Assembly (NCBI GenBank): GCA_003670575.1
Contig: QWRD01000005.1
Span: 1 to 64,000 of the forward strand
DNA length: 64,000 bases
Direction of reading: 5' to 3'
DNA from: Chloroflexota bacterium
Lineage (GTDB): Bacteria > Chloroflexota > Dehalococcoidia > UBA2979
Shown: piece after piece, positions 1 to 64,000 of the stretch
How positions within the stretch are numbered: the stretch's first letter is position 1
Layout: every line of letters begins with the position of its first letter
Notes under the pieces: generated by a model
Databases searched by the model: none
The model's input: only the letters and a program-made list of their open reading frames with translations
Told to the model about the DNA's origin: nothing
Made by a program: the position numbers and the translations under genes

Positions 1-469
1 CCTGCATCCTGCAGTTCATACATCCCCAAAGGATAGCGGCGGTAGGCCCGTGCAGACGCTTCGCCGCGCCGGACATCGCCTCAACGGCCGGTGCGCCGCA
101 GGGCATCTCCGCCATCCCGCGAAAAATCAATGTGAGATCAGATCCGCAAGAGGAGCAGATCGGCCCTGCCAACCCAGGACCCGTCCGACGCACCGCGACT
201 CCAGCCCAAACGTTCAACTGACTGCAACGCACGCAACGGTCGGAGTGCGTGACACCCGTAGATTCGTAGTCACATTCCGGCGCGTGCAGCCCGCTGGGTG
301 CGGCCGTCTCTAATTGAGCTCTGCGTTGTCCGCGACTCTTCCAGACGAATACGAGGGCGATCGCGGTGACAATGGCTGTCACATTCCCGATCGCATCACT
401 GCCGGACAGGCCTCCAGCGATCCCTCCGGCGGCCAGTATCAGAACGACCGCACCCAAGATCTTCACCAT
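1..469 (-). CDS. Partial membrane protein with three CxxC pairs
   Basis: The gene runs off the left edge; 156 codons from the ATG at 469 are open with no stop. A GGGAG ribosome site lies 6 bases before the ATG. Residues 3-22 and 29-44 are hydrophobic and look like two membrane helices, followed by a basic stretch (KSRGQRR) that should be cytoplasmic. The soluble part has Cys pairs at residues 79/82, 105/108 and 150/153, spaced like a zinc ribbon plus one more pair. I do not recognise the family. It may be a zinc- or redox-active membrane-anchored protein; the C-terminus is not in the window. Confidence 0.6.
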   Translation of the reverse strand, partial: MVKILGAVVLILAAGGIAGGLSGSDAIGNVTAIVTAIALVFVWKSRGQRRAQLETAAPSGLHAPECDYESTGVTHSDRCVRCSQLNVWAGVAVRRTGPGLAGPICSSCGSDLTLIFRGMAEMPCGAPAVEAMSGAAKRLHGPTAAILWGCMNCRMQ

Positions 470-590
470 CGATTGCTCCCAAGTAGACGAATCGGGCGAG
501 CGGAATCTCGTGCGGGGCGGCCCGCCGCGATGATGCATCGTATCTTTTGCTGGTCATTCCTCGTTCGGAGCGGCTGCCACGCAACCGGAA

Positions 591-612
591 GGGGCGGCCC
601 CATGGCCGCCCC
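591..612 (-). terminator. GC-rich hairpin after sdhB
   Basis: A 9-bp perfect stem (GGGGCGGCC / GGCCGCCCC) with a 4-base loop lies 32 bases past the sdhB stop. There is no clear U-run, so it could be a weak or assisted terminator. Bases 470-590 between it and the partial gene show nothing else recognisable. Confidence 0.5.
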
Positions 613-643
613 TTCGCGTGTACAGACCTCGAGGTGTCGAGAG

Positions 644-1404
644 CTACGCCTGGCCGGTGAGCTTGCGGTTCTTCGTCTTCGCAGCCATGTAGTCGCGGTT
701 CATGTAGGCGATGACGTCGATCGAGATGCCCTTCGGGCACGCGAACTGGCACTCGCCGTGGTTCGTGCAGCCGCCGAAGTACTCCTCCATCGTCTCGACC
801 ATGCGCTCGGCGCGCTGGTAGCGCTCTGACTGGCCCTGCGGGAGCAAGTTCAGGTGCTGCATCTTCGCAGCTGTGAAGAGCTGCGCAGCGCCGTTTGGGC
901 ACGCTGCCACGCACGCGCCGCAGCCGATGCACTCCGCGACGTCCATCGCCGCATCGGCGACGACCTTCGGCACCGGGATCAGGTTCGCCTCGGTGGCCGC
1001 GCCCGTCGAGACGGAGATAAAGCCGCCCGATTCGACGATGCGGTCGAGCGCCGAGCGGTTCACGACGAGATCGCGCACCAGCGGGAACGCCGCCGAGCGC
1101 CACGGCTCGACGACAATCGTGTCGCCGTCGTTGAAGACGCGCATGTGCAGCTGGCACGTCGCGGTGCGCGTGCCGGGGCCGTGCGCCTGCCCGTTCACCA
1201 TCATGCCGCACGAGCCGCAGATGCCCTCGCGACAGTCGTGGTCAAAGGCGATCGGTTCGGTGCCCGCCTCGATCAGGTCTTCGTTCACGACGTCGAGCAC
1301 CTCGAGGAACGACATGTCCTCGGAGATGCCGCTCGCATCATACGTTGCGAAGGCGCCCTTCTCGCTGGGGCCGGTCTGTCGCCACACCTTGAGCGTGAAC
1401 TGCA

Positions 1405-1405
<1 letters not shown>
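644..1405 (-). CDS. sdhB: Succinate dehydrogenase/fumarate reductase iron-sulfur subunit
   Basis: Subunit B of complex II passes electrons from the flavin subunit to quinone through three iron-sulfur clusters. The 253-residue protein has the [2Fe-2S] cysteines C58, C63, C66 and C84 (motif CREGICGSC), the 4Fe ligands C159/162/165/169 ([12 protein letters not shown]) and the last set C213, C219, C223 ([13 protein letters not shown]). The GCTNHGEC spacing is that of the Bacteroidetes/actinobacterial type rather than the E. coli type. The start is the ATG at 1405, which overlaps the sdhA TAA by one base (TAATG) and has GAGGAG upstream. A reading frame extends further upstream but lies inside sdhA and is not needed. 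Confidence 0.95.
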
Positions 1406-3321
<1,916 letters not shown>

Positions 3322-3330
3322 CGATGGCTC

Positions 3331-4080
3331 CTAGCCCACGATCCGCAGTGCGACCGCAATCGGGAACGAGACGTTCCCCATCACAATCGCCAGCGCGAAG
3401 ACGGTCGCGAATACTCGACGCACGCCGTTCAGATACGGGTTGTTCACGCCGATCGACTGGAACAGGCTCCACGCGCCGTGCCAGAGGTGGATGCCCAGTG
3501 CCGCGTTGGCAAGGATGTACACGATCATCACCGGCATCCGTTGCAGCGAGGCGACCACGTTGTGGTACACGTCGCCCTCGATGAACGACGGGTTGAGGTT
3601 CCCAAACGTGAGGTCGAGGAGGTGGAACGCAATAAACAGCAGCACGATCGGCCCGGTCCAGATCATCGTGCGACTCGCCCAGTTCGCTGCGATGTAGTCG
3701 CGCCGCGAGGCGTACGCCACCGGGCGCGCTCGACGGTTCGTCATCCACAGCGAATACGCCGCGTGGACGTGCAGCACCAGCGCGATGAACAGCACGATAC
3801 GGAGAATGTCGAGCACGACGCCACGAGGCACGAACGGGTCTCCGAAGATGCGGAGGCCCTCGGCGTAGTGGTTCAGCTCCTCGCGGCCGAGATAGATCTT
3901 CAGGTTCCCCAGCATGTGGACCGTGATGAATCCCATGCCGATCAGGCCAGTGATCGCCATCGTCCACTTCTTGCCGACCGCGGAGGCGTAGATGTTCAGC
4001 GGCCAAGGAGCATTGCTTGCGGGGCGGCGACTGATCGGTTTGACGGCGGCTTCCACCGTCGACCGTGGACTGGCAGCCAT
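3331..4080 (-). CDS. sdhC: Succinate dehydrogenase cytochrome b subunit
   Basis: Membrane anchor of complex II. The 249-residue protein has about five membrane helices, so it is the single fused anchor (no sdhD). Candidate haem-ligand histidines lie in VHMLGNL, HVHAAYSLW, AFHLLDL and GIHLWHGAW, enough for two b haems. The ATG at 4080 has an excellent GGAGGTGG site five bases before it; a longer start 19 codons upstream gives a Gly/Cys-rich leader without a ribosome site and was not used. Confidence 0.93.
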   Translation of the reverse strand: MAASPRSTVEAAVKPISRRPASNAPWPLNIYASAVGKKWTMAITGLIGMGFITVHMLGNLKIYLGREELNHYAEGLRIFGDPFVPRGVVLDILRIVLFIALVLHVHAAYSLWMTNRRARPVAYASRRDYIAANWASRTMIWTGPIVLLFIAFHLLDLTFGNLNPSFIEGDVYHNVVASLQRMPVMIVYILANAALGIHLWHGAWSLFQSIGVNNPYLNGVRRVFATVFALAIVMGNVSFPIAVALRIVG

Positions 4081-4144
4081 CGACCCACCTCCGTTGCAAT
4101 CGCCGAGCGGACCGATCCGCTCTCCCCCGGGGCACATGCTTACC

Positions 4145-4705
4145 CTACTGCGTCACACTGTTCCGAGCGAGATACCGAGCGTAGAGCGTGAGCGCAACCA
4201 TCGTCTTCGCATCCTCGATGCGCCCGTCGTCCACCGCACCGTACACCTCGTCCAGCGTCAGCCACTCGGGCGCCTCGATGTACTCGTCGTGGTCCTGCGG
4301 GAGCGGATCGGCGCGGAGATCGGTGGCTAGGTAGAACGTGATGAACTCGGCAGAGAAGCCCGGCGCCATGAACGCCCCGCCGATCTGCTCCAGCTTGCCG
4401 GCGGCGAAGCCGGTCTCCTCTCGCACTTCGCGTGCGGCGGTGAGTTCGGGGGGCTCGCCTACCTCGCGGGTGCCTGCCGGGATCTCGCGCAGATTGCGCT
4501 TCGCCGGGTGCCGGTACTGCCGCACGAGGAGCCAGCGTCCCGCCTCGTCGGTGACGACGAGTGCGACTGCGCCGGGATGCTCCACGACCGTGCGCTCCGC
4601 CTCGTGCCCATTCGCGAAGCGGATGGTGTCGCGCACGACGTGAAGGTAGCCGGACGCAACGAGCGGCTCCGAGGACACCAGCACCGGCAGCGGCGCCTCG
4701 GTCAC
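4145..4705 (-). CDS. NUDIX hydrolase, ADP-ribose pyrophosphatase-like
   Basis: Hydrolyses nucleoside diphosphate compounds, most likely ADP-ribose or an ADP-sugar. The NUDIX box is complete: G-x5-E-x7-REVREETGF in the middle of the 186-residue chain. The LREIPAGTRE stretch just before it is typical of the ADP-ribose branch. The GTG at 4705 overlaps the TGA of the upstream acetyltransferase (GTGA), so the two genes are translationally coupled. Substrate is inferred from family resemblance only. Confidence 0.85.
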   Translation of the reverse strand: MTEAPLPVLVSSEPLVASGYLHVVRDTIRFANGHEAERTVVEHPGAVALVVTDEAGRWLLVRQYRHPAKRNLREIPAGTREVGEPPELTAAREVREETGFAAGKLEQIGGAFMAPGFSAEFITFYLATDLRADPLPQDHDEYIEAPEWLTLDEVYGAVDDGRIEDAKTMVALTLYARYLARNSVTQ

Positions 4706-5247
4706 GAAGAGGCACCGGCGGCGCCGCCGGGCACGAGGTCGATCACCATGGCGATCTCGTTGCAGCCGGGGAACTTCGGGCAGCGATAGCACTCGTTCCA
4801 GACCTTGCGGGGCAGCGTCATCACATCGACCTGCTGGAATCCGAGACGCTCGAAGAAGCCGGGGCGGTAGGTCAGCGCAAACAGCCGCTCCAGCCCCAGG
4901 GCGCGCCCTTCCTCGATGCAGGCTCGCACGATCGTGGAGCCGTAGCCGGCGGATGCCCGGTCCTCACGCACCGCGAGTGACTTCAACTCGGCGAGGTCGG
5001 CCCAGGTGATATGCAGCGCGCCGCAAGCGACCGTCTCGCCGTTCTCGCGGACGACAAAGAAGTCGCGCAGGTTCTCGTACGTTTCACCCAGCGTGCGGGG
5101 CAACATCTCGCCCTTGGCTGCCCAGAAATTGACCAGCCGGTGAATGGCGTCGGCGTCGTGCACCGTGGCGCGTTCCGCGCGCAGCGCGGCGCCAGCTGAC
5201 ACAACTCCCCCAGCCGACACAACTCCCGCAGTACCCTCGTCGGGCAT
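4702..5247 (-). CDS. GNAT N-acetyltransferase, N-acetylglutamate synthase-like
   Basis: A 181-residue GNAT protein. The core has LKSLAVREDRASAGYGSTIVR (acetyl-CoA binding, with the Q/RxxGxG/A loop as RASAGYG). The tail KVWNECYRCPKFPGCNEIAM is the Cys-bearing end seen in short ArgA-type amino-acid N-acetyltransferases. The N-terminus contains a small tandem repeat (VVSAG twice) from a 15-base DNA duplication near 5200-5235 and may be disordered. AGGAGG lies seven bases before the ATG at 5247. It is coupled to the following NUDIX gene. Role in arginine synthesis is possible but not shown here. Confidence 0.75.
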   Translation of the reverse strand: MPDEGTAGVVSAGGVVSAGAALRAERATVHDADAIHRLVNFWAAKGEMLPRTLGETYENLRDFFVVRENGETVACGALHITWADLAELKSLAVREDRASAGYGSTIVRACIEEGRALGLERLFALTYRPGFFERLGFQQVDVMTLPRKVWNECYRCPKFPGCNEIAMVIDLVPGGAAGASS

Positions 5248-5320
5248 GGGATCCTCCTGCGCACCGTATCGAGAAGAACAGCATAGAGCACCGGACGCGT
5301 ACTGGGGCTCGCGAGGCGGC

Positions 5321-6214
5321 CTAGACCGGCTGGTCGCTCGCCTCGTCGTGTCGCGCGTCCGGGCCGAGCGCGTGGTCGATGCGCAGCCAGCCGAGCCGCT
5401 TCGCGAGGTTCGCGTAGAACTGCTGCTCGCCTCCCAGCCGATAGAACGAGGCAGTCATCGGCGATCGCCCGATGTGCACGATCTCGCCTGAACTGACCGC
5501 CTGCTCCTGAGCGCCATCGACGATCATCAGCGAGCGGAAGCCGCGCGCGACCTCCAGCTCCACGCGTGCATCGCCGGGCAGCACCAGCGCGTTGGTGTAC
5601 GAGAGGTGCGGCGCGACCGGGGTCACAATCAGGTCCTGCGAGGTCGGCGGCAGGATCGGACCTCCCACGGCCAGCGCGTAACCGGTGGAGCCGGTCGCGG
5701 TAGCCGCGATCACCGCGTCCGCACGGTACTCAGCGAGCAGGACGCCTTCCACGCGCAGTCCAACGGAGACGGTGCGCCCCAGGTGTTCGCCGCCGATCAG
5801 CACCTCGTTCAGCGCATGCAGCGGCTCGCCATCGCCGACACGCGCCTGCAGCATCATCCGCCGCTCGATGCGCCCACCACCGTCGAGGATCGTCGCGAGT
5901 CCGTCGGGTGCCTCGGCCTCGGTCGCCTCCGCGAGGAAGCCGAGCCGGCCCATGCGCACCCCGAACACCGGCACGTCCGAGCGTGCCGCGATACCCGACG
6001 CGTGCAGAACGGTGCCGTCGCCGCCGACGCAGATCAGGAGGTCGGAGGCGGCCACCGCCTCGCGCAATCGCCCCTCGGCGCCGTCCGCGTTGTCGCGCGG
6101 TAGTTCGGCGACCCAGTGGTCGATCCCGCGCGCCGCGACGATCGCGCCCAGCGCGCGCGCGACGGCTTCCGCGCCGACGACGGAGGGATGGTAGACGCAG
6201 CCGACGCGCTTCAC
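5321..6214 (-). CDS. nadK: NAD kinase
   Basis: Phosphorylates NAD to NADP. The 297-residue protein has the GGDGT motif at residues 64-68, the NE (ALNEVLIGG) motif, and the Gly-rich TATGSTGYALAVGGP segment of the family. The GTG at 6214 overlaps the stop of tlyA (GTGA). The tlyA-nadK order is common in bacteria. An in-frame extension of 39 codons inside tlyA has no support. Confidence 0.94.
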   Translation of the reverse strand: MKRVGCVYHPSVVGAEAVARALGAIVAARGIDHWVAELPRDNADGAEGRLREAVAASDLLICVGGDGTVLHASGIAARSDVPVFGVRMGRLGFLAEATEAEAPDGLATILDGGGRIERRMMLQARVGDGEPLHALNEVLIGGEHLGRTVSVGLRVEGVLLAEYRADAVIAATATGSTGYALAVGGPILPPTSQDLIVTPVAPHLSYTNALVLPGDARVELEVARGFRSLMIVDGAQEQAVSSGEIVHIGRSPMTASFYRLGGEQQFYANLAKRLGWLRIDHALGPDARHDEASDQPV

Positions 6215-6999
6215 TCGACGCCCGCAGACTGAAGCTTCTGCAGCCAGATGAAGAACTCGATGTTGCCCGCGGGCCCGGTCAGCGGCGAACGGAACACCCC
6301 ACGCACGCGCAGCCCGTGAGCGATGCTCCACAGCGCAACACGCGCCACACAGGCAGCGTGCACCCGCGCATCGCGAACGACTCCACCCTTCCCGACCTCA
6401 TCGCGCCCGGCCTCGAACTGCGGCTTAACCAGCGCGAGGATGTCGCCGCCGGGTGCCAACGACCCGATCGCAGGCGGCAACACCAGCGTGAGCGAGATGA
6501 AGGAGACATCGATGGTGACCAGGCTGACCGGCGTCTCCAGCATGGGCATGGCGCGTGCGTTCGTGCGCTCGCGCACCTCGACGCGGGGATCGTCGCGCAG
6601 CCGCGGCACGATCTGGCCGTAGCCCACGTCGACGGCCACGACGTGCGCCGCGCCGTGCTGCAGCAGGCAGTCGGTAAACCCACCGGTGGAGGCGCCCAGG
6701 TCCAGGCAGCGACGCCCTGCGATGTCCAACCCGGAGGCGGACAGCGCGCCTGCGAGTTTGTCCCCGCCTCGGCTGGCGTATGCGGCGGGCTGACGCACGA
6801 CCACGTTGGCGTCGGACGCCACGGGCGCGGCCGGCCGAGTAGCGGGCATACCGTCCACCAGCACGTCGCGAGCCATGATCAGGGCGTGCGCCCGCTCCCG
6901 GCTGGGGACGAGCCCGCGCTCAACCATGAGCAGATCCAGGCGCTGCCGCGTAGGACGCGGCCCCGGAGTCTGTCGAGGTGCGGTAGGTATGGTGGACAT
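6211..6999 (-). CDS. tlyA: TlyA family rRNA 2'-O-methyltransferase
   Basis: The protein has an N-terminal S4 RNA-binding domain (RLDLLMVERGLVPSRERAHA) and a C-terminal FtsJ-like methyltransferase with the SAM motif CLDLGASTGGFTDCLL. It probably methylates 16S/23S rRNA riboses; some members are also called haemolysins. The ATG at 6999 is preferred: TATCCT lies 8 bases before it, which would make it leaderless. Another ATG six codons upstream (7017) cannot be excluded; neither has a clear ribosome site. It sits 43 bases after clpX. Confidence 0.88.
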   Translation of the reverse strand: MSTIPTAPRQTPGPRPTRQRLDLLMVERGLVPSRERAHALIMARDVLVDGMPATRPAAPVASDANVVVRQPAAYASRGGDKLAGALSASGLDIAGRRCLDLGASTGGFTDCLLQHGAAHVVAVDVGYGQIVPRLRDDPRVEVRERTNARAMPMLETPVSLVTIDVSFISLTLVLPPAIGSLAPGGDILALVKPQFEAGRDEVGKGGVVRDARVHAACVARVALWSIAHGLRVRGVFRSPLTGPAGNIEFFIWLQKLQSAGVE

Positions 7000-7042
7000 C
7001 ACCAGCGAGGATAGCATCGCGGCGCGTCAGCGCACGGGCGCG

Positions 7043-8344
<1,302 letters not shown>

Positions 8345-8394
8345 GAGACCCGGCCCCCCTCGTCGGCGCGTGCTCAGCCGCCGACGTCCGCTAT

Positions 8395-9021
8395 CTACCG
8401 GCTGGCCGACTCCGGGATACGGCCGAGGATTTCATCCACGAAACCGTAGTCCTTCGCCTGCTCTGCGCTCATGTAGAAGTCGCGGTCGAAGTCCCGCGTG
8501 ATTCGCTCAATGGTCTGTCCGGTGTTCGTGGCGATGATGCCGCGAATGATCTCGTTGTTGCGCAGGATCTCCCGCGCCGCAATCTCGATGTCGGACGCCT
8601 GCCCGCGAGCACCACCCAGCGCCTGGTGCATGTGCACGGTGGCGTTCGGCAGCGCATACCGCTTGCCTCGCGCGCCCGAGCAGAGCAGCACGGAGGCCAT
8701 CGACGCAGTGGAACCGACGGCGATCGTGGAAACGTCAGCGCGGATCAGGTTCATGGTGTCGTAGATCGCCAGTCCGGCGCTGATCACGCCACCCGGGGAG
8801 TGCACGTACATGCTGATGTCCCGATCCGGCTCTTCCCGGTCCAGGTACAGCAGTTGCGCGACAATCGTGTTCGCAACCTGGTCGTCGATGGCAGTACCCA
8901 GGAAGATGATCCGCTCCTTGAGCAGCAACGAGTAGATGTCGTACGCCCGCTCACCTCGAGCAGTCGTCTCAATGACCATCGGCACAATATTCTGTGGCGC
9001 GAGCCAGTCGCTGTTCGGCAT
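8395..9021 (-). CDS. clpP: ATP-dependent Clp protease proteolytic subunit
   Basis: Serine protease subunit of the Clp complex, 208 residues. The catalytic Ser is in STASMAS (usually AASMGA), the His in [14 protein letters not shown] and the Asp in [12 protein letters not shown]. The N-terminal [15 protein letters not shown] is a normal axial-loop region. It lies between tig and clpX. Confidence 0.97.
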
Positions 9022-9116
9022 TACCCTGTCCCCACCCCTCTGTATCCCTACACGCGTGTCCTGCGAGGTTGCTCAGCCGACCTCGCTGCATCCACCAAGA
9101 TTATGTCGATCTCTGA

Positions 9117-10610
9117 CTACGCCTCAGAACCGGCCGCGGGCGACGTCCCCGCGCCCTCAGTGTCGGCAGTAGAAGCGCCGGAGACGATAGCAGCATCGGC
9201 GTCCTCGCCGCCCTCGGCCTCGGTTGCATCGTCGCCTTCGGCGCGCGCACCACGGCGGCGGCGGCTGCCGCGCGCTCGAGGCTCCTCGCCTTCGCCCTCG
9301 GGCTGACTCGCTATCTCGACCAGGCGACCGAGCGTCGCAGTCGTAAGCATCTGGTTGCGAATCGAAGCGCGGTAGTCCGGCGTGTCGAACATCTGCCGGA
9401 ATGCCGCCTTCTGCTCCTCGGGCATCTCGCCACGCGAGGCACCGATGAACTGATCCATGCCACGATCGATCTCGGCCTCGATCTCGTCTTCCTCGACGGT
9501 GAGGCCTTCGCCCATCGCCAGTTCGCCGAGCACCAGAGCGCGCTTCACCGCCAGGTCAGCCCGCGGGTGGAGTTCCTCGCGTACCTCCAGCTCGGTGCGG
9601 CCGATCTGCTGGAGCCATTGCTCCAACTGCTCCGGGGTGTGCGAGGCGTGATCCGACTGCTGGTCGACCATGCGGTCGACCTCACGCTCCACCAGCAGCT
9701 CGGGGTAATCGAGTTCCGAGTTCGCCAGCAACAGATCTAGGACTTCCTCCTGATACGCCGTGACGCCCGAGGCTTCCGCCTGGGCCCGTACGTTGCGCTC
9801 CATGCGCTCGCGCAACTGCTCGACGGTCTCGAGCTCGGCGTCGTCCAAGGACTTCACGAAGGCGTCGTCCAGATCCGGCAGGATCTCCTGCTTCACCTCG
9901 TGCACGGTCACCGAGTAGTGGGCGGTCTTCCCGGCGAGGTCGGCCGCGATGAAGTCCTCGGGCAGCGCGAACTCAATGGCGTACGGTCCGCCGCGCGCCA
10001 ACCCGATGAGGTGATCGAGGAAGCCCGGCAAGGAGACGGTGCTGCCCTGCAGCACGCCGAACTCCGCGTCCTCTTCCTTGTGCTCTTCCTCTTGGCCGTC
10101 GACGGTCACGGTCACGTCGGCCCGCACCGTGTCGCCCCACTCGATCGCCCGGTCCACCGGGTCGAGGGTCGCGAAACGTCGGCGAAGGTTCGTGATCGCC
10201 TCTTCGATCTGCTCCTGAGCGACGGTTACCTCGGTGCGCGGGACGCGCAGGGCGGAGTAGTCCTTCAGGTCAACGGTCGGACGAACCGGAACCGTGGCGG
10301 AAACCACCAGCGGCTCCATCGACTTGAGGTCGAAGGCCGGCTGCCCGATCGCGTCGATCTTCTGTTCCGCAATCACCTCGCTGTAGGCGTCTGGGAGCAG
10401 CAGCTCCAGCGCCTCCTGAATCAGCGCCGGCCGCCCAAGAGTCCGCTCCACGATCTGGCGCGGTGCCTTGCCGGGACGAAAGCCGGGTATGCGGACGCGC
10501 TGCGCGAGCCGGCGCGATGCCTTCTCCATAAACGTCTCGAGTCGGTCGTCTTCGACCTCTATCTCGAGCAATACCTGTGATCGCGGAAGACGTTCGGTCG
10601 TCACACCCAC
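9117..10610 (-). CDS. tig: Trigger factor
   Basis: Ribosome-bound chaperone and peptidyl-prolyl isomerase. The N-terminal ribosome-binding domain has the signature GFRPGKAP (family GFRxGKxP). An FKBP-like domain occupies roughly residues 160-245 and the helical C-domain follows. The last ~60 residues (from EGEEPRARG) are low-complexity, first Arg-rich and then acidic, longer than in most trigger factors (497 residues in total). The start is GTG at 10610; another GTG two codons downstream is equally possible. Confidence 0.93.
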   Translation of the reverse strand: MGVTTERLPRSQVLLEIEVEDDRLETFMEKASRRLAQRVRIPGFRPGKAPRQIVERTLGRPALIQEALELLLPDAYSEVIAEQKIDAIGQPAFDLKSMEPLVVSATVPVRPTVDLKDYSALRVPRTEVTVAQEQIEEAITNLRRRFATLDPVDRAIEWGDTVRADVTVTVDGQEEEHKEEDAEFGVLQGSTVSLPGFLDHLIGLARGGPYAIEFALPEDFIAADLAGKTAHYSVTVHEVKQEILPDLDDAFVKSLDDAELETVEQLRERMERNVRAQAEASGVTAYQEEVLDLLLANSELDYPELLVEREVDRMVDQQSDHASHTPEQLEQWLQQIGRTELEVREELHPRADLAVKRALVLGELAMGEGLTVEEDEIEAEIDRGMDQFIGASRGEMPEEQKAAFRQMFDTPDYRASIRNQMLTTATLGRLVEIASQPEGEGEEPRARGSRRRRGARAEGDDATEAEGGEDADAAIVSGASTADTEGAGTSPAAGSEA

Positions 10611-10720
10611 CCGGAGCGCCCCCGTTCAGGCCATACCCTGCGCCGCTGTCATTTGTTGGAAATGAGTATAGCACGCGACCAATTCTCGGCCGCGAGATCG
10701 AAAACCCCGACTTTGTATTG

Positions 10721-11692
10721 CTATCTGCCGCGAATCACATCATTGATAGCGTCGCCGAGCAGTGCGAACGCGAAGAGCAGCGCGGAGACGCATAACCCCG
10801 GCACCAGCAGCAAGTGCGGGTGCTGCGCGAATGTGCGAGCACCCGACCCTTCGAAGATCATCGCACCGAACGAGGGGGTGGGCGGCTGCACGCCGACGCC
10901 GAACCAGGTCAGTGCCACCTCGGACCCCGCGACGGATCCCAGCGTCGCAGAGAGTTGCAGCACCACCAGGAACGCGACGTTCGGCAGCAGGTGCTGCCAG
11001 AGGATGTGGATGGTGCCCCCACCCAGCGCCTGCGCCGCCAGCACGAACTCGCGCTCCCGCAGTTGGAGCACCTGCGCTCGCACCAACCTCGCGGTGCCGA
11101 CCCAGAAGAAGAGGGAAAGCACGCCGAAGACCGTGAGGTACGAGGAGAACGGACCGGCGATGCCGCCGAACGGCGTATGTTGCTCGACCCAGCCCCCGAA
11201 TTGGATGATCCGAGGCCCCAGAGCCGCGTTGACCAGAATCAGCATGGGGAGACCAGGCAGCGCCGAGAGCACCTCGCCCGCGCGCATGATCAGGTTGTCG
11301 ACCCAGCCGCCGCGATACCCCGCCAGCAGGCCGAGGCCGTTGCCGATCAACAGCGATCCGGAGACCAGCACCGCCACGCTGACCACCAGGGTGGTACGCG
11401 CCGAGTACAACGTCCGGCTGTACATATCGCGACCCAGCCGATCGGTTCCGAGCCAGTGCTCACGGCTCGGCCCCTCGAGGCCTCGATCCAAGTTCTGCTC
11501 GGTGAACGAGTACGGAGCCAGCACCGGCGCGAGAATGCCGCCGCCGTAGATCACCGCGATCACGACGAGCGACAGCATCGCCAGTCGCTTCCGGCGCAGG
11601 CGCGACCAGAACAGCGACGACGGGCTGCGTGACGCCGACGCACCGGCGGCAGCGGGACCGGGGGCCATCGCCTCCGGGCTGGCGGTGGTCAC
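10721..11692 (-). CDS. ABC transporter permease, OppC/DppC type
   Basis: Second inner-membrane subunit of a peptide/nickel/opine-type ABC importer, 323 residues. HWLGTDRLGRDMYSR is the hallmark at the start of the conserved domain. The EAA loop (AAQALGGGTIHILWQHLLPN) couples to the ATPase. GTG at 11692 overlaps the oppB-like stop (GTGA). No ATPase genes (oppD/F type) occur in the window, so the ATPases must be encoded elsewhere. Confidence 0.9.
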   Translation of the reverse strand: MTTASPEAMAPGPAAAGASASRSPSSLFWSRLRRKRLAMLSLVVIAVIYGGGILAPVLAPYSFTEQNLDRGLEGPSREHWLGTDRLGRDMYSRTLYSARTTLVVSVAVLVSGSLLIGNGLGLLAGYRGGWVDNLIMRAGEVLSALPGLPMLILVNAALGPRIIQFGGWVEQHTPFGGIAGPFSSYLTVFGVLSLFFWVGTARLVRAQVLQLREREFVLAAQALGGGTIHILWQHLLPNVAFLVVLQLSATLGSVAGSEVALTWFGVGVQPPTPSFGAMIFEGSGARTFAQHPHLLLVPGLCVSALLFAFALLGDAINDVIRGR

Positions 11693-12675
11693 GTGCGCGC
11701 CCCCGTCCCGAGGCGGATACGCGGGTCGATGCGCGCGTAGGCGAGGTCGGTGATCAGGTTCATGACGATGAAGAACATGCCCACGATCAACGTGGTGGCA
11801 AGGATCACGTCGTAGTCTCGGCTCCGCACCGACTCGAAGGTGAACGAGCCGATACCGGGGATGCCAAGCAGCGTCTCCACGAAGTACGCGCCCGACAGGA
11901 TGTCGGCGAGCGACAGCCCCACGACCGTCACCAGCGGCAGCAATGAGTTCGGTAGGACGTGTCGGAGCGCGACAGCGGACTCCGGCAGCCCCTTGGAGCG
12001 CGCCGTGCGCACGTAGTCCTCGGTCGACACTTGCAGCGCGGTCACGCGCACCAGCCGCGCGACGCCAGCGAAACCGGGAACGGTGAGCACCAGAAGCGGC
12101 AGATAGAGGTGCGGATCGGGGATCGGGATCGCGACGACGTCTCCAATCCACCAGATCGCGAAGAGCCCATCCCAACCGCCGACCGGAAGCAGGTTGAACT
12201 GAATCGCCAACAGCCACTGCAGCGGCGGCAGCACCACCAGTACCGGGATGGAGCTCAGGAACAGCAGTGCGGAGATGATGAACGGGTCCAACCATCTCCC
12301 CTGGAACCACGCGGACATCAATCCGAGCGGAATCCCCACGGCGAAGACAATGACGATGGACAGGATGTTCAACTGCGCGGAGATCCACATCTTCGGCACC
12401 AGCAACTCGCGTACGGAGTAGCCGCGCTGGATGAAGGACTCACCGAAGTCACCACGCACCGCGCGGTTCACCCAGCGCAGGTACTGCTGGACCATCGGGC
12501 CGTCCAGCCCGCGTTCCTCGCGGATACGCTGGAGCACTTCCTGGTCGCGGATCTGGCCTGCCGCCACGGCCACCGGATCACCGGGGCCGAAGCGCGCGAT
12601 TGCGAACGTCAGGAACGAGACGATGAACAGCACGACCGGCATCCACATCAGCCGACGCACCACGTAGCCGGTCAT
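11689..12675 (-). CDS. ABC transporter permease, OppB/DppB type
   Basis: First permease subunit of the same importer, 328 residues with about six helices. The N-terminal MTGYVVRRLMWMPVVLFIVSF and the periplasmic FGPGDPV/RGLDGP features are typical. The EAA loop (VRTARSKGLPESAVALRHVL) is present. It starts 58 bases after the substrate-binding gene and overlaps the next permease. Confidence 0.9.
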   Translation of the reverse strand: MTGYVVRRLMWMPVVLFIVSFLTFAIARFGPGDPVAVAAGQIRDQEVLQRIREERGLDGPMVQQYLRWVNRAVRGDFGESFIQRGYSVRELLVPKMWISAQLNILSIVIVFAVGIPLGLMSAWFQGRWLDPFIISALLFLSSIPVLVVLPPLQWLLAIQFNLLPVGGWDGLFAIWWIGDVVAIPIPDPHLYLPLLVLTVPGFAGVARLVRVTALQVSTEDYVRTARSKGLPESAVALRHVLPNSLLPLVTVVGLSLADILSGAYFVETLLGIPGIGSFTFESVRSRDYDVILATTLIVGMFFIVMNLITDLAYARIDPRIRLGTGART

Positions 12676-12733
12676 CGAGGGCGCCTCGTCATCGCTGCCG
12701 TCACGTGCATCGATCGATCGCCTTTCACGCCCC

Positions 12734-14362
12734 TCAGCGTTCCACCGTGACGAAGCGCAGGCGCGGAATCACCATCGGTGGGTTGAACCACCCCTTCACC
12801 GCGGCACTCACCACCGTGTGCGACTGCGCGAAGTACAACGGCAGCCACGGCGCGTCGCTCAGCACCTGCGCCTCCACCTCCTGGTAGAGGCGGATGCGCT
12901 TCGCCGGGTCGCGTTCCACGCGGGCCTGCTCCAGCGCGAGGTCAACCTTCGGGTTGGAGTAGCGAATATCGTTCAACTGCGACTTCGAGTAGAACTTGAG
13001 GTCCAGGACGTTCTCCGGATCCGGGTAGTCCATGATCCAGCCCGCGTTGAACATCTGCAGTTTCCCGGCGTCGGTGTCAGCGTAGAACGTGGCGGCATCC
13101 GTCTGGCGGATACGCACGTCGATGCCGAGTACCTGCTTCCACTGTTCGATGAACGCCTGGGTGTCGGTACGGCCTTCGGCGCCGCCACCGATCTCCGTGA
13201 ACTCAATGGGCGGCATCTTCCCTGCGTACTTGGAGGCGGCCAGCGCCTTCTTCGCCTCTGCAGGATTGAACGGCAGCGCCTTATCGGCCGGCGTAAACGC
13301 GGGCATTTCAGGCGGCAGGATGCCCGTCGCGGGCACCAGCATGCGGTTGAACGTCACGTCGGTGATCTTCGCGCGGTCAATCGCGAAGCCGAGCGCCCGC
13401 CGCACGTTCACGTCATCGAACGGTGGCACCGTGGTGTTGAACGCGATGTACGAGATCGAGAACTCGCCATCCACGTGGTACATCTTGTTCAGCGGGTTGT
13501 TGCGGTCACGCACAGCATCGATGTCGTTGACGGAGATCGATGCGACGTCCAACTCCTTGTTCTGGAACCGCGTAAATGCGGAGCCGCCGGAGAAGGAATA
13601 CACCGTCTGCGCGAGCTTCGGAACACCCGCGTAGAACTTGTCGTTCGCCTCAAGCACGATGCGCTCGCCCAGTCGCCATTCCTTGAGCTTGTACGGGCCA
13701 GTGCCGTTCGGCTGGCGCGTCCAGTTCTTCGGGTTCGCTTGCACCTGATCGCAATCCACCACGAACGCGGTCGGGAACGACAGCTTGGCGAGGAAGTACG
13801 GCTTCGCCGCGTCGATACTGATCTTGATGGTGCGCCGATCGACAACGTCGATGCCGCTCATCTGCTCGCTGGTGCCGCGGAACACCTCGGTGGCACCCAG
13901 GATGTCATTGAGGTACGCGGACGCAGTGCTCGATCCGAGCTTCTTGGACGCAGCGCGCTCTATCGAGCACTTCACGTCCTTCGCCTCCACCTTGCGGCCA
14001 TTGTGGAATGTCGCGTTGTCGCGGAGCGTGAACGTGTAGGTTTTACCGTCCTCGCTGACTTTGTACGACTCTGCGAGGTCCGGCACGACGTTGAGCTTCG
14101 GATCGATCGTCATCAGTCCACTGAAGACCTCAACGATGTACTCGGCGGAGCCGGAGTCTCCCGCGAGGTGTGGATCCATCGTGATCGGGTCACCACCCGA
14201 GAGCTGGAGCGCTCCCGAGGACGAGGTGCCGCCGCCGGCCTGCTGCCCGCCGCCGCTCGGTCCACCGTTGAGTAGCAGGACGGCAGAAAGGCCACCGACG
14301 ATGAGCACCAGCGCCGCGAGCACGCCAAGCAAGATCGCGAGCAGGCGGTTCTGACGACGCAT
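12734..14362 (-). CDS. ABC substrate-binding protein, family 5
   Basis: Extracellular receptor for the two following permeases; the ligand class (peptides, nickel-chelates, opines, sugars) cannot be told from sequence. The N-terminus is an uncleaved-looking hydrophobic anchor (residues 7-30), not a lipobox, followed by a Gly/Ser-rich linker. The SBP_bac_5 core starts with DPITMDPHLAGD, and NATFHNGRKVEAKDV is the family signature. 542 residues is normal. GGAGCGGAG lies before the ATG. Confidence 0.9.
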   Translation of the reverse strand: MRRQNRLLAILLGVLAALVLIVGGLSAVLLLNGGPSGGGQQAGGGTSSSGALQLSGGDPITMDPHLAGDSGSAEYIVEVFSGLMTIDPKLNVVPDLAESYKVSEDGKTYTFTLRDNATFHNGRKVEAKDVKCSIERAASKKLGSSTASAYLNDILGATEVFRGTSEQMSGIDVVDRRTIKISIDAAKPYFLAKLSFPTAFVVDCDQVQANPKNWTRQPNGTGPYKLKEWRLGERIVLEANDKFYAGVPKLAQTVYSFSGGSAFTRFQNKELDVASISVNDIDAVRDRNNPLNKMYHVDGEFSISYIAFNTTVPPFDDVNVRRALGFAIDRAKITDVTFNRMLVPATGILPPEMPAFTPADKALPFNPAEAKKALAASKYAGKMPPIEFTEIGGGAEGRTDTQAFIEQWKQVLGIDVRIRQTDAATFYADTDAGKLQMFNAGWIMDYPDPENVLDLKFYSKSQLNDIRYSNPKVDLALEQARVERDPAKRIRLYQEVEAQVLSDAPWLPLYFAQSHTVVSAAVKGWFNPPMVIPRLRFVTVER

Positions 14363-14524
14363 TACGGGCTCCGCTCCGATATTCCGCTGTCGTTATACCT
14401 ACGCCGCATACCTATACCGCGGGAACGGGATCCCTGTGGTGCCGTTCCGGATGCGTCCCTGTTCCGGTATTCGCCGCACCCATCGTCATGGAGAACGGGG
14501 TGGAACCGGCCTCGGATTCGCGCA
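14363..14524 (-). promoter_or_regulatory. Upstream region of the ABC operon
   Basis: A -10-like TATAAC (reverse strand of 14392-14397) lies 30 bases before the substrate-binding gene. Upstream of it are two further TATAGG/GGTAT-like copies in about 25 bases. A 7-bp inverted repeat (GGAACGG / CCGTTCC, 14422-14448) could be the end of the aspS transcript or an operator. No convincing -35 was found. Confidence 0.35.
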
Positions 14525-16327
14525 TCATAGCGCAGCCGCGGGCGCGACAACTGCGATGTGCACCTCGGCGAGCTGCGCGGCGCTGACGGGCGACGGTGCA
14601 CCAGTCATCGGGTCGGATGCCGACTTGGTCTTCGGGAACGCGATTACCTCGCGGATGTCGCGCTCGCCCGCGTAGAGGGCCACGGTGCGATCGATGCCGG
14701 GCGCCATGCCGCCATGAGGCGGTGCGCCGAAAGCAAACGCCTCCAGCATGTGCCCGAACTTCTGTTCGGCCTCGGCATCCGACATGCCCAGCAGCGCCAG
14801 CACGCGACTGAGCAGCGCTCGCTGGTGGATACGAATCGAGCCAGAGCTGATCTCCTGGCCGTTGCAGATCAGGTCGTAGGCGTGGGAGCGTACCGACCCG
14901 GGGTCGGACTCCAGGCGGTCGACGTCCTCCGCGAATGGCGCGGTGAACAGGTGGTGCACCGCGCTCCACCGCGATTCGTTCTCGTCCCACTCGAACATCG
15001 GGAACTGCGTGATGAACGCGAACTCGAGGCGGCTCGGGTCGGCGAGCGCGCGATCCTCCGCGAGCTGGCGGCGCAGCACATCGAGCGCGCGCGAGGAGAT
15101 TGCATCCCGATCGGCGACCGCCAACAGGAGGTCACCGCGACCCGCGCCCGCGGCCTGCGCCAGCGCGACGATCTGCTCTACGGTGAAGAAGCGCGCCACG
15201 GGTGACCGCACCTCATCGAGGGTGATCGCCTCGATCGGCCCCTCTCCGGTGAACGCCATCGTCACCAGACCCTGCGCCCCTGCCTCGCGCGCAAGTTCCG
15301 TCAGCGCGTCGATGCCACGGCGCGCGATGTCCGCGCCACCCGGCACCGCGATAGCGCGTACGCGCCCGCCAGCCTCGATCGCGCGCTTGAAGACCACGAA
15401 CTCGCTCTCCCGCACCAGCGGGGACAGGTCGGCGATCTCCAGCTCATAGCGCAGGTCGGGCTTGTCCGAGCCGAACCGCTCCATCGACTCCCGATAGGTC
15501 ATGCGTGGAAACGGCGATGGGAACGAATACTGCGGCGCAACGGCAGCCGTCATCGCGGTGTACAGCCCCTCGACGAGGTCGAGCACGTCGTCTTCCTCGA
15601 CGAAGGACATCTCGAGGTCGAGTTGCGTGAACTCGGGCTGGCGGTCGGCGCGCAGATCCTCGTCACGGTAGCAGCGCGCGATCTGGAAGTAGCGTTCGAG
15701 GCCCGCGACCATCAGCAGCTGCTTCCACTGCTGTGGCGACTGCGGCAGCGCGTAGAACGAGCCGGGGTGCACCCGGCTGGGCACCAGATAGTCGCGCGCG
15801 CCCTCGGGCGTGGCGAGGTTGAGCACCGGCGTCTCTACCTCGATGAACTCGTGGCTGTCCATGAACTCGCGGATGAACTTCACCACGCGGTGGCGGAGCC
15901 GGAGATTGCCGGTCATGCGCTCGCGGCGGAGATAGAGGTAGCGATAGCGCAGCCGGGCAATCTCATCGACCGGTGTGTCCTGATTCACGGGGAACGGCGG
16001 TGTCTCGGCGGTGTTGAGCACCTCCAGGTGCGCGACCGCGACCTCCACAGCGCCCGTGGGCATCTCCGCGTTTTCCGTGCCGGGGCGGCGCGCTGCCACC
16101 TCACCACGTACGAGGATCACGTACTCATTCCGCACGTCGGCGGCAACGGCGAAGGCCGCCGGTGCCTGCTCCGGGTGCAGCACCAATTGCACGATGCCGG
16201 ATGCATCGCGCAGGTCGATGAACGCCAGTCCACCGTGGTCGCGCCGCCGGTGCACCCAGCCGACCAGCGTCACCTGCTGCCCGACGTGCTCCACGCGCAA
16301 TTCCCCACCGCGATGGCTTCGGATCAC
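14525..16327 (-). CDS. aspS: Aspartyl-tRNA synthetase
   Basis: Charges tRNA-Asp; bacterial type of 600 residues. It has the N-terminal OB fold (LVGWVHRRRDHGG), class II motif 2 (CYRDEDLRADRQPEFTQ), the bacterial GAD insertion (about residues 290-410) and motif 3 (GMAPGIDRTVAL). The start is GTG at 16327 with AAGGGG about 10 bases upstream. Whether it also charges tRNA-Asn cannot be decided here. Confidence 0.96.
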   Translation of the reverse strand: MIRSHRGGELRVEHVGQQVTLVGWVHRRRDHGGLAFIDLRDASGIVQLVLHPEQAPAAFAVAADVRNEYVILVRGEVAARRPGTENAEMPTGAVEVAVAHLEVLNTAETPPFPVNQDTPVDEIARLRYRYLYLRRERMTGNLRLRHRVVKFIREFMDSHEFIEVETPVLNLATPEGARDYLVPSRVHPGSFYALPQSPQQWKQLLMVAGLERYFQIARCYRDEDLRADRQPEFTQLDLEMSFVEEDDVLDLVEGLYTAMTAAVAPQYSFPSPFPRMTYRESMERFGSDKPDLRYELEIADLSPLVRESEFVVFKRAIEAGGRVRAIAVPGGADIARRGIDALTELAREAGAQGLVTMAFTGEGPIEAITLDEVRSPVARFFTVEQIVALAQAAGAGRGDLLLAVADRDAISSRALDVLRRQLAEDRALADPSRLEFAFITQFPMFEWDENESRWSAVHHLFTAPFAEDVDRLESDPGSVRSHAYDLICNGQEISSGSIRIHQRALLSRVLALLGMSDAEAEQKFGHMLEAFAFGAPPHGGMAPGIDRTVALYAGERDIREVIAFPKTKSASDPMTGAPSPVSAAQLAEVHIAVVAPAAAL

Positions 16328-16419
16328 GGGTTCAACCCCTTACAAACTGCCCTCGAATGTGCCGAGTGTCGCATGGCACCGGAGGCCGGGCAACGCAGTG
16401 GGGCGGTAGCTCGCGCGGC

Positions 16420-17196
16420 TCAGACCCGCCGCGCCACGATGACGTCGCGATCGAGGTATTCGCCAAGCCCGCCGCCGGATGGGACGAAGCGGCCGCCGCA
16501 CGTGATGAACGTCGCGCGCTCCTCGCCAGCCGACATCCCGGATGGCCAGATGATCTCCCCCATCGGGATGCGGCGTACATCGTAGCGAGTGTTCGAGATC
16601 ACGAGGTAGCGCACGCGTGCCCCGTCCGAGAGGGTGACCTCCACCTCGTCACCATCGCGTGCGAGGTGCAGTGAGTAGAACGGCGCGTGTGTCCGGTTCC
16701 AGGTCTCGTGCGCGGCGAAGACCGTGTTCCCGCCATAGCCGGGGGTCGCGTACTCCGGATACCACCCGACGGCGTTCACCCCGTCCGATGGCGATTCCAT
16801 CTGCCCATTGACGACGCCCACACGCTCGATGCCGTGATCGACGCCGAGCCGTGGCATCGCGACCCGAGCCACACGCAGGCCCGGTGGCGGCCGGACGGGT
16901 GCGGGCGGCGCAACGGGAATCGAGGCGGGCGACCCTGCCGTCGACGGCGCGACAGCCTCCGGTGCCACAGCCGTCTCCCCCGAATCCGCGAGGCGTGCGA
17001 GGTGTGCACCGGCAGCGGGCGCAGACAGGGGTGGCCGCACACCAGACGCCACCGCACTCGCCGTGAACGAGGCACCGACGACCAGCGCCGAAAGCGCGCC
17101 CGCCAGCACCACGCGCCGTGGCACGCCGTCCAACGCGGTAAACAGGCATCGAGCGTGCCAATGCACCTCGGCGGGGAGGTTGATCGCGATGCGCAT
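16420..17196 (-). CDS. Sortase, class E/F-like
   Basis: Transpeptidase that anchors surface proteins to the cell wall. A membrane helix (about residues 29-50) is followed by an Ala/Pro linker and the sortase barrel. The catalytic triad is visible: H163 (FAAHETWN), C233 (TFITCGGRF) and R250 (YLDRDVIVARR). 258 residues. AGGA precedes the ATG at 17196. It is divergent from a cupredoxin gene whose C-terminus ends in a PPKTG-type sorting signal, its likely substrate. The class is a guess from the short loops and the TC motif. Confidence 0.88.
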   Translation of the reverse strand: MRIAINLPAEVHWHARCLFTALDGVPRRVVLAGALSALVVGASFTASAVASGVRPPLSAPAAGAHLARLADSGETAVAPEAVAPSTAGSPASIPVAPPAPVRPPPGLRVARVAMPRLGVDHGIERVGVVNGQMESPSDGVNAVGWYPEYATPGYGGNTVFAAHETWNRTHAPFYSLHLARDGDEVEVTLSDGARVRYLVISNTRYDVRRIPMGEIIWPSGMSAGEERATFITCGGRFVPSGGGLGEYLDRDVIVARRV

Positions 17197-17369
17197 GCAG
17201 GAATCCTGACCGCCCGCCGAGGGTGGTGCTCGGAGTGTTCCCCGGAGTTACCGGCAGGCCGTCCACACTTCCGCCACGCACGGATGGCGTGAAACGCGGC
17301 GGGGAGTATTCTGCGGCTTATCCCGTTGCCACCCGGCCGGGAGAGAATGAGAGAGAGGGACACCCCGGG

Positions 17370-18478
17370 ATGCGAAGCATCAAACATCTCGCGTCGGCGA
17401 CGCTGATCGCCGCGCTCGCGCTGGGAGCAGGCACGCTGTTCCACACCGACGCTTCCGCACAGACAGCCGGGCCAACCGTGCTGGTCGGTGCGGGTGAGCC
17501 CGGATACGCGGTCAACCTGTTCGGCGGCGACAAGCTGACGGTGAAGACCGGCACCACCGTGACCTTCAAGTCCAACTGACTGGAGCCGCCACGGTCACCT
17601 TCACCGCGGGAGGGCCAGCCCCGGCCCCGAGTGACCCGAAGGCTCCGGTTCCGTCCAACCCCGGCGTCGCGGTGAATCCGTACGACGGCACGACCTACCT
17701 CAGCTCAGGCTTCATCGTGCAGGGCACTCCGAACGCGAACTTCCAGGTGAACTTCCCGAAGGCTGGCTCGTTCCCGTTCCTGTGCATCATCCACCCCGGC
17801 ATGGCCGGCACCGTGACGGTCTCCGACACCGCCACACCGACATCGCAGGCCGACATCGATGCTGCCGCGCAAGCGGCCTTCAGCGCCGCCACGCCAGCGT
17901 TGAAAGCAGAGGCCGCCAAGCTCGCGCAGATTCCGGTGACCCAGCGCGCGAATGTCGACGGTTCCACGACCTGAAAGATCAACACCGTCGGCGGCTTTGT
18001 GCCGCCGTCCGATGTGCAGCAGTTCTTCCCGCCCTCCATGAACGTTCGGGTGGGCGATACGGTCACCTGGCGCTCGTCCGTGCCGACGCCGCACACCGTG
18101 AGCTTCCTCGGCGGCACCCCGCTCATCGTCCCACCGAGCCTGGAGAACCCGAAGATCTTCGCACCCACGCCGGCCCCCGCAGCCGGGTATGACGGTGTGG
18201 GGTACGTGAACTCCGGTGTCATGGGTGTCGGCTTCCCCGGTCAGGGCTTCTCCGTGAATTTCTCCCGCGCGGGGACGTTCGGCTACGTGTGCATCCTGCA
18301 CATCAGCCAGGGTATGGGCGGCACGATCAACGTGGCTGCGGCCGCGCCGGCACCGCCCAAGACCGGCTCCGGTGCGGCGAGCAACCCCGCGACCTCCATG
18401 GCACTCGTGGGCGTGCTCGCGGTGCTCGCACTCGCCACGGTTGGCGGTGCACGATTGGCCTCCCGCCGGGCGCGCTAA
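17370..18478 (+). pseudogene. Broken two-domain cupredoxin surface protein with sorting signal
   Basis: Signal peptide (MRSIKHLASATLIAALALGA) then two plastocyanin-like domains. Domain 1 keeps Cys-His-Met ligands (FLCIIHPGM) and domain 2 has PHTVSF and YVCILHISQGM. The tail has APPKTGSG, a hydrophobic helix and RRAR, a sortase-type signal. The frame is interrupted three times. TGA at 17577 stands where Trp is expected (SN-stop-LEP). One base is missing at about 17589, in what should be the copper-ligand His codon of PHTVTF. A second TGA at 17972 also replaces an expected Trp (STT-stop-KIN). A simpler single-base loss near 17578 would also restore frame, but without the His. The rest is well conserved, so the damage is recent or the stops are read through. 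Confidence 0.8.
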
Positions 18479-18504
18479 CCTCGACGCAGCGCTCTGGACT
18501 CAGC

Positions 18505-18535
18505 AGAGAGGCCCGGCGGATCGCCGGGCCTCTCT
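18505..18535 (+). terminator. Terminator after first cupredoxin gene
   Basis: Perfect 13-bp GC-rich stem (AGAGAGGCCCGGC) with a 5-base loop, 26 bases past the stop codon. No long U-run follows. Confidence 0.75.
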
Positions 18536-18648
18536 CGTATCCGATCCCCGCTCGCGACCGCGTGGCCAACCGATAAATGCGCAAGTCGCGCCACGCTCAT
18601 ACTGTGTGGCGAGGGTGTCGACGCCCACAGCGCGAGGGAGATGCAGCA

Positions 18649-19353
18649 ATGACGAACCGCTTGTCGATTGCGTTCGGGGTACTGGTCGCGGTGCTGGTTG
18701 CCGCACTGGGAACGTTCGCGGTTACTCCATCGCCAGTGGCTGCCCAGACAGCGACCGCGACCAGCACAGCCACCGCCACGCCAACGGGCACTCCCGGCCC
18801 CGCAATAAGCGGCACACTGCCGCGCAACGGCGGAACCGGACTGGGCGTGTGGACAGGCGGCCGAGTGGAGGATGTTCCCGGCGCGTCCGCAGCCCTCGGG
18901 TGCCGACTGCTCGCGCTGTAGCTCATCAACAACGGCGAGTTCGTCGGCTTCGTCTATGGCGCGCCCGACGCGGTGAACGCGACGTTCCGTGCGACCTATC
19001 CGAGCCTCGTCCCCGCGGGCGCGGTCATCGTCGTGTGCGGCGCTGGCAGCGCTCCTGCGATCGCGGCGACCGCAACGCCGACACCCATCCCGAGCACGGC
19101 TGCGGGCGTGAAGGAGTCGATGCTCATCGTCGGCTTCATTTTCCAACGCCATTTCGAGTTGCCGGTGGGCAGCAACATCACTTGGCGAAACATTGACGGC
19201 GTCCAGCACACGGTCACGGCGGATGACGGCAACTTCGACTCCGGAAGCATCACGCCAGGCCGGGACTTCAGCTTCACCTTCACGAAGCCCGGTACCTTCG
19301 CCTACCGCTGCACAATCCACACGTTCATGAGGGAGTCGGTGGTCATCCGCTAG
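18649..19353 (+). pseudogene. Broken cupredoxin-domain secreted protein
   Basis: ATG at 18649 with GAGGGAG upstream. The signal peptide ends near AVTPSPVAAQ and a Thr/Ala linker follows. A domain of unknown family covers GGTGLGVWTGG to NATFRATYP. The C-terminal cupredoxin has all four type 1 copper ligands: QHTVT, YRCTIH and TFM. TAG at 18919 interrupts the first domain in frame (LLAL-stop-LINNGEF); a Trp (TGG) fits there, as related proteins tend to have an aromatic W before V/L at this point (from memory). The downstream part continues to 19353 without further lesion and lacks a good internal start. It has no sorting signal. Confidence 0.75.
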
Positions 19354-19401
19354 TGCGGCCGATACGCCGTGTCCGAGGTGGCTCGCGACTCGGCGCGCCT
19401 G

Positions 19402-19407
19402 TACGCT
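19402..19407 (+). promoter_or_regulatory. -10 element of hemW, probable leaderless start
   Basis: TACGCT lies 7 bases before the GTG at 19415. No ribosome site is visible. No clear -35. Confidence 0.4.
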
Positions 19408-19414
19408 GGTGCAC

Positions 19415-20632
19415 GTGACCACTACTTCGCGGCCCGCACTCGCGCTTTATTTGCACATCCCGTTCTGCACGGCGAAGTGCGGATATTGCGACTTCAACTC
19501 CTACGCCGGGCTCGACCATCTGGTGCCCGAGTACACGCCCGCGCTGGTGCGCGAGTTGGAGCTCTGGGCGCCGGCTGCCCGCGAGTTCGAGGTGCGCACC
19601 GTCTTCTTCGGTGGCGGCACGCCCAGCCTCAGCTCGCTGGACGACCTCGCCACGATCGCGGAGGCGGTGCGTGCCAACTACACCGTCGCCGATGACACCG
19701 AATGGTCGCTGGAGGCGAATCCCGGCGAACTCACGCTCGAACACCTGCAGGGGATGCGCGCCCTCGGCATCAACCGGCTCTCCATCGGTGTGCAGTCGTT
19801 GCACGACGACGAGCTGAAAATGCTGGATCGCATCCACACCGCCGACCGCGCGATCGAGGCGATCGAGGCAGCGCGCACTGCGGGCTTCGACAACCTCAAC
19901 ATCGACCTGATCTTCGGGCTGATCGACCAGCCACTCGCCCGTTGGCAGCAGACGCTGGAGCGCGCGCTCGCGCTGCGCCCGGAGCACCTGTCCTGCTACG
20001 CACTCACCGTGGAGCCCGGCACCGCGCTCTACTACCAAGTGGCGAAGGGCATCCTGCAGGCCCCGGATGGCGACATCGTCGCGGACCAGTACGACTGGAC
20101 GCGAGAGCGGCTGGCGGCCGCCGGATACCACCAGTACGAGATATCCAACTGGGCGCTGCCGGGACGAGAGTGCCGCCACAACCTGGTCTACTGGCGTGCC
20201 GACCCGTACCTCGGGATCGGGGCGGGCGCGCACTCGTTCTTCGCCGGGCAGCGCTTCGCGAACGTCGACGCGCCGAACAAGTACGTCGAGCTCGTGAACG
20301 CCACCGCCGAGGAGCGCCGCACCACGGGGCGCGCCACCATGCAGCAAATCAAGGGCGGCGAGCACCCCGACGAGGCAACGCTACGCTCCGATGCCATGAT
20401 CCTCGGGTTACGGCTGATCGAGGGCGTGGACGCTGTCGAGTTCGCCTCGCGCTTCGGCTGTACGGTGGAGGATGTCTTCGGTCCCGCCGTGGCGAAGCAC
20501 ATCGGCTACGGGTTGCTGGAGTGGGCCGACGGCCGGCTGCGCCTCACCGAGCGCGGCCTGCTGCTCTCCAATGAAGTCTTCATCGACTTGCTCCCCGACC
20601 GGGAGACGGAGCCAGCGCCCACCGAGGCCTGA
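19415..20632 (+). CDS. hemW: Radical SAM heme chaperone HemW
   Basis: HemW binds haem and delivers it to haem proteins. The 405-residue protein has the radical SAM cluster motif CTAKCGYCDF, where the F in place of a fourth Cys separates HemW from true coproporphyrinogen dehydrogenase HemN. GGGTPSL and the later ISNWALPGRECRHNLVYW block are family hallmarks, and the HemN C-terminal domain follows. GTG at 19415 is chosen from the -10 placement; GTG at 19409 is two codons longer. Confidence 0.92.
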   Translation: MTTTSRPALALYLHIPFCTAKCGYCDFNSYAGLDHLVPEYTPALVRELELWAPAAREFEVRTVFFGGGTPSLSSLDDLATIAEAVRANYTVADDTEWSLEANPGELTLEHLQGMRALGINRLSIGVQSLHDDELKMLDRIHTADRAIEAIEAARTAGFDNLNIDLIFGLIDQPLARWQQTLERALALRPEHLSCYALTVEPGTALYYQVAKGILQAPDGDIVADQYDWTRERLAAAGYHQYEISNWALPGRECRHNLVYWRADPYLGIGAGAHSFFAGQRFANVDAPNKYVELVNATAEERRTTGRATMQQIKGGEHPDEATLRSDAMILGLRLIEGVDAVEFASRFGCTVEDVFGPAVAKHIGYGLLEWADGRLRLTERGLLLSNEVFIDLLPDRETEPAPTEA

Positions 20633-20647
20633 GCCGGTCCGAGAGAG

Positions 20648-20757
20648 CCCTCACCCCCAGCCCCTCTCCCCGAGGACGGGGCGAGGGGAGCAAGACCGCT
20701 CCGCCCCTTCCCGGTTCTTACCCCCTCCCCCTTCGCGGGGGAGGGCTGGGGTGGGGG
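20648..20757. repeat. Palindromic intergenic repeat, copy 1
   Basis: The left arm CCCTCACCCCCAGCCCCTCT (20648-20667) is answered by an imperfect complementary arm GGGGGAGGGCTGGGGTGGGG around 20736-20756. A nested hairpin CCCTCCCC / GGGGGAGGG occurs near 20723-20744. It lies between the convergent hemW and deacetylase genes and resembles copy 2 at 51006. It could also serve as a bidirectional terminator. Confidence 0.65.
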
Positions 20758-20786
20758 CCTCCCACGCCGCCCCGTACTACAGCGTC

Positions 20787-21815
20787 CTAGTCCAGCCCGA
20801 TCGCCCGCCGCACCGCACCGATCACCATCGAGGGATCCGGCCCGGCCGGTGGCGTCGCCGGCTGTGGGTCGGGCGTCGGCGTCTCGCCCAGCAGCAACTG
20901 CACGAGGTTGCTCGCGCACCAGGCGAGGGCGTGCGTGTCGTAGCCGCCCTCCAGTGCCACGACGATGCGGCCCTCGCACAGCCGACGCGCGGCATCGATC
21001 ACCAGTTCCGCAACGCGTGTGTACCCGGCAGTGGAGACGTTCAGCGTGCCCAACGGATCGTTGGCGTGGGCGTCCCAACCAGAGGAGACCAGCACCAACT
21101 GAGGCCGATGCCGCTCCAGTGCCGGGACAACGACCTGCTCGTACACGGCGACAAAGCCTCGGTCGGCGGTGCCGTGCTGCAGCGGGATGTTCACCTTCGT
21201 GCCGGCCGCTGCGCCGCTGCCGATCTCATGCACACCGCCGGTGCCGGGGTAGAACGGCGCGGCGTGCGTGCTGACGTACAGCACGCGTGGATCGGCCTCG
21301 AAGATCGCCTGTGTGCCGTTGCCGTGGTGGATGTCCCAATCGACGATCGCGATGCGTTCGAGGCCGGAACGCAGCGCGGCCGCGGCGGCCACCGCGACGT
21401 TGTTGTACAGGCAAAACCCCATCGAGTTCACGACGGTAGCGTGGTGCCCCGGCGGGCGCACCGCCACGAACGCACTTTGCACCTCACCGCGCAGTACCGC
21501 CTCCGTCGCCACAATCGACGCGCCGGCCGCGCGACGCGCAATGGCGGGCGATTCCGGTGTGACGTAGGTATCGGAGTCGATCCAGCTCACACCCGGTACA
21601 GCGTGTCGTGCGACCTCGTCCAGCACCGCCTGCTGGTGCACGGCGAGCAACTCGGCGTCGGTCGCCGCTCGCGGCTCGAGCTCGGTCATGCGGGCGCGCA
21701 GTCCGGTCACCTCAAGTTGCGCGACGATCGAGGTGAGCCGTTCGGGCCGTTCCACGTGGCCCATCCGCTCGTGCGTGAGGTGCGACGGGTCGGTAACGAA
21801 TCCCACATTCAGCAT
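20787..21815 (-). CDS. Histone deacetylase-family (AcuC/class II-like) hydrolase
   Basis: Zinc amidohydrolase that removes acetyl groups from lysine or small amines. 342 residues. Signature motifs are RPPGHHA (active-site His pair), DWDIHHGNGT (zinc ligands), SSGWDAHANDPLG and EGGYD. GGAAGG lies eight bases before the ATG. The Pro-rich segment TPTPDPQPATPPAGPD near the end looks disordered. Substrate unknown; candidates are acetylpolyamines or acetylated proteins. Confidence 0.9.
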   Translation of the reverse strand: MLNVGFVTDPSHLTHERMGHVERPERLTSIVAQLEVTGLRARMTELEPRAATDAELLAVHQQAVLDEVARHAVPGVSWIDSDTYVTPESPAIARRAAGASIVATEAVLRGEVQSAFVAVRPPGHHATVVNSMGFCLYNNVAVAAAAALRSGLERIAIVDWDIHHGNGTQAIFEADPRVLYVSTHAAPFYPGTGGVHEIGSGAAAGTKVNIPLQHGTADRGFVAVYEQVVVPALERHRPQLVLVSSGWDAHANDPLGTLNVSTAGYTRVAELVIDAARRLCEGRIVVALEGGYDTHALAWCASNLVQLLLGETPTPDPQPATPPAGPDPSMVIGAVRRAIGLD

Positions 21816-21898
21816 GCGTTACCTTCCGCCCGTGTTGCGCGGAACGTCAACCACATCGGCATCGCCCGAGGTCTGCCGCTGCGGGAGCACCGGCGGGA

Positions 21899-21927
21899 CG
21901 GACAGCACCACGGGAGCCCGGTACACT
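21899..21927 (+). promoter_or_regulatory. Promoter of DMT gene, probably leaderless
   Basis: CGGACA (-35) and TACACT (-10) are separated by 17 bases. The ATG at 21934 starts 6 bases after the -10, where transcription itself should begin. Confidence 0.5.
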
Positions 21928-21933
21928 CGCCGC

Positions 21934-22455
21934 ATGGTAGAAGCACTCTCACTGCTGGCAGCGCTCGCGATCGGCTTTGGCGCGGCGGTTCAAACCTCGA
22001 TGCTCGGCGCGATGGGTCGCGCCCGCGGTCCAGCCGAGGCAGCCTGGCTGTCCGTGCTCACGACTGCGTGCGGTCTCGCGGTGATCCTCGGCGCGCGCGC
22101 CTTGCGCGGGGACCCGCCGATGTTGCCCGCGCCGCTGGATCGCGCGTGGGTGTACATCGCCGCCGCGCTGGCGACCGCAGCGGGGATCGCGGTTGGGCTT
22201 CGTGGGCTCAACCCATCGTTCGCGGTGAGCGGACTGTTCGGCCTCGCGTTCATCGTGGGCGCAGCAACACTGGCACCGCGCATCGGCATCGCGCTGTTCA
22301 TCAGCGCCGCGATCGCGGGGCAACTCATCGGCGCGATGACAATGGATCAGATCGGCGCGTTCGGTGCTGCGGTGCACACCGTCACGCCGATGCGGCTCGT
22401 CGGCGGGGCGCTACTGCTACTGGGCGTCGTGCTGGTGCGAGGCCTCGGCCGCTAG
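21934..22455 (+). CDS. DMT superfamily small transporter, DUF606/YdcZ type
   Basis: A 173-residue, five- to six-helix membrane protein. The second half matches the DUF606 pattern: RIGIALFISAAIAGQLIGAM, DQIGAFG and MRLVGGALLLLGVVLVR. The first half is a related repeat (ALAIGFGAAVQTSMLG). Substrate unknown. It is divergent from the deacetylase and has no ribosome site; the start rests on the promoter position. Confidence 0.8.
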   Translation: MVEALSLLAALAIGFGAAVQTSMLGAMGRARGPAEAAWLSVLTTACGLAVILGARALRGDPPMLPAPLDRAWVYIAAALATAAGIAVGLRGLNPSFAVSGLFGLAFIVGAATLAPRIGIALFISAAIAGQLIGAMTMDQIGAFGAAVHTVTPMRLVGGALLLLGVVLVRGLGR

Positions 22456-22464
22456 GCAGTTGTC

Positions 22465-22503
22465 CTCGCGACCGGGACCCGCCGCCCGACACCCGGTCGC
22501 GAG
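22465..22503. terminator. Bidirectional terminator between DMT gene and secF
   Basis: Perfect 12-bp stem CTCGCGACCGGG / CCCGGTCGCGAG with a 15-base loop, located between the two convergent stop codons. Confidence 0.75.
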
Positions 22504-22506
22504 TCG

Positions 22507-23847
22507 TCAGCCCGCAGTCGCCTCACGCTTGCGCCGACCGGGGACCCAAGCGAAGAAGCGATCCAGCTCGCCCTCCTCCCACGCCACCAGCAGCTGTGCA
22601 GCCACCGCCACGCTGGAATACGTGCCGGAGATGATGCCGACCAGCAGCACGAGCAGGAACTCGCGGATCGACGATCCGCCGAGGAGCAGCATCGCGAGGA
22701 TCGTCAGCAGCACCGTGATCGAGGTGTTCAACGAACGCCCGAGCGTCTGCACGAGCGACGCGTTCACGTTCTCAGCCAACGATGCAGCCGGCGCGAGCCG
22801 CACGTTCTCACGGATGCGGTCGAACACCACGATGGTGTCGTGCACGGAGAAGCCGATCACAGTGAGCAGACCGGTGATGAACATGAGGTTCACCTCCAGC
22901 CCAAAGACCTTGCCGAAGAGCGAGAAGGCGCCGAGCACGATGATTACGTCGTGCAGCGTGGCGACGATGGCGCAGGTCGCGTAGCGCAACGGCCGCGGCA
23001 CGGACGAGAACACCACCGCGATGTACGCCATGATGAACAGCGAGGCGACAACCACCGCCACCGAGGCGTTTCGTACCGCCGCCGCCGAGACGACCGGCGA
23101 TACCGTGGTGAACTCCAGTACCTCGAACGCACCGAAGCGCTTCTCCAGCGCGGTCTCCAACTCACCACGCTCGCCGGTTTGCGTCGGTCGAGGCGTCGCA
23201 ACCGCCGTGGCAGTCGCAGCAGGCGTAGCGCTCTGGGTCGGCGTCGTGACGTTCGCCGTCGGCGCCGTGTAGTCGCGAATATCTGCAGCGACAATGTAGC
23301 CGGTGACGTTACCCGTGGCGCCGGCCGCCTGCACGCGATACACGGTGCCGCCCGGGCAATCCGTGCGCTGATCGATCACGCGAGCCTTCGTGCCCGCGGG
23401 GATGGTGCCGGCCTCGATGCCGAGGCGGCAGGGATCGCCGCCCACCACTGCGCGCAGCGCAACACTTCCGGTCTGTCCGGCCTTCCCGATGACCAGCGAG
23501 GCGGATGACCCCGCCTCGGCGGTGGCGGTTGCAGTCGCGGTCGCGCGGGCCTCGGTGAAGGAGCCCGGCGGGACGTTCAGGTTGCGCGTGCGGATCAGGA
23601 ACTCGAACGCGCCGGTGGACTGGATGCGCGCCTCCTCATGCCCGAGGCTAGCGAACTCTGCCCGCAGGTCGTCCTGACGCACCACGCTGCCGCCGGTGAA
23701 CCGGAGGTGCATCGTGGTGCCCGATGTGAATTCGATGCCCGGGCGCAGCGCCGGCGGGATCAGCAGCACCACGATCGCGATGATCGCGGTACCACCGCTG
23801 ACCAGGAACAGCCACTTACGAATCGAAATGAGGTTCAGCGTCTTCAC
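22507..23847 (-). CDS. secF: Protein translocase subunit SecF with inserted SH3-like domain
   Basis: With SecD it pulls exported proteins across the membrane using the proton gradient. The usual parts are present: TM1 (residues 11-32), GIEFTSGTTMHLRF, and the five-helix C-terminal block with FITGLLTVIGFSVHDTIVVFDRIREN. At 446 residues it is about 130 longer than normal. The extra part, residues ~97-226 (DNA 23170-23559), lies in the large external loop. It holds a Thr/Ala linker, an ~70-residue SH3-like stretch (GTIPAGTKARVIDQ...YRVQAAG) with Cys 140 and 164, and a second Thr/Pro linker. The ATG overlaps the secD stop (ATGA). Confidence 0.92.
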   Translation of the reverse strand: MKTLNLISIRKWLFLVSGGTAIIAIVVLLIPPALRPGIEFTSGTTMHLRFTGGSVVRQDDLRAEFASLGHEEARIQSTGAFEFLIRTRNLNVPPGSFTEARATATATATAEAGSSASLVIGKAGQTGSVALRAVVGGDPCRLGIEAGTIPAGTKARVIDQRTDCPGGTVYRVQAAGATGNVTGYIVAADIRDYTAPTANVTTPTQSATPAATATAVATPRPTQTGERGELETALEKRFGAFEVLEFTTVSPVVSAAAVRNASVAVVVASLFIMAYIAVVFSSVPRPLRYATCAIVATLHDVIIVLGAFSLFGKVFGLEVNLMFITGLLTVIGFSVHDTIVVFDRIRENVRLAPAASLAENVNASLVQTLGRSLNTSITVLLTILAMLLLGGSSIREFLLVLLVGIISGTYSSVAVAAQLLVAWEEGELDRFFAWVPGRRKREATAG

Positions 23848-25295
23848 TGTTCAACTCCTGCCGGACGCACGTCGGCAGGCGGACGCATGTCAGCGCCCAT
23901 CCAGTCCGCTCGCCGTGACCACCCGGTCCCGACCAGCGCCCGCATGAGCGATCGAGTCACGACGATCGCCGAGAACATGGAGACCAGCACGCCCAGCGCC
24001 AGCGTGAGCGCAAAGCCCTGCACCAGTGGCGCCTGGAAGGAGCCCAGCCACGGAATCTTCAACCCACCACCCAGGAAGTACAGGATGAAGGTGGTGATCA
24101 GCGTGCTGACGTTGGAGTCGCGAATGGATGGCCACGCGCGTCGGAAGCTCGCCTCAAGCGCGGTGGGGTAGGAACGCCCATCGCGCATCTCTTCTTTCAG
24201 GCGCTCAAACACCAACACGTTCGCGTCCACCGCCATGCCGATCGAGAGCACGAAGGCACCGATGCCGGCGAGCGTCATCGTCACCGGGATCAACTTGAAC
24301 ACGGCCAACGAGAGCACGGTGTAGACGATCAGCGCGACGCACGCGAGCACGCCCGGCAGCCGGTAGTACAGCACCATGAACAGCATCACGATCAGCAGCC
24401 CGATCTCACCGGCGAGCACGGACCGCTCGATGACATCACCGCCGAGGGTGGCGTCGACGTTTTGCTCCTGGAGCACGGTGAGCTGAACTGGCAGCGCGCC
24501 GGCGTTCAGCTGCACCACTAGGTCACGTGCGCCCACTCGGTTGCCCTGCGTGGCCAGCGGGACACCGGTGATCGTGCCGCTATCCTCGATGGTGCCCTGC
24601 ACCGTTGGGTTCGCGAGCAACTGGTTGTCGAGGAAGATGCCGAGCGGCTGGCCGCGCAAGCGCTCGGTGACCTGGCGGGAGAGCTCCGGGCCGTCGCCCT
24701 GCCACTCGAAGTACACCACCGGGTTGCCGACAGAGTCGGCCGCGAGGTACGAGTTCGCCTTCAGGAATCGAGAGGTGAGCGGGGTCGGCTTCCCATCGAG
24801 GCGACCGGTTGCCTGCACCCAGTTTCCATCGGTGCCACAGGGGATCTGCGCGTCCGGGTTCGGACCGGGAGCGCGCTCGCAGAACTGGAGCAGCGCAGTG
24901 CGGCCGAGCAATGCTCGCGCCTGCTCCGGAGTGAACCCGGGCAACTGCACGGAGATCTGCGTGGCGCCCTGCCTCGTGATCTCGGCTTCTGCGACGCCCG
25001 AGGAGTCGACGCGCTTTCGCAGCACGGCGACGGAGCCTTCCATCGAGTCGGCGATGTCGCCCTCGACGCCCTCTGGGAGCGCCGCGCCCAGCAGCAGGCG
25101 CGTACCGCCCTGGAGGTCGAGCCCCAGGCGGATCTCGGCGCGCTCGAAGCTGCCGATCTTGACGCCGTGCCCCGTCGGCCAAGGAATGTACGCGGGCAGG
25201 AAGCGCCCTGGCGTCTTCGGCCAGATCACGACCAGCGCGGCCGCGGCGAGCAACAGAATCAGGAGTACCGGGACAAGCCGGCGGATGGTCGGCAT
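23844..25295 (-). CDS. secD: Protein translocase subunit SecD
   Basis: Partner of SecF. 483 residues with TM1 near the N-terminus and GLDLQGGTRLLLG (family D1 motif). A P1-type external domain contains TRQGATQISVQLPGF. The C-terminal helices include GMAVDANVLVFERLKEE, which carries the conserved Asp for proton coupling. No unusual insertion. Its ATG overlaps the yajC TAA by one base. Confidence 0.96.
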   Translation of the reverse strand: MPTIRRLVPVLLILLLAAAALVVIWPKTPGRFLPAYIPWPTGHGVKIGSFERAEIRLGLDLQGGTRLLLGAALPEGVEGDIADSMEGSVAVLRKRVDSSGVAEAEITRQGATQISVQLPGFTPEQARALLGRTALLQFCERAPGPNPDAQIPCGTDGNWVQATGRLDGKPTPLTSRFLKANSYLAADSVGNPVVYFEWQGDGPELSRQVTERLRGQPLGIFLDNQLLANPTVQGTIEDSGTITGVPLATQGNRVGARDLVVQLNAGALPVQLTVLQEQNVDATLGGDVIERSVLAGEIGLLIVMLFMVLYYRLPGVLACVALIVYTVLSLAVFKLIPVTMTLAGIGAFVLSIGMAVDANVLVFERLKEEMRDGRSYPTALEASFRRAWPSIRDSNVSTLITTFILYFLGGGLKIPWLGSFQAPLVQGFALTLALGVLVSMFSAIVVTRSLMRALVGTGWSRRADWMGADMRPPADVRPAGVEQ

Positions 25296-25603
25296 TAGCG
25301 TTGGCCCGTCTTCCCCTCGCCCCCAATGGGGGCCTCGTATGGCATGGTCACGCGCGCAATCGCCTCGGCGGTGGCACGAAGCAGGACGCCCGGCGCAGCT
25401 TCAAGCGTGAGCTCCAGCGGGCCGCGCTCCTGCGTCCTGATGTCACGAACGATCGCATAGAACCCGCCAGTGGTCAGCACCTCGTCGCCAATTCCCAATC
25501 GGGAGATATCACGACGCCGCAGCTTTTGCTGCTGAATCACCGGTCGGAGCAGGATGAAGTAGAACGCACCCAGTACCGCCAGGAGCAGAAAGAAGTCCTG
25601 CAT
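25295..25603 (-). CDS. yajC: Preprotein translocase subunit YajC
   Basis: Small accessory of SecDF, 102 residues. One N-terminal membrane helix ends in the typical FYFILLRPVIQQQKLRR, then GDEVLTTGGFYAIVRDI. It precedes secD and secF in one operon, as is common. Confidence 0.93.
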   Translation of the reverse strand: MQDFFLLLAVLGAFYFILLRPVIQQQKLRRRDISRLGIGDEVLTTGGFYAIVRDIRTQERGPLELTLEAAPGVLLRATAEAIARVTMPYEAPIGGEGKTGQR

Positions 25604-25605
25604 CC

Positions 25606-26199
25606 CTAGTCGCCTGTGTCCGCGTCAGGGCCAGCGTGAGCGTGAGTCGGTAGGCCCGACGAAGCTCCACCGACGGGCGCAGCGGCCTCCGAGGGTGCCA
25701 CCGCATGCGCGCTGGACCAGTCGGTGCCATCAAGTTTCATCAGGTCGGCCATGCTATCCAGTCGATCGACGTACAGGAAGCCGTTGATGTGGTCGACCTC
25801 ATGCTCCAGCGCCTGCGCCAGCAGGTTGGACTCTGCGCGCACGCGAATCTCCTTGCCTCGCAGGTCCAGAGCGCGCACCACCACCTTCTCGGAGCGGGTG
25901 ATCGCGCCTCGATAGCCGGGAACGGAGAGGCAGCCTTCGCCATCCAGCCGTCGAGTCCCGGTGCGGCGCATGATCACCGGGTTGATGAGCGCGAACGGCT
26001 CCTCGTCCGGCATGCCGAGCACGACGACACGTAGCGGCACGCCAATCTGGGGCGCGGCGAGCCCGACCCCTTGCGCGGCGTACATCGACTCGATCATGTC
26101 CTGCACCAGCCGCCGAATCGCATCATCAACCTGACGCACTTTCTTAGCCGGCTGCCGCAGCACCGGATCGCCGAGGTACCGGATCGGACGGACTGCCAC
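25606..26199 (-). CDS. def: Peptide deformylase
   Basis: Removes the formyl group from new proteins. All three motifs are present: GVGLAAPQIG, EGCLSVPG and the metal-binding HEVDH (QALEHEVDHINGFLY). 197 residues, with an extra ~30-residue Ala/Pro/His-rich tail. The start is GTG at 26199 with GGGAG ten bases upstream. It lies 2 bases before yajC. Confidence 0.95.
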   Translation of the reverse strand: MAVRPIRYLGDPVLRQPAKKVRQVDDAIRRLVQDMIESMYAAQGVGLAAPQIGVPLRVVVLGMPDEEPFALINPVIMRRTGTRRLDGEGCLSVPGYRGAITRSEKVVVRALDLRGKEIRVRAESNLLAQALEHEVDHINGFLYVDRLDSMADLMKLDGTDWSSAHAVAPSEAAAPVGGASSGLPTHAHAGPDADTGD

Positions 26200-26302
26200 G
26201 AAGCATCACTCCCTGATGGAGGCAACCGTATAGGCGCTATCGATGATTGTAGAGGGCTTTGCGGCAGGCGTCCCGCCGCCCGTCTGCGGACAATCTACAC
26301 CG

Positions 26303-28993
26303 TCACGCCACGGTCACCGGATCAACGTCGATGCTCCAGCCCGGCGGCAGGTCGATTTCGCGCACCAGCGCCGCCGGGTCCGATCCGCGCACGAGTAGCG
26401 ACCAGCGATGGCGGCCACGCACGCGGGCGATCTGCGGCGGCGTGGGGCCCAGCACCTCCACGTCCGGGAGGCCGGAGGCCAGACGCCGCAGCTCCCGCTG
26501 CACGCGTACCGCCTCCTCCAGCGCGTAGTCGTTGCTGGGGTGCGCGAACAGCAGTCGCACCAGCCGCACGAACGGCGGGTAGCCGTGCTCGCGGCGCCAC
26601 GGCAGCTCGTCCTCGAAGAACCCATCGACGTCCAACGCGGCCGCCGAGGCGATCGCGCGATCCTCGGGTTGGAGCGTCTGGATGATCACGCGGCCCGGTC
26701 GCTCTGCGCGCCCGGCGCGGCCGGAGACCTGCGCCAGCACCTGGAAGGTCTGCTCCCGCGCGCGGAAGCCGCCGCTCCACAGCGAGTAGTCGGCCAGCAC
26801 CACGCCCACCAGCGTCACCAGCGGAAGGTCGAGGCCCTTCGCGACCATCTGCGTGCCGACCAGCACGTCCGCCTCGTGCCGCTGGATGCGGCCGAGGATC
26901 GCCTCGTACTGGCCAGCGACTCGCGCCGTGTCCCGGTCGAGGCGGACGACGCGCGCGGCGGGAAAGAGCGACTGCACCTCGCGCTCCACGCGTTGCGTCC
27001 CGGCGCGCGTCTCGCGCAGCGGGCGGTCGCACTGCGGGCAGCGTGGCGGCGCGGGCCTCGAGCGGTTGCACTGGTGGCACACCAGTCGCGGCGGCGCGCC
27101 GGCCGCATCGTCCGGGAGGCTGTGCACGGTCAGTGCCACATCGCACGAGGGGCACAGCAGCGAGTGCCCCTGCGCGCAGAGCAGGTACCCCGCGAGTCCT
27201 CGACGGTTGAGGAAGAGGATCGCCTGCTCGTCGCGGTCGAGCGTCTCGTCGAGCGCGCGCATCAGCGGCTCCGAGAACAGCCGACGCTCCCCGCGCACAT
27301 CGACGAGTTCCACCTCCGGCATGTCAGAGGATGGCCACAACTTTGAGGTGCCGTCCGGCTGGCGCACCGGCCGGAACCGTCGAGGCAGGTCGATGCGCAG
27401 CAGTTCGCCCTCGGCGGCCTGGGACCAGCGCTCGGCGTCCGGGGTGGCGGTGCCGAAGATCAGCGCCGCGCCGGTCAGCGTCGCGAGTTGTTCCGCGACC
27501 ATGCGCGCGTCATAGCGCGGGGCCGGATCCTGCTGCTTGTAGGTCCACTCGTGCGCCTCGTCGATCACGATCAGGCCGAGGTCGGGCTGCGGCGCGAACA
27601 CCGCCGAACGTGAGCCGACGACGACGTCGTAGTCACCTCGCGCGGTGGCATGCCACTCATCGAACGCCTCGCCGGCGGTGAGCCCGGAGTGCAGCACGCC
27701 CACCCTGCCGGGGAACCGCTCGGCGAACCGACGCACGGTCTGCGGCGTCAGCGCGATCTCCGGCACCAGCACCAGCCCGCGCTTCCCCTGCTCCACGGCA
27801 TGGCGCAGCGCGTCGAGGTACACCTCGGTCTTGCCGCTGCCGGTCACGCCCATCAGCAGGATCGCCGATCCGTCCGCGCGGTCGATCGCCGCGCGAACCG
27901 CCGCGCCAGCCTCGCGCTGTTCCCTCATGAGTTCGACCGGCGGCCGATGCGTGACGGTCAGGGCGCGCAGCGGGTCGCGACGATCGAGCACCTCGTCGAC
28001 GCGTACCAGTCCCTGCGTGACGAGCCGGTCGAGCCCCTCGCGGGCCCCGTCGCCGAACTCGCGTGCGAGGCCGGCCACCGGCAGCGTCTGCTCGGGCGCG
28101 TCCGCGAGCCGCTCCAAGAGCATCGCGGCGGACGCCTCCACGCGCGTCCGACTCAGCAACAGCACCTGTTGGCGAGCCGCCTCCTCGCTGACGGCGAGGC
28201 CAACCTCGTCACCCGCGCGCTCCAACCAGCCCTCGGCGACCAGCGTGTCCACCGCCGGGACGCCCCGCGCGATGCGCGCCACCGCGTCGAACGCCATCGG
28301 CTGCTTCGCCTCGATCAGTGCCAGCAGCGCGCGCGCCCGCCGCGAGGCGCGCCGCCCCTCGATGCGCGACGCAACCTCGCGGGCGCGATCGGGCGTCACA
28401 CCCTCGGCCAGCCGCATCATCTGCGCGATGCGCGCGCGGCCTCGCGGACGAGCGAGCGAGTAGCGCCGCTCCGCCAGCCCACGCCGGAGCAGCGCGGAGA
28501 GCGCGGCGTCGAACGCGCGCGCACCGATCTCGGCGCGCAGATCGTCGGGCGACTGTGGGGTCTCGGAGAGCAGCTCGTACAATTGTTGCTGGCGCTCGGA
28601 CAGCGCCTCCGGCAGCGGTGCGGCGCCACGCACGAGGGCGGTCTGTGGCGTCTCGCCCGCCCCCGGCGGGAGCAGCAACGAGGCGGCCTCCCACGGCGGC
28701 GCGATGTACGTCTCGGCGACCCAGAGCGCCAACGCCAGCCGCTGCGCGCCCAGGCGCGGCGCGCCATCGACCGCCGGTTCCAGCTCGCGGGTGTCGCCGG
28801 AGTAGCCGGGGAGGTCCGTCGGCCCCTCGATGATCACGCCCTGCAGCGTGCGTTGGCCCCACGGCACATGCACCACCTCGCCCGGCTCGACCTCGCGGCC
28901 GGGCGGGACACGGTAGGTGAACGTCATGAAGTTCGGCCGCCCGGAGTTGACGGCGACCTTCACGAACTTCGGGCGGGGCTGGGGGGTGGTCAC
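26303..28993 (-). CDS. priA: Primosomal protein N' (helicase)
   Basis: Restarts stalled replication forks. 896 residues. It has the 3'-DNA-binding domain, Walker A GVTGSGKTEVYL, VIDEAHEW, and the zinc region. The first zinc pair is unusual: LLCAQGHSLLCPSC has Gly where the second Cys normally is and is one residue shorter, with a His nearby that could replace it. The other Cys pairs (CHQC, CPQC) are intact. GTG at 28993 is chosen because the rplS terminator lies just upstream and TATCAT sits 7 bases before it. Confidence 0.93.
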   Translation of the reverse strand: MTTPQPRPKFVKVAVNSGRPNFMTFTYRVPPGREVEPGEVVHVPWGQRTLQGVIIEGPTDLPGYSGDTRELEPAVDGAPRLGAQRLALALWVAETYIAPPWEAASLLLPPGAGETPQTALVRGAAPLPEALSERQQQLYELLSETPQSPDDLRAEIGARAFDAALSALLRRGLAERRYSLARPRGRARIAQMMRLAEGVTPDRAREVASRIEGRRASRRARALLALIEAKQPMAFDAVARIARGVPAVDTLVAEGWLERAGDEVGLAVSEEAARQQVLLLSRTRVEASAAMLLERLADAPEQTLPVAGLAREFGDGAREGLDRLVTQGLVRVDEVLDRRDPLRALTVTHRPPVELMREQREAGAAVRAAIDRADGSAILLMGVTGSGKTEVYLDALRHAVEQGKRGLVLVPEIALTPQTVRRFAERFPGRVGVLHSGLTAGEAFDEWHATARGDYDVVVGSRSAVFAPQPDLGLIVIDEAHEWTYKQQDPAPRYDARMVAEQLATLTGAALIFGTATPDAERWSQAAEGELLRIDLPRRFRPVRQPDGTSKLWPSSDMPEVELVDVRGERRLFSEPLMRALDETLDRDEQAILFLNRRGLAGYLLCAQGHSLLCPSCDVALTVHSLPDDAAGAPPRLVCHQCNRSRPAPPRCPQCDRPLRETRAGTQRVEREVQSLFPAARVVRLDRDTARVAGQYEAILGRIQRHEADVLVGTQMVAKGLDLPLVTLVGVVLADYSLWSGGFRAREQTFQVLAQVSGRAGRAERPGRVIIQTLQPEDRAIASAAALDVDGFFEDELPWRREHGYPPFVRLVRLLFAHPSNDYALEEAVRVQRELRRLASGLPDVEVLGPTPPQIARVRGRHRWSLLVRGSDPAALVREIDLPPGWSIDVDPVTVA

Positions 28994-29000
28994 AACTTCG

Positions 29001-29006
29001 ATGATA
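29001..29006 (-). promoter_or_regulatory. -10 element of priA, probable leaderless start
   Basis: TATCAT on the minus strand, 7 bases before the GTG. No clear -35 and no ribosome site. Confidence 0.4.
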
Positions 29007-29066
29007 GGTCGTCGCGCGACACAGCACCGCGTCAGCGCGTATCGCGACGAATCGAACGGGTAACAC

Positions 29067-29093
29067 GACGGCCCGCTCGATGAGCGGGCCGTC
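29067..29093 (-). terminator. Terminator after rplS
   Basis: Perfect 11-bp stem GACGGCCCGCT / AGCGGGCCGTC, 5-base loop. It separates the rplS transcript from priA. Confidence 0.8.
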
Positions 29094-29150
29094 TGCATGT
29101 AGCGGTGAATCTGCACTCGTCGCGGAACGCGCCGAACGAGCGGCCAGACG

Positions 29151-29504
29151 CTAGGTCGTGACGCGCCGTGCTTCCTTGACTCGAGCGGCGCGGCCCGTGA
29201 GCCCGCGCAGGTAGTACAGGCGGGAACGACGCACTCGGCCCCGCCGAGTTACCTCGACCCGGTCAACGCGCGAGCCGTTGAACGGGAAGGTGCGCTCCAC
29301 GCCAACGGCGTTGGACGCGATGCGGCGGACGGTGAAGTTCCCTGCCACGCCATTGCGCAGCCGGATCACCACACCCTCGAACGCCTGGATGCGCTCGCGC
29401 TCACCCTCGACGACCTTGACGTGCACACGCACGGTGTCGCCGGGTGCGAACTCCGGGATGGTCTCGTTGCGGGGCGCAGCCAGAGTGCGCAGGTCAATGC
29501 TCAT
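29151..29504 (-). CDS. rplS: 50S ribosomal protein L19
   Basis: Ribosomal protein at the 30S-50S interface, 117 residues. Typical core: [65 protein letters not shown] in order. GAGG is upstream. trmD precedes it, as in many bacteria. Confidence 0.96.
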
Positions 29505-29588
29505 CTTGGGCCTCGTACGTCATGCACCACGTCATCGTGGGTGTCTGTGAGCCTGCAGCGCAGGCGGCACGGCGAACCGCGCGGACGG

Positions 29589-30377
29589 CTAGTCTACCGA
29601 ATCACCGGGGGTAGCGTCGAGTGGTGCCCTGTCGAGAGGGGGAGCCTCGGGCGGCGTCGCCTCCAGCCACGCCAATTCCTTCGCCGTCACGTCAGCGGAA
29701 GGGAGCAGATCCGGCCGCCGCGCACGCGTGCGAAGCAGCCGCTGGCGTCGACGCCACTTGTCCACCTCGGCGTGGTTACCCGAGAGCAGCACGGCGGGCA
29801 CACCCCAGTCACGGAACTCAGCGGGACGCGTGTACTGCGGGTACTCCAGCAGCCCACCCTCGAACGACTCCTCGGTCAGCGACTCTTCGCCGCCGAGCAC
29901 TCCCGGAATCACGCGGGACACCGCGTCGATAAGCAACATCGCGGGCAGCTCACCCCCGGAGATCACCACGTCCCCGATGCTCACCTCGATGTCCACGAGG
30001 TGGGCGCGCACCCGCTCGTCCACGCCCTCGTACCGCCCGCAGACGATGAGCAGGCGCGGCTCCGCGGCCAGTTCGGCGACCAGCGCGCGATCCAGTCGAC
30101 GGCCCTGCGGGGTCATCAGCACCACCTTCGCGGGTGCCTCGGCGAGCGGCTGGATCGCCTCGACGGCAGCGAACAGCGGCTCCGGCTTCATCACCATCCC
30201 CGCCCCGCCGCCGAACGGGTAGTCGTCTACCGTGCGGTGCTTATCGATCGCCCATGACCGCAGGTCGTGCAGCGCCACCTCGATCAGGCCGGCCTCACGC
30301 GCACGCCGCAAGATCGACTCGTCCATCGGCCCCGCAAACATCCCCGGAAACAGCGTCAGCACATCGAAGCGGATCAC
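29589..30377 (-). CDS. trmD: tRNA (guanine-N1)-methyltransferase
   Basis: Methylates G37 of tRNAs. The knotted SAM site is recognisable: [43 protein letters not shown]. The C-terminal [21 protein letters not shown] is the tRNA-binding part. 262 residues with a Pro-rich tail. The ATG overlaps the upstream gene stop. Confidence 0.96.
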
Positions 30378-30901
30378 GAGTCGCGCCCCGCCAGGTGCTC
30401 GGTGTCACCGCGGAGTAGTCGCAGCGAGTGCGGGAGCACCGGCAGCACCGTCGTGAGGTTCTCGCGCGCCCCGCGCTCGCTGCCGGGGAGGTTCACGATC
30501 AGCGTGCGGCCTCGTACGCCCGCCAGACCGCGCGATATCATCGCCATCCGCGTCGTCGCCAGACCAGCAGCTCGCATCGCCTCGGCCATCCCATCGACGC
30601 GGTAGTCCAGCACGGAGGCGGTCGCCTCCGGTGTGCGGTCACGCGGCCCCAGGCCGGTGCCGCCGGTGGTGATCAGCAAGGCGCAGTCCAGCGTGTCCGC
30701 GCCACGGATCAGCCACGCCGCCACCTGATCCGGCTCATCCGGCACCAGCGCCGTCTCCACCACCTCGAAACCCGCCTCGCGCAGCAGCGCCACGACGGCC
30801 GGCCCGGAGCTGTCCGCTCGCTCCCCGCGCGACCCGGAATCCGAGACTGTCAGCACGGCGGCGCGGGGCCCAGGAGGCGATGCAGGTGGGTTCAAGGTCA
30901 C
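30374..30901 (-). CDS. MogA/MoaB-type molybdopterin biosynthesis protein
   Basis: Adenylylates molybdopterin during molybdenum cofactor synthesis. 175 residues with [32 protein letters not shown] and the NLPGS loop. MogA and MoaB are hard to separate by sequence; no other moa/moe gene is in the window. Coupled to trmD, an unusual partner. Confidence 0.85.
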
Positions 30902-30950
30902 GGCAGGCTCCTCCCGGTGTGGCGGCGCGATCGTGGGCTCGTGGCGATGC

Positions 30951-31220
30951 CTACCCGGCTGCGGCTATCGGATCAGAACCGATCTCGTTCTCCACGGGCA
31001 GCGTCCACGTCGAATACAGCTTCTGGTGGGGGCTGCCCGCGCCGCCCATCTCCTGCACGGTCTCTTCCCAGGCGCCGATCGCCTCCAGCGCGTTGGCGCG
31101 AAGCTCGTCCAATGTCTCGCCTTGCGCGACACATCCCGGAAGGTCGAGGACGTCGCACCAGAAGCCACCCTCTTCGGCCTGATACACGGCCACCGTATAG
31201 ACGCGCGGGATGGTGGTCAT
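30951..31220 (-). CDS. hicB: HicB-family antitoxin
   Basis: 89-residue HicB-like protein: YTVAVYQAEEGGFWCDVLDLPGC and GETLDELRANALEAIGAW form the RNase H-like fold of the family. A C-terminal DNA-binding domain is not obvious. The ATG overlaps the stop of hicA (ATGA), so the order is toxin then antitoxin, as usual for hicAB. Confidence 0.8.
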   Translation of the reverse strand: MTTIPRVYTVAVYQAEEGGFWCDVLDLPGCVAQGETLDELRANALEAIGAWEETVQEMGGAGSPHQKLYSTWTLPVENEIGSDPIAAAG

Positions 31221-31432
31221 AGCGCCTCCCTGAACTGATCCTCGGTGAACCCGGCTCGACGAATCTGCGACCGCAGCAGTCCGGTCTTGAGAATACCGCT
31301 GGGCAGGACGATTAATTGCCCGTTCGGCATGCGAATCATCCTGTAGTTCTTCTTCGTCTTCCGATCCTCCCCGCCCAGACGAAGGAAGGCGTTCGCGGCC
31401 GCGTCCTGGGTGATGTCTCGGAGGTCGGGCAG
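31217..31432 (-). CDS. hicA: HicA-like toxin, CTG start, catalytic His absent
   Basis: 71-residue double-stranded-RNA-binding-fold protein. LPDLRDITQDAAANAFLRLG matches the HicA N-terminus and TGLLRSQIRRAGFTEDQF matches its C-terminus. The only start that gives a full domain is CTG at 31432, preceded by GAGGGG at good spacing; an in-frame TGA lies just upstream and the first ATG is at codon 32. The usual GSH motif is replaced by KKN (TKKNYRM), so the His needed for mRNA cleavage is missing. It may be an inactive or re-purposed member. Confidence 0.65.
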   Translation of the reverse strand: MPDLRDITQDAAANAFLRLGGEDRKTKKNYRMIRMPNGQLIVLPSGILKTGLLRSQIRRAGFTEDQFREAL

Positions 31433-31518
31433 TGCAGTGTCCCCTCAGCGCCTCAATGCAACGATCGTAACAGTGCGCCAGCGGATGGGGCGCAGCGCAG
31501 CGCCAATCCTCGCCCCAT

Positions 31519-31576
31519 TTGTCATGCCAATGGGGAATCTGTTACTGTTTTGAGCGGTAACGGGGGCAAAATGGGG
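31519..31576 (+). promoter_or_regulatory. Promoter and possible MraZ operator of the dcw cluster
   Basis: TTGTCA (31519-31524) and TACTGT (31543-31548), 18 bases apart. TGGGG-type boxes occur at 31531, 31561 (CGGGG) and 31572, roughly in 10-base register, with TGAGC at 31551. MraZ is known to bind TGGGN repeats upstream of its own gene. A further TGGGG is at 31486. Confidence 0.5.
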
Positions 31577-31609
31577 CACAACGCCCACCCTCGCCAGCGA
31601 GGCGGATTC

Positions 31610-32026
31610 GTGCGGTTCCTCGGGACATTCGAGCACACGCTGGACGAGCGTGGACGGGTTGCCGTCCCGGCGTCGTTCCGTGCCGCGTTCAAGGGCGGCG
31701 GGATGATCCGCCCGGGCGCCGAGGGCTGCATTGAGCTCTACACACCCGAGGCCTTCGAGGTCGAGGTCCAGCACCGCCTCTCCGGCGAGGACGAGTCCTC
31801 GCGCACGCTCAGCGCTCGACGCGCGCGGCGCAGCTTCTTCGCCGATGCCTATCCGGTGGATCTGGACGCGCAGGGCCGCATCGTGATCCCCCCGCTGTTC
31901 CGCGCCGCCGCCCTGTCGGACAACCGGGTCGCGGTGGTTGGCTGCGGCGATCGTCTTGAGATCTGGGCGAACGAGCGCTGGGCCGCCGAGCGCGCCGCCA
32001 TCGCCGCTGAGGAGGCGCGGGCATGA
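31610..32026 (+). CDS. mraZ: Transcriptional regulator MraZ
   Basis: Represses the division cluster by binding its promoter. Two SpoVT/AbrB-like repeats are seen: FEHTLDERGRVAVPASFR and YPVDLDAQGRIVIPPLFR. 138 residues from GTG at 31610, which has GAGGCGG five bases upstream and gives the usual FLGTFEHTLD start. ATG at 31571 in the same frame would add 13 residues and lies in the TGGGG box. Confidence 0.93.
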   Translation: MRFLGTFEHTLDERGRVAVPASFRAAFKGGGMIRPGAEGCIELYTPEAFEVEVQHRLSGEDESSRTLSARRARRSFFADAYPVDLDAQGRIVIPPLFRAAALSDNRVAVVGCGDRLEIWANERWAAERAAIAAEEARA

Positions 32027-32997
32027 CCAGTCGCTCCTCCAACTCACGCACCCCCCGCCACGAGCCCGTGATGCTGCGCGAGGCCGTCGAGGCGTTGGCA
32101 GTGAAGCCGGGCGGCCGTTATGTCGACGCCACGATCGGCCTCGGTGGGCACTCCCGCGCGATCCTGGAGGCGGCTCCGGACGTGCGCCTGCTGGGCATCG
32201 ACCAGGACCCGCAAGCCCTCGAAGCCGCCCGCGAGCGGCTGGCCCCCTTCGCCGGTGCCGCGCAGTTGGTGCACGGCAACTTCGAGGCGATTGCCGACAT
32301 CTGCGAGGCGCACGACTTCGTCCCGGTGGACGGCGTGTTATTCGACCTCGGGGTGTCCTCGCTGCAACTCGACACGCCGGGACGAGGTTTTTCGTTCCAA
32401 CGTGATGAGCCCCTCGACATGCGGATGAACCCGGATGCCGAGGTCACCGCTGCCGACATCGTGAATAGTTATGACGAGCAGCGTCTGGCGGCGCTGATCT
32501 GGGAGTACGGAGAGGAGCGACGGAGCCGCCAGATCGCACGCGCCATCGTGGAGCGGCGCCCGCTGCACACCACCGGAGCGCTGGTCAACGCAATCGAGCA
32601 GGCCGTGGGACGGGGCCGGGGACGTCAAATCAACCCCGCCACCCTGACGTTCCAGGCCCTGCGGATCGCGGTCAATCGGGAACTGGACATCCTGGCTGAT
32701 TCGCTCTCTGCGGCCCACGGCCTGCTCGCCGGCGTTGGCTCTCGACTGGTGGTGATCTCCTTCCACTCGCTTGAAGACCGGGTGGTGAAGCAATATATGC
32801 TCAAGGAGTCAAGCGCTTGCCTATGTCCGCCTCGAACGCCGATGTGCGTGTGCGGCCACGTCGCGACCCTGCGACTGGTCGCCCGCGGCGCGCTGCGTCC
32901 CGGGCCGGACGAGGTGGGGCGCAACCCGCGCGCGCGTTCAGCGCGGTTACGGGTCGCGGAATCGATTACCGCAACGGTTACGGGACGGGCAGCCTGA
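32023..32997 (+). CDS. rsmH: 16S rRNA m4C1402 methyltransferase
   Basis: N4-methylates C1402 of 16S rRNA. 324 residues with HEPVMLREAVEAL, the SAM loop DATIGLGGHSRAIL, FDLGVSSLQLD, RGFSF and VISFHSLEDRVVKQ. A Cys cluster (CLCPPRTPMCVCG) near the C-terminus is a frequent feature. ATGA overlap with mraZ. Confidence 0.97.
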   Translation: MTSRSSNSRTPRHEPVMLREAVEALAVKPGGRYVDATIGLGGHSRAILEAAPDVRLLGIDQDPQALEAARERLAPFAGAAQLVHGNFEAIADICEAHDFVPVDGVLFDLGVSSLQLDTPGRGFSFQRDEPLDMRMNPDAEVTAADIVNSYDEQRLAALIWEYGEERRSRQIARAIVERRPLHTTGALVNAIEQAVGRGRGRQINPATLTFQALRIAVNRELDILADSLSAAHGLLAGVGSRLVVISFHSLEDRVVKQYMLKESSACLCPPRTPMCVCGHVATLRLVARGALRPGPDEVGRNPRARSARLRVAESITATVTGRAA

Positions 32998-33440
32998 TGG
33001 CCGCAGTACCGCAATTCGCCGGACGGTCACGCACGGTCTCGATCCCGAGTCCGGCCCGCATCCCGCGCACGGTGCTCATCAGCATCACGATGATCGTGGT
33101 GGCTTCGGTCGGGCTGCTGCAGGTGCTGCAATCCAGCAACGCCGCGACGGCCGGCTACCAACTCGCAGCCCTCGAGCGCGAGCGCACCGCGCTGGGAGCC
33201 GAGGTACGAGCGTTGGAGGCGGAGATCGCAAGTACCGCCGGACAGGACCAGTTGCGGCAGATGGCCGTTCAGCGGCTGGGGATGGTGCCCGCGCAGCAAA
33301 CAATCCGCATCGCGGTGGAGGCACCGGCCCCTGCGCTGCCAGTGTTGCCAGAGCGGTACGTCATCCGGCCGCCGGAGGACACGGGTCCCTCGTTGGCCTG
33401 GTGGCAGCAGTTGCTGCGCGTGCTGCCCGGCTTCCACTAG
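32997..33440 (+). CDS. ftsL: FtsL-like septum protein
   Basis: 147-residue bitopic protein. A basic N-terminus is followed by one helix (about residues 30-50, VLISITMIVVASVGLLQVL) and a coiled coil (YQLAALERERTALGAEVRALEAEI). The tail is Pro-rich. Identity rests on shape and on the position between rsmH and ftsI; sequence is poorly conserved in this family. The ATG overlaps the rsmH stop by one base (TGATG). Confidence 0.8.
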   Translation: MAAVPQFAGRSRTVSIPSPARIPRTVLISITMIVVASVGLLQVLQSSNAATAGYQLAALERERTALGAEVRALEAEIASTAGQDQLRQMAVQRLGMVPAQQTIRIAVEAPAPALPVLPERYVIRPPEDTGPSLAWWQQLLRVLPGFH

Positions 33441-33508
33441 GCAGCGCTCATGCGCGCCGCACGAGGACAGCAGCGCGCTGCGGAACACTGCGGCAGGGAG
33501 TAGTACGG

Positions 33509-35269
33509 GTGGCGGAGTCTCGACCAGACCATCTGACTCTGCGACACCGGGCGCTAGCGGTTGGCTTCGCGCTGGCCATGCTCGGGCTGACTTGGCGGCT
33601 GGTCAGCATTCAGATCATCGACCACCAGGAATACGCCGAGATTGCCACCGCCATGCACCTGGGCCCGGGCACCGCCAGCATTGCCGCACCGCGCGGCGCA
33701 ATTCTCGATGCCACCGGCTTCCCGCTCGCAACGTCCGTCGACACGTGGGACGTGTACATCGACACGTACCTGTGGAAGGAAACCACGAAGGCGCAGCAGG
33801 CAGCGGGCGAGCTCGCGCCGTCGCTCGGCATGAACCAGCGCGCAGTGTTCGCACTGGGGACGGCACAGCAACAGGGCGATCTCATCGTGCGTCGCCAGTT
33901 GCCGTACGACCTGGGCGTGCAACTCCGACAGCGCGATCTCTGGGGCGTACGGTTGCTCCCGTCGTCCCGCCGCATCTACCCGGAGCGAGACCTCGGCGGG
34001 CCGGTCATCGGCTACGTGGGGTTGGACGGCAAAGGGTTGTGGGGCGCCGAGGCTGACTTTGAATCGATTCTGAGCGGCAAGCCCGGACTGCTGGCAAGCG
34101 AGCGCGATGGCCTCGGCCGCCCGATCTCCTTCGGTGGGCGCACCGAGACGGCGCCGATCCCGGGCGGCGAGGTGCAACTGACGATCGACCGTTTCATCCA
34201 GGGCATCGCGGAGCGCCGCCTCACAGAGGCGGTGGAGCAGTACCACGCCACCAGCGGCTCGATTCTCGTGATGGATCCCAACACCGGCGCCGTGCTCGCG
34301 ATGGCCTCCGCGCCTTCGGTGGGCCCTGCCACCGTGAACCTGAACGACCCGAAGCTCGCCGATCGTGTCCGAGATCGTGTAATCACCGACCTGTATGAAC
34401 CGGGCTCCGTCTTCAAGACGCTGACCACCGCCATCGCCATCGACAGCGGCAAGGTGACCCCGGAGTCGACGTACGTCGACACCGGCCGTGTCGTCGTCGG
34501 CACGTATCCGATCACGAACTGGGACTTCTCCGCGAACGGGCGGACAACGGTGCGGCAGTACCTGCAGAAGTCGCTGAACACCGGCTCGGTCTGGCTGGCG
34601 CAATCCGTCGGCGCGAAGGACTTCTACCGCTACCTGAATGCGTTCGGCCTGCGCGAGCAGACGCACATCGGACTCGCAGGCGAGGCGGAAGGGCTGATGC
34701 GCCTGCCCAGCGATCCGAACTGGTACCCCGTCGACCTCGCGACGAACTCGTACGGTCAGGGGCTGGCGGTCACGCCGCTGCAGATGCTGACCGCCGTCAA
34801 TGTCTTCGCGAACGGCGGACGGCTCATGCGGCCGTACGTGGTCTCTCGCATCGTCACCGGCGAGCAGGTGCGCACGTTCCAGCCGGTGGAAGTACGTCGC
34901 CCGGTCTCCGCACAGACCGCGAACACCGTCGGCGCGCTGATGCACGATGTCGTCGACAACGTGGAGTTGCACGGCGCGCAGACGAAGGGGTACGAGGTCG
35001 CCGGCAAGACCGGCACCACGCTGGTTTCCATCCCCACCGGCTACGACCTGGACTCGACCATTGCGTCGTTCGCAGGGTTCATCCCGTACCAGCACCCACG
35101 CGTCTCTGTGCTCGTGAAGATCGACCAGCCGACCGGCGGATTGAACCTCGGCGGTCAGGTGGCGGCTCCGGTCTTCGCGAAGGTCGCTGCCGATGTCATG
35201 CACTACTACGGCATCGCACCAGCGATCCCGGTCACGCCGGTGGGAGCGGCGCAGGCCGCGGCGCGATGA
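33509..35269 (+). CDS. ftsI: Septal peptidoglycan transpeptidase (class B PBP)
   Basis: Cross-links septal peptidoglycan. 586 residues with one N-terminal helix, a dimerisation domain with RGAILDATGFPLA, and the transpeptidase domain: SVFK near residue 299, SLN near 354 and KTG near 498. No PASTA domains. GTG at 33509 has GGGAG nine bases upstream. Confidence 0.94.
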   Translation: MAESRPDHLTLRHRALAVGFALAMLGLTWRLVSIQIIDHQEYAEIATAMHLGPGTASIAAPRGAILDATGFPLATSVDTWDVYIDTYLWKETTKAQQAAGELAPSLGMNQRAVFALGTAQQQGDLIVRRQLPYDLGVQLRQRDLWGVRLLPSSRRIYPERDLGGPVIGYVGLDGKGLWGAEADFESILSGKPGLLASERDGLGRPISFGGRTETAPIPGGEVQLTIDRFIQGIAERRLTEAVEQYHATSGSILVMDPNTGAVLAMASAPSVGPATVNLNDPKLADRVRDRVITDLYEPGSVFKTLTTAIAIDSGKVTPESTYVDTGRVVVGTYPITNWDFSANGRTTVRQYLQKSLNTGSVWLAQSVGAKDFYRYLNAFGLREQTHIGLAGEAEGLMRLPSDPNWYPVDLATNSYGQGLAVTPLQMLTAVNVFANGGRLMRPYVVSRIVTGEQVRTFQPVEVRRPVSAQTANTVGALMHDVVDNVELHGAQTKGYEVAGKTGTTLVSIPTGYDLDSTIASFAGFIPYQHPRVSVLVKIDQPTGGLNLGGQVAAPVFAKVAADVMHYYGIAPAIPVTPVGAAQAAAR

Positions 35270-36681
35270 GTACGGCAGCCGTACTGGACACCTCCTTCGT
35301 ACGCACCGCGCTCGGTGATGCCCTACTGCACTCGAGCGGCCCGCAGACGACGTTCACGCGCGCGGTCATCGACTCTCGACGCGCAGGGCCCGGCGACCTC
35401 TTCGTCGCGCTGCCGGGAGAACGCACGGACGGCCATGACTTCGCGGCGGACGCGGTGGCGCGTGGCGCGAGCGGCGTGCTGCTCACGCACGAGGTGACAG
35501 GCATTGGCGACAACACCGCGTGCTTCCTTGTCCCTGATGCGCTGACGGCGTTGCAAACGCTCGCGACCGCGTGGCGCGACGCGCTTCCGCACCTCGACGT
35601 GGTGGGCGTCACGGGGAACGTCGGCAAGTCCACCACGAAGTTGATCGCCGCCGCCCTGCTCGCGCCGCGCTACCGCGTGCAGGTCAACGAGGCGAACTAC
35701 AACAACGAGATCGGCGTCCCGCTCTGCCTGCTGGAACTGCGGCCCGAGACCGAACGCGCGGTGATCGAGATGGGGATGTACACCACCGGTGAAATCGCGT
35801 TGCTGTGCCGCTGGACGCACCCGCGCATCGGCATCGTGCTCAACGTCGGCCCGGTGCATCTCGAACGCGCGGGCTCGCTCGATGTGATCGCGCGCGCCAA
35901 GCGGGAGCTGCCGGAATCGCTGCCCGCCGACGGCCACGCGGTGCTGAACGCGGACGACGCCGTGGTGCGTGCGATGGCCTCGCACACTCGCGCGCGCGTC
36001 TGGCTGTGCGGCACCGCGGAAGACGCCGACGTGCGCGGCACCGACCTCGACCGTCATGCCGCGAACGGGTTCGCGTTCACGCTGCGCTACCAGACGCACG
36101 CGCGCCGCGTGCACGTTCCGCTGCCGGGCGCCCATCTGCTTTCCAACGTGCTGGCGGCCGCCGCCGCTGCGCTCGCGGACGACGTGCCGTTCGAGGCCGT
36201 CTGCGATGCCATCGAACAACTCGAGGTACCGACACGCCTCGCCATCCACACGTTGCCGGGCGGCGTCACGCTGCTGGACGACACCTACAACGCCAGCCCG
36301 CTGGCCACCATCGCGGCGCTGGACCTGCTGGCGGAAACACCTGGCCGACGCATCGCGCTCCTCGGCGACATGCTGGAACTCGGCGACCTTGCGCCCAGCG
36401 AGCATGCGCGTGTCGGTCGGTATGCCGCGGGAATCGTCGACGCCCTCTACACCGTCGGCGAACTCGGTCGGCTGTTGTCGGATGCCGCGCGCGCGGACGG
36501 CCTGGCGAACACAACCCACTGCACGACGAAGGACGCGGCGATCGATGCCCTGCGCGCAACGCTGCGTCCCGGCGACGTGCTGCTGGTGAAGGCATCGCGC
36601 GGGCTGGCGCTGGAGACAGTGGTACAGGCGTTGCGTGCGGACGCCGCCGGAACCGGCGCGGCGGGAGGCACAGACCGATGA
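35266..36681 (+). CDS. murF: UDP-MurNAc-tripeptide-D-Ala-D-Ala ligase
   Basis: Adds D-Ala-D-Ala to the cell-wall precursor. 471 residues. The P-loop is VTGNVGKSTTK, slightly unlike the usual GSNGKTT; NYNNEIGVPL, EMGM and DDTYNASP are present as in MurF. ATGA overlap with ftsI. murE, which normally sits between ftsI and murF, is missing. Confidence 0.9.
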   Translation: MSTAAVLDTSFVRTALGDALLHSSGPQTTFTRAVIDSRRAGPGDLFVALPGERTDGHDFAADAVARGASGVLLTHEVTGIGDNTACFLVPDALTALQTLATAWRDALPHLDVVGVTGNVGKSTTKLIAAALLAPRYRVQVNEANYNNEIGVPLCLLELRPETERAVIEMGMYTTGEIALLCRWTHPRIGIVLNVGPVHLERAGSLDVIARAKRELPESLPADGHAVLNADDAVVRAMASHTRARVWLCGTAEDADVRGTDLDRHAANGFAFTLRYQTHARRVHVPLPGAHLLSNVLAAAAAALADDVPFEAVCDAIEQLEVPTRLAIHTLPGGVTLLDDTYNASPLATIAALDLLAETPGRRIALLGDMLELGDLAPSEHARVGRYAAGIVDALYTVGELGRLLSDAARADGLANTTHCTTKDAAIDALRATLRPGDVLLVKASRGLALETVVQALRADAAGTGAAGGTDR

Positions 36682-37637
36682 CGTACGCCCTGCTCTGCGG
36701 CGGCTTCGCATTCCTGATCGCGCTGCTCGCGGGCCGGCCGGTGGTCGCAAAGTTGCGATCGCTCAAGCTCGGCAAGGCAATCTCCGAGGAAGGTCCGTCC
36801 ACCCACCAGACCAAGTCCGGCACGCCGACGATGGGTGGCCTGCTCATCTTCGGCGCGGTAGCCATCGTCACTGCGTTCACCAACCCGCTGCAGCACCGCA
36901 GCATCCTGCTGCCGTTCGGCGTGGTGCTGGCAACCCTGCTCATCGGCGCGGTCGATGACCTGGGCACACTGGTCGGTCAGCGGCGGACCGGGTTGAGTTG
37001 GCGGCTGAAGTTCGGACTGATCGCGCTGCTCGCCGTGGGCGTGGCGCTGGTGCTGTACTTCGAACTGGATGCGCACAGCGTGAACATCCCGTGGTTGGGC
37101 AAGTTCGACATCGGCTACGCGTACATCCCGATCGCGGTCCTGACGATCTTCCTCACCACAAGCGCCGTGGCCGTGACCGATGGGCTGGACGGCTTGCTGG
37201 GTGGAACGGCGGCCGTGGCGTTCGCCGCGTATGCGGTCATCGCGTTCCTGCAGGAGCAGGCGTTCCTCGCGACGTTCTCGTTCACGGTGGTGGGCGCGCT
37301 GCTCGGGTTCCTCTGGTACAACGCGCACCCGGCCAGCGTCTTCATGGGCGACGCCGGCGCGCTGCCCCTCGGCGCCTCGCTGGCGACGGTGGCGCTGATG
37401 ACCGGGCACTGGCTGCTGCTGCCGATCATCGGGCTGGTCTTCGTCGCCGAGGCTGCCTCGACAGTGATTCAGATCGCCTACTTCCAGACCACCGGCGGCG
37501 GACGACTCTTCCGGATGACGCCGCTTCATCACCACTTCGAGCTGATCGGATGGAGCGAGCCTCAGGTGGTCATGCGGTTCTGGCTGTTCGGTATCGCCGG
37601 GGCGATGGTCGGCGTCGCGCTGGCGCTTGCGGTGTGA
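36678..37637 (+). CDS. mraY: Phospho-MurNAc-pentapeptide translocase
   Basis: Forms lipid I on the membrane. 319 residues, about ten helices. Signatures: SHQ-like STHQTKSGTPTMGGLL, VDDLG, the catalytic TDGLDGLLGG, FMGDAG and TPLHHHFEL. ATGA overlap with murF. Confidence 0.96.
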   Translation: MTYALLCGGFAFLIALLAGRPVVAKLRSLKLGKAISEEGPSTHQTKSGTPTMGGLLIFGAVAIVTAFTNPLQHRSILLPFGVVLATLLIGAVDDLGTLVGQRRTGLSWRLKFGLIALLAVGVALVLYFELDAHSVNIPWLGKFDIGYAYIPIAVLTIFLTTSAVAVTDGLDGLLGGTAAVAFAAYAVIAFLQEQAFLATFSFTVVGALLGFLWYNAHPASVFMGDAGALPLGASLATVALMTGHWLLLPIIGLVFVAEAASTVIQIAYFQTTGGGRLFRMTPLHHHFELIGWSEPQVVMRFWLFGIAGAMVGVALALAV

Positions 37638-37668
37638 ACACCCTGTGGGTAACAATGGCGCATCTGCT

Positions 37669-39063
37669 ATGGCACATTCACCGAACTTCGAGGGGGCACG
37701 GGTGACGGTGGTCGGCCTCGGCATCGAAGGAGTCGACCTCGTGCGCTTCCTCACGTCCCGAGGGGCCACGGTCACGGTGTCCGACGCACGCACGCCTGAG
37801 GCGCTCGCAGTCCCCCTCGCCGCCATCGCGGACACTGGCGCGAAGCTCTCGCTGGGCGCGAATCGGCCTGAGGACACCACCGGCGCCGACTTGGTTTTCG
37901 CCTCTCAGGGCGTGCCGCGCACGCTGCCGGCGCTGGTCGCAGCCCGCGAAGCAGGCGTCCCGATCTCCTCGATGACTGCGCTTTTCCTTCAGAGCTGCCC
38001 GGCGCCGGTCGCGGCAGTCACCGGCTCGTCCGGCAAGACCACCACCACCGCCCTCGTGGGGGCGATGCTGGAGGCGGCGGGGGTGGACTTCGTCGTCGGC
38101 GGGAACATCGGCGTAGGGCTGCTGGGGCTGCTGGATCGCATCACGCCACAGACCACGGTGATGTTGGAGCTCTCGCACACGCAGTTGGAGTCGGTGGATC
38201 GCAGCCCACATGTGGCGTGCATCACGAACGTCACGCCGAACCACCTGGACCAGTTCTCGTGGGATGAGTATGTGGCGCTGAAGCGCCGCATTTTCCAATT
38301 CCAGACCGCCGATGACATCGCCATCTTCAATCTGGACAACCCGGTCACCGCTGGATTCAGCGGCGAGGCCCCGGGACGGGTGTTGCAGACGTCGATGCTG
38401 CACGCCCTGCCGGGCGACGGCGTGGCGCTCTCAGGCGACGCGATCGTCCGCCGCGAGCACGGCACGCAGACGACGGTGCTGCAGCGCGATGACATCCGGC
38501 TGCGCGGCAGTCACAACGTCGAAAACGTGCTCTCCGCCGTCGCCATCGCCTCGCAACTGGGCGTGAGCGACCAGGCAGCGCGCTCCGCCGTGCGCGCCTT
38601 CACCGGCGTTCCGCACCGCCTGGAGACCGTCGACACGGTCGGCGGAGTCACTTATGTCAACGACTCAATCGCAACCAGCCCGGAGCGAACACTCGCCGGG
38701 ATACGATCGTACTCGGAGCCGCTGGTGCTGCTGCTCGGTGGGCGGCACAAGGCGTTGCCGCTCGACGATCTCGCGCGCGAGGCAGTCGCGCGGGCGCGCG
38801 CCGTCATCGCGTTCGGCGAGGCGGGCGAACTGTTCGCCACCGCTGTGCGCGCGGCACGGAGTGGCGAGCACCCGCCCGTCGAGCTGGTCGGCTCCGTGGA
38901 AGACGCCGTGCGTGCTGCCTCGCGATACGCGCAGGCCGGCGACGTGGTGCTCTTCTCCCCCGCCGGCTCGTCCTTCGACGCCTACCCGAACTTCGAGCGC
39001 CGAGGCAGCGCGTTCCGTGACGCGGTCGCGTCGCTGCGTGGCAACGCACGAGGTGCCCGCTGA
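37669..39063 (+). CDS. murD: UDP-MurNAc-L-Ala-D-Glu ligase
   Basis: Adds D-glutamate to the precursor. 464 residues. The N-terminal fold has VTVVGLGIEGVDL, the P-loop is VTGSSGKTTTT, then NVTPNHLDQF, HRLETV and NDSIATSP. ATG at 37669 is chosen because it gives the normal N-terminus; no ribosome site is clear, and an upstream TTG in mraY is also in frame. Confidence 0.93.
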   Translation: MAHSPNFEGARVTVVGLGIEGVDLVRFLTSRGATVTVSDARTPEALAVPLAAIADTGAKLSLGANRPEDTTGADLVFASQGVPRTLPALVAAREAGVPISSMTALFLQSCPAPVAAVTGSSGKTTTTALVGAMLEAAGVDFVVGGNIGVGLLGLLDRITPQTTVMLELSHTQLESVDRSPHVACITNVTPNHLDQFSWDEYVALKRRIFQFQTADDIAIFNLDNPVTAGFSGEAPGRVLQTSMLHALPGDGVALSGDAIVRREHGTQTTVLQRDDIRLRGSHNVENVLSAVAIASQLGVSDQAARSAVRAFTGVPHRLETVDTVGGVTYVNDSIATSPERTLAGIRSYSEPLVLLLGGRHKALPLDDLAREAVARARAVIAFGEAGELFATAVRAARSGEHPPVELVGSVEDAVRAASRYAQAGDVVLFSPAGSSFDAYPNFERRGSAFRDAVASLRGNARGAR

Positions 39064-40280
39064 TGGCCCGCACCACACCTCGACCCGACTCGTTCCGCAT
39101 GCGTGCGCACGGACCGGACTACGGCCTGCTGGCGATCGTCGCCGCTCTCGGGATCATCGGACTGATCACGGTGTACTCATCCTCGTACGCGCTGGGATAC
39201 GCGCAGTTCCAGGACGCGAACTACTTCGTGAAGCGGCAGGCGGTCTTCCTCGTCATCGGGTTCGGCGTCCTGATCATCGCGATGATGACGGACTACCGGT
39301 TACTGATGCGGACAAGTCCGCTGCTGATGCTCATGGCGCTGATCGGACTGACGGCGGTGCTGATTCCCGGCATCGGCATGACGCAGAACGGCGCTCATCG
39401 CTGGATCGCCCTCGGGCCGCTGCCAGCGCTGCAGCCGAGCGAGTTCGCGAAGTTGGCGGTGCTGATTTACATGGCCGCATGGCTGACAGCCAAAGGCGAT
39501 CAGGTGCAGGACGTCTCGCTGGGAGTGATGCCGTTTGTGACAATGGTGGGTCTCATTGGCGCGCTGATCATGCTGGAGCCCGATATGGGCACCGCGGTGA
39601 TCGTGGCGGCGATCACCGGAACGCTCTTCTTCGTCTCCGGCGCGAAGTGGACGCACCTCGGTGCCGTCGTCGGCAGCGGGTTGCTCCTCGGCGCCATCCT
39701 GATCATGAGCAGCGGCTATCGGGCGAGCCGCATCCTCTCGTTCACCTCTGCCGAGGATCACGCAGACGGAGTCGGTTTCCACACGCTGCAATTGATAGTC
39801 GCCTTCGGCTCAGGCGGGATCTTTGGTCGCGGGCTTGGCGTGTCCCGACAGAAGTTCTTCTACATCCCCGGCTCACATACAGATGGCGCACTCGCGATCA
39901 TCGGTGAGGAGCTGGGGTTCATCGGCGTCATGCTGGTGCTCGCGCTGTTCACCTACCTGCTCTGGCGCGGACTGAAGATCGTGCAGCGCGCCCCCGACCA
40001 GTTCGGGTCGCTGTTGGCGATGGGCGCGCTGTCGTGGATCGCGTTCCAGTTCGTCATCAACGTCGGCGGCGTCACTCGCGCGATCCCGCTCACGGGCATT
40101 CCGCTGCCATTCCTGTCCTACGGTGGCTCCGCGCTCATCGCCACATTGGCCGCCATGGGCGTGCTGCTGTCTGTCTCGCGCTACTCCGCAATCGTCGACC
40201 CCGAACGCGAGGCGCCGACCCGTGGAGTGCTGCGATCGATCGGCCTTGGTTCGGCCGGCGCGATGGGCAGGGCGCAATGA
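39063..40280 (+). CDS. ftsW: Septal peptidoglycan polymerase FtsW
   Basis: SEDS glycosyltransferase that makes septal glycan with FtsI. 405 residues, about ten helices. RWI-LGPLPALQPSEFAK, EPDMGTA, and HTDGALAIIGEELGF, which carries the catalytic Asp, are visible, as is PLPFLSYGGSALI. Overlaps the murD stop by one base. Confidence 0.95.
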   Translation: MARTTPRPDSFRMRAHGPDYGLLAIVAALGIIGLITVYSSSYALGYAQFQDANYFVKRQAVFLVIGFGVLIIAMMTDYRLLMRTSPLLMLMALIGLTAVLIPGIGMTQNGAHRWIALGPLPALQPSEFAKLAVLIYMAAWLTAKGDQVQDVSLGVMPFVTMVGLIGALIMLEPDMGTAVIVAAITGTLFFVSGAKWTHLGAVVGSGLLLGAILIMSSGYRASRILSFTSAEDHADGVGFHTLQLIVAFGSGGIFGRGLGVSRQKFFYIPGSHTDGALAIIGEELGFIGVMLVLALFTYLLWRGLKIVQRAPDQFGSLLAMGALSWIAFQFVINVGGVTRAIPLTGIPLPFLSYGGSALIATLAAMGVLLSVSRYSAIVDPEREAPTRGVLRSIGLGSAGAMGRAQ

Positions 40281-41350
40281 AGTTCGCGCTGGCAGGCGGC
40301 GGAACCGGCGGACACGCCTACCCCTCGATCACCGTGGGTGAGGAGCTCCGCGACCGTGCGAATGCCGAGGTCGTGTACTACGGCAGCGAGCATGGTCCGG
40401 AACGTGCGCTCGCCACCGCCGCCGGCTTTGCCTACCGCGCCATTCCCGCCTCGCAAGTGCGAGGTGGACCCGGCCGTATGCTGCTCGGCGGATTGAACCT
40501 GCTGCGCGGGCGACTGGCGGCGCAACGGGCGCTGGCCGCCGACCGTCCTGCCGCGCTCTTCGCGACGGGTGGATACGCTGCAGCGCCCGTTGGTTGGGCC
40601 GCACCAGCGGTGGGTGTCCCGCTGCTGGTGTTCCTGCCGGACGTGCGGCCAGGTTGGGCGGTGCGGTTCCTCGCACGCTACGCAACTCGCGTGGCGTGCT
40701 CCGTCGACGCGTCGATCGCCGCGTTGCCCGCATCGCGCACCGTGGTCACCGGCTACCCCGTACGTCGCCAATTCACCGAGGCAACGCGCGCCGACGGTGT
40801 CGCGCGCTTCGGGTTGCAGCCGCTGCTGCCGACGCTGTTGGTGACCGGCGGTTCGCTGGGCGCGCACCGCTTGAATGTCGCGCTCGCGGCCGGGTTGCCG
40901 CGGTTGTTGGAGCACGCACAAGTGCTGCACGTCAGCGGCCGTGACGAGGAGCCGTGGCTCCAGGCAGAGCGCGAGCGACTTCCCGCATCGCTGCAAGAGC
41001 GCTACCACCTGCACGGCTACACCGAGGAGATGGCGAGCGCGATGGCCGCCTCCGACCTCGCCATCACGCGCGCGGGCGCATCGACGCTTGGCGAGCTGCC
41101 GATGAGCGGGCTGCCGGCGATCGTGATCCCGGGCGACTTTTCGGATCAGCACGCCAACGCGGACTACCTGGCATCACGCGGGGCGGCGATCGTGCTGCGC
41201 GGCGACGAGCTGCATCGGCTGGAGGGCGAGGCGCTGCGACTGCTCGCCGACGCTCCTGCGCGCGCGGCGATGGTGACGGCGATGCGTGCACTCGCGCGGC
41301 CCGACGCAGCAGCCCACCTGGCGACGATCATGCAGGAGATCGCAGCATGA
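40277..41350 (+). CDS. murG: Lipid II synthase (GlcNAc transferase) MurG
   Basis: Adds GlcNAc to lipid I. 357 residues of two Rossmann domains: ALAGGGTGGHAYPSI, TGGYAAAPVGWAA, VTGGSLGAHRLN and ITRAGASTLGEL. ATGA overlap with ftsW. Confidence 0.95.
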   Translation: MKFALAGGGTGGHAYPSITVGEELRDRANAEVVYYGSEHGPERALATAAGFAYRAIPASQVRGGPGRMLLGGLNLLRGRLAAQRALAADRPAALFATGGYAAAPVGWAAPAVGVPLLVFLPDVRPGWAVRFLARYATRVACSVDASIAALPASRTVVTGYPVRRQFTEATRADGVARFGLQPLLPTLLVTGGSLGAHRLNVALAAGLPRLLEHAQVLHVSGRDEEPWLQAERERLPASLQERYHLHGYTEEMASAMAASDLAITRAGASTLGELPMSGLPAIVIPGDFSDQHANADYLASRGAAIVLRGDELHRLEGEALRLLADAPARAAMVTAMRALARPDAAAHLATIMQEIAA

Positions 41351-42771
41351 TGGTGCGACTGCGATCCCGTGCGCCTCGCGATGAGAACGCGATCCCACAG
41401 CGCGTGCACCTGATTGGTGCAGGCGGCATGCACATGTCCGCCATCGGCGAGATCTTGCTGGCACGCGGGCACGTCATCACCGGCTCCGACCAGGTGGAGT
41501 CGGAGCACACTCGCCGGCTACAGGGGTTGGGCGCGACGATCTACCTCGGTCACGCTGCCGCCAACCTCGGGCGCGCGCAGCTCGTCGTGACTACCGTGGC
41601 GGCGCGTGAGGACAATGCGGAGCTGCGTGCCGCACGCGAACGCGGCGTCCCGGTGCTGATCCGCGCCGAGATGGTGCAGCGACTGATCGCCGATCGCGAT
41701 GTGCTGGCCGTCGCCGGCACACACGGCAAGACCACCACCACCACCCTGCTGGCGCTGATGGCCGTGCGCGGCGGGCTGGACCCGCTGGTGCTCTCCGGCG
41801 GTGACTCGCGTGACCTCGGCAGCAACGCGCGCGAGGGTGCGGGCCGATTCGCGATCGTGGAGGCAGACGAATACGCGGAAGCGTTCCTGCAGTACGAGCC
41901 GCAGACCGCGATGATCACGAACATCGAGGCAGACCACCTCGACTATTACGGCACGGAGGAGCGCCTAGTCGGTGCGTTCCGCGCGTTTGCCGAGCGCGTG
42001 CGCCCGGATGGCCTGCTGCTCGTCTGCGCCGATTCACCGCAGGCACAGGTGATCGCGCAGGAACGCGCACGCGCCGGCGCACGTGTCGAGCGGTACGGCG
42101 TGGACACGGACGCGGAATGGCGTGCGGTGCAACTGCGCGGGAACGACCGCGGCGGCCTTGATTGCGTCGTCACCCTCGAGGGTGCGGAACTCGGCAAGCT
42201 CTCGTTGCAACTGCCCGGACGGCACAACATCGCGAACGCGCTGGGCGCGCTGGCGGTGGCGATGCGTGCCGGCGTCGACTTCCGTCGCGCGACGCTCGCC
42301 GCCGCGGAATGCACAGGCGCGCGCCGTCGCTTCGAACACGTTGCGGATGTTGATGGCATCACGCTGATGGACGACTACGCGCACCACCCGACGGAGGTGC
42401 GTGCGACCCTGCTGGCTGCGCGCCAGCGCTTCCCCGGACGTCGGCTCGTGGTCTGCTTCCAACCGCACACGTACTCGCGTACGCGCTACCTGCTGGAGGG
42501 TTTCCGCACCTGCTTCGAGGCGGCCGACGCGCTGTACATGCTGGGCACGTACGCCGCGCGCGAGGAGTCGGACGCAGGGATGGACGCACGCGCGCTCGCG
42601 ACCGAGATCACGCGGCCGTCGGCACAGTACATGGATGCGGAAACGTTCGAGGTGGTCGCCGACCGCATCGCCGCGGATCTGCAGTCCGGCGACGTCTGCT
42701 TCACCATCGGCGCGGGTGACATCGATCGCCTCGGCCCCTTGCTGCGCACCCGACTGGAGGCGCGAGCATGA
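41347..42771 (+). CDS. murC: UDP-MurNAc-L-alanine ligase
   Basis: First amino-acid ligase of the precursor pathway. 474 residues. HLIGAGGMHMSAIGEIL, P-loop AGTHGKTTTTTLL, EADEYAEAFL, ADHLDYYG and DDYAHHPTEV all fit. Overlaps the murG stop (ATGATGG). Confidence 0.96.
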   Translation: MMVRLRSRAPRDENAIPQRVHLIGAGGMHMSAIGEILLARGHVITGSDQVESEHTRRLQGLGATIYLGHAAANLGRAQLVVTTVAAREDNAELRAARERGVPVLIRAEMVQRLIADRDVLAVAGTHGKTTTTTLLALMAVRGGLDPLVLSGGDSRDLGSNAREGAGRFAIVEADEYAEAFLQYEPQTAMITNIEADHLDYYGTEERLVGAFRAFAERVRPDGLLLVCADSPQAQVIAQERARAGARVERYGVDTDAEWRAVQLRGNDRGGLDCVVTLEGAELGKLSLQLPGRHNIANALGALAVAMRAGVDFRRATLAAAECTGARRRFEHVADVDGITLMDDYAHHPTEVRATLLAARQRFPGRRLVVCFQPHTYSRTRYLLEGFRTCFEAADALYMLGTYAAREESDAGMDARALATEITRPSAQYMDAETFEVVADRIAADLQSGDVCFTIGAGDIDRLGPLLRTRLEARA

Positions 42772-43868
42772 GCACGCGCACGCAGCAGTTGGGCGCCCGC
42801 ACGCAGCTGGCAGTGATCTGCGGCGGACGTTCCCCGGAGCACGCCGTCTCGGTGGTCTCCGCACGCTCGATCCTGCGCGAGGCGGACGCGGAGCGATTCG
42901 ACGTGGTGCCCTTCGGCATCACGCGTGGCGGACGCTGGCTGACGCCCGATGAGACGCGCACACGCCTTGATCGAGTGGAGCGCGGGGAGACCGACACGCT
43001 CGGTGACGACGAAGGCGCGGGCGTGCTCGGTGAGCCGCAGGTGCTCGCGGCGCTCGCGCAGATCGACGTCGCGTTCCCGATCGTGCACGGGCGGATGGGC
43101 GAGGACGGAACGCTGCAAGGCTTCCTGGAGACCGCGGAGATTCCGTACGTGGGCTCCGGGGTCGCCGCCAGCGCGATCGGCATGGACAAAGAGCAGATGC
43201 GCGCTGTCTTCGAGCGCGCGGGCATTCCACAACCCCGCTATCAGGTGCTCCGCGACGACGAAGCGCACGCTCCGTCCGCCGACGCACTGCGTGCGATCGA
43301 GACGAACCTCGGCTATCCGTGCTTCGTGAAGCCCGCGAACGGCGGCTCGTCGCTCGGTATCAGCAAGGCGCACACACGCGAAGAGCTGCTCGAGGCGGTC
43401 GCGCTGGCCGCCCGCTACGACCGCAAAGTGTTGGTGGAGGCCGCTATCCAAGGCGGCGACCTACACGAGGTGGAATGCGCGATCCTCGGCAACGCGGATG
43501 CGCAGGCGTCGCCGCTCGGCGAGATCCGCCCCCACGCCGAGTTCTACTCGTACGAGGCGAAATACGCCGACGACAGCACGGAGTTGACGGTGCCGGCGGC
43601 CCTCCCTGAGGCCACCTCGCGGCTGGTGCAGGAGTACGCGCTGCAGGCGTACCGCGCCGTGGATTGCGCGGGTTTGGCGCGCGTCGACTTCTTCGTGCAG
43701 CCACCGGGCGATGTCCACATCATCGAGGTGAACACGCTCCCGGGCTTCACGCCGATCTCGATGTATCCACGCCTCTGGCAGCACGCGGGTATCTCCTACC
43801 CGGCGCTGATCACGCGCCTCGCGGAACTGGCGATCGAGCGGCACACGGAGGCAAAGCGCTATGCCTGA
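42768..43868 (+). CDS. ddl: D-alanine-D-alanine ligase
   Basis: ATP-grasp enzyme supplying D-Ala-D-Ala to MurF. 366 residues. CGGRSPEHAVSVVSA, GRMGEDGTLQGFLE, KPANGGSSLGISK and VNTLPGFTPISMYP are the family blocks. FYSYEAKY in the omega loop carries the Tyr expected for D-Ala rather than D-lactate. murB, often just upstream, is absent. Confidence 0.95.
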   Translation: MSTRTQQLGARTQLAVICGGRSPEHAVSVVSARSILREADAERFDVVPFGITRGGRWLTPDETRTRLDRVERGETDTLGDDEGAGVLGEPQVLAALAQIDVAFPIVHGRMGEDGTLQGFLETAEIPYVGSGVAASAIGMDKEQMRAVFERAGIPQPRYQVLRDDEAHAPSADALRAIETNLGYPCFVKPANGGSSLGISKAHTREELLEAVALAARYDRKVLVEAAIQGGDLHEVECAILGNADAQASPLGEIRPHAEFYSYEAKYADDSTELTVPAALPEATSRLVQEYALQAYRAVDCAGLARVDFFVQPPGDVHIIEVNTLPGFTPISMYPRLWQHAGISYPALITRLAELAIERHTEAKRYA

Positions 43869-44670
43869 CCTCCAGATCCCGATTACCCCGAAGCGCGAGC
43901 GAACAATCCGCTACGCCGGTGGCGACTACGCTCAGCCGCGGCGTGAACGGCTCCAATGGCAGTTGCAGGCGGTCGCACGCTGGGCCGTGGGCGTCGCGGC
44001 AGCAGCCGCGCTGCTGGTGGGCGGGACGTGGCTGTACCGCGGCGACCTGTTGCGAGTGAAGCAGATCCAGGTCGTGGGCGCGCAGATCATCGATCCAAAC
44101 GCTGCGGCCGCGCGCGCCGCGATTGCCAGCGAATCACTACTCACCCTCGACACCGAGGGTGCGGCGAAGCGCGTGGCGGAGCTCCCGGGAGTCGCGAGCG
44201 CACGCGTGCGTCGCGTCTGGCCCCATTCAGCGGTGATCGAGATCACAGAGCGTCAGGGCTGGGGCTACTGGCAGGTACTCGGCATCCGCTCAGTCATCGA
44301 TGCGCAGGGTCGAGTTGTCGATCCGGCGCGCCCACCGGCCGCAGATGCACCGACGATCTACGAGGCGGGTGTGTCCGCGCCGCTGGAGACGGGCGCCAAC
44401 GTGGACCGAGACACCGTCGGGTTGGTCGATAGGCTGATGCACGACGGGACGTTCGCGCAGTTGAGGCTCCCGCCCGCGCGGTTCGACTTCGAGCGCCGTC
44501 GCGGTCTGGTGATACGCACCGAAGGCGGCCCGTCCGCCGTGTTCGGAGATTCGCACGACTACGAGTTCAAGGTCGCGGCATGGGTAGCACTCATGGGACG
44601 CGTCCGCAGCGGGCAACTGACGGCATCCGAGATCGACCTCCGATTCGGCAAGGAACTGGTGGTACGGTAA
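43861..44670 (+). CDS. ftsQ: Division protein FtsQ
   Basis: 269-residue bitopic protein. A cytoplasmic tail with KRERTIRY is followed by a helix (about residues 43-58), a POTRA domain (VKQIQVVGAQII...LPGVASARVRRVWP) and the beta domain ending in IDLRFGKELVVR. It overlaps ddl by 8 bases. Confidence 0.9.
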   Translation: MPDLQIPITPKRERTIRYAGGDYAQPRRERLQWQLQAVARWAVGVAAAAALLVGGTWLYRGDLLRVKQIQVVGAQIIDPNAAAARAAIASESLLTLDTEGAAKRVAELPGVASARVRRVWPHSAVIEITERQGWGYWQVLGIRSVIDAQGRVVDPARPPAADAPTIYEAGVSAPLETGANVDRDTVGLVDRLMHDGTFAQLRLPPARFDFERRRGLVIRTEGGPSAVFGDSHDYEFKVAAWVALMGRVRSGQLTASEIDLRFGKELVVR

Positions 44671-45905
44671 TGGCGAACCCCACATTCGCGGCGATCGACA
44701 TTGGCACGACCAAGGTGTGCACCGTGGTCGCGGAGATCATTGCAGGCGAGATTCGCATCCTCGGCACTGGTGTCGGGCCTTCCGCTGGCCTGAACAAGGG
44801 CATGGTCGACAACATCCACGCCGCCATCGAGGCGATCGCGTCATCCGTGGATAAGGCGGAGCGTGCCTCCGGAACGCGCATCCTCTCCGCGCATGTCGGC
44901 ATCGCCGGCCCACACGTCTCATCGATGAACTCACGCGGGATCGTGGCGATCGCCGACCCCCGGCACCCGATCACCGACGGCGACGTGCAACGCGCGCTGG
45001 AAAGCGCCCGCATCGTCAACATCCCGAACAACCGCGAGGTGATCCACGTAGTCCCCCGTTACTACGTGGTGGACGGACAGGATCACGTCGTGGACCCGCT
45101 CGGGATGTTCGGGTCACGGCTGGATGTGGAGACGCACGTCGTAACGGCCGGCTCCTCCGCGATGCACAACCTGATGCAATGCGTAGAGGGCGCGGGCGTC
45201 CGCGTGGACTCGCTCATCCTGGAGCCGCTGGCATCTGCGGAAGCCGTTGTGGATCAGGAAGAGCTGAACCAGGGCGTGGTGCTCTGCGACATTGGCGGCG
45301 GGACTACCGACCTCGCGGTGTTCGTGCAGGGGGCGGTGATCCACACCGCCGTACTGCCCGTGGGCGGGCAAAACATGACAAAGGACCTCGTCGTTGCGCT
45401 GCGAGTGCCGCAGCCCGCCGCCGAGATTACGAAGCGCAAGTTCGGCCACGCCATCCCCTCGATGGTGGAGGACGACGAAGTGCTGGTGGACGCATTCGGC
45501 TCCGAGGGGACCAAGTCCGTCCGCCGCCGTCTCATCGCCGAGGTGCTGCAGGCCCGCACCGAGGAGTTGTTCGAGACCGTGCTCTCCGAGATTCGCCGCG
45601 CCACCCAGCACGACACGCTCTCGGCGGGGCTGGTGCTCACCGGCGGTGCCTCCAGCCTCCCTGGTATCGAGTTGCTCGCGGAGGACGTCATCGGCCTCCC
45701 GGCACGTATCGGCCGACCGCATCACCTGGCGGGACTGTCAGACCAGCTCAGCGACCCGGCCTACTCGACATCGGTCGGGCTGCTGCGCATGGCGATGAAG
45801 AGTCACGACGTGATGTTCCGGACTGCTCCCCTGCTGCCGAGCGCATCGCTCGGCGGGCTATTGCGAAAGGTGGCACATCTCATGCGCCTGGTACTGCCGC
45901 AATGA
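44670..45905 (+). CDS. ftsA: Cell division protein FtsA
   Basis: Actin-like protein that tethers FtsZ to the membrane. 411 residues. ATP-binding motifs: [36 protein letters not shown]. The last ~18 residues ([18 protein letters not shown]) form an amphipathic helix, the expected membrane anchor. Overlaps the ftsQ stop by one base (TAATG). Confidence 0.95.
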
Positions 45906-47413
45906 CCGGCCACACGGACAACGACGAGGTGACACCCGGGAGAGCGGAAACGCTGTTCGACTACCTGTCCGCCGCGCGTGCGCGGCTGGACGCGATCGGC
46001 GAGGAGGAGCCGCCCACCCTCGACGCTGTCGAGGCCACGCCGGAGCCGAAACCGTTAGCATTGTCCGACCGGAGGGTCGATCCACCGATCGCGGGCTGTG
46101 CCTCCGAATACGACCTCATCGACCATCGGCCAATCGCGGAACCTGCGCAGCGCGTCATCCCCCAACGCGCTGCGACGCCCGCGCCGCCCCAGCGGACGCG
46201 GCCGAAACTTCGGAACCAGGAGTCACGCGCTGCTGCGGCGCGCGGCTCCTCCCCTACCCCCCAGGCAGCGAGCGCAGCGCACGCCGAGACCACCGTCCCG
46301 GCAGACACGGAGGCCCCCGACATGACGAACCAATACGACACCTTGCCGCCGATCAAGGTCGTGGGCGTGGGCGGCGGCGGGTCCAACGCCGTCAACCGCA
46401 TGATCTCGGCGAAGCTGCCCGGCGTGCAGTACGTGGCGCTGAACACTGACATGCAGGCGCTGCAGTACTGCCAGGCGGAAATCAAGGTCCGCATCGGCGA
46501 CCGGCTCACCAAGGGCCTGGGCGCCGGTGCCGACCCGCTCCGCGGTGCTCGTGCCGCGGAGGAGTCTCGCGAGGCGATCGCAGAGGCACTGCAGGGCGCT
46601 GAGATGGTGTTCGTGACTGCCTGCCTCGGCGGCGGCACCGGCACCGGCGCCGCGCCAATCGTGGCGGAGGTCGCGCGCGAACTCGGCGCGCTGACCATCG
46701 GCGTGGTCACCAAGCCGTTCGCCTTTGAGGGTGCGAAGCGCCGTCAGCAGGCAGAGGAAGGCATCCGCGACCTCCAGGCGAAGGTCGACACCCTGATCGT
46801 CATCCCGAACGACCGGCTGCTCCAGATCTGCGACGACAAGGTCACGATGGCCGACGCCTTCCGCGCCGCGGACGACGTACTGCGACAGGGCATCCAGGGC
46901 ATCAGCGAGCTGATCACCGTGCCGGGCCTGGTCAACCTCGACTTCGCCGATGTGCGCAAGATTATGTCGGAGGCCGGCCCCGCCCTGATGGCGATCGGCA
47001 CTGGCCGCGGCGAGCACCGTGCCGTCGAGGCTGCTCGTGCGGCGATCTCCAGCCCGCTGCTGGATGTGGACATCACCGGCGCAACGAAGGTGCTGTTCAA
47101 CATCACCGGCCCGGCGAACCTTGGCCTGCACGAGTTGAACGCGGCTGCCCGCGTGATCGCCGAGGTGGTCGACCCGGAGGCCGAGATCATCTTCGGCACC
47201 GCCGTGGACGACTCGCTCACCGACGAGGTGCGCATCACGGTCATCGGCACCGGGTTCACCGGCCGACAGGTGACCATGCGCAACGTGCTGGACGGCATAT
47301 CCATGGAGCCACGGCCGATCAAGATGGCGGACCTCCAGGGCGATTCCGGCATCGACTCGCTGTCGGAGGCGGAGTTGCCGACGTTCCTGCGCCGCACCTT
47401 CCCCTCGCGCTAG
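45902..47413 (+). CDS. ftsZ: Cell division GTPase FtsZ with N-terminal extension
   Basis: Tubulin-like protein that forms the division ring. The core begins at residue ~141 ([25 protein letters not shown]) with [10 protein letters not shown] and the T7 loop [11 protein letters not shown]. The frame is open from the ATG at 45902, which overlaps the ftsA stop (ATGA), so the 140-residue extension is probably translated. It has a helix-forming start ([21 protein letters not shown]) followed by a Pro/Ala/Arg-rich disordered part. The C-terminus is very short: the tail peptide ELPTFLRR follows the core after only ~20-30 residues. An internal ATG at 46322 would give a normal FtsZ but lacks a strong ribosome site. 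Confidence 0.93.
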
Positions 47414-47435
47414 TCGGATCCGCCTCGCGCGTCCG

Positions 47436-47473
47436 AAGCGGCCCGCACGTGACCTATCACGTGCGGGCCGCTT
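47436..47473 (+). terminator. Terminator of the dcw cluster
   Basis: A 17-bp perfect stem (AAGCGGCCCGCACGTGA and its complement) with a 4-base loop, 23 bases after the ftsZ stop. Confidence 0.85.
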
Positions 47474-47665
47474 GCTATCCGGCGCTCAGACGCGGCACCG
47501 GGCGGTCATCCACCGGCAGCCACGGGGCGTGGACAACTTCCCCCGACTCTGTGCACTGCTCTGTGGAAGGATGACCTTGTGGGGCGCGCCCCGCGATGCT
47601 TCACTGCGATTCGCCGCGCAGCGCGGAACCACCGGACTCCCCCTCCGAAAGCATCGAACCAACCA

Positions 47666-48238
47666 ATGAAATGCCCGTATTGCGGTCAAATGGCTTCTCG
47701 TGTGGTGGACTCGCGTACCGCGGAGTCCGGCGTACGCCGACGTCGAGAGTGCCAGGAGTGTGGCGAGCGGTTCACCACGTATGAGCAGTACCAGGCAACC
47801 GTGGTGATGGTGGTGAAGAAGGACGAACGCCGCGAGGAGTTCCACCGTGAGAAGCTCCTCCACGGCCTCCGCGTCGCCACCTCCAAGCGCCCGCTGCCCG
47901 CGAACGCCGTGGAGGCGATCGTCGATGACATCGAGCGGCGGCTGATGGCGTCCGGCCGCGCGGAGATCCCCAGCCGGGTAATCGGCGAGATGGTGATCAC
48001 ACAGCTGAAGCGGCTGGACCCGATCGCGTACATCCGCTTCGCATCGGTCTACCGTCAGTTCGTCTCGGTGGAGGACATGCTGAGCGAGCTCGACCAGTTG
48101 ACGTTCAACCCACTGCCGCCGGCGGAGCAGCCTCGGCTGTTCGAGGATGAGCTGGCCCGGCTGCTGAACGGCGATGACGAGCTGCCGCGCACGCCCACCC
48201 CGATCGAGGCGGCCCCTTCCGCCCTCGCACGCCGGTAG
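47666..48238 (+). CDS. nrdR: Transcriptional repressor NrdR
   Basis: Represses ribonucleotide reductase genes when dATP/ATP is bound. The 190-residue protein has an N-terminal zinc ribbon (MKCPYCGQ...RRRECQECGERFTT) and an ATP-cone domain. It has an extra ~35-residue tail. The ATG at 47666 gives the normal MKCPYCG start although no ribosome site is visible. It lies 0.6 kb upstream of nrdJ, its likely target. Confidence 0.95.
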   Translation: MKCPYCGQMASRVVDSRTAESGVRRRRECQECGERFTTYEQYQATVVMVVKKDERREEFHREKLLHGLRVATSKRPLPANAVEAIVDDIERRLMASGRAEIPSRVIGEMVITQLKRLDPIAYIRFASVYRQFVSVEDMLSELDQLTFNPLPPAEQPRLFEDELARLLNGDDELPRTPTPIEAAPSALARR

Positions 48239-48247
48239 GACGGTTTC

Positions 48248-48694
48248 GTGGCGCACCCCTACGACGCCGAGAACGAGCACAGCGCGGCGGAGTTGCGCGC
48301 GCTCGTTTCCCGGCTGTCCGAGGCGCAATTGCGCGCTGAAGTCGGCGGCGGGTGGACCGTCGGGACGGTGCTCGCGCACCTCGCGTACTGGGATCGACGG
48401 GTGGCAGGCGTCTGCGCACTCTGGCAGCGCGGACTTCGCACTTACCCATCGCCGCCTGACGATGCCATCGACGTCGCCGCCAACGATGCACTCGAGCCGC
48501 TGCTCCGCCTGGTTCCACCCGGCGACGCGGCGCGCTCATCGGTGGAAGCGGCAGAAGCCGCGAATGCAGCGCTCGCGGGCCTCAGTCCAGAGCACGCGCA
48601 ATGGGCGATGGCAATCGACAGCCCGATAGTTGCCAACCGATCTGGCCACCGAGGCGAGCACATCGCGCAGATCGAGGCAGCGCTGCGCGGCTGA
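48248..48694 (+). CDS. DinB-like / maleylpyruvate isomerase N-terminal domain protein
   Basis: 148-residue four-helix bundle candidate: GWTVGTVLAHLAYWDRRVAG carries the first metal-ligand His and HRGEHIAQIEAAL the last. Function is unknown; related proteins are thiol-dependent transferases or stress proteins. GTG at 48248 follows nrdR by 9 bases, with AGGA inside the nrdR stop region. Confidence 0.65.
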   Translation: MAHPYDAENEHSAAELRALVSRLSEAQLRAEVGGGWTVGTVLAHLAYWDRRVAGVCALWQRGLRTYPSPPDDAIDVAANDALEPLLRLVPPGDAARSSVEAAEAANAALAGLSPEHAQWAMAIDSPIVANRSGHRGEHIAQIEAALRG

Positions 48695-48775
48695 CCGCGA
48701 CGCACCGATCCACCCGGGCGGGCACCGTGTGTTCTAAGATCGATCCGGATCGACTCGGCGGGTTGCGCGCGTAAA

Positions 48776-48787
48776 GAACGTATGTTC
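48776..48787 (+). promoter_or_regulatory. Possible LexA (SOS) box upstream of nrdJ
   Basis: GAACGTATGTTC fits the Gram-positive-type LexA box GAAC-N4-GTTC, 40 bases before the nrdJ start. A perfect 14-bp palindrome TCGATCCGGATCGA lies at 48740-48753. About 0.6 such GAAC-N4-GTTC sites are expected by chance in this window, so the position is the main support. Confidence 0.45.
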
Positions 48788-48827
48788 CAATAGCGCCATC
48801 CCCGCCTGCGGAGGCATCGATAGACCG

Positions 48828-50984
48828 ATGGTCGCGACCCCACCCCTCACCGCTCACCCCGTCTCACTCAGCGAGAACGCTCGCACCGTGCTGGAGCGCC
48901 GCTACCTGCTGCGTGACGCCTCGGGCACCGTCGTCGAGACGCCGGAGCAGCTGTTCGCCCGCGTCGCCGAAGCGATCGCCGCCACCGAAGCGACCGAGGC
49001 ACTCCGTGCCGCGTGGGCTCAACGCTTCTATGACGCGATCGCGAGCCTGCGCTTCCTGCCGAACTCGCCCACCTTGATGAACGCCGGCACCGGGCGCGGC
49101 ACCCTCGCCGCCTGTTTCGTGCTCCCGGTCGATGACTCGATGGAGTCCATTATGTCCACCGCCCAGGCTGCGGCGATGGTGCAGAAGTACGGTGGCGGCA
49201 CCGGCTTCTCCCTCTCGCGACTGCGCGGTGTCGGCGAGCCGATTGCGACCACGCACGGCTCCGCCTGCGGCCCGGTCTCCGTGCTGCACCACTACGACGA
49301 TGTCTCTCGCCTGGTGACGCAGGGCGGCAAGCGTGATGGCGCCAACATGGCAGTGCTGCGCGTCGACCATCCGGACGTGCGCGCGTTCATCCACGCCAAG
49401 GACGACGGCGTCACGGCGCAGCGCTTCAACATCTCGATCGGCGTGACGGACGAGTTCATGGCCGCCGCCGCCGAGCAGCGCGCGATCACACTCGTCGACC
49501 CGCACACCGGGGAGTCGCGGGGCACCGAGGACGCCAGCGCGCTGCTGGATGAGATCGCGCGGTCGGCGTGGCTCACGGGCGACCCCGGTCTGATCTTCCT
49601 CGACACGGTCAACCGCACCAACCCGACTCCCACACTCGGCACGATCGAGGCGACCAACCCCTGCGGCGAGGTGCCACTGCTCCCGTGGGAGGCGTGCACC
49701 CTCGGCTCGATCCACGTCGCGCGGTTCTGGGACGCGCAGCGTGGCGACCTCGACTGGGACGGACTGCGCGCCACAGTGGCGCTGGCGGTCCGCTTCCTGG
49801 ACAACGTGGTGGAGGCGAACACCTTCCCGCTGGAGGAGATCGCGCAGGCAGTGCGCGCCAACCGCAAGATCGGCGTGGGCATCATGGGGTTCGCAGACCT
49901 GCTGATCGCCGCCGGCGTCGCGTACAACTCCGAGGCCGCCCTGGCGCTGGCCTCCAGGCTGAGTCGCACCATCGGCGAGGCCGCCGACGCCACCTCGGCC
50001 GCTTTAGGCGAAGAGAAGGGCGCCTTCCCGAACTGGGGCGAGTCGATCTATGCGAACGGCCCGCGGTATCGCAACGCCACACGCACCTGCATCGCCCCGA
50101 CCGGGACGATCGCGATCATCGCCGGCGCCTCCTCCGGCATCGAGCCACTGTTCTCGCTCGCCCACATGCGGCGGATGGGCGATGGAACGCTGCTCGCGGA
50201 GGTCTCCGCTGCGTTCGCCGAGGCAGCGCGCGACGGCGGCTTCGGCAGCGCCGAGCTCAACTCGGCACTCGCGTCCGGCGGGCGGCTCGGCGAGCGCGCG
50301 GAGGTCCCGGAGGCGGCGAAGCGTCGCTTCGTCACCGCGCACGAGGTGAGCGGAGAGTGGCACGTTCGCATGCAGGCGGCGTTCCAGGCGCACACCGACC
50401 TCGCGGTCTCGAAGACCGTCAACCTCCCGCACGAGGCGACGCCGGAGCAGATCCGGGAGGTGTACGTGCGCGCCCATGCACTCGGCTGCAAAGGCGTCAC
50501 CGTCTATCGCGACGGCTCGCGAGCGCTACAGGTGCTCGCGCACCCCTCGATGCCCGGCGCTGTCGCAGCGGCCACGCCGTACCGCCGCCACCTGCCGGAC
50601 GAGCGGCCGGCGGTGACACACAAGTTCCGCGTCGGCGAGCAGGAGGGCTCGACAGTGTCCGGGCTCGCGGACGCAGTAGCGCTGCTCACCTCGATGGCGC
50701 TGCAGTACGGCGTCAGCATCGAGACGCTCGCGGACAAGTTAGAGCACACCCGCTTCGAGCCGTACGGCCCGACCGGCAACGCCGAGATCCCGCTGGCCAC
50801 CAGCGTGCTGGACTACATCTTCCGCTGGCTGCGTCTCCACTTCGGCACTGCAGACACACGTACGTCATCGGATGCGAACGACGCCGTGCAGTCCGGCATC
50901 GCGTGCCCGGACTGCGGCCTACAACTCGCGTACCGGGAGCGTTGCCTGGTCTGCGAGGCGTGCGGCTACTCACGCTGCGGATAG
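48828..50984 (+). CDS. nrdJ: Adenosylcobalamin-dependent (class II) ribonucleotide reductase
   Basis: Makes deoxynucleotides with B12 as radical source. 718 residues. FLPNSPTLMNAG, the NPCGE active-site motif near residue 278, and the APTGTIAIIAGASSGIEP phosphate site are present. No ATP cone at the N-terminus. The C-terminus has a Cys-rich end (CPDC, CLVCEACGYSRCG) for reduction or zinc binding. No cobalamin riboswitch was seen upstream. GGAGG lies 13 bases before the ATG, which is far. Confidence 0.95.
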   Translation: MVATPPLTAHPVSLSENARTVLERRYLLRDASGTVVETPEQLFARVAEAIAATEATEALRAAWAQRFYDAIASLRFLPNSPTLMNAGTGRGTLAACFVLPVDDSMESIMSTAQAAAMVQKYGGGTGFSLSRLRGVGEPIATTHGSACGPVSVLHHYDDVSRLVTQGGKRDGANMAVLRVDHPDVRAFIHAKDDGVTAQRFNISIGVTDEFMAAAAEQRAITLVDPHTGESRGTEDASALLDEIARSAWLTGDPGLIFLDTVNRTNPTPTLGTIEATNPCGEVPLLPWEACTLGSIHVARFWDAQRGDLDWDGLRATVALAVRFLDNVVEANTFPLEEIAQAVRANRKIGVGIMGFADLLIAAGVAYNSEAALALASRLSRTIGEAADATSAALGEEKGAFPNWGESIYANGPRYRNATRTCIAPTGTIAIIAGASSGIEPLFSLAHMRRMGDGTLLAEVSAAFAEAARDGGFGSAELNSALASGGRLGERAEVPEAAKRRFVTAHEVSGEWHVRMQAAFQAHTDLAVSKTVNLPHEATPEQIREVYVRAHALGCKGVTVYRDGSRALQVLAHPSMPGAVAAATPYRRHLPDERPAVTHKFRVGEQEGSTVSGLADAVALLTSMALQYGVSIETLADKLEHTRFEPYGPTGNAEIPLATSVLDYIFRWLRLHFGTADTRTSSDANDAVQSGIACPDCGLQLAYRERCLVCEACGYSRCG

Positions 50985-51005
50985 CGGCGCGCCTCAGCGG
51001 CGGGT

Positions 51006-51086
51006 GGCCCTCAACCCTGCCCCTCTCCCACTCCGCGGGCCAGGGGTTCCGAGCGGTGCAGGGAGAAGGGGCCGGCGGTGAGGGCC
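51006..51086. repeat. Palindromic intergenic repeat, copy 2
   Basis: GGCCCTCAACCCTGCCCCTC (51005 onward) is complementary, imperfectly, to GGGAGAAGGGGCCGGCGGTG and AGGGCC (51061-51086). It resembles copy 1 at 20648 and also sits directly after a stop codon (nrdJ). Confidence 0.6.
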
Positions 51087-51106
51087 CCCTGCTCCCTGCA
51101 ATCCCA

Positions 51107-51112
51107 TAGAAT
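51107..51112 (+). promoter_or_regulatory. -10 element, leaderless start at 51119
   Basis: TAGAAT lies 6 bases before the ATG. No -35 resemblance 17 bases upstream and no ribosome site. Confidence 0.45.
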
Positions 51113-51118
51113 TGAGTC

Positions 51119-51727
51119 ATGCCACTGCTCGCCGACTTCCGGGCCGCCGCGATCGCACGCACTCGCTTTCCCGACGACCAGCGGTTGAGCGAGGCGGCCC
51201 TGTTCGCTCTGGTCCGCGACATCCCGTTCGGCCGACCCACAGACGAGCACCCCGAGACAGTGATCGCAGAGTGGCGCGCCACCTCGATCGGGAAGCACAT
51301 CCTGCTACAGGCGCTTGCCGAGGAGTTCGGGCTGCACACCATGCTGATCTGCGCGCTGCACGAGTTCGGGCCACAGACCACGCCGTGGCTCCCGGCGGCA
51401 CTGCTGGCCGATCTGGCGGCGGACGGACCGGTGCCCGACCTGCACATGTTCTTACGGTTGAAGATCGCTGACGACTGGATGACCGTGGACGCCACCTGGC
51501 CACTGGCCACGGCAGCACTCGGGTTCCCAGTGAACGAGCGCTTCGACGCGGGGCGTGAGATGCGGCCGGCCTGTGACCCCGACGAGGTGCTACACGTCCC
51601 ACCGGAGGCCGACCCGATCGAGTTCGCCGAACGGCTGATCGCCTCGCACGTCGGCGCCCAATCGGAGCGCCGAGCGCGCCTCCTCGCTGCGCTCGCCGAC
51701 GTGGCCGCGGCAGCGAACACCCGCTGA
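51119..51727 (+). CDS. Transglutaminase-like fold protein, Cys replaced
   Basis: 202 residues. TSIGKHILLQALAEEFGL resembles the transglutaminase-like helix (family GTCSTKH...), but Ser stands where the catalytic Cys is expected. LHMFLRLKIADDW and VDATWP provide the His and Asp positions. It may be a non-catalytic member. The family call is from pattern memory and is moderate. Confidence 0.5.
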   Translation: MPLLADFRAAAIARTRFPDDQRLSEAALFALVRDIPFGRPTDEHPETVIAEWRATSIGKHILLQALAEEFGLHTMLICALHEFGPQTTPWLPAALLADLAADGPVPDLHMFLRLKIADDWMTVDATWPLATAALGFPVNERFDAGREMRPACDPDEVLHVPPEADPIEFAERLIASHVGAQSERRARLLAALADVAAAANTR

Positions 51728-51772
51728 TCCGGTCGGCGCCCTCGTATGCGCGGTGTGCGGCCGCGGGCGGCG

Positions 51773-51778
51773 TACACT
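51773..51778 (+). promoter_or_regulatory. -10 element, leaderless start at 51785
   Basis: TACACT lies 6 bases before the ATG, the same arrangement as at 21922. Confidence 0.45.
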
Positions 51779-51784
51779 GATCGC

Positions 51785-52072
51785 ATGTACGGATACGAAC
51801 CACCGCGGACACCGAGCGAGCGTGGAAGCTGGGCAGAAGTGCTCGCATTCATCATCGCGGCGTTTCAGGTGCTCTTCCCGTTCCTCGCGATCGTCATCGG
51901 CGCGCTTGGCGTCGTGTTGCTGCTGCTCTACCTCTACATCGTGAATGCATGGCTCACACTGATTCCGCTCTCGGTGATCGCCGCGGGTATCGGCGCGTTA
52001 CTGCTGCGCGAGCGTCGGAACCGTCTGGCGATGACACGCCGGATCGAGGGCACCGACACGCGCCGCCGATAG
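51785..52072 (+). CDS. Small membrane protein
   Basis: 95 residues with two or three hydrophobic stretches (AEVLAFIIAAFQVLFPFLAI, GVVLLLLYLYIV and LIPLSVIAAGIGALLL) and a basic C-terminal tail. No family recognised. The start is set by the -10 element. Confidence 0.6.
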   Translation: MYGYEPPRTPSERGSWAEVLAFIIAAFQVLFPFLAIVIGALGVVLLLLYLYIVNAWLTLIPLSVIAAGIGALLLRERRNRLAMTRRIEGTDTRRR

Positions 52073-52279
52073 CGCCACGCCGCGCCGAACTGGGCGGCTG
52101 CATGCGATATCCCCTCGCGCTGCGCTGAACGACCTTGCGAGATGCTGACGAGCCGCATAAGTACGGGCGCGCACGAGCGGGAACGAGGGTTCTCCCCACG
52201 ATCGTGCGCACCCACGGTGCGCAGACTGATGACATCGCACCCGCCTCTCCGAGGCGTCACCCGACAAAGGAGTCTGACG

Positions 52280-52522
52280 ATGCACAAAGCACAGGCAGTG
52301 GCGGATCTCACCATGCGGTTGGCGCGCGTCACCACGACGGAACATGCACGCACCGCACTGGAGCGGGCGCTGCGCTCCACAGGGCTCACGCACGCGATGA
52401 CGATCCGCGACACGGATCTGGAAGCTCTCCTGCAGGCGCTTGCCGCTGAAGGTGGAGCGATTCAATCGATCGCGGAGCAGATCGCCATGCACAGTGATGG
52501 CGACGGCCCGCTGGCCGCGTAG
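52280..52522 (+). CDS. Small protein of unknown function
   Basis: 80 residues, soluble, helical, no Cys. AAAGGAG lies 8 bases before the ATG, one of the best ribosome sites in the window. Contains LTMRLARVTTTEHARTALERAL and LEALLQALAAEGGAIQSIAEQIA, which look like short helices. The ~200 bases upstream hold an inverted TGCGCA pair (near 52205-52223) and no gene. Confidence 0.6.
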   Translation: MHKAQAVADLTMRLARVTTTEHARTALERALRSTGLTHAMTIRDTDLEALLQALAAEGGAIQSIAEQIAMHSDGDGPLAA

Positions 52523-52618
52523 CGGAGCGCACCGCGTCCGTCCCTCGGTCCGGCGCCACCTCGCGCCGCTCAAACGACGGCCAAGCGGTGCCGCCACCGG
52601 CGCAGCGGCACCCGGCGG

Positions 52619-52624
52619 TACAAT
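52619..52624 (+). promoter_or_regulatory. -10 element of uvrC, leaderless start
   Basis: TACAAT lies 6 bases before the GTG of uvrC. No LexA-type box is nearby. Confidence 0.45.
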
Positions 52625-52630
52625 CGACGC

Positions 52631-54541
52631 GTGATAGAGCATGCCGTTTTGCAGCAGGTGCGAGCGCTCCCCGAGCGCCCCGGCGTCTACATCATGCGAG
52701 ACGCTCGAGGTGACGTGCTGTACGTCGGCAAAGCGACCAGTCTGCGCGCGCGTGTGCGCTCCTACTTCGGCTCCGGACGAAGCCTGGAGCCGAAGGTGCG
52801 CACGCTCGCGGAGTTGGTGGTCACCATCGACCACGTCCTGACGCGATCGCCGTCGGAGGCCTTGCTACTGGAGGCCACGCTCGTAAAGCGGCATCAGCCG
52901 CCGCACAACGTCCGACTGAAGGACGACAAGCACTACCCGTACCTGAAGGTGGACGTGCAGAGCCCCTGGCCGCGCGTCACCATCACCCGGCGCGTGGAGC
53001 CGGACGGTGCGCGCTACTTCGGGCCGTACGCGTCGGCAGGCTCCGTGCGTCGAACGCTCGATGTGGTGAAGAAACTGTTCCCCTGGCGCTCCTGCACCAA
53101 GCAGATCACCGGCACGGATCCGCGCCCCTGCCTTGATTACTACATCAAGCGCTGCATCGCGCCCTGCACTGCCTTCTGCACGAAGGAAGAGTACGATGAG
53201 GTGATCCACCAGACGGTGCTGTTCCTGGAAGGGCGCAGCCACGAGGTGTTGGACCACGTAGAGAGTGAGATGCATCGCGCATCGGACGCGCTGCAGTTCG
53301 AGCGTGCGGCGACGTTGCGCGATCAGGCTGACGCGATTCGCCGCATCACCGAGCGGCAGCAGATGGCAACGACTGCGCCGCTGGACGCGGACGTGTTCGC
53401 GCTCGCGCGTGTCGGTACGGATGCGTGTGTGCAGGCGTTTTTCGTGCGTGGCACTGTCGTTGCGGACACCGACTCATTCCTCGTCGACGGCACGCAGGAC
53501 GCATCCGATGCCGACGTGCTGGGCGCCTTCCTCGCGCAGTACTTCGAGTCCGCCACGTATGTCCCGCGGAACATCCTGCTCTCGCAGCTACCTACCGACG
53601 TCGAGGAATTGCAGGCCGCACTGCGGGAGCGGCGTGGCGGCGTGGTGGAGATCCGCGTGCCGGAACGCGGTGAGTTGCGAGGGCTGGTCGCGAGCGCCGA
53701 GGAGAATGCGCGTTCCGCGCTGGCGACGTACCGCGTGCGCTGGCTGAACAACCGCGACCGTACCGAGGCTGCCCTCGCCGGGCTGGAGGCAGAGCTCGAC
53801 CTCCCGGCACTGCCGCGCCGCATCGAGTGCTACGACATCTCGACAATCCAGGGCACGAACACCGTGGCCTCGATGGTCGTGTTCGAGGACGGTGCGCCGG
53901 CGACCGGAGAGTACCGCCGCTTCCGCATCAAGACCGTCGAAGGGCAGGACGATTTCGCCTCGATGCGTGAGGTGCTCACACGCCGCTTCGCAAGCATCGC
54001 GGCGCGGCGCGCGCGCGAGGCCGGGCGGCCGCCCGCCGATGACAGTCCGCCGACCGTCGCAGGCGACTCAGACGAAGCCGAGGATCTCGACGAGGTGGCG
54101 CCGTCCTCGTGGGACACCGTACCTGGCCTCGTGGTGATCGATGGCGGCAAGGGCCAACTGAGCGCGGCGTGCGATGTGATGCGCAACTATGCGCTGACGG
54201 ACATCCCCGTCTGCGGCCTCGCCAAGCGCGAGGAAGAAGTGTTCATGCAGGACGTCGACGAGCCGATCATCCTGCCTCGCGACTCGCAAGCGCTCTACCT
54301 GCTGCAGCGCGTGCGCGACGAGGCTCACCGCTTCGCGATCACGTACCACCGCACGCTGCGCGGCAAAGGCGTGCGCGGCTCCGTGCTGGACGAGATTCCG
54401 GGGATCGGGCCGAAGCGCAAGCGCGCACTGCTCAAGAAGTTCGGTTCCGTGCGCGCGCTGCAGGATGCCTCGGTCGACGAGATCGCCACCACCGAGGGGT
54501 TCACTCGCCGCCTGGCAGAGACTGTAAAACGCTCGCTGTAG
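52631..54541 (+). CDS. uvrC: Excinuclease ABC subunit C
   Basis: Makes both incisions in nucleotide excision repair. 636 residues: GIY-YIG nuclease (PGVYIMRD...LYVGKA), Cys-rich CIAPC region, UVR motif (residues ~215-240), RNase H-like endonuclease (CYDISTIQGT, VVIDGGKGQL) and C-terminal helix-hairpin-helix (IPGIGPKRKRALLKKFGS). An acidic linker of ~25 residues interrupts the endonuclease domain near residue 465. Confidence 0.97.
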   Translation: MIEHAVLQQVRALPERPGVYIMRDARGDVLYVGKATSLRARVRSYFGSGRSLEPKVRTLAELVVTIDHVLTRSPSEALLLEATLVKRHQPPHNVRLKDDKHYPYLKVDVQSPWPRVTITRRVEPDGARYFGPYASAGSVRRTLDVVKKLFPWRSCTKQITGTDPRPCLDYYIKRCIAPCTAFCTKEEYDEVIHQTVLFLEGRSHEVLDHVESEMHRASDALQFERAATLRDQADAIRRITERQQMATTAPLDADVFALARVGTDACVQAFFVRGTVVADTDSFLVDGTQDASDADVLGAFLAQYFESATYVPRNILLSQLPTDVEELQAALRERRGGVVEIRVPERGELRGLVASAEENARSALATYRVRWLNNRDRTEAALAGLEAELDLPALPRRIECYDISTIQGTNTVASMVVFEDGAPATGEYRRFRIKTVEGQDDFASMREVLTRRFASIAARRAREAGRPPADDSPPTVAGDSDEAEDLDEVAPSSWDTVPGLVVIDGGKGQLSAACDVMRNYALTDIPVCGLAKREEEVFMQDVDEPIILPRDSQALYLLQRVRDEAHRFAITYHRTLRGKGVRGSVLDEIPGIGPKRKRALLKKFGSVRALQDASVDEIATTEGFTRRLAETVKRSL

Positions 54542-54668
54542 CGAGACGATACGGTGCCGCGCACGCCGACAACGCGCACCCGCTGGCGTGTTGCCCAAGT
54601 TCCGGTCGTCGGCGAACCACCCTCGATCCCGGCTGCCTGACGCGCTCCACCTCGGGCATGCCGCGGTC

Positions 54669-54697
54669 TGGACAACGCCTCGGCGGCCCGCTATATA
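54669..54697 (+). promoter_or_regulatory. Promoter of xerC/D-like gene
   Basis: TGGACA (54669-54674), 17-base spacer, TATATA (54692-54697). The -10 lies in the loop of an inverted repeat CGGCCCG / CGGGCCG (54684-54710), which may be an operator. The 130 bases between uvrC and this promoter show nothing recognisable. Confidence 0.6.
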
Positions 54698-54783
54698 CTC
54701 GTCCGGGCCGCACGCGCTATGTAAAGTCCGAGGGCGATCGCACGGCGCCAGATCACGGTCGCGCCAGGTCAGGAGTGTCCCGA

Positions 54784-55773
54784 GTGGAGCAGCGGATCGA
54801 GGCCTTCCTCCATTACCTGTCTGCGGAGCGTGGCTCCTCGAAGAACACCATCGATGCGTATCGCAACGACCTGACGCGCTTCGAGGAGTTCGCAGCCAGC
54901 GAGGCGGCGAAGGCAGCACCGCCCAGCGACGCGACGCAGCCCTCGACCGACGCTGCGCAGCCCTCCGAGACCCCAATCGCGAACGGTCACCCCGGCGTGG
55001 ATGTGCTGAGCCGCGATCTCATCACTGCCTACATCCTCTGGTTGCGGAACCCGCAGGAGCGCGCCTACGCGGCTGCCACCGTCGCCCGCAAGGTCGCAGC
55101 GGTGAAGTCGTTCTGCGCCTTCCTGCTGGATCACGGCGACATCACGTCCAACCCGACCGCTTCCATCGACTCGCCGCACGCGCCGAAGCGTGTGCCGCGG
55201 CCGATGAGCACCGCCGATGTGGACGCGCTACTGCGCGAGCCGGTCAAGCACGGTACACCCGAGGCAATCCGCGACGCGGCGATGCTGGAACTGATGTACG
55301 CCACCGGAATGCGCGTGACGGAACTGGTCTCCCTCAACGTCGACAGCCTGCACCTCGATCCACCGCCGGCCTACGTTCGCTGCCTGGGCAAAGGCGCGAA
55401 GGAACGCAGCCTCCCGGTCTACGAGCAGGCCGTACGCGCCATTGAGCGCTACCTGGACGAGTCACGCGCGGCGCTCGTGAAGGACAGACCGCAGGGCGCA
55501 CTCTTCGCCAACCGTCGAGGTGAGCGGCTCACGCGGCAGGGGTTCTGGCTGATCCTGAAGGGCTACGCGAAGTCGGCGGGCATCGAAGCACACGTCACGC
55601 CGCACACACTGCGCCACTCCTTCGCGACGCACATGCTCCGAGGCGGTGCATCCGTCCGCGACGTGCAGGAGCTGCTGGGCCACGCAAACGTCTCCACCAC
55701 GCAGGTGTACACGCAGCTCGCCGACTCGCATCTCCGCGATGTCTACGCGGACGCTCACCCGCGCGCGCACTGA
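54784..55773 (+). CDS. Tyrosine recombinase XerC/XerD
   Basis: Resolves chromosome dimers at dif. 329 residues with SAM-like core-binding domain and catalytic domain: Arg in TGMRVTEL, Lys in GKGAKERSLP, HTLRHSF, LGHANVSTTQVY. The N-terminal domain has an ~35-residue Ala/Pro/Ser insertion (residues ~45-78) with an internal near-duplication (TQPSTDAAQPSE). GTG at 54784 has AGGAG eight bases upstream; GTG at 54775 is too close to it. Confidence 0.92.
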   Translation: MEQRIEAFLHYLSAERGSSKNTIDAYRNDLTRFEEFAASEAAKAAPPSDATQPSTDAAQPSETPIANGHPGVDVLSRDLITAYILWLRNPQERAYAAATVARKVAAVKSFCAFLLDHGDITSNPTASIDSPHAPKRVPRPMSTADVDALLREPVKHGTPEAIRDAAMLELMYATGMRVTELVSLNVDSLHLDPPPAYVRCLGKGAKERSLPVYEQAVRAIERYLDESRAALVKDRPQGALFANRRGERLTRQGFWLILKGYAKSAGIEAHVTPHTLRHSFATHMLRGGASVRDVQELLGHANVSTTQVYTQLADSHLRDVYADAHPRAH

Positions 55774-55801
55774 ACTCCACACTCTGGCCCATACGCTGAC
55801 C

Positions 55802-55839
55802 CACACAGAACGGGCGCCGATGGGGGCCCGTTCTGTGTG
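55802..55839. terminator. Bidirectional terminator between xer gene and Ig-like gene
   Basis: Perfect 14-bp stem CACACAGAACGGGC / GCCCGTTCTGTGTG with a 10-base loop, between convergent genes. Confidence 0.8.
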
Positions 55840-55877
55840 CTCGCCAACTGAGGCGGCAGGCTCGTCCGCTACGCGTG

Positions 55878-56306
55878 CTACTCGTCTGGCGAATCGACGT
55901 AGATCTGAGTGGTCGGTACCTTCGGCGCAACCACGGCGGCGGGAGCGTTCGGGTCGGTCACGTCGATGGTTACGCGGCCGACCGCCATATCGTCGGTGTC
56001 ATCAGTCACGCCAATCGTGATCGGGACGCTGGACGCGGCGGTCGGAACGCCACTGATCACGCCGGTACGCACGTCGAGGCTGAGACCCGCCGGGAGCTGC
56101 CCCATGACGGTGCCCCAGGACTCGCCGCCGCTGCCACCGACATCGGTCAGTGTCGCGGTGTACGGCTGTCCAACCACCGCAACCGGCAGCGCCTCCAGCG
56201 TGATCGCGTGGTCGACACCCGCAGCAAAGGCGCTGCCCGGCAGCGCGATCGAGGCCAGCGCCACGAGTCCTACGCCAATGCTGCCAATCGACTTCTTGAG
56301 TTCCAT
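55878..56306 (-). CDS. Secreted protein with putative Ig (He_PIG-like) domain
   Basis: 142 residues with a signal peptide (KKSIGSIGVGLVALASIALP, cleavage near AFAAG). GQLPAGLSLDVRTGVISGVPT is the core of a cadherin/Ig-like He_PIG domain. No membrane anchor or sorting signal. AGGAGG precedes the ATG at 56306. Probably a surface or matrix protein. Confidence 0.75.
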   Translation of the reverse strand: MELKKSIGSIGVGLVALASIALPGSAFAAGVDHAITLEALPVAVVGQPYTATLTDVGGSGGESWGTVMGQLPAGLSLDVRTGVISGVPTAASSVPITIGVTDDTDDMAVGRVTIDVTDPNAPAAVVAPKVPTTQIYVDSPDE

Positions 56307-56369
56307 CAGAAACCTCCTGAACCGGGCGGGGCCAATCCCGCGCCCAACACAGGACACGTTAACGCGTCA

Positions 56370-56398
56370 TTGCTGATGAATTGTTACGCATCTATAAA
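56370..56398 (+). promoter_or_regulatory. Promoter upstream of eno
   Basis: TTGCTG (56370-56375), 17 bases, TATAAA (56393-56398). It lies in an AT-richer stretch between the divergent Ig-like gene and eno. Confidence 0.6.
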
Positions 56399-56471
56399 CT
56401 ATCAGGCCTGACGACGCATTCGTAATCACTCCCCCGGTACGCCCGCACCTCGTAGCATGTGCGCGCGATGA

Positions 56472-57767
<1,296 letters not shown>

Positions 57768-57885
57768 CGGTGCCACCAATCGCACTGCACCCTGTGCCGG
57801 TTGCGGCTCACGTCAGCGCGCGCGGGGCTCGACGCTCCCCGCGCGCCATCGAGGGGGCCCACCGCCCGTTCGAGATGTGGCCCGC

Positions 57886-58803
57886 ATGACCGGACCACGT
57901 GACGCTGCCGAAAGCGAGATGCCTATCCTCGACCCGCCGCAGCGCGTCTCCGGGATGCGCGTCCCGGACGCGGAGGGCTGGCGTCTGCCCGGCAAGCCCG
58001 CGGGCCTCGCGCCCGATGCCGAGGACGCCTGGCGTCAGACCGGCTTCCTGCTGTCGGACGACATCCAACTGATCGAGGCTGCGGCGAGGCTTCAGCTCCG
58101 ACTCGCCGTGACCGGCTACACGCCGGCGGCACGCACGATGACAATGGCGGCGTACGCCTCGCTCTGGAGCCGGACGTTCTCCAGCCTCCACGACGCGACC
58201 AGCCTGGTGCAGCGGGGTGCGTACCAATCGGCGCTGCCTCTGCTGCGCATGGCGGTGGAGCACATCGCGGCACAGGCCCAGCTCCCGGACGAACTCGACG
58301 CCTTCAAGGCGTGGGCGCACAGCGCGTATGGGCACCACGCCCCCACTCGCTCGGAGGAAGTAGGACTCGGCCACTATTTCGCTGGCGAGGCCATCGCGGC
58401 GGATGAGCACCTGCGGCTGATCTACCGCGCCGCCTCCGACCTGGGGCGGCCAAACTTCGGGCCCACCGCGCTGTTCGTGGCGGCCGAGGCCTCACACCAG
58501 CGCTATCCGCTGATGTTCGACGACGCCGCGTTCCACCTCGGGTGGGCGCAACTCATCCTCGGCTGGGTGCTCCGCCTCGGCGCGAAGCAGCTGCACGTCG
58601 CGATGCACCAGCGCGAGCAATTCCCGGCGCCCCAGCCGCTGCGGGACGAGGTAGTCGCCCACGTCGCCAGAGTGGACGCCGGGCTCGCCGAGGATGGCCG
58701 CTGCCACCTCGAAGAATTCGTGGACGACGAGGCGAGACGCCGGCACCTGCTGGTGGACTTCCGCCGCCAGCCACCGGACGCCGCGAAGCGCATCCTGCTG
58801 TAG
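57886..58803 (+). CDS. Conserved-looking protein of unknown function
   Basis: 305 residues, mostly helical, no signal or membrane helix certain. Segments such as SSLHDATSLVQRGAYQSALP and MAVEHIAAQAQLPDELDAFK suggest a helical-repeat protein of the kind seen in AbiV/HEPN-like or 'DUF5677'-type families, which is only an impression. It lies between eno and gap in the same direction. Start at 57886 by the first ATG after eno; no clear ribosome site. Confidence 0.6.
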   Translation: MTGPRDAAESEMPILDPPQRVSGMRVPDAEGWRLPGKPAGLAPDAEDAWRQTGFLLSDDIQLIEAAARLQLRLAVTGYTPAARTMTMAAYASLWSRTFSSLHDATSLVQRGAYQSALPLLRMAVEHIAAQAQLPDELDAFKAWAHSAYGHHAPTRSEEVGLGHYFAGEAIAADEHLRLIYRAASDLGRPNFGPTALFVAAEASHQRYPLMFDDAAFHLGWAQLILGWVLRLGAKQLHVAMHQREQFPAPQPLRDEVVAHVARVDAGLAEDGRCHLEEFVDDEARRRHLLVDFRRQPPDAAKRILL

Positions 58804-58830
58804 CTCCCGGAACCTCGACCCAGCCCCCAT

Positions 58831-58859
58831 CTGGCACTGGGCCGCAACGGCGCTACAAT
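58831..58859 (+). promoter_or_regulatory. Promoter of gap
   Basis: CTGGCA, 17 bases, TACAAT. Transcription would begin about 50 bases before gap. Confidence 0.65.
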
Positions 58860-58915
58860 CCCCTTGCATATTCCCCGTAGCCGGACGCCTAGGAACCCCT
58901 CAGGAGAAGCGAGAG

Positions 58916-59938
58916 ATGGCGAAGAAGCTCCGAGTTGGCATCAACGGTCTGGGCCGCACCGGTCGCCAGACGGTACGCGCGTGGTGGGATCGCCACCGCG
59001 ATGACTGGGATCTGGTGGCCATCAACGGTCGCTCAGACGTGGCCATGCACACGCACCTGCTTCGCTACGACAGCGACTACGGGCGCTTCCCCGCGGAGAT
59101 TGAGGACGGCAAGGACTCGTTCGCGATCGGCGGGCGGGAGGTGCGCGTCTTCGCGCAGGACGACCCCTCGCAGATCGATTGGAACAGCGTCGGCGTCGAC
59201 GTCGTGATCGAGTCGACCGGTGAGTTCGAGACGCGCGAGGCTGCGGCGATGCACCTGCGCGGCAGCGTGAAGAAGGTGGTGATCTCCGCCCCCGGTAAGA
59301 ACGAGGACTGGACCGTCATCATGGGCGTGAACCACCTCGACTACGATCCGGCGCGGCACCACGTCATCAGCAACGGCTCCTGCACCACCAACTGTGTGGT
59401 GCCGATGGTGAAGGTGCTGCACGACGCGTTCGGCGTGCGCCGTGGGTTCATGACCACCATCCACTCCTACACACGCGACCAGAACCTTGTCGACGCGAAG
59501 CACCGCGACCTGCGGCGAGCACGTGCAGCGGCGATGAACATCATCCCCACGTCCACCGGCGCCGCTCGCTCCATTGGCCTGGTGATCCCGGAATTGCAGG
59601 GGAAGATGAACGGCATCGCGTACCGCGTGCCCACCCCCACGGTGTCGGTCGTCGACCTGGTCACCGACCTGGAGCAGACAGCGTCCAGCGGCGCAATCAA
59701 CGAGGCGTTCCTCGCGGCCGCAGAAGGCCCGATGAAGGGCTTCCTGTACTTCGAGAAGAGCGAGTTGGTCTCCAGCGACTTCCGCGCCCACCCGGCGTCG
59801 GCGATCTTCGACTCGCCATCGACGATGGTGCTGGACGGCGACATGGTGAAGACCATGGGCTGGTACGACAACGAGTACGGCTACGCCTGCCGCATCACCG
59901 ACCTGGTCACGTTCATGGGCGAGCGCGGGCTCGAATAG
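58916..59938 (+). CDS. gap: Glyceraldehyde-3-phosphate dehydrogenase
   Basis: Glycolytic dehydrogenase, 340 residues. GINGLGRTGRQ (nucleotide fold), catalytic Cys in NGSCTTNC, His in TTIHSYT, and TSTGAARSIG. AGGAG ten bases before the ATG. Located near eno but with its own promoter. Confidence 0.97.
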   Translation: MAKKLRVGINGLGRTGRQTVRAWWDRHRDDWDLVAINGRSDVAMHTHLLRYDSDYGRFPAEIEDGKDSFAIGGREVRVFAQDDPSQIDWNSVGVDVVIESTGEFETREAAAMHLRGSVKKVVISAPGKNEDWTVIMGVNHLDYDPARHHVISNGSCTTNCVVPMVKVLHDAFGVRRGFMTTIHSYTRDQNLVDAKHRDLRRARAAAMNIIPTSTGAARSIGLVIPELQGKMNGIAYRVPTPTVSVVDLVTDLEQTASSGAINEAFLAAAEGPMKGFLYFEKSELVSSDFRAHPASAIFDSPSTMVLDGDMVKTMGWYDNEYGYACRITDLVTFMGERGLE

Positions 59939-59959
59939 CATGCGCGGCGGCGAGCAGCG

Positions 59960-60615
59960 ATGAACGGCCGACGCGGCCTTGTCGTGATCCTGCTCGCCGC
60001 GATCGCACTGCTCGCGAGTTGCTCCACGGGTGTCGGGGCGCCACCAGTCGTCACCACCTCGACAGCTGTCGCGACTGCCACTCCGCCGTCTCGGGCGACC
60101 GCCACCGTCACGCTGGTGCCATCCGCTTCCTCGACGGCTCCCCCCGCCGCGTCACCAACGGCGATACCGCCCCCCACTGCGCCCGCCTCCACGCCACCCG
60201 CACCGGCAGCACCGACGGCCGCGCCCGTAACTCCGACAGTAGGCACCACGCCCGCCGTCACGCCGCCCCCATCACCAGCACCCAGCCCAACGCCGACCCT
60301 GGCCGCAGGTCGCAAGCGAGTGCTGGCGCCCATCGACAAGTTGGAGGTGCGTCTGGCGGAATCGCAGCCGGTGCAGGTGTTCGTGGATATCACCAGCGGC
60401 TTCCCGGTGGCTGCGCGCGATTCGACCACTACACGGTGGAACGCTCCGGCTTCACCATCGCCATCGCGGTGTGGAACACCATGCCTGCGACGGACGGTCC
60501 GTGTACGACGATCTACGGGTACGTACCGCACAGCATCGCGCTCGGCTCCGGGTTCCAGGCGGGCACATACCTCGTCCGCGCGAACGACGTCACAACAACA
60601 TTCGCCGTGCGCTAG
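59960..60615 (+). pseudogene. Frameshifted lipoprotein
   Basis: Lipobox LLASC near residue 22, then ~75 residues of Thr/Pro/Ala linker and a C-terminal beta domain. The frame from 59960 gives VFVDITSGFPV and then fails. After the loss of one base near 60407-60411 the next frame gives CARFDHYTVERSG...YLVRAND and a stop at 60615. One extra G (GTG GGC TGC) restores the expected SGxPxGCAxFD pattern. It follows gap by 21 bases. Confidence 0.75.
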
Positions 60616-60731
60616 CCGGGGAACGTGGCGCGAGGGACTTTCCACGAACAGCAATCCGCCGTATAACGCTTCGAGACGAGGCGCGTCAGACGAAGCGCCT
60701 CAGGCCTGCTTAAGCAGGGAGGGGGAGTGTT

Positions 60732-61973
60732 ATGCCAGCATCGCTACCAGGGGCCGGAGCCCGGCCACTTGAGGGCATCCGTGTCGTGGACTTCTCCTGG
60801 ATCGTCGCGGGACCGCAGTGCACGCGCATCCTCGCCGACCTCGGCGCCGACGTGATTCGCGTGGAGAACGAGTCGTATCTGGACTCCATGCGCTCCGGGA
60901 TGCAGGTCTATCCGGACCGACCGTCCTACAGCGGCTCCGGGATGTTCAACAACATGAACCGGAACAAGCGCAGCATCACCGCCAACGTCTGGCACCCGGG
61001 CGGGCGCACGATGGTGGAGAAGTTGATCGCGCAGGCCGACGTCGTGATCGAGAACTTCAGTGCCGGCGCCTTCGAGCGCATGGGCTTCGGCATGGAGCAC
61101 CTCAAAGAGCTCAACCCCAACATCATCTACATCTCGATCTCGGGCTTCGGCCACGCGGGGATCGACACCACGTACATCACGTGGGGCCCGACCGCGCAGG
61201 CGATCTCCGGTAGCACCTTTATGTCCGGCCAGGCCGACCTGCCGCCGGCCGGATGGGGCTACTCCTACCTGGACCACACGGCGGGCTACTACGGCGCGAT
61301 CGGTCTGCTGATGGGGTTGTTCCACCGAAGCCGCACCGGCGAGGGCCAGTACATCGACGTCGCACAGTGCGAGACGGGCATGATGATGGGCGGCATCGCC
61401 ATGCTGGACTACCAGGTGAACGGTCGGAAGTACGAGCGCATCGGTAACCACTCTCGATGGCCAGCGATCGCGCCGCACAACGTCTACCGGTGCGCGGGCG
61501 ACGATCGATGGATCGCCATCTCCGCCGAGACAGACGACCAGTGGCTCGCGCTGTGCGAGGTGCTGGACGCGGATGAATTGGCAGCCGACCCGTTGTTCGC
61601 GACCAACCTCGGCCGGGTGGACGCGCAAGACGCGCTGGACGCGGCGATCGATGCGTTGACCCGCAAGTGGGACACGCGCGAGTTGATGTACCTGCTCCAG
61701 TCGAACGGTGTTGCAGCCGGCACGGCGCAGACCACCGAAGACAAAATGGAGCACGACCCGCAGCACGCGGCGCGTGAGTTCTACCCGATGGCACCTCACT
61801 CGTACCTCGGCGACCGGCGCTTCGAGGGGCTGCCCATGCGCTTCTCTCGCTCCAAGTGGGAGGTCGTAAACGGTGCCCCCGGTTTGGGCGAGCACACACA
61901 TGCAGTCATGGAACAGCTCCTGGGCTACACCGCCGAGGAGATCGCAGCCCTTGCGGCGGAGGTGGCGATTTGA
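60732..61973 (+). CDS. Type III CoA-transferase (CaiB/BaiF), catalytic subunit
   Basis: 413 residues. EGIRVVDFSWIVAGPQCTRILADLGADVIRVE is the family N-terminus; YLDHTAGYYGAIG holds the likely catalytic Asp (pattern DxxxG), followed by RTGEGQYIDV. Transfers CoA between organic acids; substrates unknown. GGGAGGGGGAG precedes the ATG. Coupled to the next gene. Confidence 0.9.
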   Translation: MPASLPGAGARPLEGIRVVDFSWIVAGPQCTRILADLGADVIRVENESYLDSMRSGMQVYPDRPSYSGSGMFNNMNRNKRSITANVWHPGGRTMVEKLIAQADVVIENFSAGAFERMGFGMEHLKELNPNIIYISISGFGHAGIDTTYITWGPTAQAISGSTFMSGQADLPPAGWGYSYLDHTAGYYGAIGLLMGLFHRSRTGEGQYIDVAQCETGMMMGGIAMLDYQVNGRKYERIGNHSRWPAIAPHNVYRCAGDDRWIAISAETDDQWLALCEVLDADELAADPLFATNLGRVDAQDALDAAIDALTRKWDTRELMYLLQSNGVAAGTAQTTEDKMEHDPQHAAREFYPMAPHSYLGDRRFEGLPMRFSRSKWEVVNGAPGLGEHTHAVMEQLLGYTAEEIAALAAEVAI

Positions 61974-63223
61974 CCGGGGCACTGGACGGCATCCGCATCC
62001 TGGAGATTGGCGACCGTGGCGAACAGGCCGGCCGACTGCTGGCCGACGCCGGCGCCGACGTGATCCGCATTGAGCCCGTAGAGGGCTCCTATGGCCGACG
62101 GCAGGGCCCGTTCGTGGGCGACCGCCCCGGTTCGGAGCGCTCGCTGCACCACGCGTACATGAACGCCAACAAGCGCGGGATCACGCTGGACCCGTCCACC
62201 GGTGACGGCGCTGAGCTCTGGCGTCGGCTCGTCGAGGGCGCGGATGTCGTCATCGACAGCTACCCGCCCGGCTTCCTGGACAGCATCGACTGCGGACCGG
62301 AAGTGTTCGCGCCGCTGTTCATCGAGGGTCGTCTGGTGTGGTGCGCCATCACGCCGTTCGGACTGACCGGCCCGTGGAAGGACTGGGAAGCCACCGACCT
62401 CACCAGCATCGCGCTGGGCGGGCCGATGATGAGCACCGGCTACGACGATCACGACCTGCCGCCGATCCGCCCGGACGGTGAGCACTCGCTCTGGATGGCT
62501 GGCGAGCACGCCGCTATGGGCATCCTGGCCGCGCTGATCGAGCGCGAGCAGTCTGGCCTCGGGCAGTTGGTGGACGTTTCCGTCCACGAGGCGGTCAGCG
62601 TCACGACCGAGGGGGCGTTCCCGAACTGGGAGTACAAGCAGGCGCTGGTGCAACGCCAGACCGGTCGCCACTCCTCACCCACCATCACGGCCCGGTGGCA
62701 GTTCCAGGGATCCGATGGCGGATACGTGAACCTCATGGGCGGCGGCGTGCCGCGTACTCGAGGCAACTGGAAAGAGCTGATGGACTGGCTCAACGAGTTC
62801 AACGCCGCAGCCGACCTCGAAGACCCGAAGTACGAGGCGGCCGTCCACTCCGACCCGATGCAGGCGACGGTGGAGCGTGCACGCATCTCAGAGGTCATCG
62901 GCGCGTTCATCCAGACGCGGCCATCGGAGGAAGTCTACCGCCGCGGTCAGAGCCTGCACCTCCCGTGGGCGGTGATCCGTCCGCCGGAGGACAACCTGTC
63001 CGACCCGCACTGGGAGGCTCGCGGATTCTGGGCGAAGACCCACATTCCGGAGCACGACAGCGAGGTTCGCTTCCCGCTGGGGCCGTACAAGATGAGCGCC
63101 ACGCCGCTGGAGCTGCGTCGACGTGCTCCGCTGCTGGGCGAGCACAACACGGAGGTATACGGCGGTGAGCTCGGGCTGGAGGCTCGCCAGCTCATCGTGC
63201 TTGCGGGGCAAGCCGCGATCTAG
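61970..63223 (+). CDS. Type III CoA-transferase, non-catalytic-looking subunit
   Basis: 417 residues. Same fold (DGIRILEIGDRGEQAGRLLADAGADVIRIE; SGLGQLVDVSVHE), but the segment aligned to the catalytic Asp reads LWMAGEHAAMG, with no Asp at that position. TTG at 61970 overlaps the first subunit stop (TTGA) and has GGAGGTGG upstream. A heteromer with the first subunit is likely. Confidence 0.85.
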   Translation: MTGALDGIRILEIGDRGEQAGRLLADAGADVIRIEPVEGSYGRRQGPFVGDRPGSERSLHHAYMNANKRGITLDPSTGDGAELWRRLVEGADVVIDSYPPGFLDSIDCGPEVFAPLFIEGRLVWCAITPFGLTGPWKDWEATDLTSIALGGPMMSTGYDDHDLPPIRPDGEHSLWMAGEHAAMGILAALIEREQSGLGQLVDVSVHEAVSVTTEGAFPNWEYKQALVQRQTGRHSSPTITARWQFQGSDGGYVNLMGGGVPRTRGNWKELMDWLNEFNAAADLEDPKYEAAVHSDPMQATVERARISEVIGAFIQTRPSEEVYRRGQSLHLPWAVIRPPEDNLSDPHWEARGFWAKTHIPEHDSEVRFPLGPYKMSATPLELRRRAPLLGEHNTEVYGGELGLEARQLIVLAGQAAI

Positions 63224-63246
63224 CGCACGTCCCTCGGCTCAACATT

Positions 63247-63272
63247 GGAGGGCGCCGACATCGGCGCCCTCC
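63247..63272 (+). terminator. Terminator after CoA-transferase pair
   Basis: Perfect 11-bp stem GGAGGGCGCCG / CGGCGCCCTCC with a 4-base loop, 24 bases after the stop. Confidence 0.85.
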
Positions 63273-63597
63273 TGCATTCCCACGTCGCCCGCAGCGCCCG
63301 CAGCCGGTACCGCACCACATCCTTCGGGCGCGTGACCAGCACCCGTCACACGCGTGTCACCTCGTGGTGTCGACGCTGCCCTCTCGCCAATATCGCGTTC
63401 GCACATAGCACAGAATTACATTCGCGCGTATTCAACACGATTGCAGTGATCAGCACGCGCGGGAATACACGCATGTGATTTTCCCTTGCAAATACTGGCG
63501 ATCACAAGAAGGCCACCTCGTACCATCGCCCGTATGTACGAGTGAGGGCAACGGGTTGTCCGGGCTCTCCGCCAGTAATCATCAGGAGGGATCACAC
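63273..63597. other. Gene-free stretch before the last gene
   Basis: No gene is visible. Bases ~63390-63500 are markedly AT-richer than the surroundings. TATGTA at 63533 is a possible -10 but has no -35 partner at normal spacing. Confidence 0.5.
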
Positions 63598-64000
63598 TTG
63601 AGCAACATGTTCACGCAGCGTGCACTCGGCCGCAGGACCATGCTTCAGGGCGCTGGCATCGGCGCGCTGGGACTGGCCGGGGCCGCGCTCATCGGCTGCG
63701 GCAGCAGCGCACCGGCGGGCGGATCCTCCGCCAGCAACAGCGGCGGCGTGCCGGTCAACACCCCGAAGGGCACCGGCCTGCCGATGACCTCGCCGGTGGT
63801 CAAGGGCACCAAGAAGCCCGGCGGCACCTTCACCGCGCACACCACCAGCACCTACACCCAGCACGACCCGGGCACGGCGCTGGCCACCAACATCTGGCAC
63901 ATGATCGGCGAGAAGGGCCTGGAGCCCGACCCGCAGACCGGCAAGATCCGCCCGCACGTCATGACGTCATGGGAAGTCGCCGACCCGACGACGCTGGTCT
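63598..64000 (+). CDS. ABC substrate-binding lipoprotein, family 5, Tat-type signal (partial)
   Basis: Continues past the right edge; 134 codons seen. TTG at 63598 has AGGAGGG seven bases upstream; an ATG three codons later is the alternative. LGRRTMLQGAGIGALGLAGA is a twin-arginine signal and ALIGC a lipobox, so the protein is exported folded and lipid-anchored. KKPGGTFTAHTTSTYTQHDP and KGLEPDPQTG match the start of the family 5 receptors. A second receptor besides that at 12734; no permease is yet visible. Confidence 0.85.
   Translation, partial: MSNMFTQRALGRRTMLQGAGIGALGLAGAALIGCGSSAPAGGSSASNSGGVPVNTPKGTGLPMTSPVVKGTKKPGGTFTAHTTSTYTQHDPGTALATNIWHMIGEKGLEPDPQTGKIRPHVMTSWEVADPTTLV

Follow-up and report, generated by a model that had tools for sequence, protein, structure and literature searches.

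Two adjacent genes for surface copper proteins, designated gene A and gene B, have probably become pseudogenes only recently, in a lineage from which the pair is repeatedly lost. Both lie in a 64-kb stretch of DNA (the window) within a 78,244-base contig of a draft MAG from an uncultured Dehalococcoidia bacterium (1.34 Mb, 36 contigs, 67.6% complete; G000). An earlier note on this DNA had reported two in-frame TGA codons (17577 and 17972) and a TAG (18919) in the two genes, and all three are present in the sequence. As assembled, neither gene is able to make exported copper domains. Both are homologous to intact genes in relatives, the lesions block the full product, and none of the lesions is shared with the orthologues. 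In addition, both lesioned genes form one conserved pair and both flanks of that pair are intact, which lends further support to pseudogenization.

Table 1 Features of the lesioned locus, with positions in the window
Feature	Position	Strand	Observation
aspS	14525..16327	-	intact; flank of the locus; control for rate of change
sortase gene, class E/F-type	16420..17196	-	intact; divergent from gene A; equivalent divergent pair in G004
gene A	17370..18478	+	signal peptide, two type-1 cupredoxin domains, C-terminal PPKTG sorting signal; broken by two TGA and a 1-base deletion
in-frame TGA (site 1)	17577..17579	+	Trp in 3/3 same-family orthologues
one-base deletion in domain-1 His codon	17586..17590	+	frame change 3->2; His in 31/31 homologues
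domain-1 remaining copper ligands (C..H..M of CIIHPGM)	17783..17803	+	intact, 3' of the frameshift
in-frame TGA (site 2)	17972..17974	+	Trp in 3/3 same-family orthologues
domain-2 copper ligands (PHTV ... CILH....M)	18092..18316	+	intact
PPKTG sorting signal, hydrophobic stretch, basic tail	18353..18475	+	intact
inverted repeat, perfect, 14-nt, terminator-like	18505..18535	.	between genes A and B
gene B	18649..19353	+	signal peptide, N-terminal Chloroflexota surface domain, C-terminal cupredoxin domain; broken by TAG
in-frame TAG	18919..18921	+	N-terminal domain of gene B; Trp in 7/7 homologues of that domain
hemW	19409..20632	+	intact; flank of the locus

When read with X at the lesions, gene A matches the plastocyanin/azurin-type family PF00127 over two stretches (score 8.8e-13) and gene B matches the same family with a score of 1.3e-4. 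The type-1 ligand set, an upstream His and then Cys, His and Met close to the domain's C-terminus, is complete in domain 2 of gene A and is present in domain 1 save for one damaged His codon, which we take to be the domain-1 copper ligand from its place in the fold and general knowledge of type-1 copper sites. The statement that the other copper ligands and the sorting signal of gene A had survived was borne out, with all of the motifs listed in Table 1 present. The reading frame of gene A shifts after CTG GAG CCG (17580-17588), and the missing base falls in the His codon of P-H-T within CCGCCACGG (17586-17594), in agreement with the base loss suspected near 17589. A single-base frame change in a surface-exposed protein is also what phase variation or programmed frameshifting toggling gene A might be expected to display. 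We consider such toggling scarcely credible, as positions 17580-17595 hold no homopolymer or short tandem repeat, the two further stops would block the product anyway and the frame change is conserved in no orthologue.

Ancestral residues at the lesions were established from relatives. A class-wide homologue search took in 393 genomes, and 31 homologues were aligned for residue counts in gene A; intact orthologues from the same family were available in three Dehalococcoidia/Chloroflexi MAGs, namely G004 (SSF39), G014 (Dino_bin15) and G343 (Kiruna2_bin-0196). The orthologue comparison proposed in the earlier note gave W, H, W and W as the residues hit by the four lesions, from same-family orthologues for gene A and from homologues for gene B, and thereby upheld the expectation of Trp at all three stops. 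Examples of the same-family segments are AGWLEPHTVTF at site 1 and DGSTTWRVA at site 2. Across the class, site 1 is W in 18 of the 31 homologues, and aromatic residues predominate at site 2 (W 8, Y 14, F 2 of 31). Two of the seven homologues with Trp at the TAG position are paralogues within the source genome itself. The placement of the lesions in cupredoxin genes holds for both genes, but the TAG sits upstream of the cupredoxin domain of gene B. The full-length gene A orthologues found elsewhere in the class are all open.

Each of the three nonsense changes is a G-to-A transition in a TGG codon, as the usual bias of mutation from C:G to T:A would favour; the remaining lesion is the loss of a single base. 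Translation of gene A would end after 69 residues (the signal peptide and approximately 40 residues more) and that of gene B after 90 residues, so that neither a copper-binding domain nor an anchored product is predicted to be exported. Both proteins are presumably non-functional.

The coincidence of all three stops with ancestral Trp positions, together with the apparent constraint on the remainder of the protein, could instead suggest functional readthrough, with TGA and TAG both read as Trp in genes A and B. This explanation is very unlikely, given that a base is missing from an invariant ligand codon, that TGA and TAG are mixed and that the tRNA-Trp is normal. The deletion lies 9 bases past the first TGA and cannot be read through, while a -1 shift at that point would insert Ala instead of the ligand. 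Intact TGG codons persist in both genes, and the other convincing internal stop in the source genome is a TAA at a Tyr site. Within the window, TGA ends 26, TAG 22 and TAA 5 of 54 genes. The single tRNA-Trp that was found carries the anticodon CCA, a five-pair anticodon stem (GCGGU/ACCGC), A9 and G24. UGA readthrough has been linked to a four-pair anticodon stem, A9C and G24A in tRNA-Trp (PMC13092985), none of which is present in the source genome's tRNA-Trp. A search of the tRNA hits of this 67.6% complete genome likewise detected no suppressor tRNA.

Genome-wide recoding of TGA and TAG was rejected because both codons are common terminators (48/54 window genes together), the tRNA-Trp is standard and the deletion in the invariant ligand codon is beyond the reach of readthrough; the stop usage and the tRNA-Trp thus agree with the earlier exclusion of general TGA recoding. 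The bacterial stop reassignments known so far involve UGA only (PMC8629427). UGA-to-Trp recoding in Mycoplasma, Zinderia and other reduced genomes has stops at Trp positions in common with the present case. Unlike those systems, the source genome yielded no tRNA-Trp with a UCA anticodon or a four-pair stem, TGA and TAG are widespread terminators, the G+C content is high, and a TAG and a deletion are involved. As this case shows, stops at Trp sites alone are no evidence for recoding. We also considered conserved readthrough in several class homologues flagged with one TAG, TAA or TGA inside. This candidate was dismissed, as the stops in the three that were read (L007, L008 and L015) are the normal ends of proteins that have no sorting signal.

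To place the lesions against the genome background, relatives' genes were filtered by coding score and their proteins were aligned by tblastn to sampled stretches of the source genome, giving an aligned coverage of 272.6 kb, of which 50.0 kb lies in the window. Filtered genes were used since unfiltered queries (all ORFs >100 aa) gave mainly antisense-frame matches, and protein alignment was chosen over a codon-usage Viterbi frame-break scan whose output consisted mainly of ordinary operon boundaries. Elsewhere in the 273 kb aligned there are two other convincing breaks, compared with four lesions within 1.8 kb at this locus. No further credible break was seen in the 41-50 kb of the window aligned to relatives' proteins. 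Judged from the alignments, the remaining stops that were flagged seem to stem from antisense matches or from poor alignment. One of the two background breaks is a frameshift in an MFS-like transporter relative to its G002 and G014 homologues (L047, G000:C2:20001-32721, ~11540-11580, minus strand); the other is a TAA at a Tyr of the G002 homologue in an exchanger/antiporter-like gene (L161, G000:C1:160001-180000, ~6428, minus strand). In the sister genome G002, a DNA-glycosylase (Fpg)-like gene is also broken, by a TGA in place of Trp and by what look like breaks of the frame (L202, G002:C6:1-20000, ~8482, minus strand). Lesions of this type are thus not special to the window.

Measured against a background of two breaks in ~271 kb, four lesions in 1.8 kb correspond to a Poisson P of ~1e-9, or 1e-5 if the background is raised tenfold. 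Due to this clustering a uniform assembly-error rate is unlikely, whereas a locally bad stretch is unaffected by the argument. Judged from the sequence, the clustering argues for lesions that are in the organism and not just in the assembly, and they probably exist in the living population. The rival to be weighed at this point is a local artefact of the consensus, in which the organism carries intact genes and the assembled stretch is either poorly covered or stitched together from strains each carrying a different lesion. The genome is a draft MAG; many putative pseudogenes in 126,564 assemblies have been attributed to assembly errors, with low coverage raising the count (PMC11017572), and genes still under selection would fit both the conservation seen between the lesions and the missing missense load described below. 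Random errors, however, would also produce some 22-40 missense changes per nonsense change, and such changes are absent. An artefact would moreover need four errors to strike, by chance, a single functional gene pair already lost from sister genomes, in a genome with just two other convincing breaks in 273 kb. We therefore regard a local assembly or strain-mixture artefact as unlikely, though deserving real weight. Of the three options named in the earlier note, loss is best supported, assembly error is viable only if local and readthrough fares worst.

The sequence between the lesions suggests that the loss, if real, is recent. Outside its lesions, gene A carries 15 private changes at ~130 conserved sites, compared to 18-30 in the intact orthologues, and its terminal branch measures 0.44 against 0.39-0.41 for those orthologues. 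The aspS control branch is itself somewhat longer in the window lineage (0.20 versus 0.13 for G004), which means that gene A has, if anything, changed more slowly than would be expected. Third-position G+C is 0.849 in gene A and 0.806 in gene B, the mean for other genes being 0.858 with a standard deviation of 0.03. Decay is judged recent because gene A matches intact genes in third-position G+C, branch length and conservation. Relaxed constraint is not strictly defining for a pseudogene, and a very recent one may show none. As far as pseudogenization is concerned, the lack of an amino-acid-change excess in gene A is compatible only with a very recent loss.

The balance of nonsense and missense changes leaves one residue without explanation, which counts against pseudogenization, as does the fall of all three stops on Trp codons. 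With the mutation spectra that were tried, each nonsense change should come with ~22-40 missense changes, so that three nonsense changes would be accompanied by ~65-120 under neutral decay. Across the baselines and spectra assumed, the joint P of three nonsense changes with no visible missense excess is ~0.0005-0.03. The P that all three fall at Trp codons is ~0.002-0.02 under general spectra and ~0.07 if C-to-T changes alone are counted. This nonsense excess is mild, and the P values are modest and were examined post hoc. The figures are compatible with a very recent loss and a measure of luck, or with the merging of different broken alleles into one consensus; readthrough becomes no more tenable. 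A variant of the latter possibility is that loss of the pair was selected for in the population (for example by phage or metal pressure) and that several independent inactivating alleles coexist there and were merged in the consensus. If true, this would account for the stops and the deletion as well as for the lack of a missense load, but we consider it distinctly improbable. The prospect that anything functional underlies the lesions is slim at most.

The distribution of the pair among relatives speaks for its inactivation. Matches to A-type genes were obtained in 35/393 genomes of the class, among them G004 (contig C29), G014 (C44) and G343 (C85), in all three of which a small cupredoxin gene comes after gene A as a conserved arrangement. 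Genomes of the same genus have no gene A at all. The syntenic interval between the sortase gene and hemW contains neither A nor B in G001 and G005, and only a single-domain cupredoxin in G002. The locus is evolutionarily labile, and repeated loss of the pair in this lineage is probable.

The adjacent sortase was considered as a cause of the loss or as a partner lost with it. This was rejected, as the window has an intact sortase gene and G001, G002 and G005 keep the sortase in the absence of gene A; in the window it presumably serves other substrates and so stays intact. The sortase falls below both NCBIfam cut-offs, with 71 of 166 bits for class F and 34 of 160 bits for class E, and may represent a separate group within Chloroflexota. 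The source genome also encodes an intact copper nitrite reductase (G000:C7:15865-16770; TIGR02376, 335 bits). A brief look at NirK against gene A revealed no clear co-occurrence, NirK being above the cut-off in G000 and G343 but failing to exceed it in G004 and G014.

A recently broken gene pair is ordinary in kind, and the kind is well known. Recent bacterial pseudogenes described as singleton fs-genes or annotated pseudogenes (PMC3711429) resemble the present pair in combining stops and a frameshift with intact orthologues, in being otherwise preserved and in not being conserved between species. The present case differs from them in that two adjacent, functionally related genes are hit, that every nonsense change affects a Trp codon and that unusually few missense changes accompany the lesions. 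Our literature searches returned no description of a sortase-anchored family with two cupredoxin domains. The locus would provide a clean case of a gene pair broken recently in one lineage while sister genomes are without the pair altogether, and the analysis documents a Dehalococcoidia family of sortase-anchored proteins with two cupredoxin domains.
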